Positions 1 to 40,197 of a DNA stretch of 40,197 nucleotides are shown one piece after another. The DNA comes from a virus. The stretch covers positions 1-40,197 of IMG/VR virus record IMGVR_UViG_3300005529_000020. One strand, 5' to 3'. Under the pieces are notes generated by a model. It saw nothing but the letters and a program-made list of their open reading frames with translations, was not told the origin of the DNA and ran no database searches. Numbering within the stretch: position 1 is the first letter of the stretch; every line of letters starts with the position of its first letter. The translations under genes were made by a program, and so were the position numbers.

Positions 1-40
1 GGCGATCGCCGCCACACCTCGAACCAGTCCCGCGTCGCCG
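1..40. repeat. Terminal direct repeat, left copy (circular junction)
   Basis: The 40 bases at 1-40 are identical to 40158-40197. The terminase small-subunit reading frame continues in phase across the join, so this is the overlap of a circular assembly and not a gene duplication. The non-redundant genome is 40,157 bp. Whether the virion DNA has cos ends or is circularly permuted cannot be told from this repeat. Confidence 0.95.
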
Positions 41-176
41 CCGACCACCGACCACCACCAGGCCGCCGACCAAGCGTCGGCGCGTCCTTCACCGGCTCAC
101 GACCCAGCTCGGTGAACTCGAACTGGCGCCGCGCACCACCATCCTGCGGCTGCGCCTTCAACGGCCGGCCACGCAT
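1..176 (-). CDS. terS: Terminase small subunit, N-terminal part (continues at 40157 downward)
   Basis: This is the 5' part of the gene that finishes at 39890. The ATG at 176-174 overlaps the TGA of the upstream HNH gene (TGATG), which argues for coupled translation and decides the start. The first 58 residues or so are basic and Gly/Pro rich (MRGRPLKAQ...), then reach the conserved W-F-E-V-W-R-R-S-P-Q-A segment at the contig junction. Joined across the circle the protein is 147 aa. It should recognise the packaging site and recruit the large subunit to it. A GGAG lies about ten bases upstream of the ATG. Confidence 0.85.
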   Translation of the reverse strand, partial: MRGRPLKAQPQDGGARRQFEFTELGREPVKDAPTLGRRPGGGRWSAATRDWFEVWRRS

Positions 177-571
177 CAGCCCGCGGCTCCAACTAATGCA
201 GCCGGAAAATCCGACCCGGCGGGGCATTTTGGGGTGGGGTGGTTCGAGAGATTTTCGAGGCCCCCCCTACCGCGGGCTCGTGGCGCGTCTTCGACTCCGT
301 GGCAGTGGTGGCAGGCGCTGATTGTGTTGCATAGGTTGGCCTTGGAGTGGTCGCGTTGGAGGGCTGGGTCGAGGTGGACGCTGGTCGCGCGGCCGGTGCA
401 TCCGGGGTGGCGGAGCTGACACTGGCCTTGGTCGAGTTCGAGTCGGGCTTTGCGTATGCGTTGCCAGTGTGGGTCGTTGGGGTTGTAGAGGTGGCTGCGG
501 TCGTGTTGGGGGCAGCGCGTGCCTGTGCTGGGGCGGCCGCAGTCGAGGCATGGGCGTAGTCGCCGGCTCAT
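176..571 (-). CDS. HNH endonuclease upstream of terminase
   Basis: This 131-aa protein has a CxxC pair near the start (CLDCGRPSTGTRC), a HW-x-R-x-R-x2 segment, then C-x4-C and a LQRDHSKANLCNTISACHHCH core, which is the HNH betabetaalpha-metal fold. HNH genes directly before terminase are typical of HK97-like cos phages, where the enzyme is needed with terminase for end cleavage. I use the ATG at 571 rather than 652, because the longer form would read through the terminator at 605-628. No good Shine-Dalgarno precedes 571. The stop overlaps the terS start, and this is the first gene of the late block. Confidence 0.85.
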   Translation of the reverse strand: MSRRLRPCLDCGRPSTGTRCPQHDRSHLYNPNDPHWQRIRKARLELDQGQCQLRHPGCTGRATSVHLDPALQRDHSKANLCNTISACHHCHGVEDAPRARGRGGLENLSNHPTPKCPAGSDFPAALVGAAG

Positions 572-604
572 TGTGCGGCTGTCTTGGGTGTGTGCTGGTC
601 CACG

Positions 605-628
605 AAAAAGCCGGCTCGGTGGCCGGCT
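605..628 (-). terminator. Rho-independent terminator of the early block
   Basis: Read on the minus strand, a 7-bp GC stem (AGCCGGC/GCCGGCT) with a six-base loop is followed at once by TTTTT. It lies downstream of the last early gene (stop at 729) and just before the HNH start at 571. It therefore separates early from late transcription. Confidence 0.8.
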
Positions 629-654
629 GTGGTGATACCTGTGGCGGTGCATGG

Positions 655-718
655 CCCAACCGGATTGGGCCGGTTGGGAGTGTAGCCAGCCGGCCTGCTG
701 GATCGCAAGCCGGCTGGC
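655..718. repeat. Two perfect inverted repeats between early and late blocks
   Basis: CCCAACCGG (655-663) pairs with CCGGTTGGG (670-678). GCCAGCCGG (685-693) pairs with CCGGCTGGC (710-718). Neither is followed by a T run on the minus strand. They could be auxiliary terminator stems or part of a packaging or regulatory site. Confidence 0.6.
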
Positions 719-728
719 CGCGGTGCTG

Positions 729-1409
729 TTAGCAGAAGGCCGGATCCTCCTCGCTGTGGGTCTGCAGGACGATGCCCGTCGCGTAGTCGACTACCTGCTG
801 AACGACGCGCCAGTTCCGCGTGCAGAGCGAATCACCGGAGTTGAAGTCGTTGATCCCGGTTTGGCTCCAATGAGCGGTGTTGCCGGCGCCCCAGTAGCCG
901 CCGCCGCTGCCGTCGTTGGTGCCCCAGCAGTCGCGCAGCGCGAAGATCGATGTGGTGCTGCCAGTAGGTTCGTTCGGGCCTCCGCAGTTAGTTGACGGCG
1001 TGACGTAGCGGAAACAGCCACCCGCCCCGCCGCACCAGAGCGACCCCGGCGGCGTGTGCCAAGTGCCGTTGTTTTCGAACTCGAACTCGCTGGTGACCCA
1101 GAAGCGGCCGGTGCAGGTGACGCTGGCTGTGGCGGGTGGGCCGCCTTGATCCCACACTATCCAGTTGGTCGAGTTGTCGAATCCGAGGGTCGGGAAGTGG
1201 GCAGAGAACCCACTGCAGGTGTTCGCGTGGGCTGTGGCGACGCCTGCTGTGAGTGCTGCGAGCGTTAGCGCCAGGGCTGCCAGTGTGGTGATGGCAGTGC
1301 GAGTACGACGTAGATGGTGATGGCCGCGATGGCGAAGTAGGCGGCTTTGAGTCGGCGTGTGACTGGCATTGGTCGTGATCCTATCGGTGGGCAGGATTCT
1401 TTTCGGCAC
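729..1409 (-). CDS. Secreted Cys-rich protein of unknown function
   Basis: This is the last gene of the early block. A basic segment (HLRRTRT, about residues 33-40) is followed by a hydrophobic stretch (ITTLAALALTLAALTAGVATAHA) and a likely signal-peptidase site before NTCSG. The mature part of about 165 aa has around eight cysteines and many Gly/Trp/Asn residues, which suggests a disulfide-bonded extracellular domain. I chose the GTG at 1409 because GGAGG precedes it by eight bases; an ATG at 1430 is in frame but lacks such a site. The N-region before the hydrophobic core is unusually long. Family not recognised. It could act at the cell surface during lysogeny or early infection. Confidence 0.65.
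   Translation of the reverse strand: MPKRILPTDRITTNASHTPTQSRLLRHRGHHHLRRTRTAITTLAALALTLAALTAGVATAHANTCSGFSAHFPTLGFDNSTNWIVWDQGGPPATASVTCTGRFWVTSEFEFENNGTWHTPPGSLWCGGAGGCFRYVTPSTNCGGPNEPTGSTTSIFALRDCWGTNDGSGGGYWGAGNTAHWSQTGINDFNSGDSLCTRNWRVVQQVVDYATGIVLQTHSEEDPAFC
1265..1369 (-). CDS. Possible 34-aa membrane peptide nested in the secreted gene
   Basis: In another frame of the signal-peptide coding region, an ATG with AGGA nine bases upstream opens a 34-codon frame. It encodes a basic start (MPVTRRLK) and one hydrophobic segment (AAYFAIAAITIYVVLALP), ending at TAA. It could be a real overlapping peptide, the true signal-anchor of the locus before a frameshift, or chance in a hydrophobic-coding region. 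Evidence is weak. Confidence 0.3.
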   Translation of the reverse strand: MPVTRRLKAAYFAIAAITIYVVLALPSPHWQPWR

Positions 1410-1482
1410 GGTTGAAACCTCCGTGGTCATGCCCGGTCGGCCTCTTGGTTGCGCCTTGGGCGCCGGCCGGGCGTGGCACGCT

Positions 1483-1498
1483 CTGCCCATGTGGGCAG
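1483..1498 (-). terminator. Short hairpin after the 84-aa gene
   Basis: CTGCCC pairs with GGGCAG around an ATGT loop, in the 108-base gap between the genes ending at 1518 and starting at 1409. No T run follows. It may be a weak attenuator. Confidence 0.3.
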
Positions 1499-1517
1499 GG
1501 CTTGGACGGTGTGTGGG

Positions 1518-1772
1518 TTAGGCGGTCACCTCCTTGCCGACGTCCCAGGTGTGTTGGTCTGGCCTCGTGCCGCGGATCGCTCCGCCTAGGCCGCGTGGGA
1601 CGCCGGTTACAGGGATTCCCCTGAGGCTGGCGGGGTCGCCCGGCAGTGCGCCTGGGCGGAGTGGGTGGTCGCGTGTCTCGTCTTCGAGGACGCCGGCGGC
1701 GATGTGCTGGTTGATCTGGCTTCGGAGTTCGAGGGTCCGGAAGCGGTGCAGGAGGTGATGGGTTTCGCTCAT
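1518..1772 (-). CDS. Hypothetical protein, 84 aa
   Basis: This small hydrophilic early protein begins MSETHHLLHRFRTLELRSQINQ. Its ATG overlaps the stop of the preceding HTH gene (ATGA), which supports both the start and translational coupling. The first 30 residues look helical. The second half is Pro/Gly rich (LRPGALPGDPASLRG) and probably disordered. No family is recognised, and no membrane segment or metal-binding motif is visible. It is the last cytoplasmic gene of the early block before the secreted protein at 729. Confidence 0.7.
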   Translation of the reverse strand: MSETHHLLHRFRTLELRSQINQHIAAGVLEDETRDHPLRPGALPGDPASLRGIPVTGVPRGLGGAIRGTRPDQHTWDVGKEVTA

Positions 1773-1984
1773 GCTGGGAGCCTCCAGTCGGGGTGGCGCT
1801 TGGCTTTGTGGTAGGCGCGGTCGATGCGTTTCCGCACGGCTTGTGGGGTGATGCGTTGTCGGTCGGCGATCTCGCGGTCGTTGAGGCCGGCGGCGGCGAG
1901 TTTCACGGCTTCGAGTTCCCCTGGGGTGCAGACGGTTTCGAGTGGTCGGCGGACGGTTTCGGGGAGGTCGAGCCATGCCATCAT
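1769..1984 (-). CDS. Sigma-region-4/LuxR-type HTH protein
   Basis: This 71-aa protein has the signature LETVCTPGELEAVKLAAAGLNDREIADRQRITPQAVRKRIDRAYHKAK. The segment T-P-x-E-L-x-A-V followed by a ...REIA...T-x2-A-V-R-x-R recognition helix is that of sigma-70 region 4 and LuxR output domains. Without the other sigma regions it probably acts as a small DNA-binding regulator, perhaps of late transcription. Two ATGs (1984 and 1981) overlap the upstream TGA. It is a paralogue of the HTH encoded at 2710-2912; both share a WL-x2-P start and the CTP-(D/G)-EL-x-(A/V)-VK motif. Confidence 0.75.
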   Translation of the reverse strand: MMAWLDLPETVRRPLETVCTPGELEAVKLAAAGLNDREIADRQRITPQAVRKRIDRAYHKAKRHPDWRLPA

Positions 1985-2277
1985 CCAGCGGTGTCCGGGT
2001 CGATCGGCGTGAGGCGCACTGGGCTGCTGCCTGCGCCGTTGTCGCGGGCTGCGTGGCGGTCGGCGAGTTCTTGCCACTGCTTGCGGAAGTTCGCTGCGAA
2101 GAGGGCGTCCATCGGGATGCGGATCTGGTCGACCTGGCCGAGGAGCTTCTCGCCTTCGCCGACGGCGCCGATGATGAGGGTGTGGACTGACCCCTCGACG
2201 TCGATCTGTAGGTTGGTGACTTCGATGATCGCGGCCTGGACGGTGCGCAGGGCTCGCTGCTGGTTTGGTAGGTGCAC
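1981..2277 (-). CDS. Hypothetical protein, 98 aa
   Basis: It starts at GTG 2277 with AGGAG seven bases upstream. The N-terminal half is rich in beta-branched residues (AAIIEVTNLQIDVEGSVHTLIIGAVGEGEKLLGQVDQI) and ends in a more polar tail. No family is recognised. It lies between the HTH gene, whose start overlaps its stop, and the 71-aa gene at 2295, as part of a string of small early genes that are usually host-takeover or regulatory proteins in such phages; that role is inference only. Confidence 0.7.
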   Translation of the reverse strand: MHLPNQQRALRTVQAAIIEVTNLQIDVEGSVHTLIIGAVGEGEKLLGQVDQIRIPMDALFAANFRKQWQELADRHAARDNGAGSSPVRLTPIDPDTAG

Positions 2278-2294
2278 GAATGCTCCTCTCGGGC

Positions 2295-2510
2295 CTAGGC
2301 GGTGGTTCGGAGGGCGAGGATGGATGTCAGCGGGCCGTGGATGTATCCGTCGGCATCTCGGCAGGTGAATCCGGTGCCATCGGATGATGCGCCGATGACC
2401 CTGTCAGGCGAGACGATCACATAGGACTCGACCTTGAAGTCTGCGATCTCGTGCCAGCCATCGGCGAGCAGGATCTCGGTCACCTTGTGGGCGAAGATCT
2501 CGATTCTCAT
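2295..2510 (-). CDS. Hypothetical protein, 71 aa
   Basis: It begins MRIEIFAHKVTEILLADGWHEI, and its ATG overlaps the stop of the preceding gene (ATGA at 2507-2510). The sequence looks like a compact alpha/beta domain (KVESYVIVSPDRVIGASSDGTGFTCRDADGYIHGPLTSILALRTTA). No family is recognised. The frame is open upstream all the way to 2912, so in the assembled sequence it is formally fused to the HTH gene there. The overlap-type start argues that it is a separate gene. Confidence 0.65.
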   Translation of the reverse strand: MRIEIFAHKVTEILLADGWHEIADFKVESYVIVSPDRVIGASSDGTGFTCRDADGYIHGPLTSILALRTTA

Positions 2511-2713
2511 CTGACGGCTCGTAGTTGGGTGACTTTGCCTTTGGCGAGGTCGTTGAACTCGGCTGCGAACTGTTCGATCTCTTCGGGTGCCGAGAGGTTG
2601 ATCGCGAGTTCGAATGACCCCAGGATGAAGGCGAAGGATGCGATCCGCTTCTCCCGGTCGCTGAGTTCTCCATAGACCATGCGCAGGGTCTCGTGAGGGG
2701 GTTGAGGACTCAC
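2507..2713 (-). CDS. Hypothetical protein, 68 aa
   Basis: The GTG at 2713 forms a GTGA overlap with a TGA (2712-2710) that lies in the frame where the upstream HTH gene ought to end. The protein, VSPQPPHETLRMVYGELSDREKRIASFAF..., is amphipathic and helical (ILGSFELAINLSAPEEIEQFAAEFNDLAKGK). A GTG at 2758 would give 83 aa but would overlap the HTH coding region. No function is recognised. Confidence 0.7.
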   Translation of the reverse strand: MSPQPPHETLRMVYGELSDREKRIASFAFILGSFELAINLSAPEEIEQFAAEFNDLAKGKVTQLRAVR

Positions 2714-2912
2714 ACCTGCTCCTTCGGATCTTGCGTAGCGCTGAGTCTTGGCGAGCACGAAGGGTCGAGATCGGCGTGTCGTTGAGGGCTTCGCTTACGC
2801 GGCGCCAGGAGTAGCCGGCCCAGCGGTGTTTGACGACGGCGAGCTCGTCGGGTGTGCAGACGTGCTCGGCGGTTTCGCGGAACCAGGCGGGCGCCTCGAG
2901 CCAGTCGGTCAC
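2710..2912 (-). CDS. Sigma-region-4-like HTH protein, probably frameshifted near its 3' end
   Basis: Starting at GTG 2912, which overlaps the upstream stop, the protein MTDWLEAPAWFRETAEHVCTPDELAVV... carries the same HTH layout as the gene at 1769. Its recognition helix is about STLRARQDSALRKIRR. No stop follows in this frame, which stays open to 2295 through sequence that clearly codes for another protein in a different frame. A one-base change near 2720 would end the gene at the TGA at 2712-2710, exactly where the next gene's GTGA overlap expects it. I therefore call the HTH portion only and suspect a natural or sequencing indel. Confidence 0.6.
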
Positions 2913-3106
2913 GCTGTCCAGCCTCCGAGCGGGAAGGACACTGCTATGCGATCGCCCTCGTTGGTGAGCGGCGTGACGACGTACTGGTCGGGGTCGCCGC
3001 CGAGCCAGTCGCGCGCGTTCTCCTTTGCGAACTCGCGATCGCGGCCGTGGACGATGGCGACGACGTTGGCGGTCTGGTGCAGTCGGACGAGCCAGAGGCG
3101 GTTCAT
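2909..3106 (-). CDS. Hypothetical protein, 65 aa
   Basis: This small alpha/beta protein, MNRLWLVRLHQTANVVAIVHGRDREFAKENARDWLGGDPDQYVVTPL..., has overlaps at both ends (ATGA at its start, GTGA at its stop). Those overlaps fix the frame against several competing frames. A beta strand, a helix and another strand are apparent. No family assignment is possible. It sits in a run of five tiny early genes downstream of the replication module. Confidence 0.7.
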   Translation of the reverse strand: MNRLWLVRLHQTANVVAIVHGRDREFAKENARDWLGGDPDQYVVTPLTNEGDRIAVSFPLGGWTA

Positions 3107-3315
3107 GCTCGAAGCCCCATGACGATCTCCTGCCCGGGCTTGACCGCGTGGCGGTGTTCGGCTCGCTGCGCGGCTTGCGCCATGTAGCCGGCGAAGAGCG
3201 CGCGTGGCGGTGCGAGCGCTGCTTCGTGGCGGCCGCCGCGGACGAGCAGCTGGACGATCTCGGCGCTCGTGCGGTCGTAGACCGGGCAGGCGGCTAGGAG
3301 CTGGCGCCGGGTCAC
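3103..3315 (-). CDS. Hypothetical protein, 70 aa
   Basis: Its GTG start overlaps the upstream stop (GTGA). The helical sequence VTRRQLLAACPVYDRTSAEIVQLLVRGGRHEAAL... contains a stretch resembling a small helical-bundle or HTH fold, but no motif is strong enough to name. It is co-transcribed with its neighbours through tight overlaps. Longer readings of the same frame upstream are Arg/Pro/Ser-rich shadow sequence. Confidence 0.7.
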   Translation of the reverse strand: MTRRQLLAACPVYDRTSAEIVQLLVRGGRHEAALAPPRALFAGYMAQAAQRAEHRHAVKPGQEIVMGLRA

Positions 3316-3533
3316 GCTGCTGCCTCGCTGGTATGGGTGACGGGCTCCGCGTCGATCTGGGGGGTCTCGCAGTGCCAGCACTCGGGGCCGGGGTTGTACC
3401 GGGAAAGCTCGCCGCCACAGCGCTCGCATGGTCTGCCTGCTGCATAGGGGTAGCGCTGGCCTTTCGGTTGGCGCATCCAGCGTGGCTGGTTGTCGTGCGT
3501 CGGCAGAATGGCGTTGATGATGGCGTCGGTCAT
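3312..3533 (-). CDS. Small zinc-ribbon protein, 73 aa
   Basis: The C-terminal half has CERCGGELSRYNPGPECWHCE, that is C-x2-C-x11-C-x2-C, a four-cysteine zinc ribbon. The N-terminal 30 residues (MTDAIINAILPTHDNQPRWMRQPKG...) are polar. The ATG overlaps the preceding stop. Such ribbons in early phage proteins usually bind nucleic acid or a host protein; which one applies here is unknown. Confidence 0.7.
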   Translation of the reverse strand: MTDAIINAILPTHDNQPRWMRQPKGQRYPYAAGRPCERCGGELSRYNPGPECWHCETPQIDAEPVTHTSEAAA

Positions 3534-3904
3534 GCGGTGGTGAACTCGTCGACGGTGGGCGCGCCGGCGGCCTCGGCTTCGCTGGCGATCTGGGATTCGG
3601 CGAGGCGCAGGGCCTCGTCTCGCCGGGCTTCGCGAGCTCGGCGAGCTGCGACCCACGGCGGCGGCGACCAGGTCTTGGCCTGCTCGACACCGACGATCTG
3701 CTCGGACGGCGCGGGTCTGGTGCCGTCGGGGAGCGGCGGGAGTTGCTGTTCGGGTACGGCGAGCGGTGCTGCGCAGGGCTGGCCGGTGTCGGTGTGGTAG
3801 AGCAGTCCGTCTTGGCGGCGTTGGTAGCAGCCGCGGAACACGTTGCCGTCTCGGTCGCGGCCGCCGTCTCGCCACAGGATGGTGAGTTCGTGGTCGCGGT
3901 TCAT
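3530..3904 (-). CDS. Hypothetical protein downstream of replication initiator, 124 aa
   Basis: It starts MNRDHELTILWRDGGRDRDGNVFRGCYQRRQDGLLYHTDTG, probably a small beta-rich domain. A proline-rich linker and an alanine/arginine-rich helix (WVAARRAREARRDEALRLAESQIASEAEAAG) follow. The ATG overlaps the stop of the initiator gene (ATGA), so the two are coupled. It could be a replication partner by position, but nothing in the sequence proves it. Confidence 0.65.
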   Translation of the reverse strand: MNRDHELTILWRDGGRDRDGNVFRGCYQRRQDGLLYHTDTGQPCAAPLAVPEQQLPPLPDGTRPAPSEQIVGVEQAKTWSPPPWVAARRAREARRDEALRLAESQIASEAEAAGAPTVDEFTTA

Positions 3905-4665
3905 GTGACGGCCTGGCGGGCTTGGAGGACGCGGACGGCGTAGCGGGTCGGTGAGGCTGGGCTCTTGGCCTTGACGGCTTGGATGGCGTCGTAGACCTCG
4001 GCGGGGTTGAGGGGCGCGGCGAGTTTGTCGATCACCTTGGGCGTGCCGGCGTCGCGGTCGTGGCAGAGGTGCAGGAGCTGGTCGACTGCTGTGCCGAGTT
4101 CGCCGGTGAGGCTGGTCAGGTGGTCGCGCTTGGGTACGAGCGCGCCGGCGACGTTGATGGGGTGGAGCTCGTCGGGTTGGTGTTCATGGTCAGGGGGTTC
4201 GCCGGGGTGTGTGCCGTTCGAGTTGGCGCTACCACCTTCCGGGTTTTCTGACTGACCTTGGAGTACAGAAGGTTCTTCTGTTTCTGTTCTGCTCTCGCGA
4301 GCGCGCGAGGTCCTCGGATCCTCTAGACCAGCTCTAGAGTTTTGGTACGGATGCTCTAGAGATAATCCGATCCATCCGGCTCGGTTGAGCCGTTCGAGCG
4401 CAGGCATGAGGATATTTGCGCGTAGGCGAAGTGAACTGCGACAGCGACGCAACGAGACAGCTGCGACCTCCTTTTCGGCGTTGTTGCGGTCAGTTGCCGC
4501 CAGGATCCAGGCACCGTGCAGGACACCTCGATCGCCGGCGGAGAGGTCGAGGTACTCGTCGGTGGAGAGCAGTTCGAGGTACGTCTTGATCCAGCTGGGC
4601 GCGCGTCCGTCCTTGTAGTGCTGGAAGCGCTTCCAGTTCGGGATCGTGATGTACGGCTCGCTCAT
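3901..4665 (-). CDS. Phage replication initiator, O-like
   Basis: The 254-aa protein opens with YITIPNWKRFQHYKDGRAPSWIKTYLELLSTDEYLDLSAGDRGVLHGAWILAATDR, the winged-helix N-terminal domain of phage replication proteins (lambda O and actinophage initiators). Residues of about 100-165 are a polar, Ser/Glu/Pro-rich linker. The C-terminal 90 residues are helical (LTGELGTAVDQLLHLC...VYDAIQAVKAKSPASPTRYAVRVLQ), resembling a DnaD-like or helicase-loader-binding part. It should bind the origin and recruit host helicase. The linker-coding DNA carries iteron-like repeats (see 4255-4365). Its start overlaps the stop of the RuvC-like gene. Confidence 0.8.
   Translation of the reverse strand: MSEPYITIPNWKRFQHYKDGRAPSWIKTYLELLSTDEYLDLSAGDRGVLHGAWILAATDRNNAEKEVAAVSLRRCRSSLRLRANILMPALERLNRAGWIGLSLEHPYQNSRAGLEDPRTSRARESRTETEEPSVLQGQSENPEGGSANSNGTHPGEPPDHEHQPDELHPINVAGALVPKRDHLTSLTGELGTAVDQLLHLCHDRDAGTPKVIDKLAAPLNPAEVYDAIQAVKAKSPASPTRYAVRVLQARQAVT
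4255..4365. other. Candidate replication origin inside the initiator gene
   Basis: Within the linker-coding part of the initiator gene, palindromic TCTAGA occurs at 4322, 4333 and 4355, so the copies are spaced 11 and 22 bp, on one helical face. Two copies share the 9-mer GCTCTAGAG. Nearby are three TTCTG repeats (4276, 4282, 4287) and the palindrome CTCGCGAG. The stretch is visibly less GC rich than its surroundings. In lambda the origin iterons lie at the same place, inside gene O. The role here is inferred from that analogy. Confidence 0.5.
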
Positions 4666-5186
4666 GCGGCTGTCCCTGCGTGGTGTTGCCAGGTGAGGTG
4701 GCGCCCGGCGAGCGCGATCAGGAGCGCTTCGGCGGCGTGCTCGGAGAGGTTGAATGCGAGCTCCGGCTGCGCGAAGGTCAGGATCCAGTCACGCGCCCGC
4801 TGGATCGCCTCTTCCTTGGATGCGCGGGCTGGCATGTGGAGCGTCTGGCGCCAGTCTTGTGCGGTGATCCCGGTCGCCGAGCGGCGGGTTTGGGGGAAGC
4901 CGGTGGCGGCGATGATCGCGCCGTAGATCGGCAGGAGCGCTCGAGCTGCTGGCCAGCGGTGCGTATACGGCTCTTCGACCCACGTGCTGGAGATGGGGTG
5001 CCCGTCGACGTCTCCGATCAACTGGCGGGCGCCGGCGGCGGCTTGGACGATCCGGCCGGCCTGGTCTGCGTGTTTGGTGAAGACGAAGCGGCGGAGTGTG
5101 AGTGGTCGCAGGCCGGCGTCGGGGTCGGTGGGGATAATGGCCGCGTCGATCGCGTGCGAGCTGAAGTCGATACCGACCAGGTACAT
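4662..5186 (-). CDS. RuvC-like Holliday junction resolvase
   Basis: This 174-aa protein begins MYLVGIDFSSHAIDAAIIPTD, a RNase-H-fold first strand with catalytic Asp7. It has an acidic motif at residues 70-72 (WVEEP), followed by a helix (ARALLPIYGAIIAATGF) as in RuvC-type resolvases, and late acidic residues at 149 and 153 (SEHAAEALLIALAG). It is expected to resolve branched replication or recombination intermediates before packaging. Both ends overlap neighbouring genes. The length fits RuvC-like phage enzymes (150-190 aa). Confidence 0.75.
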   Translation of the reverse strand: MYLVGIDFSSHAIDAAIIPTDPDAGLRPLTLRRFVFTKHADQAGRIVQAAAGARQLIGDVDGHPISSTWVEEPYTHRWPAARALLPIYGAIIAATGFPQTRRSATGITAQDWRQTLHMPARASKEEAIQRARDWILTFAQPELAFNLSEHAAEALLIALAGRHLTWQHHAGTAA

Positions 5187-5371
5187 CAGCGCCGCCGCCG
5201 ATCACGGTTTAACTGGATCTCTTCCAAGATGGGATCCTGGAATGGCGAGGCGGCCGGGTCGTGCTGCGTGCCGTTTCGGGCGCGCCAGTCGGGGTCGCCG
5301 ATGATCCAGTGCGCGAGCAGGTGCAGCTGGTCGCTTGCCCAGTGGATGGTCCGTCCGATCGCGAGCCTCAT
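5186..5371 (-). CDS. Hypothetical protein, 61 aa
   Basis: It is a small basic protein, MRLAIGRTIHWASDQLHLLAHWIIGDPDWRARNG..., ending in RDRRRR. An N-terminal helix with several Trp/His residues is followed by a polar tail. The start overlaps the HNH stop (ATGA) and the stop overlaps the RuvC-like start. It has no recognised family. Coupling to the resolvase suggests a role in DNA processing, but that is a guess from position. Confidence 0.65.
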   Translation of the reverse strand: MRLAIGRTIHWASDQLHLLAHWIIGDPDWRARNGTQHDPAASPFQDPILEEIQLNRDRRRR

Positions 5372-5946
5372 GCGATCCGCTCCAGTGCGAGCAGCTCATC
5401 GAGTCGAGCCTCGACCTCCAGTCGAGATAGATCCTCACCGAGGTAGGCGAAGGCGTACCAGCCGGCGGCGTAGGGTTTGAACCAGTCGGAGTGCTCGAAT
5501 GGGTAGACGCGTTCGAGCAGGACGCGGCCTTGGATGGTGAGGTGGCAGCGTTGGCAGAGCGCGGCGAGGTTCCACCAGCGGCAGTCCCACTTGACGCCGT
5601 TGAGGTGGTGCACGGTCAGGATCCGCCACGCGGCCTGGACGCGCCCTGCGGCCATCAGGCCTCGCGCGGGTGGGCCGGGGTTGACGTCGCGCCACACGTC
5701 GTCTGTGCGCACCTGGAAGGGCCCGGCGTGGTCGCAGTGCGTGTCGCAGGGTGACCATTCGCCGCGGCCGTGCTGGCCGGTCTGGTAGGGGTGGTGGCAG
5801 CGGATGCAGCGGTGGCCGGCCTGCTGGCGTACCAGGTCCTTGATGCCGTGGTCGGTGAAGCCGTCGAGTTGTGACCAGGCGAGCGGGTAGCCGCTCGGGC
5901 CGAGCTCGTCGGGCGCGTAGATGCGGAAGATGGGGTCTGTGGTCAT
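5368..5946 (-). CDS. HNH-type endonuclease
   Basis: The 192-aa protein contains CIRCHHPY, further paired Cys/His residues (SPCDTHCDHAG) and the core LTVHHLNGVKWDCRWWNLAALCQRCHLTIQ. In that core the H-H-x-N-G-x5-C-x4-N-L-x2-L-C-x2-C-H pattern is a standard HNH nuclease with structural zinc. I chose the ATG at 5946 (MTTDPIF...) over an in-frame one at 5988, which lies in the hairpin region. It could be a homing-type endonuclease or a phage DNA-processing enzyme. It is one of four HNH-type genes in this genome. Confidence 0.8.
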   Translation of the reverse strand: MTTDPIFRIYAPDELGPSGYPLAWSQLDGFTDHGIKDLVRQQAGHRCIRCHHPYQTGQHGRGEWSPCDTHCDHAGPFQVRTDDVWRDVNPGPPARGLMAAGRVQAAWRILTVHHLNGVKWDCRWWNLAALCQRCHLTIQGRVLLERVYPFEHSDWFKPYAAGWYAFAYLGEDLSRLEVEARLDELLALERIA

Positions 5947-5955
5947 GGTGTGGTT

Positions 5956-5988
5956 GTGGGCGGCCGCCGGCAGGGTGCAGCCGCCCAC
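5956..5988 (-). terminator. Hairpin between protease-like and HNH genes
   Basis: GTGGGCGGC (5956-5964) pairs perfectly with GCCGCCCAC (5980-5988) around a 15-base loop, in one of the few gaps of the early block. It has no T run, so it may attenuate transcription rather than end it, or mask the ribosome site of the HNH gene ten bases downstream. Confidence 0.45.
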
Positions 5989-6000
5989 GCTTCAGCTGGC

Positions 6001-6756
6001 CTAGAGCGCGGCCAGGTCGGCTTGGAGTTGCTGCAGGTCGAGGCCGCGCGGCGACACGGCGTTCGGGTCGAGCATGTCGGTGCTCACATAGGCCCACGCC
6101 TCGTCGGCGTAGGTCTGGAGGAATGCGACTGACATCAGCTGCGTCTGGCCCCATGTGACGACCTCGAGGTGGTGACGCTTCGCGACGAGCGGGACGTAGT
6201 GGCCACCCTCGATCGGCGAGCCTTGGACGACTGTCCACATCTGGCCCTGGTTGAACTGGTCCATCGCGCTGGTCGGGAACTGGATGCCGAGACCGACGGC
6301 TTCGAGGAGGTAGGCGGCGTGGTAGACCTCGACGAGGTTGGTCGGGTCGATGCTTAGGTACGCGCCGATCTTGTGCCTGGCGCCGGCGGCGTCGCGGATC
6401 CCGATCTTCTGCCGATACGCGAGCGCGGTGTGCACATCCGTGCCCTGGTCTGTGGACGGGTCGGCGGGGTTGAAGCCGGTACACGCCGCGTAGTCAGAGA
6501 GGACGGCCTTGTCGGTGAACGTGACCGAGCTGCCGGCGGCTTTGCGCATGAGCATCGTTTCGTGGGCGGCGCCGGCCCAGACACAGTCGCCGTACTGGTC
6601 GTTCCCGAGCATCTGCCACCCGGCCTGCGTGTAGTACCCCTCGTAGCCCCACTGCGTCGGGATCGGCGGGAGCGCCGACGCGTCGACGTAGTCGCGGAGC
6701 TTGAGGTCGGTTGATCGTGGCGCGGCTGGCTGCTTGCCGAGCTTGAGCGTGGTCAT
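6001..6756 (-). CDS. Papain-like cysteine protease-fold protein, 251 aa
   Basis: It has MLGNDQYGDCVWAGAAHETMLM (Cys58 with an upstream Gln at 54 for the oxyanion hole), then GGHYVPLVAKR (His186) and VVTWGQTQLMS (third-residue region), in the order of C1-type peptidases. No signal peptide is present, so it acts in the cytoplasm or virion. The reading frame is fixed by an ATGA overlap with the upstream zinc-finger gene. The target is unknown; a host regulator or a phage protein is possible. A catalytically dead relative cannot be excluded from sequence alone. Confidence 0.6.
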   Translation of the reverse strand: MTTLKLGKQPAAPRSTDLKLRDYVDASALPPIPTQWGYEGYYTQAGWQMLGNDQYGDCVWAGAAHETMLMRKAAGSSVTFTDKAVLSDYAACTGFNPADPSTDQGTDVHTALAYRQKIGIRDAAGARHKIGAYLSIDPTNLVEVYHAAYLLEAVGLGIQFPTSAMDQFNQGQMWTVVQGSPIEGGHYVPLVAKRHHLEVVTWGQTQLMSVAFLQTYADEAWAYVSTDMLDPNAVSPRGLDLQQLQADLAAL

Positions 6757-7145
6757 GGCTGCTCCTGGAAGTCGGGGTGCTTGGTGTGCATGTGCCGGCC
6801 GAGGTTTTGGAAGGTGCGGTTGCAGCACGGGCAGACGCCGCCGGCGATGCGTTTGCGGGTCTTGGTGAGCTGGCCCTTGGTGGCCGAGTGCGAACGTCGC
6901 TCGGCGGCCAGGCGCTCCTCCTCCTGGCGCAGCCACTCCTTGTACCGGTCGCGCTCCTCGCGGGCCTTCTCGGCGTCGCTCTTGCCCTTGTAGACAAGGC
7001 TGTGACCGTTCGGACACCACCACCCGTCATGCTTGCGGCGGCGCTCCTGATCCCAGTGCTCGGGGACGGCGAACTGCATGCCGCATGACCCGCAGCTGGT
7101 GGTGACGAGCACCTGCTCACGGATGAGCGTGTCGCCGACCGGCAT
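6753..7145 (-). CDS. Zinc-finger protein with coiled coil, 130 aa
   Basis: It has three parts. An N-terminal ribbon uses SCGSCGM and WWCPNGH. A charged helix of about 40 residues (SDAEKAREERDRYKEWLRQEEERLAAERR) is probably a coiled coil. A C-terminal finger VCPCCNRTFQNLGRHMHTKHPDF is of C-x2-C-x8-H-x4-H type. Such proteins bind nucleic acid. Its stop overlaps the cysteine-protease gene, so the two may act together. No specific function is recognised. Confidence 0.7.
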   Translation of the reverse strand: MPVGDTLIREQVLVTTSCGSCGMQFAVPEHWDQERRRKHDGWWCPNGHSLVYKGKSDAEKAREERDRYKEWLRQEEERLAAERRSHSATKGQLTKTRKRIAGGVCPCCNRTFQNLGRHMHTKHPDFQEQP

Positions 7146-7147
7146 GG

Positions 7148-7711
7148 CTACTCGTCCTCGGCCGGCGCTGCGCCTTCAGCGTCGAGCTGCCAGGAGCTGA
7201 GGGTGCTGGCGCCGAGTTTGACGACGGCGACTGTGGAGTTGCGGTCGCGGCGGCGGCGGCGGTGGAAGCCGGCGCGGTCGGATTCGAAGCGGACGGTGAC
7301 GGTCCCGCCGCGACCCAAATGGAGGTCACGGATCAGCGCGACGTGCTCGGGGTCGGTGCGGTCGAGGGTGATCTCGCCGCCGAGGCCGATCGCGATCTCG
7401 TCGACGCGTTGCCCATCGGGCGTGGTGAGTTTCAGTTCGGGCGAGTCGTATTCGGCGGCGGCGAACAGCTCGTCCTCGCCGGCGGGCCCGGTCGCCTGGC
7501 CGGGCTTCGCATCGCCGCCGCTGCCGTTCTCGCGCTTGGCCTTGTAGTAGGCGGCGCGGATCTGGCCTTCGGTGCCTTCGAGTTCGAGCGCGGCCGCGGC
7601 GAAGGCGTCGTTGATCGACTCCTCGTTGGGCCGGTCATCCACCCGGCCGAGAAGCCAGGCGACGTCGTCGTGGGTGGGCGTCCATTTGGCGGGACGCGTC
7701 TTGGTGGGCAT
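7148..7711 (-). CDS. Hypothetical protein, 187 aa
   Basis: The first 65 residues (PAKWTPTHDDVAWLLGRVDDRPNEESINDAFAAAALELEGTEGQIRAAYYKAKR) look like a helical SANT/Myb- or HTH-like domain. A Gly-rich linker follows, then a beta-rich part (GGEITLDRTDPEHVALIRDLHLGRGGTVTVRFESDRAGF) and an acidic tail. The combination suggests DNA binding, but I recognise no family. It lies three bases from both neighbours in the early operon, with the zinc-finger gene downstream. Confidence 0.6.
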   Translation of the reverse strand: MPTKTRPAKWTPTHDDVAWLLGRVDDRPNEESINDAFAAAALELEGTEGQIRAAYYKAKRENGSGGDAKPGQATGPAGEDELFAAAEYDSPELKLTTPDGQRVDEIAIGLGGEITLDRTDPEHVALIRDLHLGRGGTVTVRFESDRAGFHRRRRRDRNSTVAVVKLGASTLSSWQLDAEGAAPAEDE

Positions 7712-7713
7712 GG

Positions 7714-8043
7714 CTAGTCCTCCGGGTCGGAATCGGGCAGCGACGGCTGCCGTGGTTTCGCCGGCTTGCGGCCGGACTTCGGCTTCTCATCCGCGGTCGC
7801 GTTTGTTGCGCGGACGACCATGTATCCGCGTCGGAACTCGTCGGGCTCGACGACGCTGGCCGTCGGCGGGGTGGTGCGGCTGTCGATCAGGACGTACTCG
7901 CCCTGGCGCCCGGTGAGTGGCTCGGGATGGCCGGGGAGCGACAGTTCGAAGTCGTGCGTCATCTGCTGCGCGAGCAGCGTGTCGCTCGGCCGGGCGCGTA
8001 CCTGGCGCAGGTCGAGCTCGGACAGTTCCAGGACGAGCTTCAT
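7714..8043 (-). CDS. Hypothetical protein, 109 aa
   Basis: MKLVLELSELDLRQVRARPSDTLLAQQ starts at an ATG with AGGAG seven bases upstream (GAGAGGAGCCTG), a well-placed ribosome site. The middle (GHPEPLTGRQGEYVLIDSRTTPPTASVVEPDEFRRGYMVV) is beta-rich and looks like a small barrel. The last 30 residues are Lys/Pro rich and end in an acidic DSDPED. It is perhaps a nucleic-acid-binding accessory protein. No family is recognised. Confidence 0.65.
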   Translation of the reverse strand: MKLVLELSELDLRQVRARPSDTLLAQQMTHDFELSLPGHPEPLTGRQGEYVLIDSRTTPPTASVVEPDEFRRGYMVVRATNATADEKPKSGRKPAKPRQPSLPDSDPED

Positions 8044-8053
8044 CAGGCTCCTC

Positions 8054-8917
8054 TCATGCGGTGACCACTTGGCCCCGCTTGGTTGAACACGCCGCGCAGT
8101 AGCGATCGCTCTGGCGGCCGTAGCGGCTGAGGACGGCGCCGCAGTCCTTGCAGCGGCGCCTCTCCGCCGCGAGCACATCCGCGCGCCGCTCAGACTCCGG
8201 TAACGGCGCCGTGACCGGCGCGTCCGTGATAGGCCTGGACACGAAGTCGGCGGCCGCTCTGCTGTGCCGCTCACGCCGCTCGCGCAGCTCCGCGTCGACC
8301 GGGTCAGGCTTCGGGGCGACGTGCGGCGCGGTCGGGTCGCGGCGCTGCACGCGCTCGCGTGGCGGTTGGGCTGCTCGCGGCGTGTGGCCCTTCCGCGCCC
8401 GGTACCGGTCGTTGGCCTCACGCTTGCATTGGCGGCACTTCCGCCAGCCGCCCTTCGAGATGTAGACGTTGTCGCCGGTCAGCGCGTGCCCATTGCGGCA
8501 GCGATCGGGCGCCGGCTCGGTGCTATGCGTTTGTGCATCGCCGGTTGGCGTGATCTGGTCAGCCACGCGGGTCGGGGCTTCCGCTTCATGCATATCTGCA
8601 TGAGCCGGCGCGGCAGTGGTCGCTTCGGCCAGGTCGCCGAGCGCGCGATCCAACCGAGCCTGCAGGTCGACGAGCTGCTCGGCCTGGCGCGCCAACAGCG
8701 CGCCCTGCTCCGCCGCGTGCGCTTCCAGGCCAGCCACGCGCCCAGCGTCCACATCCACCGGCGCGGGCATCAGCTGCAACGGCTCGCTCGTCTCAAACAG
8801 GAGATCGAGCGCCGACGTCCACACGAACGACCAATCCGACCGGCGCTTCACCGTCCAGCTACGCGACTCCCACGGCAACTCGGCGATCAGGCCCTCGAGC
8901 AGCGGGTGCGATGTCAC
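8054..8917 (-). CDS. Large zinc-binding protein with coiled coil, 287 aa
   Basis: The GTG start overlaps the HNH stop (GTGA). The N-terminal 60 residues form a Trp-rich domain (LPWESRSWTVKRRSDWSFVW), followed by a coiled coil (LEAHAAEQGALLARQAEQLVDLQARLDRAL). A zinc module follows, CRNGHALTGDNVY...WRKCRQCKREANDRYRARKG, of the type found beside HNH homing nucleases. A final four-Cys ribbon is CKDCGAVLSRYGRQSDRYCAAC. No HNH catalytic core is visible. It is probably a DNA-binding protein; a degenerate homing nuclease is possible. Its linker DNA holds a 7-bp inverted repeat (8586-8603). Confidence 0.6.
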   Translation of the reverse strand: MTSHPLLEGLIAELPWESRSWTVKRRSDWSFVWTSALDLLFETSEPLQLMPAPVDVDAGRVAGLEAHAAEQGALLARQAEQLVDLQARLDRALGDLAEATTAAPAHADMHEAEAPTRVADQITPTGDAQTHSTEPAPDRCRNGHALTGDNVYISKGGWRKCRQCKREANDRYRARKGHTPRAAQPPRERVQRRDPTAPHVAPKPDPVDAELRERRERHSRAAADFVSRPITDAPVTAPLPESERRADVLAAERRRCKDCGAVLSRYGRQSDRYCAACSTKRGQVVTA

Positions 8918-9474
8918 GCTGAAAGCGCCTCTCGGCGGAGCCATGCATGGAGCCGGTTGTGGTCTCGCTGGCTGAGCGCGATCAGGTGGTCAACGTTCAG
9001 GCACCGCGGCTGGCCGCAGAGGTGGTGCAGGTGCATCCCGACCGGCAGCGGGCCGTGCACAGCCTCGTAGGCGGCACGGTGCGCGAGGATCGATCCGCCG
9101 GCGCCGTCGCCCTTGGTCGGGTAGCCCTTCGAGTTGACCGCGCCGCCCCAGATCAGGCATGGCGTGGGGTGGCCGTTGTCGGTCGGTGTGATCGGGACGC
9201 GGCTTTCAAGCTCGCGTGTCCGGTTCGTCACGCGGGCGCTGTGGCCCTTGACGTACTGGACGTGCTGGCCTTTCCGCCAGCCGCGCTTCGCGCTGGTGAC
9301 GGGCGCGATCGGCGTTGTCTCGCCGCATCCGCAGCGGCAGAGTCCTGTAGGGTTTAGCGCTCCGTCTAGGGCCTTTGTCGCGCCATTCGGCGCCGCATGA
9401 ATCTGACGCCGATTCGGTGCAGGCGGAATCTGGGATGTCGCATGGTTACGGGGATCGCGACTGGTGTTCGACAT
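8914..9474 (-). CDS. HNH homing-type endonuclease
   Basis: The 186-aa protein has an N-terminal CRCGCGETTPIAP...GWRKGQHVQYVKGHSAR zinc motif, common in phage HNH nucleases. Its core is CLIWGGAVNSKGYP...LAHRAAYEAVHGPLPVGMHLHHLCGQPRCLNVDHLIALSQRDHNRLH, the H-H-L-C-x3-R-C-x-N-x2-H-L pattern of homing HNH enzymes. Its ATG overlaps the integrase stop (TGATG). It probably acts as a mobile intron-like element inserted between integrase and the 287-aa gene. I chose the start from the overlap. Confidence 0.85.
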   Translation of the reverse strand: MSNTSRDPRNHATSQIPPAPNRRQIHAAPNGATKALDGALNPTGLCRCGCGETTPIAPVTSAKRGWRKGQHVQYVKGHSARVTNRTRELESRVPITPTDNGHPTPCLIWGGAVNSKGYPTKGDGAGGSILAHRAAYEAVHGPLPVGMHLHHLCGQPRCLNVDHLIALSQRDHNRLHAWLRREALSA

Positions 9475-10502
9475 CAACCGTTGCCGTCCCTCTTCGCAGC
9501 TCGGAGCGCGAGGCCCTCGGCCAGGTCGCCGATGTCGAGGTGGCCGTAGATGTCGGCGGTTGTCGAGATGGAGGCGTGGCCGGCCATCATCTGGGCGAGC
9601 TTGATGTTCCCGGTCGCGCGGAGGACGTCGGTGATCGCTGTGTGGCGGGCGTGGTGCATCGAGTTCTCGCCGCGCGGGTCGAGGCCGGCCAGGTGGAGGC
9701 AGCGAGCCCACCATGCGTGGATGCCGGAGTCGGACAGCGGCGCGTGGCGGTCTTCCCAGGTGACGCGGAGGCCGTCAAGGGTCTGGCCGATGTGCTCGGG
9801 GTAGAGCAGGTACTCGTCGGGCCACCCATCGGAGAGCTTTCGCTGTGCCCAGTGGTCGTCGAGCAGCTGGCGGAGCCACGGGTCGCTGATCGGCAGCGTG
9901 CGGATCTTGCCGCCCTTCGCCCCCCTGGCGATGCGTAGCTGGGCGCGGTGCTGGTCGTAGCGACCGAGTTGGAGCATGCGGAGCTCGCCGCGGCGCAGGC
10001 CGAGTCCGAAGAGGCAGCCGAGGGCGGCCTGCTCGCGGCTGCGGGGGTTCGCGTCGAAGACGAGCCGGGCCGTGTCCGGGTGAAAGACGGTGCGTTCGAC
10101 GTGGGCGAGCTTGGGGCGGCGGATCTTCCGCATCGGGTTCGCCTGGATGTAGCCCTCGAAGTCGCACCACTTGAAGAAGTCGTTCAGGACGGTGTGCGAC
10201 TTGCCGCGCGTGCGGGCTTCGGAGTGGCCCCACCGCTCGTACCAGAACTCGCGCACGGCCAGGTGGGCGTCGCTAGTGCCGAACCGTTCGATTGGCCAGT
10301 CGGGGAAGTGCAGGCAGAGCGCAGCCAGGATGTACTCGTAGTCACCCACTGTTCTGGGCCTGGCACCGCCTTCAATGGTCTTCCACTGGAGGTAGCGGGT
10401 GACGTGCGAGCCGATGGCGGTGCGCTCGTAAAGAGTGCGATCCAACGCGGCTTCGCGGATGACCCTACTGGCATCGACCAGCTCCTGCAGGGTCACCGTC
10501 AC
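9474..10502 (-). CDS. int: Tyrosine integrase
   Basis: This 342-aa site-specific recombinase has a SAM-like core-binding domain at about residues 25-130 (RTRGKSHTVLNDFFKWCDFEGYIQANP). The catalytic domain carries Arg170 (GLRRGELRML), Lys199 (GAKGGKIRTLP), the HxxR box His283/Arg286 (MHHARHTAI), His309 (AGHASISTTADIYGH) and the nucleophile Tyr319, so all active-site residues are present. It inserts and excises the prophage. The GTG start overlaps the upstream stop. Oddly, it lies inside a packed operon with overlaps on both sides, leaving no neighbouring space for attP. Confidence 0.92.
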   Translation of the reverse strand: MTVTLQELVDASRVIREAALDRTLYERTAIGSHVTRYLQWKTIEGGARPRTVGDYEYILAALCLHFPDWPIERFGTSDAHLAVREFWYERWGHSEARTRGKSHTVLNDFFKWCDFEGYIQANPMRKIRRPKLAHVERTVFHPDTARLVFDANPRSREQAALGCLFGLGLRRGELRMLQLGRYDQHRAQLRIARGAKGGKIRTLPISDPWLRQLLDDHWAQRKLSDGWPDEYLLYPEHIGQTLDGLRVTWEDRHAPLSDSGIHAWWARCLHLAGLDPRGENSMHHARHTAITDVLRATGNIKLAQMMAGHASISTTADIYGHLDIGDLAEGLALRAAKRDGNG

Positions 10503-10897
10503 GCGGTGCCTGCCTGTTGTTCGTGCCACTCGTCGATACATTCCGACTCCCACCCATCCCTTCGCCCGCACGTCGGGCACTCGCGCTCCGAGGAGGGGTC
10601 GTAGGGGCAGGCGGAGACGGTGTCGTGGTCGCGGCACACTTCGTATTGGTCGCCGGTGGGGCCGACGATGACGCGGCACCTGGCCTGGGGGAGTGAGAGG
10701 AGGAGCGCTGTGGCGTGGAGGTCGCGCTGCTCGCCGAGTCGCGTCGTCTCGCGGAGGCGGTCTGTGAGGCTGACTTGGAGTGTCGTCGAGTATTTGAGGA
10801 GGGCGAGTTGGCCGCAGGTGCGGTGCAGCTCGCGGGCGTGGCGGAGGACGTCGCGGTCTTCGCTGATTGGTTGGATGAGCTGGAGCTGCTGCGCCAT
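10499..10897 (-). CDS. Hypothetical protein with C-terminal zinc motif, 132 aa
   Basis: The N-terminal 75 residues are helical (QLQLIQPISEDRDVLRHARELHRTCGQLALLKYSTT...). A short beta segment follows (CRVIVGPTGDQYEVCRDHD). The C-terminus has ECPTCGRRDGWESECIDEWHEQQ, a Cys/His cluster that may bind zinc. Both ends overlap neighbours (ATGA upstream, GTGA into int). A role in regulating integrase is possible from its position just upstream, but nothing in the sequence shows it. Confidence 0.6.
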   Translation of the reverse strand: MAQQLQLIQPISEDRDVLRHARELHRTCGQLALLKYSTTLQVSLTDRLRETTRLGEQRDLHATALLLSLPQARCRVIVGPTGDQYEVCRDHDTVSACPYDPSSERECPTCGRRDGWESECIDEWHEQQAGTA

Positions 10898-11187
10898 CAG
10901 AACGGTGGCTCCGGGACGGCTTCGAAGATGTGCAGGACGAGGCCGCCGTTTTGGAGGAGTACCGAGCCGCGGTGCCCGAGGTGGTGGCCGTCGATCGTCC
11001 GCTCGAACTGGTGGCCGGTGCCGAAGATGTAGAAGCGGCGCGGCTCGCTCGCGGCTGGGTCGCTGTGGATCGCCCAGAGCGTCGGCGTGCCGTGCTGAGC
11101 GTCGGCGTGGATGACGTGCGCGGTGACCGGCATCTGGACGGTCTGCTCGACGGTGATCTGGAGCGGGTACTTGTGGACGACGTTCAT
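10897..11187 (-). CDS. Small conserved phage protein, DUF7352-like, 96 aa
   Basis: MNVVHKYPLQITVEQTVQMPVTAHVIHADAQHGTPTLWAIHSDPAASEPRRFYIFGTGH... follows the pattern of a widespread phage/plasmid family: (Y)KYPL-x-I-x-(D/E)-x-Q-x2-(E/Q)-MP near the start, then G-x-P-x-LW, RRF-x-I-x-GTGH, and a closing HV/I-F-E. The function of that family is not known to me. The frame is fixed by overlapping stop and start codons on both sides. The family name is from memory and should be confirmed. Confidence 0.65.
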   Translation of the reverse strand: MNVVHKYPLQITVEQTVQMPVTAHVIHADAQHGTPTLWAIHSDPAASEPRRFYIFGTGHQFERTIDGHHLGHRGSVLLQNGGLVLHIFEAVPEPPF

Positions 11188-11465
11188 CAGACCGGCGGCT
11201 CCTGCGTGGCGGAGCGCAGAGCGACGTTCAGGTCTCGCTGCGCTCGCGTGGCGGCCAGGAACAGCAGCGCGATCATGTCCTCCTCCTCGACCAGCCCGCC
11301 GGCGCTCCACGTCGCGCCGCCATCCGGGTCGAGCGTCATCAAGACGAACGCCTTCGACTCGCGCAGGTGCTGCACAGCGGCGGCGTGATACTGCTCGAGC
11401 GCCTGCTGGCTCCGAGGCGAGACGCCGATGAAGCCGGGCTCATGGTCAGGCATGTGGCGAGTCAC
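11187..11465 (-). CDS. Hypothetical protein, 92 aa
   Basis: It starts at a GTG that overlaps the nuclease stop (GTGA); an internal ATG at 11453 (MPDHEPGFIG) is an alternative. The protein has a helical segment (SPRSQQALEQYHAAAVQHLRESKAFVLMTLD) and a hydrophobic stretch (DMIALLFLAATRAQRDLNVALRS). It probably folds as a small alpha/beta domain. No family is recognised. It is co-transcribed with the recombination module. Confidence 0.65.
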   Translation of the reverse strand: MTRHMPDHEPGFIGVSPRSQQALEQYHAAAVQHLRESKAFVLMTLDPDGGATWSAGGLVEEEDMIALLFLAATRAQRDLNVALRSATQEPPV

Positions 11466-12391
11466 CCGGCCACCCTCCGCAGCGTCCAGCGTTCCCGCGG
11501 CGACCGGGATACGAACGGTTGGAGATCCTCCGGCAACGTGAACCCGGCCTTCCGACAATCAGCCAGCGAGAACGACTCCTGCTCCCAGCTCGACCGCTTG
11601 TAGCGGTATTCGCCGATCACCATCTCCTCCGAGACCGGCAGGCGCGGCCGCAACCGATCCCTGACGGCGTCACGCTCAGCCTCAGCACGCCGCAACTGCG
11701 AGCGGGCTTCGCTGACTTCCTGGTCGTGGTAGCCGAGCAGGTCGACCAGGTCGATCACCTCCGGGTCCATCGAGACGTCGCGCACCGGCCACTCCCACCC
11801 ATCGAAGCAGTGCTCGGCGAACGGGCAGAAGTAGCACTGCGCCTCCAACGGCGTCTCGCACGCCCGGGCCGGCGCCTCGCCGGTGCGCAGCCCCGAGATC
11901 AGCTGCTGCTGTAGGTCGCGGATCTCCGCCTCGTAGGCGGCGGGGTTGATCGGGTAGGCGCGATCCTCGAACGTCGACGGGTCGACGGAGATCACCATCG
12001 CCTCCTCGGCGCGGGGATGCTCGAGCGCGTAGAACGCTGCCTGGCGCGCCTTGTGCGCGTCCAGGTCGGCGCCCGCCGTCGACGTGATCTCGACGATCCG
12101 ATGATCGCGGGGGATCACCAGGTCCGCATGGCCGACGCCGATGGGGTCCTTCGCTGGCCACGGGATCTCGACTTCGCGGCGCGGAGCGTGGCCATCGGCG
12201 CGCAGCTCAGCCACGAGCTCGTCACGGATCGCGTTGGAGACTGCATGGCCCCTGCGGAACCAGCGCTCCTCCTGCGCGGTGTGCGGCCGCCGCGGCGCGT
12301 CGGTGGCTTCGTAGTAGGCCTGGCGCGGGCAGCCGCGGCTGAGCGTGCTGGCGCGCGGGCCCGTGAGGATCGGTCTGGTCGCCGTGCTCAC
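11462..12391 (-). CDS. Cas4/RecB-family nuclease, variant active site
   Basis: This 309-aa protein has the layout of Cas4-like 5'-3' exonucleases. Cys21 (SRGCPRQAYYE) and a C-terminal Cys186-x2-Cys189-x5-Cys195 cluster would hold a 4Fe-4S centre. GHADLVI supplies Asp90, and the IVEITST strand supplies Glu101. The QxxxY helix (Gln118-Ala-Ala-Phe-Tyr121) is present. The usual E-x-K lysine is Thr103 here. The C-terminal 110 residues include a coiled coil (EVSEARSQLRRAEAERDAVRDRL). It likely pairs with the protein at 12818 for end resection and annealing. GTGA overlaps occur on both sides. Confidence 0.75.
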   Translation of the reverse strand: MSTATRPILTGPRASTLSRGCPRQAYYEATDAPRRPHTAQEERWFRRGHAVSNAIRDELVAELRADGHAPRREVEIPWPAKDPIGVGHADLVIPRDHRIVEITSTAGADLDAHKARQAAFYALEHPRAEEAMVISVDPSTFEDRAYPINPAAYEAEIRDLQQQLISGLRTGEAPARACETPLEAQCYFCPFAEHCFDGWEWPVRDVSMDPEVIDLVDLLGYHDQEVSEARSQLRRAEAERDAVRDRLRPRLPVSEEMVIGEYRYKRSSWEQESFSLADCRKAGFTLPEDLQPFVSRSPRERWTLRRVAG

Positions 12392-12645
12392 GCCGCTGCC
12401 TTCCGGCTGGCCTTCTCCAAGCTCTCATACACGCGATACCGGAGGGTGGTCGCTGCCTGCAGCGCCGTCCCGCGGCGAGTCTCGTTCGGGAGCGTGACCA
12501 GTTTCCGGCCGTCCCAGCACCACGGCGTCCACTCGCGCTTGCCGGGATCCCATGACGCTCCGGCCACAACGTCGCTGCGCCGCGGCTCGCGGTGAGACTG
12601 GCCCGAGAGGCGCCGGTTGGCATTGATCCGCGGCCGCCGACTCAT
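12388..12645 (-). CDS. Hypothetical basic protein, 85 aa
   Basis: MSRRPRINANRRLSGQSHREPRRSD is strongly basic, followed by WDPGKREWTPWCWDGRKLVTLPNE, a Trp-rich segment, and a helix. It may bind nucleic acid. It lies between the membrane peptide gene and the Cas4-like gene with overlapping ends, inside the recombination module. No family is recognised. Confidence 0.6.
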   Translation of the reverse strand: MSRRPRINANRRLSGQSHREPRRSDVVAGASWDPGKREWTPWCWDGRKLVTLPNETRRGTALQAATTLRYRVYESLEKASRKAAA

Positions 12646-12821
12646 CGCTGCCGCCTCCGAGACTCTTCCCAGCGGCGTGGCCGCGGCGGGCGGGTCGACC
12701 CCCAGTCGGCGATGGCGATCAGCCAGAGCGCGGCGAAGATGGCGGCGAGGATGTAGGGCGTCATGCTGCGTACCTCGTTGATGGTGTGGACTCGGGCGGA
12801 GAGCAGGAGCAGCGCGGTCAT
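12642..12821 (-). CDS. Small membrane protein, 59 aa (or 40 aa)
   Basis: The longest reading starts at an ATG overlapping the upstream TGA (MTALLLLSARVHTINEV). An in-frame ATG at 12764 has GAGG eight bases upstream and gives a cleaner product, MTPYILAAIFAALWLIAIADWG, one transmembrane helix followed by an Arg/Pro-rich cytoplasmic tail. It is probably an inner-membrane peptide. The function is unknown. The tail overlaps the start of the following gene. Confidence 0.55.
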   Translation of the reverse strand: MTALLLLSARVHTINEVRSMTPYILAAIFAALWLIAIADWGSTRPPRPRRWEESRRRQR

Positions 12822-14005
12822 TCGGGGTTCCTGACGGAGTCGCTGTCGAGGGACTGCTGCTGCTCGCCGGGCTCCTCAGATACGGGCAACTCCTCCTGCG
12901 CGTGGGCATCGCTTGGAGGAGCGGGGGCGCTCGTACCAGCACCGTCCTCGGCGGATGACGAGTCCGCCTCTGATGCTCTGGCCCGGAGCTCGGCGAGCAG
13001 CGCTTCCAAATCTCGTGCCTCCTCGCCGTAGCGCTCGGCGAGCGTCCGCGCGGTCATCCCCGACCGGCCGCCCCACGCGAGCTGCTTCAGATCGACGCGG
13101 TCAGCCTCGCTGAGCGCCTTGTAGCGCTCGCTGATCGCGGTGACCAGCGGAACGGTCTGCGCCTCAGCTTCCAGCGCCGCGTCCTGCTCCTGGGCGGTCG
13201 GCGAGATCAGCGGGTCGCGCTCGGCGTCGATCTCGGGCGCCGGCGGCGGCTCCAACTGGCGGCGATCGCCAGCGCCCAGCTGTGGCGCCGCTGAGCGTTC
13301 GTCGATGACCTCGCGGAACGTGCGGCCCGTCTCGACCGACACCGGGTGCAGCGTGTACACCGTCTTCGACTTCCCATCCGGCGCGACCGGTGTCGGGACG
13401 AGCGCCAGGTCGAACTCGAAACCGAGCAGGCTCCCACGATGCTTCTCGACGAACAGCAGGTAGTCGCGCAGCTCGCGCTCCGAGATCTCCGACCCCGTGT
13501 CGAGCTCCCACAGCCCGGGTGCGAGGCGCAGATCGGGCAGGCCCAGCCACAGCGTGTGCGTGAGCTGGCAGTGGCCACGGTCATCCAGGGCGAGGCCCTC
13601 AGCGGCGCACCGGCACGGGCCGTGCTCCCACCCGCCACCCTCCAGCCGTACCGAGCATTCCGTGCCGCTGCAGATCCGCTTGAGCTTCGACGCGCCGTAG
13701 AGCCGCCACGCCGATTCGAGGACGTGCTCGACCTGGTCGTGGAACAGCATCACGTGCAGCGTCTTGGGCTGCTCGCCGTACACCTCGCGGAACGCCTCGA
13801 CCGCGGCCGGGCTCGTGATGCCGCTCTCGTCGGTGTCGACGCGGAAGTAGTCGACCGCCTTCGGATAGGTCACGGTGCGCCCGTTCTTCGTGGTCTCGGC
13901 CTGGACGCCCAACCTGATCTTGCCGAGCCTGGGTGGTCGGATCGGTGCTTCGCGATCGACGGGGACGCGGTGACGGGTCGGGCCCTTGGATGCAGTCGCG
14001 CTCAT
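12818..14005 (-). CDS. gp3-like recombination-associated protein, 395 aa
   Basis: The N-terminal 220 residues resemble the gp3-like/RDF-like family of actinophages: PRLGKIRLGVQAETTKNGRTVTYPKAVDYF, a Cys cluster (CSGTECSVRLEGGGWEHGPCRCAAEG...GHCQLTHTLWLGLPDL), and GLWELDTGSEISERELRDYLLFVEKHRGSLLGFEFDL. The rest is a linker, a helical part (LVTAISERYKALSEADRVDLKQL) and an acidic tail. Members accompany Cas4-like nucleases and probably work in annealing recombination; some, such as phiC31 gp3, control integrase direction. The family call is from memory and needs a profile search. Confidence 0.6.
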   Translation of the reverse strand: MSATASKGPTRHRVPVDREAPIRPPRLGKIRLGVQAETTKNGRTVTYPKAVDYFRVDTDESGITSPAAVEAFREVYGEQPKTLHVMLFHDQVEHVLESAWRLYGASKLKRICSGTECSVRLEGGGWEHGPCRCAAEGLALDDRGHCQLTHTLWLGLPDLRLAPGLWELDTGSEISERELRDYLLFVEKHRGSLLGFEFDLALVPTPVAPDGKSKTVYTLHPVSVETGRTFREVIDERSAAPQLGAGDRRQLEPPPAPEIDAERDPLISPTAQEQDAALEAEAQTVPLVTAISERYKALSEADRVDLKQLAWGGRSGMTARTLAERYGEEARDLEALLAELRARASEADSSSAEDGAGTSAPAPPSDAHAQEELPVSEEPGEQQQSLDSDSVRNPE

Positions 14006-14226
14006 GCTGCGGTCTCCATTCGGTCGTAGGCCGCGCGGATCCGGTCCCAGTCCTGGTGGCCGAGATCCGTCGCCCAGAAGCAGCTACGCACACCGCGGCG
14101 CGCCTTGAGGCCATCCGCCGCGCGGTGACTGATCAGGCCGTCAGCGAGCAGTCGCAGCGCGCCGCGGCTCGCGACCCAGACGACGCCGGCGATCGCGAGA
14201 GCGGTCACGGCGAGGCCGGTCAACAT
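14002..14226 (-). CDS. Membrane-anchored small protein, 74 aa
   Basis: One transmembrane helix (LTGLAVTALAIAGVVWVAS) at the N-terminus is followed by a 55-residue basic cytoplasmic part ending in WDRIRAAYDRMETAA. It overlaps the secreted gene upstream by seven bases and the gp3-like gene downstream (ATGA). With the secreted neighbour it forms a pair directed to the envelope, within an otherwise DNA-metabolism operon. No family is recognised. Confidence 0.6.
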   Translation of the reverse strand: MLTGLAVTALAIAGVVWVASRGALRLLADGLISHRAADGLKARRGVRSCFWATDLGHQDWDRIRAAYDRMETAA

Positions 14227-14684
14227 GCGCGCCTCGGAGCGCTGACCTGGGTGCGTCCGGTCAGGTTGTTGTGAAACCAGGTGCGGTAGACGAGCGCCGG
14301 GTTGCAGGGCGCGGTGACGTTCCAGTGGTAGTTCCAGTTCAGAAGGCCCGCCGCGGGGCTGACCGATGCGAACTGGTAGCGGCCGGGGTCCTGGCCGCCG
14401 TCGGTCGCGGCGACGAAGCTCCAGGAGGCCTGGTTGGTGGACTGTTGGACGCCTTGTGACCAGTCGCCGTGCGCGTAGTCGGGGCAGTGCATCTCGACTT
14501 CAGCGTCGAACCGGCCGGGCTGGTTCCCATAGCTTGGGAGGAATGCCTGCTCGAACGTGCAGATCGGTTGGGTGGATGCCTCGACGGCTGTCACGGTGCA
14601 GAGCGTCACCGCGCTCGCGATGACCGCCGCAGCGGCGAGAGCAGCGAGGCGAGACGCGAGAGCCGTCACGAGGATCGAGCTCAT
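14220..14684 (-). CDS. Secreted protein of unknown function, 154 aa
   Basis: A signal peptide is evident (LASRLAALAAAAVIASAVTLCTVTAVEAS), with a probable cleavage after the Ala/Ser-rich end. The mature part of about 117 aa has four cysteines and many aromatic and Asn/Gln residues (WSQGVQQSTNQASWSFVAATDGGQDPGRYQF...NWNYHWNVTAPCNPALVYRTWFHNNLTGR) and looks like a beta-sandwich. It is broadly like the other secreted early protein (729-1409) in layout, though I see no convincing alignment. It possibly acts on the cell surface to affect superinfection. Confidence 0.65.
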   Translation of the reverse strand: MSSILVTALASRLAALAAAAVIASAVTLCTVTAVEASTQPICTFEQAFLPSYGNQPGRFDAEVEMHCPDYAHGDWSQGVQQSTNQASWSFVAATDGGQDPGRYQFASVSPAAGLLNWNYHWNVTAPCNPALVYRTWFHNNLTGRTQVSAPRRAC

Positions 14685-15160
14685 GCCGCGGTGAGCGCTG
14701 CGCGCTCGATGTCGAGGGCCTCCGCGACGGTCATCTCGGGGTGGTCGGCCATGATCGGCCGCAGGCGTTCCATCCCGGCCTCGTACGCGTCGCGCTTCGC
14801 GATCGCCGATGTGACGTTGCGGACGCGCTCGTCGTAGCCGGCCTCGACCTCGTGGAAGACGGCCTTGTCAGCGCGGACGTAGTACACGTCAGCGTTGCTG
14901 CGAACAGCGATCGCGCGGGGGAACGCCAAGCCGTCGAGCTGCATCTGGTCATCGGCCGACTCCGACTCGTGCCGGAGCATCGCCTTGACGATGTGCTGAG
15001 CGGCCTGGTAGATCAGCCGGTCGCGGTGGCTCTCCATCTGATCGGGGTAGCGAGCCAGGGCACACTCGACGACATCGCTCGGGCGGACCTCGTGTTCGTT
15101 CTCCAGAAGCGAGTCAGCGCAGCTGCGCAGCATCGCGGGGAGGGTCAGTTCGTCGGTCAC
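14681..15160 (-). CDS. Hypothetical protein, 159 aa
   Basis: The GTG at 15160 overlaps the upstream stop (GTGA); an earlier GTG at 15175 is possible. The protein is helical and acidic (LPAMLRSCADSLLENEHEVRPSDVVECALARYPDQMESHRDRLIYQAAQHIVKAMLRHE), with a middle part that may be beta (AIAVRSNADVYYVRADKAVF) and a helical C-terminus. No motif is recognised. It is coupled to the ParB-like gene. Confidence 0.65.
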   Translation of the reverse strand: MTDELTLPAMLRSCADSLLENEHEVRPSDVVECALARYPDQMESHRDRLIYQAAQHIVKAMLRHESESADDQMQLDGLAFPRAIAVRSNADVYYVRADKAVFHEVEAGYDERVRNVTSAIAKRDAYEAGMERLRPIMADHPEMTVAEALDIERAALTAA

Positions 15161-15816
15161 GGCTTCTCGTCCCACCTTTCGATGAAGGCTTGGATCCAGG
15201 CCTGGGCGTCGCGGGCGGCGGTGATGAATCGCGCCGCGTCGCCGATCGGCCTGGGAGGGTCATGGATCAGCGCGACGACGTCGTCGGGCTGGCCAAGGCT
15301 CGGGATCTCGCGCAACAGGCGATGGGCGGCTCCGACGCGGGCCTGCCAGTCACCGTCGGCGTACGCCGGCGTCCGGTCGGGCCGCGCGGGCGGATCGGCG
15401 AGGAACCGCTTGCGCGCAGCGTCATGCTGCTCCGCGACATCGGCGACGGCCTGCCGCACGATCGCAGCGGTCGGCTTGCCGTTCCCCGCGTGCTGCGCTT
15501 CCGACCAGGCCTCGCGCATCAACTCGGGCCGATCCCGCAGCGGCGCAAGCTCACGCGCCTGCCGCTCATTCACCGGACTGTCTCCCATGGGAGACAGCGC
15601 TTCGGCGACCTTGCCCGCATCGATCAGGCGGTAGGCGTGTGCCCGCTCAAGGTTCCAACGGTCACGGCAGTACGCCTCGAAGGAGTCATGGCCGGCCAGG
15701 TACAGCCGCGAGTCGCGGATCTCCAACAGCGCGGCCCCGACCTCCAGGAACGTCGCCAGGCCGTGCTCGACGACGTTCTCAAGCTCGGCCAGGCGGGTCG
15801 CTACGACCGCGCTCAC
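15157..15816 (-). CDS. ParB/DUF3102-like DNA-binding protein, 219 aa
   Basis: Residues of about 5-90 carry LEVGAALLEIRDSRLYLAGHDSFEAYCRDRWNLERAHAYRLIDAGKVAEAL, then SPMGDSPVNERQARELAPL. That pattern is common in plasmid and phage proteins annotated as ParB-like or DUF3102-like and contains a helix-turn-helix-like segment (WNLERAHAYRLI). The remainder is helical, ending in EIPSLGQPDDVVALIHDPP... It is the second gene of the lytic operon, directly after the Cro-like gene. The SPMGD codons form a perfect 20-bp palindrome that could be its own binding site. The family name is from memory. Confidence 0.6.
   Translation of the reverse strand: MSAVVATRLAELENVVEHGLATFLEVGAALLEIRDSRLYLAGHDSFEAYCRDRWNLERAHAYRLIDAGKVAEALSPMGDSPVNERQARELAPLRDRPELMREAWSEAQHAGNGKPTAAIVRQAVADVAEQHDAARKRFLADPPARPDRTPAYADGDWQARVGAAHRLLREIPSLGQPDDVVALIHDPPRPIGDAARFITAARDAQAWIQAFIERWDEKP
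15578..15597. promoter_or_regulatory. Perfect 20-bp palindrome in the ParB-like gene
   Basis: CTGTCTCCCATGGGAGACAG reads the same on both strands without a mismatch. It encodes the SPMGDS turn of the ParB-like protein. A site of this size and symmetry inside a DNA-binding protein's own gene is a candidate operator or parS-like site. Function not shown. Confidence 0.5.
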
Positions 15817-16064
15817 GCGACGGCCTCGTCGCGGTAGAACCAGGCGAGCGGAAACCCAGTCGCCCGAGCCCAGTCAGCGACGCGCTGGTCGGAGGCTCGG
15901 CGCTTGCCGGACTCGATGTACCGGATGGCGCGGTCCGACTTCAGTCCGAGGATCTGGGCGAGCTCTGCTTGTTCGAGCCCGCTGCGTTCCCGGGCTTCCT
16001 TGAGCTTTGCAGGGAGTTCGCTGCTTGACACGCCCTGGTTGTTCCGGTACGGTTCCTGTGACAT
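15813..16064 (-). CDS. Cro-like XRE-family regulator, 83 aa
   Basis: It carries an HTH of the XRE type (LKEARERSGLEQAELAQILGLKSDRAIRYIESGKRRAS) and ends with ADWARATGFPLAWFYRDEAVA. It is divergent from the repressor at 16111 and is the first gene of the early lytic operon, so it is the Cro or early switch protein. Its promoter -10 box ends only eight bases before the ATG, so the message is probably leaderless. Both switch proteins share the HIRY/AIRYxESG recognition region and the G(F/Y)P-x2-WFY motif, so they are paralogues. The GTGA overlap with the next gene sits at its stop. Confidence 0.82.
   Translation of the reverse strand: MSQEPYRNNQGVSSSELPAKLKEARERSGLEQAELAQILGLKSDRAIRYIESGKRRASDQRVADWARATGFPLAWFYRDEAVA
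16025..16053 (+). promoter_or_regulatory. Promoter for the repressor
   Basis: TTGACA at 16025-16030, a 17-base spacer, and TACGGT at 16048-16053 point rightward, giving a start near 16060 and a leader of about 50 bases to the repressor GTG. It lies inside the 5' part of the Cro-like gene. GTTCCTGT, the inverse of the operator motif, overlaps the -10 box, so autoregulation is likely. Confidence 0.65.
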
Positions 16065-16129
16065 CGCCCGGAACAGTAGCGGAACGAAAAAGGGCTGTCA
16101 AGGGGGAGTGGTGAAAACAGGAACAGTTC
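16052..16129. promoter_or_regulatory. Operator cluster of the genetic switch
   Basis: Related GGAAC motifs occur at 16052-16059 (GTTCCTGT, inverted), 16070-16077 (GGAACAGT), 16081-16086 (GGAACG) and 16120-16129 (GGAACAGTTC, containing the palindrome GAAC-A-GTTC). The first two cover the -10 boxes of the two facing promoters; the last is in the 5' end of the repressor gene. Confidence 0.55.
16073..16101 (-). promoter_or_regulatory. Early lytic promoter for the Cro-like gene
   Basis: Read leftward, TTGACA (16101-16096), a 17-base spacer and TACTGT (16078-16073) form a strong promoter. The predicted start falls at or next to the ATG at 16064, which means a leaderless mRNA. The operator GGAACAGT overlaps the -10. 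Confidence 0.75.
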
Positions 16130-16500
16130 GTACCTCGATTCCGGCTGCGTTGATGCGTACCCTCGTCGCCGTGGCCCAAGAGGAACAACAGCGGATCGGG
16201 GAACGCATCGCGCGTGCCCGGCGGCTGCAGGGCTGGTCACAGGACGAGTTCGCCCGACGGCTCGGCCTCAAGGATGCGCGCCACATCCGCTACTGGGAGT
16301 CAGGTCAGCGCTCGGCCGAGAAGTACCTGAAGCGGATGGCCGAACTGACCGGCTACCCGGTCGATTGGTTCTACGGTGAGCCGATTGGGGCGAGCGCCGA
16401 GGAACTGGCCGAGCTACGGCGCGATATCGCTGGACTCACCGAGGAGATCCGCCGTCTGCGCCGGCGCGACTCCGAGGACGGCGGCGACCCTGTTGAGTAG
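16111..16500 (+). CDS. Lysogeny repressor, XRE family, 129 aa
   Basis: It has an HTH at about residues 35-75 (RIGERIARARRLQGWSQDEFARRLGLKDARHIRYWESGQRSAEKYLKRMAELTGYPVDWFYGE). A short coiled-coil tail (ASAEELAELRRDIAGLTEEIRRLRRRD) probably mediates dimer or higher contacts. No LexA-like autoprotease domain is present, so induction must work some other way. The start is uncertain: GTG 16111 follows AAGGGGGAG closely, while ATG 16153 and GTG 16171 are alternatives without ribosome sites. It is one of three plus-strand genes and divergent from the Cro-like gene. Confidence 0.8.
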   Translation: MKTGTVRTSIPAALMRTLVAVAQEEQQRIGERIARARRLQGWSQDEFARRLGLKDARHIRYWESGQRSAEKYLKRMAELTGYPVDWFYGEPIGASAEELAELRRDIAGLTEEIRRLRRRDSEDGGDPVE

Positions 16501-16602
16501 GCTGACCAGTTTCTCGACATGCCCGGCCACCGCTTCTCCGGCGGCCGCGGCTTCGCGGCACAGCTCAGCGGCCTCTTCAAGCAGTTGCGCGCGCTCATCC
16601 AT
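16414..16602 (-). CDS. Small helical protein, 62 aa, convergent with repressor
   Basis: MDERAQLLEEAAELCREAAAAGEAVAGHVEKLVSLLNRVAAVLGVAPAQ... is a regular amphipathic helical protein. AGGAGG lies 12 bases upstream of its ATG, and a TTGACA -35 element is at 16676-16671. It runs against the 3' end of the repressor gene and overlaps it by 87 bases. It might modulate the lysogeny decision; antisense overlap with the repressor message is possible. No family is recognised. Confidence 0.5.
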   Translation of the reverse strand: MDERAQLLEEAAELCREAAAAGEAVAGHVEKLVSLLNRVAAVLGVAPAQTADLLGESSDIAP

Positions 16603-16641
16603 GCTCAGGATTCCCCTCCTGCCCTCGTCCATTAGAGCCGT

Positions 16642-16676
16642 TTGCGACGTTACCCGACCCGCCGATAACTTGTCAA
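16642..16676. promoter_or_regulatory. Overlapping divergent promoters of the small helical and immunity genes
   Basis: Leftward, TTGACA (16676-16671) with a 17-base spacer leads to GTAACG (16653-16648), a weak -10. Rightward, TTGCGA (16642-16647) with a 16-base spacer leads to GATAAC (16664-16669). The two promoters lie on top of each other, so their use may be mutually exclusive. Confidence 0.4.
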
Positions 16677-16710
16677 GAGGGTCAACGCACCTTGACGAAA
16701 GGATCCAGCC

Positions 16711-16905
16711 ATGAGCACCGTGATCGGTCTCATCATCCTGGCGGTGCTCTACTTCGCGCCGAGCATCGTGGCGTGGTCGAGGCACCACCAGGCCATGAGC
16801 GTGACCGTCGTCAACCTGTTTTTCGGATGGACGCTGATCGGGTGGGTGATCGCGCTGGTGATGGCCGTCCGCGACAAGCCCGACCGTCGCCCGGCCGTCC
16901 GGTGA
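16711..16905 (+). CDS. Superinfection immunity membrane protein, 64 aa
   Basis: MSTVIGLIILAVLYFAPSIVAWSRHHQ...VVNLFFGWTLIGWVIALVMAV matches the superinfection immunity family (T4 Imm-like, PF14373): two transmembrane helices, the (Y)F-x-P-x-I-(V/I)-A turn and the conserved N-L-x2-GWT-x-(I/L)-GW-x2-AL segment. Such proteins block entry of DNA from related phages at the membrane. GAAAGG lies eight bases before the ATG. The stop overlaps the lipoprotein gene (GTGA), so the pair is co-expressed, presumably from the prophage. Confidence 0.8.
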   Translation: MSTVIGLIILAVLYFAPSIVAWSRHHQAMSVTVVNLFFGWTLIGWVIALVMAVRDKPDRRPAVR

Positions 16906-17180
16906 GGATCGCCATCGTGCTCCTGGTTGCCGTGCTCGCGGCAGGCTGCGGAGGGAACAGCCAGAGCCAGGCCGATCGGGTGCAGTCGAGCATCCAGAAG
17001 GCCATTCACGCCCTGCCGAAGCTCTCAGCGCAGCAGACCGCGAACCACAAAGCCGCTCAGAAGGAACATCGCCATCTTTGCGTGCTCCTGCGCAGCGCCA
17101 TCGCCAAAGGCGAGGGAGCAGCGATCGTGCCAGGCAGCGGCGTGAGCGTCAACAAGCTCGCAGCGCGCGACCACTGCTAG
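16902..17180 (+). CDS. Small lipoprotein, 92 aa
   Basis: The product VRIAIVLLVAVLAAGCGGNSQSQ... has a lipobox (L-A-A-G-Cys16), so it should be exported and lipid-anchored on the outer face of the membrane. The mature part is helical and polar (ADRVQSSIQKAIHALPKLSAQQTANHKAAQKEHRHL) with two further cysteines. It is translationally coupled to the superinfection immunity gene, so it is plausibly a second superinfection-exclusion component. The family is not recognised. A hairpin follows 11 bases after the stop. Confidence 0.72.
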   Translation: MRIAIVLLVAVLAAGCGGNSQSQADRVQSSIQKAIHALPKLSAQQTANHKAAQKEHRHLCVLLRSAIAKGEGAAIVPGSGVSVNKLAARDHC

Positions 17181-17273
17181 TCGTGCCAGATGGCCCCACC
17201 CGATGATCTGGGCGGGGCCATCGCCACGGGTACGCAGGTTCGAGCCGCGACCAGCCTAGCGGTCGTGCCAGAT
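17180..17273. repeat. 12-bp direct repeat flanking the convergent terminator
   Basis: GTCGTGCCAGAT occurs at 17180-17191 and 17262-17273, 82 bp apart, on both sides of the only gap between convergent operons. The gap also contains CGCAGGTTCGAGCCGCG (about 17233-17249), resembling a tRNA T-arm with one bulge. This is a speculative attP location. Confidence 0.35.
17191..17220. terminator. Bidirectional hairpin between convergent operons
   Basis: TGGCCCC pairs with GGGGCCA, extended by CCC/GGG after one unpaired base on each side, around a short AT-containing loop. It follows the lipoprotein stop on the plus strand and the last late gene on the minus strand. Neither side has a T run, so termination may depend on the stem alone. 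Confidence 0.6.
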
Positions 17274-17393
17274 CGAGCGGCGAGGCGACTCGTCCGCTTC
17301 GAGCTGGTCGGCGAGATCGCGTAGCGCGTCGGCGATCTGCATGAGCGGGTAGAAGACCAGGAACCCGCAGCCGATGACGGCGAGGGCTAGCAC
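17256..17393 (-). CDS. 45-aa membrane peptide, last gene of the late operon
   Basis: The GTG at 17393 overlaps the upstream TAG (GTGCTAG) and opens VLALAVIGCGFLVFYPLMQIADALRDLADQLEADESPRRSIWHDR. It has one hydrophobic segment followed by an acidic amphipathic helix. It is the terminal member of a string of four small membrane-protein genes after the endolysin. It could help the holin or act in spanin-like functions. Nothing specific is recognised. Confidence 0.6.
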   Translation of the reverse strand: MLALAVIGCGFLVFYPLMQIADALRDLADQLEADESPRRSIWHDR

Positions 17394-17716
17394 GAGTCGA
17401 GGGTCAGGATGTCGCGCTGCGCGAGCGCCCTGTAGAACCGGTCGATGTTCTGCTGCTGCGCCGGCGTGCGGCCCGGGACGGGGCCGCGGGGGATCGCGAT
17501 CGCCAGCGTGCAGGCGAGGTTGTGCTGCGCGTCGGCGTCGGCGCGGTGGTAGAGCTCGAGCGCGAACCCGGCGACCCCGGCGATCAGGAGCAGGCCGACG
17601 ATCACGACGGTCACGATCCGCCGGCGCGCATGGTCGATCGCTTCGTGGAGGCGGTTGACCTCGATCGCGAGTTGCGTGGCTTGCTCGTCGGTGAATGCTG
17701 TGAAGCGGGTGGGCAT
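17387..17716 (-). CDS. Single-pass membrane protein, 109 aa
   Basis: The N-terminal cytoplasmic helix (FTDEQATQLAIEVNRLHEAIDHARRR) is followed by one transmembrane segment (IVTVVIVGLLLIAGVAGFALELY) and a 50-residue extracytoplasmic part with two cysteines (NLACTLAIAIPRGPVPGRTPAQQQNIDRFYRALAQRDILTLDSC). Its ATG overlaps the 27-aa gene's stop. The layout is that of lysis-cassette accessory membrane proteins in actinophages. Role inferred from position. Confidence 0.65.
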   Translation of the reverse strand: MPTRFTAFTDEQATQLAIEVNRLHEAIDHARRRIVTVVIVGLLLIAGVAGFALELYHRADADAQHNLACTLAIAIPRGPVPGRTPAQQQNIDRFYRALAQRDILTLDSC

Positions 17717-17799
17717 CAGTGCAGCGCTCCCAGCAGGTACAGGATGCCTGAGCCGGCGGCGCCGGCGACCCAGATGCAGATGGTGATCCAACTGATCAT
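17716..17799 (-). CDS. 27-aa hydrophobic peptide
   Basis: MISWITICIWVAGAAGSGILYLLGALH is a single transmembrane helix. The start has AGGAG in register and forms TGATG with the upstream stop, and the stop overlaps the next gene's ATG. Overlaps at both ends make it a credible gene despite its size. It could be a pinholin-like or holin-modulating peptide in the lysis cassette. Confidence 0.55.
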   Translation of the reverse strand: MISWITICIWVAGAAGSGILYLLGALH

Positions 17800-17999
17800 C
17801 ACGGGTTCTCCTCTCCGTTTCGCCGCCGGCGGCGTGTGAACCACTCGGCGGGCCCGGTACCGATCATGGCGACCAGGACCGGATCCAACCACGGCAGGTT
17901 GCTCTGCCTGATCGCGATCAAGCACGTAATTGCGACTCCCGTGGCCGATACGAGCGTCGGCCACCACCGGGGATACCCGTCGTCGTCGATCAGGGGCAC
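17799..17999 (-). CDS. Two-helix membrane protein, 66 aa
   Basis: MPLIDDDGYPRWWPTLVSATGVAITCLIAIRQSNLPWLDPVLVAMIGTGPAEWFTRRRRRNGEENP has two hydrophobic segments and an Arg-rich cytoplasmic end, the usual look of small holins. The GTG start overlaps the preceding stop, and the stop overlaps the 27-aa gene. It is possibly a second holin beside the larger one at 18819. Confidence 0.6.
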   Translation of the reverse strand: MPLIDDDGYPRWWPTLVSATGVAITCLIAIRQSNLPWLDPVLVAMIGTGPAEWFTRRRRRNGEENP

Positions 18000-18160
18000 T
18001 CACGACCATCCACACGGTCGCGCTGGGCCAGGTACTCGCCGAAGGCTGCGTGCTTCGCGAGGTAGTCGGTGAAGCGCAAGAGCCCCATCGTGACCCACTC
18101 CTCGACCAGCTTCTCGCTGATCTCGATGCGCTGTCCGCTCTGCGTGACGAACAGCGCCAC
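17990..18160 (-). CDS. Small soluble protein, 56 aa
   Basis: The frame VALFVTQSGQRIEISEKLVEEWVTMGLLRFTDYLAKHAAFGEYLAQRDRVDGRECP begins at a GTG ten bases after the endolysin stop and ends in a TGA overlapped by the next gene's GTG. The amino-acid composition is natural, while the competing frames here are Arg/Ser-rich. It is probably helical. Function is unknown. Confidence 0.55.
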   Translation of the reverse strand: MALFVTQSGQRIEISEKLVEEWVTMGLLRFTDYLAKHAAFGEYLAQRDRVDGRECP

Positions 18161-18169
18161 GTCGCACCG

Positions 18170-18814
18170 CTACGCCTTGCCTCGGGTGATCGTGACGCCA
18201 TTCGGGGCCAGCTTCGCGAGGCTGTGCGCGGTGAGCCATGCCATCAGGCTCTTCTTCCCGGCCGTGCCGCCTGGGCTGGTGAACAGGATCTTCCGATGCC
18301 CGCTCGCGCTGGTCGCGACGACGAATGGCGGGAGCTTCTTCACGGGCGGCTTCGGGGTCGGCGTGGTGGTGTAGGTGACGCCGGGGATCGCCCAGAACGC
18401 GCGCACCTCTGAGAGCGGCATCGAGTGCTCCACGACGGCGTCCGACCAGTTCCCGTCACAGCTCGTGACGGTGCCAGTGTGCAGGTCGATCGCGGTGACG
18501 ATGCCGGTATGGCCGCTGCCGATGTTGTAGTCGACGACCATCCCCGGCTTCACGGCCGATGCTGGCACCCACGGCTGGTGTCGGTTCGCGAGGTCGTGCG
18601 CGCCGGCGCTGTTGTTGGGAGCGAGCGAGTCGTGCAGCGCCTTGCAGACCTCGCACACGAACGCCGCGCACCACGGCCAGCCTGTCCCCGCCAGGAACGT
18701 CGCGCGCTGGCACTCCTGCACGAACCAGCCGGTGTTCGACCCGAGCGGGTCTTCATGCTGCCCGATGTACGAGCGGGCGCGCTTGACGACGTCTGCTCCA
18801 GTGATCGTCGCCAT
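18170..18814 (-). CDS. Endolysin, CHAP-type amidase/peptidase
   Basis: The 214-aa enzyme has catalytic Cys49 (GTGWPWCAAFV), His102 (GSGHTGIVTAID) and Asn122 (SCDGNWS), the CHAP domain order, in residues 1-145. A Thr/Pro linker (YTTTPTPKPP) leads to a C-terminal 60-residue part (KILFTSPGGTAGKKSLMAWLTAHSLAKLAPNGVTITRGKA) that may bind cell wall. It degrades host peptidoglycan at lysis. No signal peptide is present, so it depends on the holin just upstream. GGAG precedes the ATG. Confidence 0.88.
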   Translation of the reverse strand: MATITGADVVKRARSYIGQHEDPLGSNTGWFVQECQRATFLAGTGWPWCAAFVCEVCKALHDSLAPNNSAGAHDLANRHQPWVPASAVKPGMVVDYNIGSGHTGIVTAIDLHTGTVTSCDGNWSDAVVEHSMPLSEVRAFWAIPGVTYTTTPTPKPPVKKLPPFVVATSASGHRKILFTSPGGTAGKKSLMAWLTAHSLAKLAPNGVTITRGKA

Positions 18815-18818
18815 CAGC

Positions 18819-19211
18819 CTACTCCGCGGGCTTCGCGGGAACTGCCGGCGCGGTGCCGCGGCCCAGAGCGGGCGGGACAGGCAGGCCGAAGTCAGCGAGG
18901 CTCGACAGGACGGAGCCGACCATCGCAGCGGTCACCAAGGCGAACGTGGCGTCGCTGATCTTGGACACGTCGAGGCCTGGGATGACGACGCTCGTCGACC
19001 CGGCGACCAGCGCGAACGAGTGCAGCACCAGGAACGGAGCCACCTTGCCGAGCACGTCGTTCCTTGCGAAGTTCGCGAGGTACGTCAGGCGGAACTGGCC
19101 GAGCTTCACGGCCGCGGCGACGCCGAGCACCAGGTCGAGCGCGATCAGCGCGGCCACCGTCTTGAACTGGTCGTCGTGGACGAAGTTCTGGATGAGTGCC
19201 TGGAGGGTCAT
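18819..19211 (-). CDS. Holin
   Basis: This 130-aa protein has three likely membrane segments: FKTVAALIALDLVLGVAAAV, VLGKVAPFLVLHSFALVAG and FALVTAAMVGSVLSSLADFGL. An N-terminal amphipathic helix (MTLQALIQNFVHDDQ) and an Ala/Pro/Lys tail complete it. The D-L-V-L-G-V-A-A-x-V-x2-G-x-F pattern is typical of actinophage holins. It lies directly before the endolysin, as expected for a lysis cassette, and its ATG overlaps the stop of the PLD-like gene. Confidence 0.85.
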   Translation of the reverse strand: MTLQALIQNFVHDDQFKTVAALIALDLVLGVAAAVKLGQFRLTYLANFARNDVLGKVAPFLVLHSFALVAGSTSVVIPGLDVSKISDATFALVTAAMVGSVLSSLADFGLPVPPALGRGTAPAVPAKPAE

Positions 19212-19792
19212 GCTGCTCCTTCCGTGGCCGCTGGGGCGGCCGGTGTTGGGTTGGCGGCGGCTGCGCGAGCCGCCATCTGCTTGAGCTGCGCGTCGTGGAT
19301 CACGTCGATGCGGCTGCGCAGTTCGGCTGCGGCGACGGCGTCGTCCAGGACCGTGAGCTGGTTGTCCTGAAGCGACTCGCCGCTCGAGCTCCAGTTCGTC
19401 GAGCCGGTGATGACGAAGCGGCCGTCGATGACTGCGGCCTTCATGTGCTGGATCGCGCCCTTCTCGCTCGTGCCGACCGAGATCGACGTGCCGACCTGGC
19501 CCGCGTTCCAGCTGGCCAGGAGCTCGCGCTCGTGAACGCCGCCGGCCTGCGAGCGATCCAGGACCATCTGGAAGTAGATGTTCGGGTCGGACGCCTTGGT
19601 GTGCAGGATGGCGTCCAGCTCGTCGTCGTCATAGCCGTAGGCCGACACGACGACGCTGTGCTGCGCACCGCCGATGACCGCCTTGAGTGCCTCGTGGACG
19701 GCTGTGCCGTCGGCGGGTGAGTAGAAGGTGCGCAGGTTCTGCGGGTAGGTTGAGGGGAACGCCTTGAGGGCGTCCAGGTCGGTTAGTTCCAT
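19208..19792 (-). CDS. Phospholipase-D-like (single HKD) protein, 194 aa
   Basis: Residues 116-133 read H-M-K-A-A-V-I-D-G...G-S-T-N-W, the full H-x-K-x4-D motif (His116, Lys118, Asp123) followed by the conserved GS-x-N turn. Upstream are AVIGGAQHSVVVSAYGYDDDEL and an N-terminal domain as in Nuc-like PLD nucleases. Only one HKD is present, so a homodimeric active site is expected. No signal peptide is visible. An Ala/Pro-rich tail ends it. It sits between tail genes and the holin. It could be a nuclease, or a lipid hydrolase acting on the host membrane at entry or lysis; sequence alone does not decide. Confidence 0.75.
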   Translation of the reverse strand: MELTDLDALKAFPSTYPQNLRTFYSPADGTAVHEALKAVIGGAQHSVVVSAYGYDDDELDAILHTKASDPNIYFQMVLDRSQAGGVHERELLASWNAGQVGTSISVGTSEKGAIQHMKAAVIDGRFVITGSTNWSSSGESLQDNQLTVLDDAVAAAELRSRIDVIHDAQLKQMAARAAAANPTPAAPAATEGAA

Positions 19793-19860
19793 CTGGCTCC
19801 TCTTCTCGTTTCGTGAGGTACTCGTCGAACGCGTTGGCTCCTATCGGTAAGAGTGCGCGG

Positions 19861-20655
19861 TTATGACGTGCTGACGGCGAGCCACGGCAGCTTCGTCGAG
19901 GTCTGCACGAGGCTGGAGAGGGTGATCGGGTTCGGCATCGCTGTGAGACCCGCGCCGATCGCGAGCGTCCCGCCTTTACCGGGAGCGCCCTCCCACTGGT
20001 TCAGGTTGAACGGCGTGTAATCGCGCGTGCAGATCGTCGGCGCGGTGCCCGCCGCTCCGACGTAGACGCCGATGTATCCATAGTCGAGATTCCAGTCGGG
20101 GCCGATGTGAGCAGGGCCGAGCATGAACTGGGGGTTACTCGCGGGCGTGTCATGGATTTCTCCGACTGCTCCGTTCACGGCTGCGCTCTGGTCGCTGCTC
20201 TGGTAGATCAGGTTCCCGCCCGAGTCGTAGTAGGAGAAGTAGAAGTTCGTGGCGGTCGCGGCGGCCGGCGCAGCGGTTCTCACGGTTAGGCGGTGGACGG
20301 CGTAGAGGTCATCGATGATGACGCGGGAGAGGTAGAGGGTGCCAGCCGTCATGAGCTGCGTCGATGTGGCGAGGTCGTGGGAGAAGGATTCGAGGATGTA
20401 CCCTGCGTTGTTGCTGAGGAACGATCCGGTGTTCGGCGAGATGAGCCTCCAGACGGCTCCGTCGCTCACGGACGCGATGACGGTCGCGACGTCTCCGGGG
20501 TTGTAGGTCGATTCGATCCAGATGGTGCCTATGGTGACTGTCGAGGCGCCTGGTCGATCAGCGATAGGACACGAGATCGTCGGGATGTTGTCCTGGTCAG
20601 GGACGACGTCCGGGCCGTATCCCAAGATGTGCTGCCATGCATGGTTGGTCGGCAT
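19861..20655 (-). CDS. Tail tip/receptor-binding candidate, 264 aa
   Basis: This is a beta-rich, Ser/Thr/Gly-rich protein (TIWIESTYNPGDVATVIASVSDGAVWRLISPNTGSFLSNNAGYILESF...) without membrane segments. Its neighbourhood, after the minor tail genes and before lysis, is where actinophages keep tail fibre or tip proteins. Its start abuts the stop of the 181-aa gene (TAGATG), with AAGGG upstream. Family not recognised. Confidence 0.6.
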   Translation of the reverse strand: MPTNHAWQHILGYGPDVVPDQDNIPTISCPIADRPGASTVTIGTIWIESTYNPGDVATVIASVSDGAVWRLISPNTGSFLSNNAGYILESFSHDLATSTQLMTAGTLYLSRVIIDDLYAVHRLTVRTAAPAAATATNFYFSYYDSGGNLIYQSSDQSAAVNGAVGEIHDTPASNPQFMLGPAHIGPDWNLDYGYIGVYVGAAGTAPTICTRDYTPFNLNQWEGAPGKGGTLAIGAGLTAMPNPITLSSLVQTSTKLPWLAVSTS

Positions 20656-21201
20656 CTACGTGCCCTTACCGACCCAGGCGACCGTCATCCAACACCCGCC
20701 GGGGACGCTCCCGAGGATGTTCAGGCCTGATCCGCTGGTCTGCGCGACGTACATCTCGACGTAGTCACCGGCGTTCACGAGATGGTCTCGGCTCACGTTC
20801 TGCCAGCTGTTATCGGACGCGAGGGGGAGTCGGGAATCGTTGCAGATGTCGGCTGTCCCGCCGTTGCGGCGGATCAGGAGGTAGCGCGCGCCGCCGCTCG
20901 CGGTCTGCCACTTGATCCCAGCCTTCACGCTGTAGACACCACCCGTGTTCATCGTGATCCGCGTCGGGTTCGTCGTGTTCGAGTGCATCGTCGGGTTCGT
21001 GTCATAGTCCGGGCCGCCCGCGGGCTGGAAACTGACAACGACCGGTGTCGCGCTCGACGTGATCGAGAAGTCCGCCGCCTTCTGGATCGAGCATGCCGGC
21101 GGCGAGAACAGATAGTTCGTATTGTCGCGGACGTAGGTGTTCAGTTGTGCTGCGGTGAGCTGACTCGCGGCCGTGAACGTGATCGGCGTTGTCCACGCCA
21201 C
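20656..21201 (-). CDS. Tail protein with C1q/TNF-like beta domain, 181 aa
   Basis: It opens with MAWTTPITFTAASQLTAAQLNTYVRDNTNYL, a motif common at the start of phage tail-fibre proteins (F-T-A-A-x-x-L-T-A-A-x-L-N-T-x-V-R-D-N). The rest is a jelly-roll-like beta domain (MNTGGVYSVKAGIKWQTASGGARYLLIRRNGG...VNAGDYVEMYVAQTSGSGLNI), as in C1q-type receptor-binding domains. It probably decorates the tail tip and contacts the host surface. The adjacent 264-aa protein may be its partner. Confidence 0.7.
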   Translation of the reverse strand: MAWTTPITFTAASQLTAAQLNTYVRDNTNYLFSPPACSIQKAADFSITSSATPVVVSFQPAGGPDYDTNPTMHSNTTNPTRITMNTGGVYSVKAGIKWQTASGGARYLLIRRNGGTADICNDSRLPLASDNSWQNVSRDHLVNAGDYVEMYVAQTSGSGLNILGSVPGGCWMTVAWVGKGT

Positions 21202-21482
21202 TACGCGGCGCTCCTGGGAGCGGATATGCCATGCTCGATGTTCTCTGCGAGGAGATCGTTGATGGTCTCGGTGGGGAGCCAGTTTTGGTTCTCGACCGGG
21301 CGCTGGCGTAGAGCGTCTTGGATGGCTACGCGGTCAGCCGGCCACAGAACGACGTAGCGAGTGCCACAGACGGGGCAGCGCCATTCATCGCCCGACGAGA
21401 CCTGCGCCGCGTGGCGACATTCGCACTCGGCGATCCATCGGCCCCGGTTCACGTAGGCGCGAGTGATGAGAGGAACCGCCAT
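21201..21482 (-). CDS. Zinc-ribbon protein in the tail module, 93 aa
   Basis: MAVPLITRAYVNRGRWIAECECRHAAQVSSGDEWRCPVCGTRYVVLWP contains C-x-C...C-x2-C, a small zinc ribbon, followed by a helical C-terminal half. Its ATG overlaps the TGA of the minor tail gene. Similar small ribbons appear in tail operons of actinophages. The role (structural or regulatory) is unknown. Confidence 0.65.
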   Translation of the reverse strand: MAVPLITRAYVNRGRWIAECECRHAAQVSSGDEWRCPVCGTRYVVLWPADRVAIQDALRQRPVENQNWLPTETINDLLAENIEHGISAPRSAA

Positions 21483-22693
21483 CAATACGCCAGGAGCGAG
21501 TTCGCGTTGTCCAAGACGCCGTGCGTCGCGTCGTTCAGTATGAAGTTGTTTACGCCGGTCAGGCGTTGCGGGGAGAGGCCGAAGGTGGTTGTCCACGATC
21601 CGGGTTGGACGACGTGTTCGATCCGTTCGATGAAGACGTTCTGGTTGATGACGTTCCCGGATGGTGGCCGCCGCTTTACGGTGATCAGGTCGCTGATTTC
21701 ACGGCCGAGGACTTGGGCGTAGAGGTTGTTGATCTGCGTCCCAGCGGTTCCGCGTTGCGGCATGATCGAGATCTGCGGTACGCGCCACGAATGATCTTTC
21801 TGCGAAACCACGTCCCACACGGCTCGGTCATAGCCCTCGTTCGGCGTGTCGGTCAGGATCGTGATCTGCTCGCTGCGCTGGCTGTACTTGGTCTGGCTCG
21901 CAGCGTCGGTGTACTTGAAGGCGACACCGAGGCCATCGGTGACCTGGCTGTCGTTGATGAGTGTCGTCTTATCATCGGCCGGGTTCAGCGCGACATATGG
22001 GAGTTCGGTGCCGCCGCCGTCGCCGAACGTGCCCTGGCTCGTGTGGCTGTCGCGGAAGTAGCGGTTCTCGAATGTGAACGTCCCGTCCCTGGCGACGTAG
22101 AACGCGCCCTTCTCTGACAGCTCGCAGTCCTGGCAATGCTGCAGTGCACCGACGTTGATCTGCGGGAACGCCGCGATGTGACACTTCCCCGTCGCAAGCG
22201 ATTGCGGCAGCGATCCGAGGCCGACGCCGGACAGGATGCGGCTGATGCGCTGGTCGGTGCGCTCCGCGGGCGCGCCGGTGCCGGGGAAGTAGTTGTCATC
22301 GCCGAGGAGCGCCATCCCGTCGTGCAGGCCGACGGTCACGTACTCGTCGGTGTTGGCGACGTAGGTGGATGGCCACCCGTCCGTGAACATGTCCCACACC
22401 GGGTAGGTGATTGAGTTCCACGTCGCCCGAAGCCGCATCCTGACCAGCGGGATGACATGCGGGTAGTAGGCGCCCCCGGTGTAGCTCGGGTCGAACCGGC
22501 CGTCACGGTTATCGAGGACGACCTGCGCAGAACCGACGTCGAAGGCCGAGCCGGACGGGAGGTTGATGTTCCGGCCGCGCGCAGACGACCAGCTGCGAAG
22601 GTAGCTGGTGATGTTCGTCCAGGAGGGCGAGCCCGACGCGGGCGTGTCGTTGAAGCTCGCCTCGAGGATCAGCGTGGGCAGGTTGAACGCCAC
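21482..22693 (-). CDS. Minor tail protein, distal-tail/hub type, 403 aa
   Basis: The N-terminal part (LEASFNDTPASGSPSWTNITSYLRSWSSARGRN...SAFDVGSAQVVLDNRDGRFDPSYTGGAYYPHVIPLVRMRL) is the typical opening of actinophage minor tail proteins: the W-x-(D/N)-I-(T/S)...R-G-R...G-x-(A/V)-x-(V/L)-x-LDN-x-D-G-R-F-D-P signature. A baseplate-hub-like middle part follows. It comes straight after the tape measure, as expected for the tail-tip complex. SD and start are not in question. Confidence 0.82.
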   Translation of the reverse strand: MAFNLPTLILEASFNDTPASGSPSWTNITSYLRSWSSARGRNINLPSGSAFDVGSAQVVLDNRDGRFDPSYTGGAYYPHVIPLVRMRLRATWNSITYPVWDMFTDGWPSTYVANTDEYVTVGLHDGMALLGDDNYFPGTGAPAERTDQRISRILSGVGLGSLPQSLATGKCHIAAFPQINVGALQHCQDCELSEKGAFYVARDGTFTFENRYFRDSHTSQGTFGDGGGTELPYVALNPADDKTTLINDSQVTDGLGVAFKYTDAASQTKYSQRSEQITILTDTPNEGYDRAVWDVVSQKDHSWRVPQISIMPQRGTAGTQINNLYAQVLGREISDLITVKRRPPSGNVINQNVFIERIEHVVQPGSWTTTFGLSPQRLTGVNNFILNDATHGVLDNANSLLAY

Positions 22694-24880
22694 TCAGGTG
22701 CCTCGCAGCGCTGGTTGGCCTGCCATGACGCTCTGCTTGATCAGCGCGTTCGCGATCGGCTTGCTGTCCAGGTAGAGGTGGACGTGCATGGGCTGGCCGG
22801 CGCTGGCCGTGTGCGCGCCGGCACGGCCGCCGTGCGGGTTGCCGGGCGTGCCACCGCGTGGCGGCCCGGAGACGGGCCCGACGTAGCGGTTGATCAGCTC
22901 GTCGATGTTCATCTGGATCTGGATCTGCTTGAACGTCGGGATCGCATTGATGCGCCGGGCGACCTCGGCTGCGGCGAGCGCGACCGCCGCGGCGTGCCGC
23001 GCGTTCGCTGCGAGGACGGGGTTCGAGCCCTGCATCTTGATCGCGAGGCGCCCCTCGGCCTCGGCCGTCGTGACCAGGTGCTGCTCCATCGCCTGCAGCT
23101 TCTGGGTGTTCAGCTCCGCCGCGCCGGCGAACCGGCCGGCCGGTAGGAGCGAGGCTCGGGTGGATGCGATCAGCTTGTCGGTGCCGGTCTTCATCGTGGC
23201 GAGCTGTGCGGCGTACTTCTGCTGGATGCCGACGCCCTTGAACAGCAGCTTCTCGTAGGCGTCCTGCGCCTTGGTAATCGCTCTGAGGTGGTTCGGGGTC
23301 TCGCGGATGATGCTGTTCATGTGCCGAAGCGCGGAGCCCGCAGACTCGGTGTTCGCAGCCAGGGCTTTGCTCGTCCCGGACAGGCCGTGGATCGCGGCCT
23401 GGATCTTGTTGAACGCCTTCTCCTCGGCCGACGCGCCGCCCTTGATCGTCGAGAGCCAGTAGGCGAGACCGGCCAGGCCGACCACGACGCCGCCGATCAG
23501 CGCGGCGCTGCCTGCTGTCAGGCCGAGCCCGGCGAGCAGGCCACCGCCGCCGGCGGCCTCGCCCGCTCCGGCCGCGGCGACGGTCTGCGCCGCGGTTCCG
23601 AACAGGCCCATCGCCTTGCCCGCCTTCGCGGCGACGCCGGCGATGCTCACGAGCGCGCCGGCCATCCGAAGCACCGGCCCGGCGGCGGCGGCGGCTGCCA
23701 GGCCGAACAGGACGACGTCCTTCTGCGTGGTGGACAGCTTCGAGAAGTCCGTCGCCGCGCGTGCGACCGCGTCGGCGATCTTGATGAATGTCGGGGCTAG
23801 AGCGGTTCCGGCCTTGGTCAGCGCTGTGGTGATGGCGCTCCATGCCTTGGAGAGCTTCGTGGATGCCGTCGCGTTCGATGCGGCCAAGTCGGCCCCGAAC
23901 TTGCTGCTGGTTTTCCCGATCTGGGCGTACTTCATCGACACGCGGTCGAGGTTGTTGAGCAGCAGCGCGATCGTGCCGGCCGATCGGCTCCCGCCGAACA
24001 GCTCGCCGATCAACTGGAGGCGCTTCGCCGGGTCGTGGATCGACTCCATGTGCGTGCGCAGCAAGGTGAGCGCCGCGACCAGGCCGTCAGGCTTCTGCAG
24101 CTGGTGCGCCATGTCGAGCGCGTTTAGGCCGACGCTCTTCAGCGCGGCCTGCGCCTTCGCCGTCGGATTCGTCATCATCAGCAAGGCCGTGCGCAGCCGG
24201 TTCGCAGCGATCCCAGCCGGCACGCCCTCGTCCGTCATCATCGCCAGCGCCGCCGCGAGGCCCTGGAGGCTCAGCCCGGCGACCTTCGCGGTCGGCACGA
24301 TCCCCGACTTCAACGCTTCGAGGAGGTCGGTCATCCGCATGTTGCCGGCGCCGATGGTGGCGTTCAGGATCGCCATCGCGTGCTGATAGTTCTGGGTGCC
24401 CTTGATGTTGGTGATCGTGACCGCAGACAGCGCGCTGGCGGTCTCCTCGAGGTTCGCCTGGCCGATCTGCGCGCCCTGCGAAGCGACCTTCAGGACGTTC
24501 ATCGCTTTCGCGCCGCGGAACCCGACCGACTCGACATGGAACAGCGCCTTCGCGAGCTCGCCCGGACCCTGCGTCGTCGACGGCGCCAGCTGCAGCACCG
24601 CCTTGGAGAGCTTGTTCACCTCGTGCTGGCTCGCGCCGGCCTGGGTATGGATCATCTCCATCTGCTTCTGGAAGTCGACGCCCATCTTGACCGCGGCGAC
24701 ACCGACGCCGAGGATCGGCAGCGTCAAGTTGTGCGTGAGCGTCTTCCCGACACCCGAGATCCGCTTCCCAGCGGCCTGCATCCGCGCGCCGAACGAGTCC
24801 GTCGCCGCGCTCGACCGTGCCAGGGCACGCTGCAACGAAGCGTCGTCCCCGAGTATGGTTACCATAATGGGACGAACCAT
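22694..24880 (-). CDS. Tail tape measure protein, 728 aa
   Basis: It shows long helical stretches, an N-terminal conserved TMP region (DASLQRALARSSAATDSFGARMQAAGKRISGVGKTLTHNLTLPILGVGVAAVKMGVDFQKQMEMIHTQAG...) with the phage_TMP_TP901-like core (LSKAVLQLAPSTTQGPGELAKALF), and a central hydrophobic segment (GLTAGSAALIGGVVVGLAGLAYWLS). The ATG at 24880 overlaps the TAA of the HNH gene (TAATG) with AAGGATGG upstream; a TTG at 24886 is an alternative. At about 0.15 nm per residue the tail would be near 110 nm. It sets tail length in a long non-contractile tail; no sheath gene is present. Confidence 0.92.
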   Translation of the reverse strand: MVRPIMVTILGDDASLQRALARSSAATDSFGARMQAAGKRISGVGKTLTHNLTLPILGVGVAAVKMGVDFQKQMEMIHTQAGASQHEVNKLSKAVLQLAPSTTQGPGELAKALFHVESVGFRGAKAMNVLKVASQGAQIGQANLEETASALSAVTITNIKGTQNYQHAMAILNATIGAGNMRMTDLLEALKSGIVPTAKVAGLSLQGLAAALAMMTDEGVPAGIAANRLRTALLMMTNPTAKAQAALKSVGLNALDMAHQLQKPDGLVAALTLLRTHMESIHDPAKRLQLIGELFGGSRSAGTIALLLNNLDRVSMKYAQIGKTSSKFGADLAASNATASTKLSKAWSAITTALTKAGTALAPTFIKIADAVARAATDFSKLSTTQKDVVLFGLAAAAAAGPVLRMAGALVSIAGVAAKAGKAMGLFGTAAQTVAAAGAGEAAGGGGLLAGLGLTAGSAALIGGVVVGLAGLAYWLSTIKGGASAEEKAFNKIQAAIHGLSGTSKALAANTESAGSALRHMNSIIRETPNHLRAITKAQDAYEKLLFKGVGIQQKYAAQLATMKTGTDKLIASTRASLLPAGRFAGAAELNTQKLQAMEQHLVTTAEAEGRLAIKMQGSNPVLAANARHAAAVALAAAEVARRINAIPTFKQIQIQMNIDELINRYVGPVSGPPRGGTPGNPHGGRAGAHTASAGQPMHVHLYLDSKPIANALIKQSVMAGQPALRGT

Positions 24881-25524
24881 TAGCAAACCATCCTTAGTTG
24901 CGCGGGAAGTTTGCCAGCGCCTCGCTTGATGTTGCAGCGAGGGTGTGCGATCGCCACGTTCTCGCGTGTATGTGGGCCGCCGAGGCTGAGCGGGATGAGA
25001 TGGTCGAGGTGGAACCGGCTGGCGGAGACCGGGCGCTTGCAGATGTGGCAGCGGCCGCCGTCGCGCTCGTAGATCTCGCTGGGCGCGAAGCGCTCCGCTG
25101 CGGTCCCTTCTGTGCGCGCGCGCCGCAAGGCATTGCGCTGGGCGACAACCTCGGGATGGCGCCTATACCAGTCCCGCAGTGCCTCGCGAACCTTGTCCGG
25201 ATTGGCCTTGCGATACGCCCGCGACCTCTCGCGCCCTCGCTCTGGATTCCGCGCATAGCTGGCACGGCGCCGCTCGCGTCTGACATCGGGATCCACCGAC
25301 CGTGACCGCTCGCGAGCTCGCTCGGCGAACTCTGGGTCGGTTGCGTATCGATGGTTCATGTACTCGCGCCCGGCAGCTCGCAGAGTCTCGCGGTGCGATT
25401 CGCGATAGCGGGCCTGGCGAGCGAGCTTCAGTTCCCGCTCGCGCTCAGCGAATCCTGGGTCGGCTGCCGCTCGCGCTTTGCGGCGCTCATACCACTCCCG
25501 ACGCTTCGCGGGGTCGTAGGCCAT
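24880..25524 (-). CDS. HNH homing endonuclease inserted between chaperone and tape measure
   Basis: The N-terminal 130 residues are Arg-rich repeats of a YxRNPE(R/K)xRERxRxYR type (RRASYARNPERGRERSRAYRKANPDKVREALRDWYRRHPE). They are followed by the zinc/HNH core: YERDGGRCHICKRPVSASRFHLDHLIPLSLGGPHTRENVAIAHPRCNIKRGA. It separates the frameshifted chaperone from the tape measure gene, which normally follow each other, so it looks like a mobile insertion. GGAG precedes the ATG, and the chaperone's extended frame stops immediately before it. Confidence 0.88.
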   Translation of the reverse strand: MAYDPAKRREWYERRKARAAADPGFAERERELKLARQARYRESHRETLRAAGREYMNHRYATDPEFAERARERSRSVDPDVRRERRRASYARNPERGRERSRAYRKANPDKVREALRDWYRRHPEVVAQRNALRRARTEGTAAERFAPSEIYERDGGRCHICKRPVSASRFHLDHLIPLSLGGPHTRENVAIAHPRCNIKRGAGKLPAQLRMVC

Positions 25525-26054
25525 CTAGGTCTCCTGCGCTTCCATGAACTCGAACGCTGCGCTCAACTGGAACGGCGTCAGATCGCTGATGTCAGTGGGT
25601 CGGAGGTGGCACCAGTGTCCGAGTCCTGGCTGCCAATAGGCCGTAGGTGGCTCGCCGGGGAGTGGGCCGATGCGCTCGGGCCAGGTTCGCCAGATCGCAT
25701 CGACGTAGTTTCGGAGTCGCTGGTCTGTGGGGGAGGAGGGCCGGCATCAGCGCCCTCTTCCACCACCGGGATGAACTCGATCCTTGGCATGCCCGGCGCG
25801 TCCGATTCGAGCGGGACGTTCCAGAACGCGTCGGCGCTGACGCGCATCCCTTTCTTGCGCAGCGCGATGATCGCGAACGCGACGACCAGGTCGCTGTCGC
25901 CGCGCATGAGCCCGTCGCGCCACTCCTGAGAGGTGTAGCCGGCGGTCTCCTTGATGATGTGGTAGTCGCCCATGTCGAGCATGCCGAGGTCGAGCGGGTA
26001 CTCGCCGGTGTAGGGCGGGAGGTTGGTGATTCGGATGATCAGGTCGGCGGGCAA
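25525..26054 (-). CDS. Tail assembly chaperone, -1 frameshift product (GT-like), 176 aa
   Basis: Reading the chaperone gene to the C run at 25728-25734 and slipping back one base opens a frame with a natural tail-assembly sequence: TDQRLRNYVDAIWRTWPERIG...WCHLRPTDISDLTPFQLSAAFEFMEAQET. It stops at the TAG at 25527-25525, next to the HNH start. This frame has no usable start of its own. It mirrors lambda G/GT, in which the long form binds the tape measure protein during tail assembly. Deduced from sequence; the frequency is unknown. Confidence 0.7.
25578..26054 (-). CDS. Tail assembly chaperone, zero-frame product (G-like), 158 aa
   Basis: The N-terminal 105 residues (MPADLIIRITNLPPYTGEYPLDLGMLDMGDYHIIKETAGYTSQEWRDGLMRGDSDLVVAFAIIALRKKGMRVSADAFWNV) fit actinophage tail assembly chaperones, including the 'E-W-x2-G-L-x-(R/K)-GD-x-D-L-(V/L)-x-A' segment. 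After the slippery proline codons the zero-frame end (QTSDSETTSMRSGEPGPSASAHS...) is low-complexity, as often seen for the unshifted form. It lies between the gp10-like gene and the HNH insertion. Confidence 0.8.
   Translation of the reverse strand: MPADLIIRITNLPPYTGEYPLDLGMLDMGDYHIIKETAGYTSQEWRDGLMRGDSDLVVAFAIIALRKKGMRVSADAFWNVPLESDAPGMPRIEFIPVVEEGADAGPPPPQTSDSETTSMRSGEPGPSASAHSPASHLRPIGSQDSDTGATSDPLTSAI
25728..25734 (-). promoter_or_regulatory. Slippery sequence TCCCCCA for -1 frameshift
   Basis: On the minus strand the zero frame reads CCT CCT CCC CCA CAG. Slipping back one base at the CCA gives CCC ACA GAC and enters the chaperone extension frame. Proline tRNA can re-pair on the C run. 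The extension frame has a TGA at 25749-25747, so the shift must occur just here or downstream, and this is the only long run in range. Confidence 0.6.
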
Positions 26055-26058
26055 GGTG

Positions 26059-26421
26059 TCAGAGTCCTTCCATCGTGATCAGGGTGCTGAACGCGGTCTC
26101 GACGAGTCCGGGGATCTCGTTTCGGTGGTCTTGGAGGGCCGGGATCAGGCCGTGGGTCATCTGCAGCGCGCCGAAGTCGGGCCGCTTCCCGGTGACGCGC
26201 TTCTTGCGCTGGATGACCATCACGCCGCGCTGCTGGGCGGCTGGGCGGATCGTTGAGAGGCTGATCTCGTTGTACCGGGCGAGGCGTCCGCGAGCGTCGC
26301 TCGCGATCGGCTCGGCGCCGGCGCGGAGCGCTGCGAGCAGCGTCCGTTTCGACTTGCGGTTGACGCGATCGAGGGCCCTGACGACTTCGCGGTAGCCCTC
26401 GACATGGATCGTTTCCGGCAC
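26059..26421 (-). CDS. HK97 gp10-like tail completion protein, 120 aa
   Basis: MPETIHVEGYREVVRALDRVNRKSKRTLLAALRAGAEPIASDARGRL... then a GVMVIQRKKRVTGKRPDFGALQMTHGLIPALQDHRNEIPGLVETAFSTL end. It shows the pattern of gp10-like head-tail/tail-completion proteins (E-G-x-R-E-V-x-R-A-L..., a helix with A-x2-(I/V)-A...A-R, then a beta region). Such proteins usually precede the major tail protein; here the gene follows it, a reordering worth noting. The ATG is adjacent to the next gene's stop. Confidence 0.65.
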   Translation of the reverse strand: MPETIHVEGYREVVRALDRVNRKSKRTLLAALRAGAEPIASDARGRLARYNEISLSTIRPAAQQRGVMVIQRKKRVTGKRPDFGALQMTHGLIPALQDHRNEIPGLVETAFSTLITMEGL

Positions 26422-26786
26422 TACGACACCGGCTTGACGCTGAACACGCCGATCGTCAGGCTCGTGACGCCGCTGTAGGTGATCGAACAGACGCCGCTCG
26501 AGTTGGCGAACAGCGCGGCGGGGAACGGGCCGACCATCGCCTCGGTGCCGGCGGCGATGACGATCGCGGGGTCCTGGATCGCGAGGCCCTGCGTCACGGC
26601 TGGCGTGACGAAGGTGACGGTGATCGAGCCTCCTGACCCGTTCTTGATGTGCACGAAGGTGTCGAGGTCGGGCACGAACGTGTCGCCGCCGCCAGTCGCC
26701 GCGGCATAGGACGGCGCGCTGCTGTTGCCGCTGGTGAGCGCCGTCGCCGGCGCGTTCCCGATCGGCTGAGTCGCGAGAAGAGCCAT
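26421..26786 (-). CDS. Phage structural protein, 121 aa, possibly decoration/tail
   Basis: It is beta-rich with Gly/Ser/Ala loops: MALLATQPIGNAPATALTSGNSSAPSYAAATGGGDTFVPDLDTFVHIKNGSGGSITVTFVTPAVTQGLAIQDPAIVIAAGTEAMVGPFPAALFANSSGVCSITYSGVTSLTIGVF. Such short beta-sandwich proteins occur in actinophage structural modules. It sits between the major tail and gp10-like genes. The exact position in the virion is unknown; it may be a tail-tube decoration. Confidence 0.55.
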   Translation of the reverse strand: MALLATQPIGNAPATALTSGNSSAPSYAAATGGGDTFVPDLDTFVHIKNGSGGSITVTFVTPAVTQGLAIQDPAIVIAAGTEAMVGPFPAALFANSSGVCSITYSGVTSLTIGVFSVKPVS

Positions 26787-26796
26787 CAGTCCCCTC

Positions 26797-27216
26797 CTAT
26801 GCAGTCAGGCGCTGAACGCCGGACTGGCTTGCATTCCTGAAGACCAGCGGCGTGGTGACGGCCGCCGCGACCGAGCCCGAGATCGGGCTGTACTGTGGCA
26901 GTAGCGCCGTCATCGTGTACGCCGGGTTCGAGGTTGACCGGGCGGCGTTGACGGGCCTGACCTCGACCACGAATGGCGTGTTGGTGATGTGCAGAGCCCA
27001 CATCTGGCTGTCGATGTTGCCGGCTGCGTAGTCGTTGAAGACGGTGATCGTCCAGGTCGAGTCGCCCAGTCCGAGGACGATCTCCATGTTGGTGTCGCCC
27101 ATCGAGGTGACGTCCACCTCGGCGCGCTGGTCTGGCAGGTCGACGCTCTGCACGTGGTTCGAGATGTCGACCGAGTTCACGCTGCAGTAGGCGTTTGTCA
27201 GAACAAGCTTTGCCAT
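26797..27216 (-). CDS. Major tail protein, 139 aa
   Basis: It opens MAKLVLTNAYCSVNSVDISNHVQSVDLPDQRAEVDVTSMGDTNMEIVLGLGDSTWTITVFNDYAAGNIDSQMWAL. The (V/L)DLSx(H)VxSVxLP...(E-x)-D-(V/T)-T-x-(M/F)-G pattern is that of short major tail tube proteins in actinophages. A strong SD (GAGGAGG) precedes the ATG, consistent with high expression. It polymerises into the tail tube. It is followed by two tail genes and the chaperones. Confidence 0.78.
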   Translation of the reverse strand: MAKLVLTNAYCSVNSVDISNHVQSVDLPDQRAEVDVTSMGDTNMEIVLGLGDSTWTITVFNDYAAGNIDSQMWALHITNTPFVVEVRPVNAARSTSNPAYTMTALLPQYSPISGSVAAAVTTPLVFRNASQSGVQRLTA

Positions 27217-27221
27217 TTTTG

Positions 27222-27521
27222 CTATTCCTCCTCGACGCTAGGGGTATAGGGTGGGACTGCGAAGCCCTCGTGCTTGTCGGCGTAGTGCGCCGCCAGGTCG
27301 TCGGCCGACTTGAACGCCGGCACCGTCTTCTCTTTCCGCTCGATGCACAGCGGACACCGCATCGAGGTCGCGGCCGCCTTTGATCGGCTGCTGCCGCCCG
27401 GTGCGATCACGCCGCCCTGGACGTTCAGCTGGACGAGCGGATCGGTCTCGTCGAGCTCGACGGTCTCGCCGGGTTGGACGCCGTAGGCCGGGAACGGCCC
27501 GACCACCGTGAACTTCGCCAT
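27222..27521 (-). CDS. Head-tail/tail module protein with C2H2-like finger, 99 aa
   Basis: The N-terminal half (MAKFTVVGPFPAYGVQPGETVELDETDPLVQLNVQGGVIAPG) is a small beta-barrel of the kind found among connector-module proteins (V-x-P-G-x-x-V-x-L-x-x2-x-(D/A)). The C-terminal half has C-P-L-C-x19-H-x4-H (CPLCIERKEKTVPAFKSADDLAAHYADKH), a C2H2-type zinc finger, unusual in a structural gene. GGAG precedes the ATG. The role is unknown. Confidence 0.6.
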   Translation of the reverse strand: MAKFTVVGPFPAYGVQPGETVELDETDPLVQLNVQGGVIAPGGSSRSKAAATSMRCPLCIERKEKTVPAFKSADDLAAHYADKHEGFAVPPYTPSVEEE

Positions 27522-27937
27522 CAGTTATCTCCTTCGGGGTAGGTCTTCACGCTGAACTCGACCACCAGCAGATCGACCTGGTTGATGTTCACGACCGCGA
27601 GCTCGCTGACCGACTCGACCCGCGCGTCGTTCACTGTGCCGCCGAGCGTCCGGTCAGATTCGATGGCGGCCTTCACTCCGCCTGGGCCGCTTGCGATCCA
27701 CAGGTCGATCTGTGCTTGGCCGGCTTCGCTTCGCTGCGTGAGGGCCTGCACGATCATGGTCAGGTCGTCGAGGCCGCGGTGCATCGCGAGGTCGTAGTTG
27801 ACCGGCCCGCTGCGGATCTGAAGCGCCGGCGGGGTCGGTGTCGAGAGGACGTACTTGTTGACCTGCACGGTGCCGGGATAGGCAGCTTTCAGGTTCGCGA
27901 CCAGGCCGTCGCGGATCTGGCTGACGGTGGCGGCCAT
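27521..27937 (-). CDS. Tail terminator-type protein, 138 aa
   Basis: It begins MAATVSQIRDGLVANLKAAYPGTVQVNKYVLSTPTPPALQIRSGPVNYDLAMHRGLDDLTMIVQALTQRSEAGQAQIDLWIASGPGGVKAAIE..., with the length, start helix and (T)-M-I-V-Q-A-L strand pattern of tail terminator/'minor capsid' proteins of actinophages (L-x2-L-x-A-A-Y-P-G...). It would cap the tail tube before head joining. The start abuts the upstream stop (TAGATGG). Confidence 0.6.
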   Translation of the reverse strand: MAATVSQIRDGLVANLKAAYPGTVQVNKYVLSTPTPPALQIRSGPVNYDLAMHRGLDDLTMIVQALTQRSEAGQAQIDLWIASGPGGVKAAIESDRTLGGTVNDARVESVSELAVVNINQVDLLVVEFSVKTYPEGDN

Positions 27938-28969
27938 CTATGCGAAGAGCCTGGTTCGGACGGTGGTGACTGCCTGGATGGCGGCGATGATGTCGGGGTC
28001 GTTCGCGATCTGGCGCACGGCGACGGCGCGCTCATCCGCTCCGAATGAGACGACGCCGAATGGTGCGTCTCGCATGCGGCGCATGAGCCTGGTTGCGATC
28101 ATGGTGACGGCGGATTTCACGCCGGCCGGGACGACCTGCCAGCCGAACGTGCCGGTGATGCGGATCGAGTCGCGGCCGCTGGGCAGCTGGTAGACCTGCG
28201 AGCCGCGGGCCAGCTCGAGCGTGCGGTAGGGCTCGCCGTTGCCCGGCGGGGTCGCCGTGGTGAGGCCGGCTTGGATCGGCAGGAGGCGATACGACCCGGC
28301 GGGCAGCGGTGTCGAGAAGGCGCCGGCGCCCCAGCCGATCGGCGTGCCCCAGTTCGCGCCATACGACGGGCCGGCGCCCCAGTAGGACGGGTCGTAGTCC
28401 CAGAACGGGTCGAGCGCGAAGTCCAGATCGATGCTCGTGACGGCGAGGACGTCGCCGAGCTCGACTGTCCATCCGTCGCTGCGGGTGTAGAAGCGCTGCT
28501 CGTTCGGGCTCCCAGCGAGCCACTGGCGCCCATCGTTGTACTCGTCCTCGAGGTAGCGGCTCGCGGTCTCGATCGCGACCAGGATGTCCGCATCGGCGAA
28601 CGTCAGGCCGGTCATCTGCAGCGACGCCTTCAACTCGTCGCTGGTGACGTACCGCTCGTCGCCTGAGCCGCCGACCGCGACCGGCAGGTCCGACGTGACG
28701 AAGAGGTCGTCGAACGCCCACTGGTTCGGCGATATACCGAGGTCCCACGCGATGCGGTAGTAGCCCTTGGCGAGTGGTGCCGCGGTGTAGTCCTTCTCGT
28801 AGCCGCCGCTGCCCGCTGGGGAGTTGGAGACGCCGCTTGTGGTGCGTGTGAAGCCGGAGACGGGGACGCCGTACTGGAGAATCTGCACGCCGACGGTGGA
28901 CAGGCCGCTGTAGCTGGGCCCGAAATCGGCGTCGGCGGTGAACGGGGCGCCCGGCGCGACGCTGATCAT
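27938..28969 (-). CDS. Head-tail connector fused to N-terminal beta domain, 343 aa
   Basis: Residues of about 110-230 hold the connector-type core (ERYVTSDELKASLQMTGLTFADADILVAIETASRYLEDEYNDGRQWL...RFYTRSDGWTVELGDVLAVTSIDLD) of gp6-like head-tail adaptors. The first 100 residues (FTADADFGPSYSGLSTVGVQILQYGVPVSGFTRTTSGVSNSPAGSGG) look like a separate Ig-like beta-sandwich. The total length is about twice the usual adaptor. The ATG overlaps the spike stop. It joins the portal to the tail, and the extra domain may sit on the outside. Confidence 0.65.
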   Translation of the reverse strand: MISVAPGAPFTADADFGPSYSGLSTVGVQILQYGVPVSGFTRTTSGVSNSPAGSGGYEKDYTAAPLAKGYYRIAWDLGISPNQWAFDDLFVTSDLPVAVGGSGDERYVTSDELKASLQMTGLTFADADILVAIETASRYLEDEYNDGRQWLAGSPNEQRFYTRSDGWTVELGDVLAVTSIDLDFALDPFWDYDPSYWGAGPSYGANWGTPIGWGAGAFSTPLPAGSYRLLPIQAGLTTATPPGNGEPYRTLELARGSQVYQLPSGRDSIRITGTFGWQVVPAGVKSAVTMIATRLMRRMRDAPFGVVSFGADERAVAVRQIANDPDIIAAIQAVTTVRTRLFA

Positions 28970-31900
28970 GCTGACACTCCGACCCAGGGCTGGATGCTTG
29001 CGTTCGCGGGGGCGCCGGGCGCTGTCGCGGGCGTGCCGCTCGTCATGCCAGTCTCGCCGGTCGCGGACAGGATCTTGCCGCCGGTGAAGCCCTGCGCGCC
29101 CCCCGAGACGGCCATCGCGGTGCGGCCAAGGCTGGTCGGCATGACGGGCGATCCGCCCGTCCCGACGTACACGTTCGGGCCGACGAGGTAGTAGTCGCTC
29201 GCCGACGGGTACCAGGTGGAGATTGCAGCGTTCGCGCTGTCGCGGGCGACGGCGAGCGTCTTAGAAGAGCCGGACGCGATTGCGGCGGTGCCCTGGTCAG
29301 CGGTGGATGCCTTGAGCGATCCGTCCTGGCCGCGGGCGACGAGATACCAGTGCTCATTTGCGCCCGTCCCGAATGTCGCACCGGTACCGCCGCTTCGCCA
29401 CATGATCTTGGTGACCGGGTAGTTCATCGGGATGAAGATCGCGACGAGGGTGTCCGAGCCTGATCCGGCGAGGGCGACTGTGGTGAGCGTTGCCGCGTCG
29501 AACGGGAAGTTGGCGAGGATCCCGAGGCCGCCGGCGGGCGCTCCAGGCCATGCGATCGGGTTCCACCGGGTGCCGTCGCTTCGGAACAGCACGCGCGTGT
29601 CGGTCGCGTAGTAGAGGAGTCCCGTGTTCGAGGTTGAGGCGGCGGGGATGGACACTTCGGTGCCGCTCATGTTGATCGACCCTGACCAGTCGAGCGGGTC
29701 GCTCGCGTTCGGGAGATGCGTGGCGTGGTGGGTGGCGCTCGCGCGGGTCGTGTCGGTCGGGTGGACGTGGTCTGCGCGGGCGTAGGAGAGGTGTGTGCCA
29801 GCAGCCGCGGTGCCGTCGATGAGCGGCGTCTCGTTGGATGCGCCAGCGTTGAGCGTCCACCAGGCGGTGCCGTCGTAATAGAGGCAGATCTTTCCCCACT
29901 GGTTCGAGAGCGTCAGATTCGACGCCGCGCCGTCGATGTTCTTCCCGTTCCGACCGATGGTGAGGTTGTGCGTCGCCCACTGGCCGGTGTCGTCGATGAT
30001 GATGAAGCTGGCGCCGGTGGTCGGGTTAGCGGGCAGGTTGAGCGTGAACGCGGCAGTGGTGGTATCTGTAAGCACCACGGGCGCCGAGCCGTTGCTAATG
30101 GTCGCGGTAGCCGAGATCGTCTGTGTAGCGAGGTTGAATGGCACGTTGAACGTCTTCTGGCCGGTGATCGTCTCGCTACCAGAGAGGTGCAGGAGGATGC
30201 TGTCCTGCGCTGTGATGCTGTGCCAGTTCGTGCCGTCGAAGATCACGCCATAGGTGCTGCCGGCGCGGACGAGGGTGAGCGAGCCCGACCCGTCGATCGT
30301 CAACCCGTTCGCGCTCAGAGTGAGTCCGTGTGTCGCCCACTGCGATGTCGAGTCGATGACCAGGTAGAACTCGCCGGCGGCGGGCGCGGCGGGCAGCTTC
30401 AGCGTGAAGGATCCACCGGTCGTATCGGTGAGGACCTGGGTGGCGCTCTTGGACACGAGGGTCGTCGCGCTCGTGTACGGGCCCTGGGTGCCGAAGATCC
30501 CGTTGAGGGATGCCAGGTCGCTGTACCGCGCGACGCGGGTGTGGACGCCGAGCGCGCGGTAGTAAAGCAGGCTGTTGACGTTGTCGACCGACACCATCCC
30601 GTCTGTGATCGGGACGGATACCGAGCCGAGGAGGGCATCTGTCGGCGTGCCCTGCGTCGTCGGGACGCGCAGCCCGCTCGGCCGGATCAGCTGGTCGTAG
30701 GTCTTCGTACCGCCACCGGCGTTTACGAGCAGGTTCACGATCGCCGAGCCCGGCGTCGCGGAGACATTCCCAGGCAGGCGAATGCTTCCCGGCTGCTCAT
30801 GGATATCCGTGGCCGTGTCGTCGATCAGGAACACCGTGCCTGGCGTCGTGAACACGTTGCGTCCGGTGAACCAGAGGCTCGGCGCGGCCGATCCGTTGCC
30901 CTTCTGCCAGTCGAACATCGAAAGGCCGATGTAGCCCGTTCCCTGGACGCCGTTGTTGCCCAGGTCGCCCTGGAAGGAGCAGTTGTGGAATCGGAGGCTC
31001 GCGCCGATAGGTGCGCCTGCGGTGACATCGCTGCGGCCGGTGATGGCGGAGCGGTTCGCGACCCAGCTCACGGTAGCTCCAAGGACGTGCGCGTTCGTAA
31101 GGCCAGAGCAGCCAGTGAGCGTGGTCGCGGTCGACCCTGTGAACGTCACCAGGTCAGAATCGATAACGACGGTCCCGCCGGATCCGATGCTGGCCGGGAA
31201 CGCGGAGAAGCTGGAGATGTTCAGGACGGTGTCGCCGGGATTGCTCGGCGCGGTGAGACTGGTTGTCGGCCGCGGAGACGAGAACAGCGAGTCCGTGTAG
31301 GTGAGGAGCTTGTACGCGCCGAAGTAGACGAGGCCGAGCTGCGAGGTGCCGCCCGTGTGATCGTTCCCGCCGCGCTCGTTGATGCCGCCTTCGATGTGGA
31401 TATCGGTCGGGCAGGTGTAGCCGCCGCCGCCAACAGAGCCCGCGATCGTCTGCCGGAACACCTCGTTATACCCGCCGCCGCGACCGTTCCCTGACCGCTC
31501 GCACTCCTTGATGTTCAGGCCGCCGCAGGACATGTCGAATACGCGGCCGTGGAGATAGTTGTTCTGCGGGTTCACGTTGCGGACGCGGAGGTTCTGCGCT
31601 GAGCAGTACCACTCGCCGTCGCCTGCGCTGTTCTGAATCTTGATGTCCTCGATGATCCGTTCAACGATCTTTCCCCACATGACGAGCGGCTGGGTCGAGG
31701 AGCCCGCGACGTTGTTCCCGTCCACGACGAAGCCGCGGATCGGAGCTCCTCGGCTGCCGGTGGTCGGGCCTTGGGTGATCGAAGCTCCATCGGGAATCGT
31801 GACGCCACTCGCGCCGCCGGACACGCCATAGAAATGGGTCGCATCCTTCGACGTGTAGGTGAACGTCTGGCTGGGAACGCCGCTGCCCTTGACCGCGATC

Positions 31901-32958
31901 GACCCGCTGGCTGTGAAGCCTGGGTCTGTTGATCCGCCGATTCCTGCGGTGGACGAGACGGTCAGCGTCGCGTTCGAGAGCGGGCAGACGAGCGATGCGC
32001 CCTGGACGAGCATCGTCATCTGGCTCGTCGGGTCATATCCGCCCGCGTTCGCTGCCCTGAGCTGCGCGTTCGGGCCGAGGGCGCGCAGAGTTGTCGAGCC
32101 CAGTCCAACACCCTGAAGGGACGTGATCTGTGGAATGAAGATCAGCCCCGTGAATCCATACGCGCCGGGCAGGAGGTAGCCGACGTTCGCGCCGGGCCAC
32201 GCATCATTGTTGATTGCCGGCTTACCGGCCGCGAGCATCGCGTTGATCGCTGCCGTGTTGTCCGTCCCATAGTCAACCTGCGCCGCGGAAACGGCGGTCT
32301 GCGAGTTCGCGGCGAGGGTGACCTGGGTCGCGGACTGGTAAGAGGCGATCGTCGAGGCGAGCGCAGCGCCAGAAGCGCCGGCGCCCTGCACGACGATCGG
32401 CTTGTTCACGTCGCCCGGCTGGAAGTTCGCCGACGCGCTGGTCAGGACGCCGGTCGACCCGTTCATCACTCCGTCTTGGAGCGTGACCAGATCAGCGACT
32501 GCGCCGTAGGACTGCGCGATCAGAGATCGCAGGAGCCGCGCGTCGTTTCCGGCGGCTGCCTGCTGCGCGCCGGTGCCGATCGTCCGCAACGACGGTGTCC
32601 CGGCCGCACCGTCCTTGTTCGCCGAGAGGAAACTCGTGTCATCGAGCAGCCGCGCGACCCACGTGCCGCCCGTCGCGTCCCACCGCACGACCTGCTTATC
32701 GGTCGCGCCGCTCTGCGCCAGATCCGTGATCTTCGGCGCATTCCACGCGAGACCACCGGTCGCGTCCTGCAGCCACTTCTGGCTCGCAGTCGGCGTCGGC
32801 GGCACCTTCGCGGTCAGAACCGCCTCGGCGGCGATCGCCCGCGCGATCTCAGCCGCGAGCGCGCTGCCCTGCGCCGCCTCAGTGGCACCCGGGCCGAGGG
32901 TACGCAGCGCCGGCGTTGCAGCGGGCGCATCGACGTATGGGGCTGGCGTCGCGGTCAT
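28966..32958 (-). CDS. Giant pectate-lyase-like tail spike, 1330 aa
   Basis: The N-terminus has a trimerisation/attachment-type segment (LAQSGATDKQVVRWDATGGTWVARLLDD), then from residue ~149 a pectate-lyase_3 right-handed beta-helix (SYGAVADLVTLQDGVMNGSTGVLTSASANFQPGDVNKPIVV...) to about 700. Residues of ~840-905 and ~965-1030 are two copies of one beta repeat (FTL-x-LPA-x-P...IDD/ST-x-QWATH-x-LT-(I/L)). A C-terminal fibre-like part follows. It probably binds and cuts a host surface glycan. Oddly, it is coded between the capsid and connector genes, not in the tail-tip region. A strong hairpin ends 14 bases before its start. Confidence 0.78.
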   Translation of the reverse strand: MTATPAPYVDAPAATPALRTLGPGATEAAQGSALAAEIARAIAAEAVLTAKVPPTPTASQKWLQDATGGLAWNAPKITDLAQSGATDKQVVRWDATGGTWVARLLDDTSFLSANKDGAAGTPSLRTIGTGAQQAAAGNDARLLRSLIAQSYGAVADLVTLQDGVMNGSTGVLTSASANFQPGDVNKPIVVQGAGASGAALASTIASYQSATQVTLAANSQTAVSAAQVDYGTDNTAAINAMLAAGKPAINNDAWPGANVGYLLPGAYGFTGLIFIPQITSLQGVGLGSTTLRALGPNAQLRAANAGGYDPTSQMTMLVQGASLVCPLSNATLTVSSTAGIGGSTDPGFTASGSIAVKGSGVPSQTFTYTSKDATHFYGVSGGASGVTIPDGASITQGPTTGSRGAPIRGFVVDGNNVAGSSTQPLVMWGKIVERIIEDIKIQNSAGDGEWYCSAQNLRVRNVNPQNNYLHGRVFDMSCGGLNIKECERSGNGRGGGYNEVFRQTIAGSVGGGGYTCPTDIHIEGGINERGGNDHTGGTSQLGLVYFGAYKLLTYTDSLFSSPRPTTSLTAPSNPGDTVLNISSFSAFPASIGSGGTVVIDSDLVTFTGSTATTLTGCSGLTNAHVLGATVSWVANRSAITGRSDVTAGAPIGASLRFHNCSFQGDLGNNGVQGTGYIGLSMFDWQKGNGSAAPSLWFTGRNVFTTPGTVFLIDDTATDIHEQPGSIRLPGNVSATPGSAIVNLLVNAGGGTKTYDQLIRPSGLRVPTTQGTPTDALLGSVSVPITDGMVSVDNVNSLLYYRALGVHTRVARYSDLASLNGIFGTQGPYTSATTLVSKSATQVLTDTTGGSFTLKLPAAPAAGEFYLVIDSTSQWATHGLTLSANGLTIDGSGSLTLVRAGSTYGVIFDGTNWHSITAQDSILLHLSGSETITGQKTFNVPFNLATQTISATATISNGSAPVVLTDTTTAAFTLNLPANPTTGASFIIIDDTGQWATHNLTIGRNGKNIDGAASNLTLSNQWGKICLYYDGTAWWTLNAGASNETPLIDGTAAAGTHLSYARADHVHPTDTTRASATHHATHLPNASDPLDWSGSINMSGTEVSIPAASTSNTGLLYYATDTRVLFRSDGTRWNPIAWPGAPAGGLGILANFPFDAATLTTVALAGSGSDTLVAIFIPMNYPVTKIMWRSGGTGATFGTGANEHWYLVARGQDGSLKASTADQGTAAIASGSSKTLAVARDSANAAISTWYPSASDYYLVGPNVYVGTGGSPVMPTSLGRTAMAVSGGAQGFTGGKILSATGETGMTSGTPATAPGAPANASIQPWVGVSA

Positions 32959-32971
32959 CGTTGCATGCCGA

Positions 32972-33007
32972 AGCGGGCCAGCGCCATCGCTGTGGCGCTG
33001 GCCCGCT
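32972..33007 (-). terminator. 14-bp perfect hairpin between head genes and spike gene
   Basis: AGCGGGCCAGCGCC (32972-32985) and its exact reverse complement (32994-33007) enclose an eight-base loop. No T run follows; the spike ATG is 14 bases past the stem and has no ribosome site of its own. It is the strongest hairpin seen, probably an attenuator that lowers spike expression relative to the capsid. Confidence 0.7.
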
Positions 33008-33018
33008 CCCGGCGGGTG

Positions 33019-33276
33019 CTACTCGCCGTCGCCCTCCTCGGCGTCGGCCTTCTTGGCAGCCGCCGCGGCGGCCTTCTTCTCCTCCGCGGTCGGCTTCACG
33101 AGGCCATACCGGACGGCATCCTCCCGGCTGATCTCATCCCCAGGCACAGCGAACAGCTCCGCAGCCGCTGTGCTCCCCTCCGCGACGAGCTTCTCGCCGC
33201 TGCCGTCCAGGTACATCCGATCGCGAGCGATCACGCGGCTCATCGCCTCGACCTCGTCGACCTTCAACTCAGCCAT
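33019..33276 (-). CDS. Small structural-module protein, 85 aa
   Basis: MAELKVDEVEAMSRVIARDRMYLDGSGEKLVAEGSTAAAELFAVPGDEISREDAVRYGLVKPT ends in an Ala/Lys/Glu-rich tail (EEKKAAAAAAKKADAEEGDGE). Proteins of this shape, with a 'G-D-(E/I)-x-x-x-x-A-x-R-x-G-L-(V/I)' segment, lie downstream of capsid genes in actinophages. A strong SD (GGAGGAG) precedes the ATG. The function is unknown. A 14-bp hairpin begins 12 bases after its stop. Confidence 0.65.
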   Translation of the reverse strand: MAELKVDEVEAMSRVIARDRMYLDGSGEKLVAEGSTAAAELFAVPGDEISREDAVRYGLVKPTAEEKKAAAAAAKKADAEEGDGE

Positions 33277-33294
33277 GCTCTCCTCCTCTCCTGT

Positions 33295-33693
33295 TTAAGC
33301 GGTCGGCTCGACCAGGTAGCTGACGTACGCGACGAACTTGCCCGCCGTCAGTGCTGCCGTGGCCACGACCGCGACGATCGACCGCTGCGCCGTGGTCAGG
33401 ATCGGCGTGCCGGTCGCGTTCAACGTGCACCGCTTCGGGCCCGTCGTCGACCACGGAGCGCCCGAGATCGCAGCGGCCGCCTGCAGGTCACCCGCGCCCT
33501 CCGACGACAGCGCGATCGTCGCGCCACCGCCGCTGGTCGGGACCGTCAGGACGCGCACCAGGACGTCCGTGATGATCGCGGACTGCGGGACGCTGTCTCC
33601 CCGCAGCGTGATGTTGCCGACCGCGCCGCCGTCGACTGCGAAGTCGTACACCACTCGGGCGACGCGACGGGAGGCGGTGTTTTCACCAGCCAT
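33295..33693 (-). CDS. Capsid-associated beta protein, 132 aa, decoration candidate
   Basis: It is beta-rich and nearly free of charged clusters (VVYDFAVDGGAVGNITLRGDSVPQSAIITDVLVRVLTVPTSGGGATIALSSEGAGDLQAAAAISGAP...). It follows the major capsid gene with its own SD (AAGGGAG), the usual location of capsid decoration or stabilising proteins. The pattern (G-x-I-x-L-x-x-x-x-x-P-x-x-A-(I/V)-I-x-x-x-x-x-V) is seen in other actinophage proteins at this place. Decoration role inferred. Confidence 0.65.
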   Translation of the reverse strand: MAGENTASRRVARVVYDFAVDGGAVGNITLRGDSVPQSAIITDVLVRVLTVPTSGGGATIALSSEGAGDLQAAAAISGAPWSTTGPKRCTLNATGTPILTTAQRSIVAVVATAALTAGKFVAYVSYLVEPTA

Positions 33694-33723
33694 GCTGTGC
33701 TCCCTTCGTTAGCAGTCCGTCCA

Positions 33724-34977
33724 TCACAGTCCGGTGACCGTGCAGAACGCCTTGGGGCGATAGACTGCAAGCGCTTCGCGCTGCTCGGCCCGGATGGCGA
33801 TCTTGTTGGTCTTGAAGTCGTCCTCGTTGCTGTTTGTGCTCTCCACTCGCAGACCGTCGCGGTAGAAGATCTGCGCACCGAGCTTGAACGCGCCGACCAG
33901 GCCGGTGCCCTGCGTGATCGCAGTCGTCACGACGACCGGGTAGCCCCACAGCTGCGGGACACCCGTGATCCCGGGCGAGCCCAGGATGTAGTCGCCCTGA
34001 GCGTCCTTCAGCAGCCGAACCGACTGCCAGTCGGTCGGGTTCAGAACGATCCCGTCCGGGTCGAAGAACCCGGTGTACAGCACCTTCATCAGCCCCTTGA
34101 ACACGGCGTCCGGCCGCGTGTCAGCGCCGAGCGCCTGCGTCTGGATGCCAGACACGTTCAGGATGCCCTTCAGGTGCGGCGCGGTGCCCGAACCGGTCAG
34201 CAGCTCCGACTCCTCGGTCTGAGCGACCATGAACCGCATCCGCTGGTCGATGTACGACGCCATCGCGGGGAAGTCGCCGAACAGCTCGTCGGTGACCTTC
34301 GACGTGACGGCGATCTTCCGCACCGGCGCGTCGACCTCGCCGGTCGCCCACGCAGCCTCGGGCTTCGTCGCGCCTTCCGACACGGCCGTCGCTGCGTTGG
34401 TGTACGACGTCTCCTGGACGTACCGGATGGTGTTCATCTGCGTCTGGCCCTGCGCGAGCAGCTGCGCGACCGTGAGCCGCATCTGCCCGACCAGGACGAT
34501 GCCTGGCGGCCGGTCGTACTCGGTCAGCGCCGACCCGGCCGTGTCGAACGTGGTGGCCTGGAACGTCAGGCCGGGGATCGTGACGCCGGCGAAGCTCCCG
34601 GCCTCACCCGGGTTGAACCGCTTCACCGTCTCGTTGTTCACGAACGCCTGGCCGGGCGTGATCTGACGCGCGGCGCGCTTGTCGGGCCCGTCGCCGTTGC
34701 CGTGGCCAGGGTGCGGCTGCGCGCGGTTCTGCTCGGCGCCGCGGTCGCGGATCTTCGCGAACTCGCCGAGCTCGCCGAGGCGCTCACCGATCTCCGACGC
34801 CTCGGCCTCGAGCGCGCGGAGCTTCGCCTTGTTGTCCGCCGCGTCGGCACCGCCGAGGCAGGTGACCTTCGAGAAGTCCATGTTCTCGCCGGCCTCCTGA
34901 AACGCCTGGTGCTGCTGGCGGTTGATCTCGGTCAGCCGGCCGCGCAGGTCAGCGGCGCTGGCAGTCTGGATGTCCAT
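33724..34977 (-). CDS. Major capsid protein, HK97 fold, 417 aa
   Basis: The N-terminal 75 residues are a coiled-coil delta domain (ADLRGRLTEINRQQHQAFQEAG...KAKLRALEAEASEIGERLGELGEFAKIRD), which usually scaffolds and is removed by the prohead protease. A Gly-rich linker follows, then the HK97-like core: VSEGATKPEAAWATGEVDAPVRKIAVTSKVTDELFGDFPAMASYIDQRMRF, LLTGSGTAPHLKGIL, and GYPVVVTTAITQGTGLVGAF. SD GGAGGG, with the start next to the protease stop. It builds the icosahedral shell. Confidence 0.93.
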   Translation of the reverse strand: MDIQTASAADLRGRLTEINRQQHQAFQEAGENMDFSKVTCLGGADAADNKAKLRALEAEASEIGERLGELGEFAKIRDRGAEQNRAQPHPGHGNGDGPDKRAARQITPGQAFVNNETVKRFNPGEAGSFAGVTIPGLTFQATTFDTAGSALTEYDRPPGIVLVGQMRLTVAQLLAQGQTQMNTIRYVQETSYTNAATAVSEGATKPEAAWATGEVDAPVRKIAVTSKVTDELFGDFPAMASYIDQRMRFMVAQTEESELLTGSGTAPHLKGILNVSGIQTQALGADTRPDAVFKGLMKVLYTGFFDPDGIVLNPTDWQSVRLLKDAQGDYILGSPGITGVPQLWGYPVVVTTAITQGTGLVGAFKLGAQIFYRDGLRVESTNSNEDDFKTNKIAIRAEQREALAVYRPKAFCTVTGL

Positions 34978-36582
34978 CTACGTGCTCCCTCCTGAGAGGC
35001 GAAGCGCGCGGGCTCGATAGAGCTCCCATGCTTCGCGATCGACTTCGGCCACATCCGGGGCGGGTGTGGTTTGGGCGAGCAGCGCGACGATGTCGCTGTG
35101 CGCCTTGCCGAAGGCACCGAGGGTGTCGGCGATGGCCTCAAGCTGCTCACGCTTGGGGCCTGTCAGGCGGTCCCGCTGGGATACGTCAGCGAGGCTGCGT
35201 ACCGTTGCCAGATCATCCTCGACTCGTTCACGCGTTTCGCGGAGCCTGGCGGCAAAAGTAAGGCCCGCATGTGCGGGCCCTGGGGTGGCTTCGTGTGATT
35301 GCAGCGGCGGTGGTTTCTTCCCCGCGTCGGATAGGTGTTTCGCGAGGTGGTCGTAGACGCCTTGGCGGTCCTTGTCGGGGATCGTCGTGCCTGTCCGGCC
35401 GCCGTTGAGGACGGCGATTCCCTGGCTGCACCCGTTCACGTTGGCGGCGCCGACGTCGCCGCTGGTGGAGACCTGGTGGTGGATGAACTTGTAGTCGTCC
35501 TTGGCGTCGGGGTAGCCGTCGCCGTCCGCGTCTTTGCCGTTCTCGTCGTACCAGGCGTAGGCCAGGCGGTAGGTCTCGGGCCGATCGTTCGACAGGTTCG
35601 CTTTCTGCTGCGGCCCGTCCCACGGCACGTCGGTCGTCGCAGTCGAGTGCGGCCGGATCGCGTTCGCCTCCAACCCCGGATCGGCGGCGGCGAGCGCCGG
35701 CACGTCCGAGAACGCGACCTGCGCGACCTTCTGACCGCCCGCATCGGCGAGCCGGCCGATGGTAGCGGTGATCGGCTCGATCGCGTCGATCATGCCCTCT
35801 TTCAGCGCGGCCTTCGCGTTCAGCATCCGCCCCTCACCGAAGCCGCCGCGGACAGCGTCCACCGTCGTCTTTCGGCCCTTGGCGACGTCGCCGGTGAACA
35901 TCTGGTACATGTCATCGACGCGCTCCTGGATGTGCGCGCGCGCCTCATCGGTGAGCGGAGCCCACGGGCCCGTCTCAGCCTTGTACTTCCCAGCCGTGAT
36001 CACGGTCGTGCTCACACCATCGGCCTCGAGCTGCTTCGACAGGTCCTCGTGCGCTGCGAACACGCCGATCGACCCGACGCCGGCGCTCGGCGACGCCACG
36101 AACTCGCTCGCCTGCGACCCGAGCCAGTAGGCGGCGCTCGCGGCCTGCGTGTTCGCCGACGCGACGACGGGCTTTACGCGGCGCGCGTCTCGGATCTGCT
36201 GGGCGAACTCGGGGATCAGGTCGGTCGCGCCGCCCGGGCTTGAGATGTCGAGCAGGATGTTCGACACGTCCGCGCTCCTCACGGCGTCCTGCAAGGCGCC
36301 CTGCAGGCGATCGACGGGCGTGCCGCCCGACATCTGCGTCATCGAGTCGGCGCGCGGGATCAGCGTGCCGTAGATCGGGATGATCGCGGTCTGCCCGATG
36401 ATCTGCGTGTCCTGCCGGCTCGGCTTCCCACCGACCCGGGCCTGGATCTCCTCATCGGATAGCTGGTGGCCTTCGAGGCGCAGCGACAGCACCTCTACGA
36501 TGACCGCCAGCATGCCTGGCCGGATCGCCCACGGCGTCTCCAGCACCGCGCGGGTGATGTTCTGGTAGCGCCGATCACTCAT
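34978..36582 (-). CDS. Prohead protease, S49 (SppA/ClpP-like) with C-terminal domain, 534 aa
   Basis: Residues 60-300 are an S49 serine protease: DISSPGG (oxyanion region, ~113-119), Ser149 in NTQAASAAYWLG, and Lys199/201 in TAGKYKAETGPW. Residues of ~335-440 form a second domain (VPWDGPQQKANLSNDRPETYRLAYAWYDENG...YKFIHHQVSTSGDVGAANVNGCSQGIAVLNGGRTGTTIPDKDRQGVYDHLAKHL) common in actinophage head proteins. A coiled-coil tail ends it. It cleaves the capsid delta domain. SD GGAGGAG before ATG 36582. Confidence 0.88.
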   Translation of the reverse strand: MSDRRYQNITRAVLETPWAIRPGMLAVIVEVLSLRLEGHQLSDEEIQARVGGKPSRQDTQIIGQTAIIPIYGTLIPRADSMTQMSGGTPVDRLQGALQDAVRSADVSNILLDISSPGGATDLIPEFAQQIRDARRVKPVVASANTQAASAAYWLGSQASEFVASPSAGVGSIGVFAAHEDLSKQLEADGVSTTVITAGKYKAETGPWAPLTDEARAHIQERVDDMYQMFTGDVAKGRKTTVDAVRGGFGEGRMLNAKAALKEGMIDAIEPITATIGRLADAGGQKVAQVAFSDVPALAAADPGLEANAIRPHSTATTDVPWDGPQQKANLSNDRPETYRLAYAWYDENGKDADGDGYPDAKDDYKFIHHQVSTSGDVGAANVNGCSQGIAVLNGGRTGTTIPDKDRQGVYDHLAKHLSDAGKKPPPLQSHEATPGPAHAGLTFAARLRETRERVEDDLATVRSLADVSQRDRLTGPKREQLEAIADTLGAFGKAHSDIVALLAQTTPAPDVAEVDREAWELYRARALRLSGGST

Positions 36583-38020
36583 CCTGGTCTCCTCCCGCTC
36601 CGATGAGGGCCGCGACGAGCCGATCATCGCCATGCCCATTCGCGCCGTTCTGGCCTGGGTCGTTAGGGTTCGCCGGCGCGGTCTGCGGCGCTGGCGGTGC
36701 GTTGCGGTCTGATGGCGGCGCGCCGGCCTCGGCCGGGTCGACCGGCGTCTGCGACCGCAGCGTGATCGTCTTGCCCGCGTCCAGGCCCTGAGCGTTGACC
36801 TGCGTGTAGTTCATCGGGCGCAGGTACACCGTGTCGCGGTCATCGACGACCTCGAGGCCCATCGCGCGGCGCGCCTCAGCGACGACGGTCCACCCTCCGA
36901 GCACCATCGAGTTCCACCGCTGCGCGAGCTTCAGCGCGTCCTCCTGCAACGCCCTGACCCGAGTCAGGTCGAAGCCGAACTCGTGCGCCCACACGTCGTC
37001 CTCCGACATGAAGTCGGTCAGGAGCTGCCACTGCACCGCGTCGGCGATCAGCCGCTGGTCGGGGATCAGCCCGTTCGAGTAGGCGTAGGCCTGCGCCTCG
37101 CCCATGTTCGTGAACGTCGAATGCTGCAAGCCAGCGCCGAGACCGACGACGATCGCCGGCACGCCGATCGCCGACGTGACGCGCTCCTCCGGCACCCTGC
37201 GCAGCTCGGTCAAGACCAGCTGCTGCGGCGAGAAGCCGAACTGGTTGACCTTCGTCGCGCCCTTCATCACCATCGGCGCGCCGCGGCGCGGCCCGGTGAA
37301 CTGCTCATCGATGTCCCGCTTCGCCTTCTGGATATCGTCGTCGGAGACCTTCACAGCCGGGTCGGGCGACACGATCACTCCCGGGACGCCGCCGTTGACC
37401 AGGATCGTCGCTGTGAACCGCGCCGCCTCATCGTCGGTGAACACCTCACGCAGCACCGACCGAAGCGGCGAGCAGCCCTTCCGCGGATTCTCATCGTCCA
37501 GGCCGAAACGGAAGTGCACGATGTCGGCCGGGTCGATCCGAAGCGGCACGTCCGTCGGCGTGTAGATGTAGGCGGCGATGAACACCGAGTCGTCGTCGGG
37601 GTCGCCGACCGGCTCGACCATCCAGCTCGGGATCCACCACAGCTCGACGACGGCGCCGATCTGGTTTCGGATCTTCAGCCAGTACGCGTTGCCGCTCATC
37701 TTCCAGTCGGTCACGGTCGCCATCCACAAGAGCGTCCCGCTGTAGTGGCTGTTCGGCTTCTTCAAGAGGCGCAGCATCGGATGGTCACGTACCGGCTCGA
37801 GTTGGCCATCCTCAGCTCGGACCTGCCATAACGCTGGCGGCGCCTCCGGGAAGTTCCGGGCGCACCACATGACGGTGACCGCGACGACGCTCGAGTCCTT
37901 GACCTGCCGCAGCCGGTTGTACCAGGGCACCGGCGCACGCCACAGCGACCAGTAGGTCGATGAGACGCGGCGGAATACCATCTGCCGCACCCGCGAGATC
38001 CCAGCGAGCAGCGCGTTCAT
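36575..38020 (-). CDS. Portal protein, HK97 type, 481 aa
   Basis: It has HK97-type portal motifs: RNFPEAPPALWQ, HPMLRLLKKPNSHYSGTLLWMATVTDWKMSGNAYWLKIRN, then PTDVPLRIDPADIVHFRF with DDENPRKGCSPLRSVLREVFTDDEAARF and VGLGAGLQHSTFTNMGEAQAYAYSNGLIPDQRLIADAVQWQLL. It forms the dodecameric DNA entry ring. The ATG at 38020 overlaps the terminase stop (ATGA), which I prefer over upstream in-frame starts. The C-terminal 60 residues are Pro/Ala/Asn rich. Confidence 0.92.
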   Translation of the reverse strand: MNALLAGISRVRQMVFRRVSSTYWSLWRAPVPWYNRLRQVKDSSVVAVTVMWCARNFPEAPPALWQVRAEDGQLEPVRDHPMLRLLKKPNSHYSGTLLWMATVTDWKMSGNAYWLKIRNQIGAVVELWWIPSWMVEPVGDPDDDSVFIAAYIYTPTDVPLRIDPADIVHFRFGLDDENPRKGCSPLRSVLREVFTDDEAARFTATILVNGGVPGVIVSPDPAVKVSDDDIQKAKRDIDEQFTGPRRGAPMVMKGATKVNQFGFSPQQLVLTELRRVPEERVTSAIGVPAIVVGLGAGLQHSTFTNMGEAQAYAYSNGLIPDQRLIADAVQWQLLTDFMSEDDVWAHEFGFDLTRVRALQEDALKLAQRWNSMVLGGWTVVAEARRAMGLEVVDDRDTVYLRPMNYTQVNAQGLDAGKTITLRSQTPVDPAEAGAPPSDRNAPPAPQTAPANPNDPGQNGANGHGDDRLVAALIGAGGDQDE

Positions 38021-39660
38021 GCCAGGCCCCATGACTGGACGACGGGCGGGTTCAGGTGGTGCCACAACGCTCGCGCCAGGCCGCCGACTGCGCCGACGGC
38101 CAGGTCGATCTTGTCGGGCGAGTCCGGGTTCTGCTTCACCGGCACCTGGTAGCCGCGCCTGTTCTCCTGGAAGCAGTTGCCGAAGTGGCGCATCAACGGC
38201 TCCGACCCGTCATGCGTGAACGCCTGATCCTTCAGCGCCTGCATGAACGTGTCCGCGGCCGGGCCCATCCGCGCCGGCTGGCCCGTGTCGAACTCGACCA
38301 CGACGTCGCCCCACCGCTGCTGCCACTCCTCGAGCTCGTGATGCCACCCGTGCGGGTCACACGCGAGCTCGGCGACCTGATAGTCAGCGAACGCGCGCTC
38401 CAGCGCCGCATCGACCGCGCCGCGACTCACGCGCCACTCGACCGGGCCGAGGCTCCGAGGCTTCTCCCACACCGCCTCGACCCACACGTGCGGCCGCTCA
38501 GCCACCGTCACCCCGACCAGCGCAGTCGAGTCGCGCTTGTACGACCCGTCGAAGAACAGCACGACCCGGACGCCCGCTCCGCGCTTCGGCCGGCGCCGAG
38601 GAGCCGCCAACGGCTCATATGCGTCCGGGTTCAACCACCGCCCGCCGCCGCGGCGACGCTGATTCAGGTGGTAGCGGGCGTGCTCATCCCGATTCGTGGT
38701 CGGGTCGTAGTAGGCCGACACGATCGAGTCGACGTCGATGTAGTCGGCGTCGCCGCACGCCTCCTCAACCGCCTTGCGCAGCTGCGAGCGCGACGAGAGA
38801 TCCCACACGCCGCCCGCCTGGCGGTGATCGAAGTACAGCCGCGGGTCGGTGATCAGGCCGCGAGCGATGTCCAGCGCGTAGTTGTGCGTCGCCTCGGCGA
38901 CCGACCCTTCACCCGGCGAGTACATCGTCGTCGTCTCCAGCGACCAGCCGTCCGCAGCCTTGCGCTTCCCGATGTTGCGAAGCATCGTGGCGTGGCCGCG
39001 GCGCTGAGACTCGCGGATCAAGCCGTGCGTCTCATCGAACCCCTGGAACGTCGTGCGCGCACCGTCCCGGGCGAGCGGAGCGGTCGAGTAGCTCGCCATC
39101 TTGCCAGGCGCGTCCTTCGGCGTGATCATCTCCACACCGACGTCGTACTGGTTGCCCAGATCGCAGCGCATCAGGATCTCCCGAGCCGCGCCGAACGCCA
39201 GATCGTCTGACTGCTCCTCCGTCGTCGCGACCATCGGGATGAACGGGTCGCGGATCCCGCGGCCGACCGGCTCACCCCGCGAATCGAACCCGTCGCAGCG
39301 CACCGGACCCTCCGGGTCGAGCTCCACGATGCCCAGCCACGCCAAAAGCTCCGTCTTCGCCCACCCCTTGCAGCGCGAGATCGCAGCGCGCTTGAACCGG
39401 CGCCGCCCAGCCAACTCGTGACCCTGCGGATACACCTCGTACATCCGCCAGATCGCCAGGCGCATCTCATCCATCAACCGGATCGGATCGCCCAGCACAT
39501 CCCCCGGCCCATGCACCAGGAGCCCCTCGATGAACGCGCACACCTGGCCGCCCAGCGACGGCCACGGCTCCGTGTCCAACTCGGGCACGACCAGCGAACG
39601 CTGCGCCAGGTCCGCCGGCGCCTTCGCGCGACGCTTCCGCACCGCCGCGGCCGTCGCCAC
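38017..39660 (-). CDS. terL: Terminase large subunit, 547 aa
   Basis: The ATPase part has a Walker-A-like SRCKGWAKTE (~residue 100) and Walker B with catalytic Glu in TTFQGFDETHGL. The nuclease part has an RNase-H-fold FFDGSYKRDSTALVGV, then ELACDPHGWHHEL, and DKIDLAVGAVGGLARAL near the C-terminus. It packages and cuts DNA. The start is a GTG overlapping the stop of the 66-aa gene (TAGTG). The C-terminus overlaps the portal start. Confidence 0.93.
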   Translation of the reverse strand: MATAAAVRKRRAKAPADLAQRSLVVPELDTEPWPSLGGQVCAFIEGLLVHGPGDVLGDPIRLMDEMRLAIWRMYEVYPQGHELAGRRRFKRAAISRCKGWAKTELLAWLGIVELDPEGPVRCDGFDSRGEPVGRGIRDPFIPMVATTEEQSDDLAFGAAREILMRCDLGNQYDVGVEMITPKDAPGKMASYSTAPLARDGARTTFQGFDETHGLIRESQRRGHATMLRNIGKRKAADGWSLETTTMYSPGEGSVAEATHNYALDIARGLITDPRLYFDHRQAGGVWDLSSRSQLRKAVEEACGDADYIDVDSIVSAYYDPTTNRDEHARYHLNQRRRGGGRWLNPDAYEPLAAPRRRPKRGAGVRVVLFFDGSYKRDSTALVGVTVAERPHVWVEAVWEKPRSLGPVEWRVSRGAVDAALERAFADYQVAELACDPHGWHHELEEWQQRWGDVVVEFDTGQPARMGPAADTFMQALKDQAFTHDGSEPLMRHFGNCFQENRRGYQVPVKQNPDSPDKIDLAVGAVGGLARALWHHLNPPVVQSWGLA

Positions 39661-39860
39661 TACCGAGCCCCCCGATGCGCCGCCAACGCCTCCAACAACA
39701 CACCAGCCGCCCGATCCAACCGGTCACCCCGCACCAGCACGACCCGACGCAGCACATTCCGATCCCGATCCAGCAACGCCACCTCAGACAACCGCGACGC
39801 CCGCTTCCCCGGATCCGGCGACGCCTCGATCGCCAACACCACCCGACACCGAGCGATCAC
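39660..39860 (-). CDS. Hypothetical protein between terminase subunits, 66 aa
   Basis: VIARCRVVLAIEASPDPGKRASRLSEVALLDRDRNVLRRVVLVRGDRLDRAAGVLLEALAAHRGAR uses GTG 39860; the frame is open further upstream without an ATG or GTG. A beta-strand/helix pattern and basic character are visible. The stop overlaps the TerL start. Intercalated small genes between TerS and TerL are uncommon. It is perhaps a packaging accessory; no family is recognised. Confidence 0.55.
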   Translation of the reverse strand: MIARCRVVLAIEASPDPGKRASRLSEVALLDRDRNVLRRVVLVRGDRLDRAAGVLLEALAAHRGAR

Positions 39861-39889
39861 CGCCTCGCCACACAGCTTCTCGAACGCGC

Positions 39890-40197
39890 CTATGCCGACA
39901 CCGCCCGCCGCGGATCCGGCGCCACCGACAACCGCGGCCGCCCCTCCGGCTCAGCCTCAGCCGACTCGGCCACCGCCGGCCTGGAATGGACCCGCAACCG
40001 CAGCCGCATCCGATCATCCACCGTCGCGCCCAGCTTCGCCTCGATCTGCCGAATCTCAGCCGCCAACGCCGCCGACGGATCGGCGAAGAACACCTCCAGC
40101 AGCAGCGCGCAGCGCCGCAACGCGCTCCAATCCGTCTCCACGAACTGGGAGGCCTGCGGCGATCGCCGCCACACCTCGAACCAGTCCCGCGTCGCCG
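39890..40197 (-). CDS. terS: Terminase small subunit, C-terminal part (continues at 1-176)
   Basis: This part carries the recognisable core W-R-R-S-P-Q-A-S-Q-F-V-E-T-D-W-S-A-L, then LLLEVFFADPSAALAAEIRQIEAKLGATVDDRMRLRLRV, the helical signature of actinophage small terminases. Its start lies across the contig junction at 176; an internal GTG at 40174 is only an artefact of linear cutting. An acidic, Pro-rich tail ends at TAG 39892. Whole protein 147 aa. Confidence 0.85.
   Translation of the reverse strand, partial: ATRDWFEVWRRSPQASQFVETDWSALRRCALLLEVFFADPSAALAAEIRQIEAKLGATVDDRMRLRLRVHSRPAVAESAEAEPEGRPRLSVAPDPRRAVSA
40158..40197. repeat. Terminal direct repeat, right copy (circular junction)
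   Basis: It is identical to bases 1-40. See the left copy. When counting genome content, these 40 bases should be used only once. Confidence 0.95.

Follow-up and report, generated by a model that had tools for sequence, protein, structure and literature searches.

An array of phased palindromes within a phage initiator gene is a candidate replication origin

The window, that is, the whole stretch of 40,197 bases analysed, is a viral record that encodes head, portal, terminase, tail, integrase and repressor-like proteins, almost entirely on the minus strand. A predicted replication initiator gene of 254 aa is located at 3901–4665 (minus strand), with a winged-helix N domain, a disordered linker and a helical C-terminus. 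The predicted winged-helix DNA-binding domain comprises codons 1–103 (4357–4665, minus strand) and carries the motif NWKRFQHYKDGRAPSWIK; this assignment is based on alignments and on an AlphaFold model that is confident up to approximately residue 103 (pLDDT up to 96), has low confidence over residues ~110–220 and ends in helices. Several HNH endonuclease-like genes are found in and around the early region (5368–9714; 176–652). The window also encodes a Gp3-like recombination directionality factor (Pfam PF18897) together with an integrase of the tyrosine recombinase type (12818–14005 and 9474–10679, both on the minus strand). Such factors are otherwise known from serine-integrase phages.

The initiator matched PHROG 26426, 'replication protein', weakly but specifically (E = 2e-4, residues 10–66), and its best viral fold match was PhiPLPE gp04, a 'putative replication protein' (E = 1e-4). 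Alignments and the PhiPLPE gp04 fold match revealed the N-terminal winged-helix domain with the motif NWxxFQHYxDRxPPWIK that the protein has in common with PHROG 26426 proteins (gp04 of Iodobacter phage PhiPLPE and its relatives in Cr-LKS3, PBR31, DC33 and phiV208), at an identity to family members of only ~19–33%. A first-pass annotation of this DNA had named the protein an O-like initiator. Membership of the lambda O family was not detected: Pfam gave no lambda O match for the window initiator or its relatives, and O-like PHROG matches were confined to some relatives and to their C-termini. Searches of the PDB by fold and by sequence with the window initiator returned nothing significant, and positions 3500–5500 showed no DNA similarity to phages. 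No helicase or loader gene was recognised beside the initiator gene.

Inside this gene, between the DNA-binding and the C-terminal parts, TCTAGA occurs three times (4322–4327, 4333–4338 and 4355–4360), and it is absent from the rest of the 40,197 bp. The start-to-start steps of 11 and 22 bp, as reported earlier, are better described as an 11-bp grid with one vacant place. The CTAG cores lie at gene offsets 306 (iteron 1, CTCTAGAG, 4354–4361, minus strand), 328 (iteron 3, CTCTAGAG, 4332–4339, minus strand) and 339 (iteron 4, GTCTAGAG, 4321–4328, minus strand), and place 317 is vacant. The array falls in a locally less GC-rich stretch coding for a polar linker, as the first-pass annotation had stated: GC drops to 0.57 compared with ~0.68 on both flanks, and the linker corresponds to the low-confidence part of the model, though the TCTAGA copy nearest the domain touches the end of the confident N domain. 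A GC-skew switch, which had been proposed as a check, was not seen at the array, and skew was uninformative in the window. The TCTAGA copies are not a protein repeat, because their codon phases differ (2, 0 and 2). Their codons are rare ones (CTA, 3.8% of Leu; AGA, 2.2% of Arg; TCT, 3.6% of Ser), and the codon adaptation of the gene declines from 0.8–0.99 at its start to 0.20–0.41 over codons 91–145.

For an estimate of chance occurrence, codons were shuffled with the protein fixed. The earlier argument that three 6-mers are unlikely to arise by chance is weak on its own, since some 6-mer was present three times within 44 bp in 26–37% of the shuffles and a palindromic one in 8–18%. The phased palindromic triple fared differently: a triple on an 11-bp grid, a grid chosen for this test after the data had been seen, appeared in 0.06–0.14% of the shuffles, and TCTAGA itself three times in at most 0.02%. 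Together with a one-base-shifted overlap (CTCTAG), TCTAGA is the sole non-overlapping 6-mer triple on such a grid in the 40 kb. A general lag-11 test of the window gene by itself was not significant (p = 0.08). Thus, the significance of the array derives from the specific phased-palindrome test and from the relatives, not from the general test. That the three copies are a product of chance regardless of the relatives appears highly improbable; the lag-11 result for the gene alone and the vacant grid place would fit such an origin, but the phased palindromic triple (p ~0.001) is unique in 40 kb and lies at the position of the family array, beside a 17-mer of the family.

This 17-bp string, CTCGCGCGCTCGCGAGA (4293–4309, minus strand; hairpin-capable, CTCGCG-CGCT-CGCGAG), is conserved between phages and is an element missing from the first-pass annotation. 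It is situated between the cores and a CAGAA/GAA tract coding for RTETEE (4272–4292, minus strand). Searched as bare DNA against 2.9 million viral contigs, CTCGCGCGCTCGCGAGA was found at 14 loci, 13 of which are verified initiator-family genes: 12 recognised members with CTAG cores just upstream and one member (L219) with GATATC-type cores. The remaining locus (L224) is cut by a contig end, has CTAG and a purine tract and is likely a family copy. The reversed string of the same composition, used as a control, gave six loci and none in the family. The translation of CTCGCGCGCTCGCGAGA is LALARSRE or PRALARE in relatives compared with SRARES in the window, and because the reading frame differs between phages, the string is conserved as DNA.

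The three TTCTG repeats noticed previously are present on the plus strand (4276, 4282 and 4287), with a reverse copy at 4266 and a further one at 4246. Their nature has to be corrected, as they are the form in which the window carries the GAGACA/TETE tract of the family, the CAGAA/GAA tract being the counterpart of (GAGACA)n. An inverted repeat, ACAGAAG-N3-CTTCTGT (4265–4281, unstranded), overlaps the CAGAA tract, and the DNA fold of the 78 nt around it had a z of −2.5. In family genes, threonine is encoded by ACA in 162 of 174 cases (93%) within the tract compared with 207 of 774 (27%) elsewhere in those genes.

Whole-protein searches with the window initiator identified three viral loci and initially none in named phages or genomes; subsequent protein searches yielded, among the matches listed, 80 viral loci with the N-domain motif, and a viral protein scan gave at least 474 relatives of the initiator. 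In PHROG 26426-type genes, palindromic cores spaced by 11 bp are found where the window gene has its array. These cores are mostly of the GCTAGC class (TGCTAGCA), while one clade has GATATC (TGATATCA), and CTCTAGAG is the class of the window and of two further phages. A second array is frequent in relatives around offsets 117–154, within the domain-coding DNA. Among 48 non-redundant genes, 31 CTAG pairs were spaced by 11 bp, compared with 0.84 expected from 200 synonymous shuffles (maximum 4), and additional peaks were evident at 21–22 and 33 bp. Self-similarity before the tract reached 19.8/33 at lag 11 and 12.8–14.7 at all other lags except 22. The window matches this design, with cores 11 bp apart before a repeat tract, a variant core and one vacant place. 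Hence the expectation of the first-pass annotation, that sites and spacing are kept while the amino acids drift, holds for a wider motif than TCTAGA, namely palindromes centred on CTAG or GATATC and placed on an 11-bp grid.

Searches for TCTAGA arrays on DNA alone gave two further family genes of the window's class, L192 and L319, in both of which a purine tract comes after the TCTAGA-class cores. The core by itself does not identify the family, because, of the 119 stretches with strict TCTAGA triples in viral contigs only L192 belongs to the family. Arrays of these core classes are absent from the family genes L014, L034 and L059. L014 has CGCTACA every 45 bp at gene offsets 440–640, followed by a long GAGACA tract and then a CG-repeat string. 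In L034 and L059, the initiator linker is interrupted by an HNH endonuclease-like domain (codons ~115–170) exactly where relatives have the array, and the array itself is either absent or degenerate. Both genes were considered as array-less non-initiator controls and rejected, as they are initiators with an HNH domain in the linker.

Conserved residues such as DASxxLA, DDINxIS and TETETE, if coded by similar DNA, might give the appearance of an array, and 53 of the 67 in-gene phased pairs of relatives do begin in codon phase 0. Nevertheless, the signal is lost in synonymous shuffles that preserve the protein, the window has the same design with other residues and phases, the 17-mer is read in different frames and threonine in the tract is 93% ACA. 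We give this explanation next to no credence, and for the family the comparative data already contradict it. At the level of sequence, the comparison establishes that phased cores, hairpin string and purine tract form one DNA element under selection as DNA, and that this element is tied to the initiator family.

In the relatives, one N domain is joined to differing C-termini (DnaT-like, Phg_2220_C or O-like), which match PHROGs for replication initiation, primosomal and helicase-loader proteins. Such variety, together with a tract and a 17-mer common to distant phages, could indicate a recombination joint, at which C-terminal modules are swapped via shared linker DNA and repeats are kept since they recombine. 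This explanation would not lead one to expect palindromic cores phased at 11 bp, a further array upstream in the domain-coding DNA or changes of class in which the dyad is retained, and as the sole function of the array it is very unlikely; the stretch may serve as a recombination joint in addition to an origin.

In a tree of the N domain, the iteron class clusters by clade (10 changes compared with 26.6 when shuffled). The TCTAGA class probably arose more than once, because its three rows do not form one clade. Residue 17 (window codon 4615–4617) agreed with the iteron class in 77 of 77 genes, being Phe in all 21 GATATC genes and Tyr in all 56 GCTAGC genes. This agreement reflects only two to three independent changes and includes L003 and L041, which are nested in the other clade.

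Helically phased palindromic sites are typical of operators as well, and the phage encodes a repressor-like regulator (15813–16064). The array might accordingly be an in-gene operator at which the initiator or the phage repressor shuts off transcription or replication, with the origin located elsewhere. The distribution of the sites argues against this. In the protein-fetched loci, 67 phased pairs were located in the gene (43 kb) and four outside (493 kb), a 190-fold higher density; all four lie downstream, and no phased pairs of these cores were found upstream of the initiator gene in any locus. Moreover, the array is usually accompanied by the repeat tract and always by a replication-type protein, not by a regulator gene, and the interior of the initiator gene is the classical location of lambda-type origins (PMC7466680). 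We therefore regard an operator as unlikely.

The first-pass annotation had likened the arrangement to lambda ori within gene O. This likeness holds for the in-gene iterons, and fails for the 19-bp iterons, the AT-rich tract, the Pfam O match and the neighbouring loader. As in the lambda-type origins of lambda, P22 and Stx phages, several dyad-symmetric iterons occupy the central part of the initiator gene, with a distinct tract after them, and the window protein would share with the gene O system an N domain for DNA binding and a C-terminus for helicase loading. Lambda iterons are 19-bp imperfect inverted repeats (PMC7466680), whereas this family has 8-bp cores on a grid with steps of 11 bp. 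Where lambda has an AT-rich unwinding tract, the family has a purine repeat (CAGAA/GAGACA) and a hairpin-forming string, and often a second array in domain-coding DNA. A loader or helicase neighbour is seen in PhiPLPE, whose initiator gene adjoins a DnaC-like loader gene, and in Cr-LKS3, where it adjoins a replicative helicase gene. Among PhiPLPE, Cr-LKS3, PBR31, DC33 and phiV208, four of five have in-gene phased pairs and phiV208 has separate GCTAGC cores; the window differs from this group by its CTCTAGAG class. The literature searched contained no reported origin for these phages, and the open-access literature no published description of this iteron design. The predicted origin of Francisella phage KIRK has four iterons inside fhv_0043, a gene with a Phg_2220_C C-terminus (PMC7924643). 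Compared by description, in-gene iterons and this C-terminus, the latter present in one family member here, are shared, and the KIRK origin differs in its location, given as an AT-rich region (PMC7924643).

Taken together, we consider it likely that positions 4265–4361 of the window are the replication origin of this phage, inside its initiator gene. Judged from sequence comparison, the principle is most likely that of lambda-type in-gene origins, though the iterons are built differently. That the winged-helix N domain binds the cores, with several dimers on one helix face, is suggested by helical phasing, by dyad symmetry and by an iteron class that tracks the N domain. By analogy with lambda O, the filled array would wrap or strain the DNA, and the neighbouring hairpin and purine tract would open. 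The C-terminal part may then recruit the replicative helicase or its loader, since the C-termini of relatives are DnaT-, DnaD- or O-like and some of the genes adjoin a DnaC-like loader or DnaB helicase gene. Because one stretch of DNA holds both, origin and origin-binding domain would travel and diverge as one, and the variant CTCTAGAG class of the window would be accounted for in this way. Against an origin speak the missing skew switch, the lack of a neighbouring helicase or loader, the weak PHROG match, the vacant second grid place, an adjacent tract that is purine-rich and not AT-rich, and the few family genes without an array. Binding, unwinding or replication data were not found for any family member.

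For the family as a whole, we tentatively propose, with somewhat less than even confidence, that a large uncharacterised group of initiators carries a portable cassette of origin and origin-binding domain in coding DNA. Its iteron design would be new, with 8-bp palindromes every 11 bp, a hairpin string in some members and a hexanucleotide purine tract, and its DNA specificity would be switched by very few residues. If true, this would allow replication origins to be located by a sequence rule in hundreds of uncultured phages, given the at least 474 relatives, and would provide a compact system in which to follow how the specificities of an initiator and of its sites, both contained in one stretch of DNA, change together.
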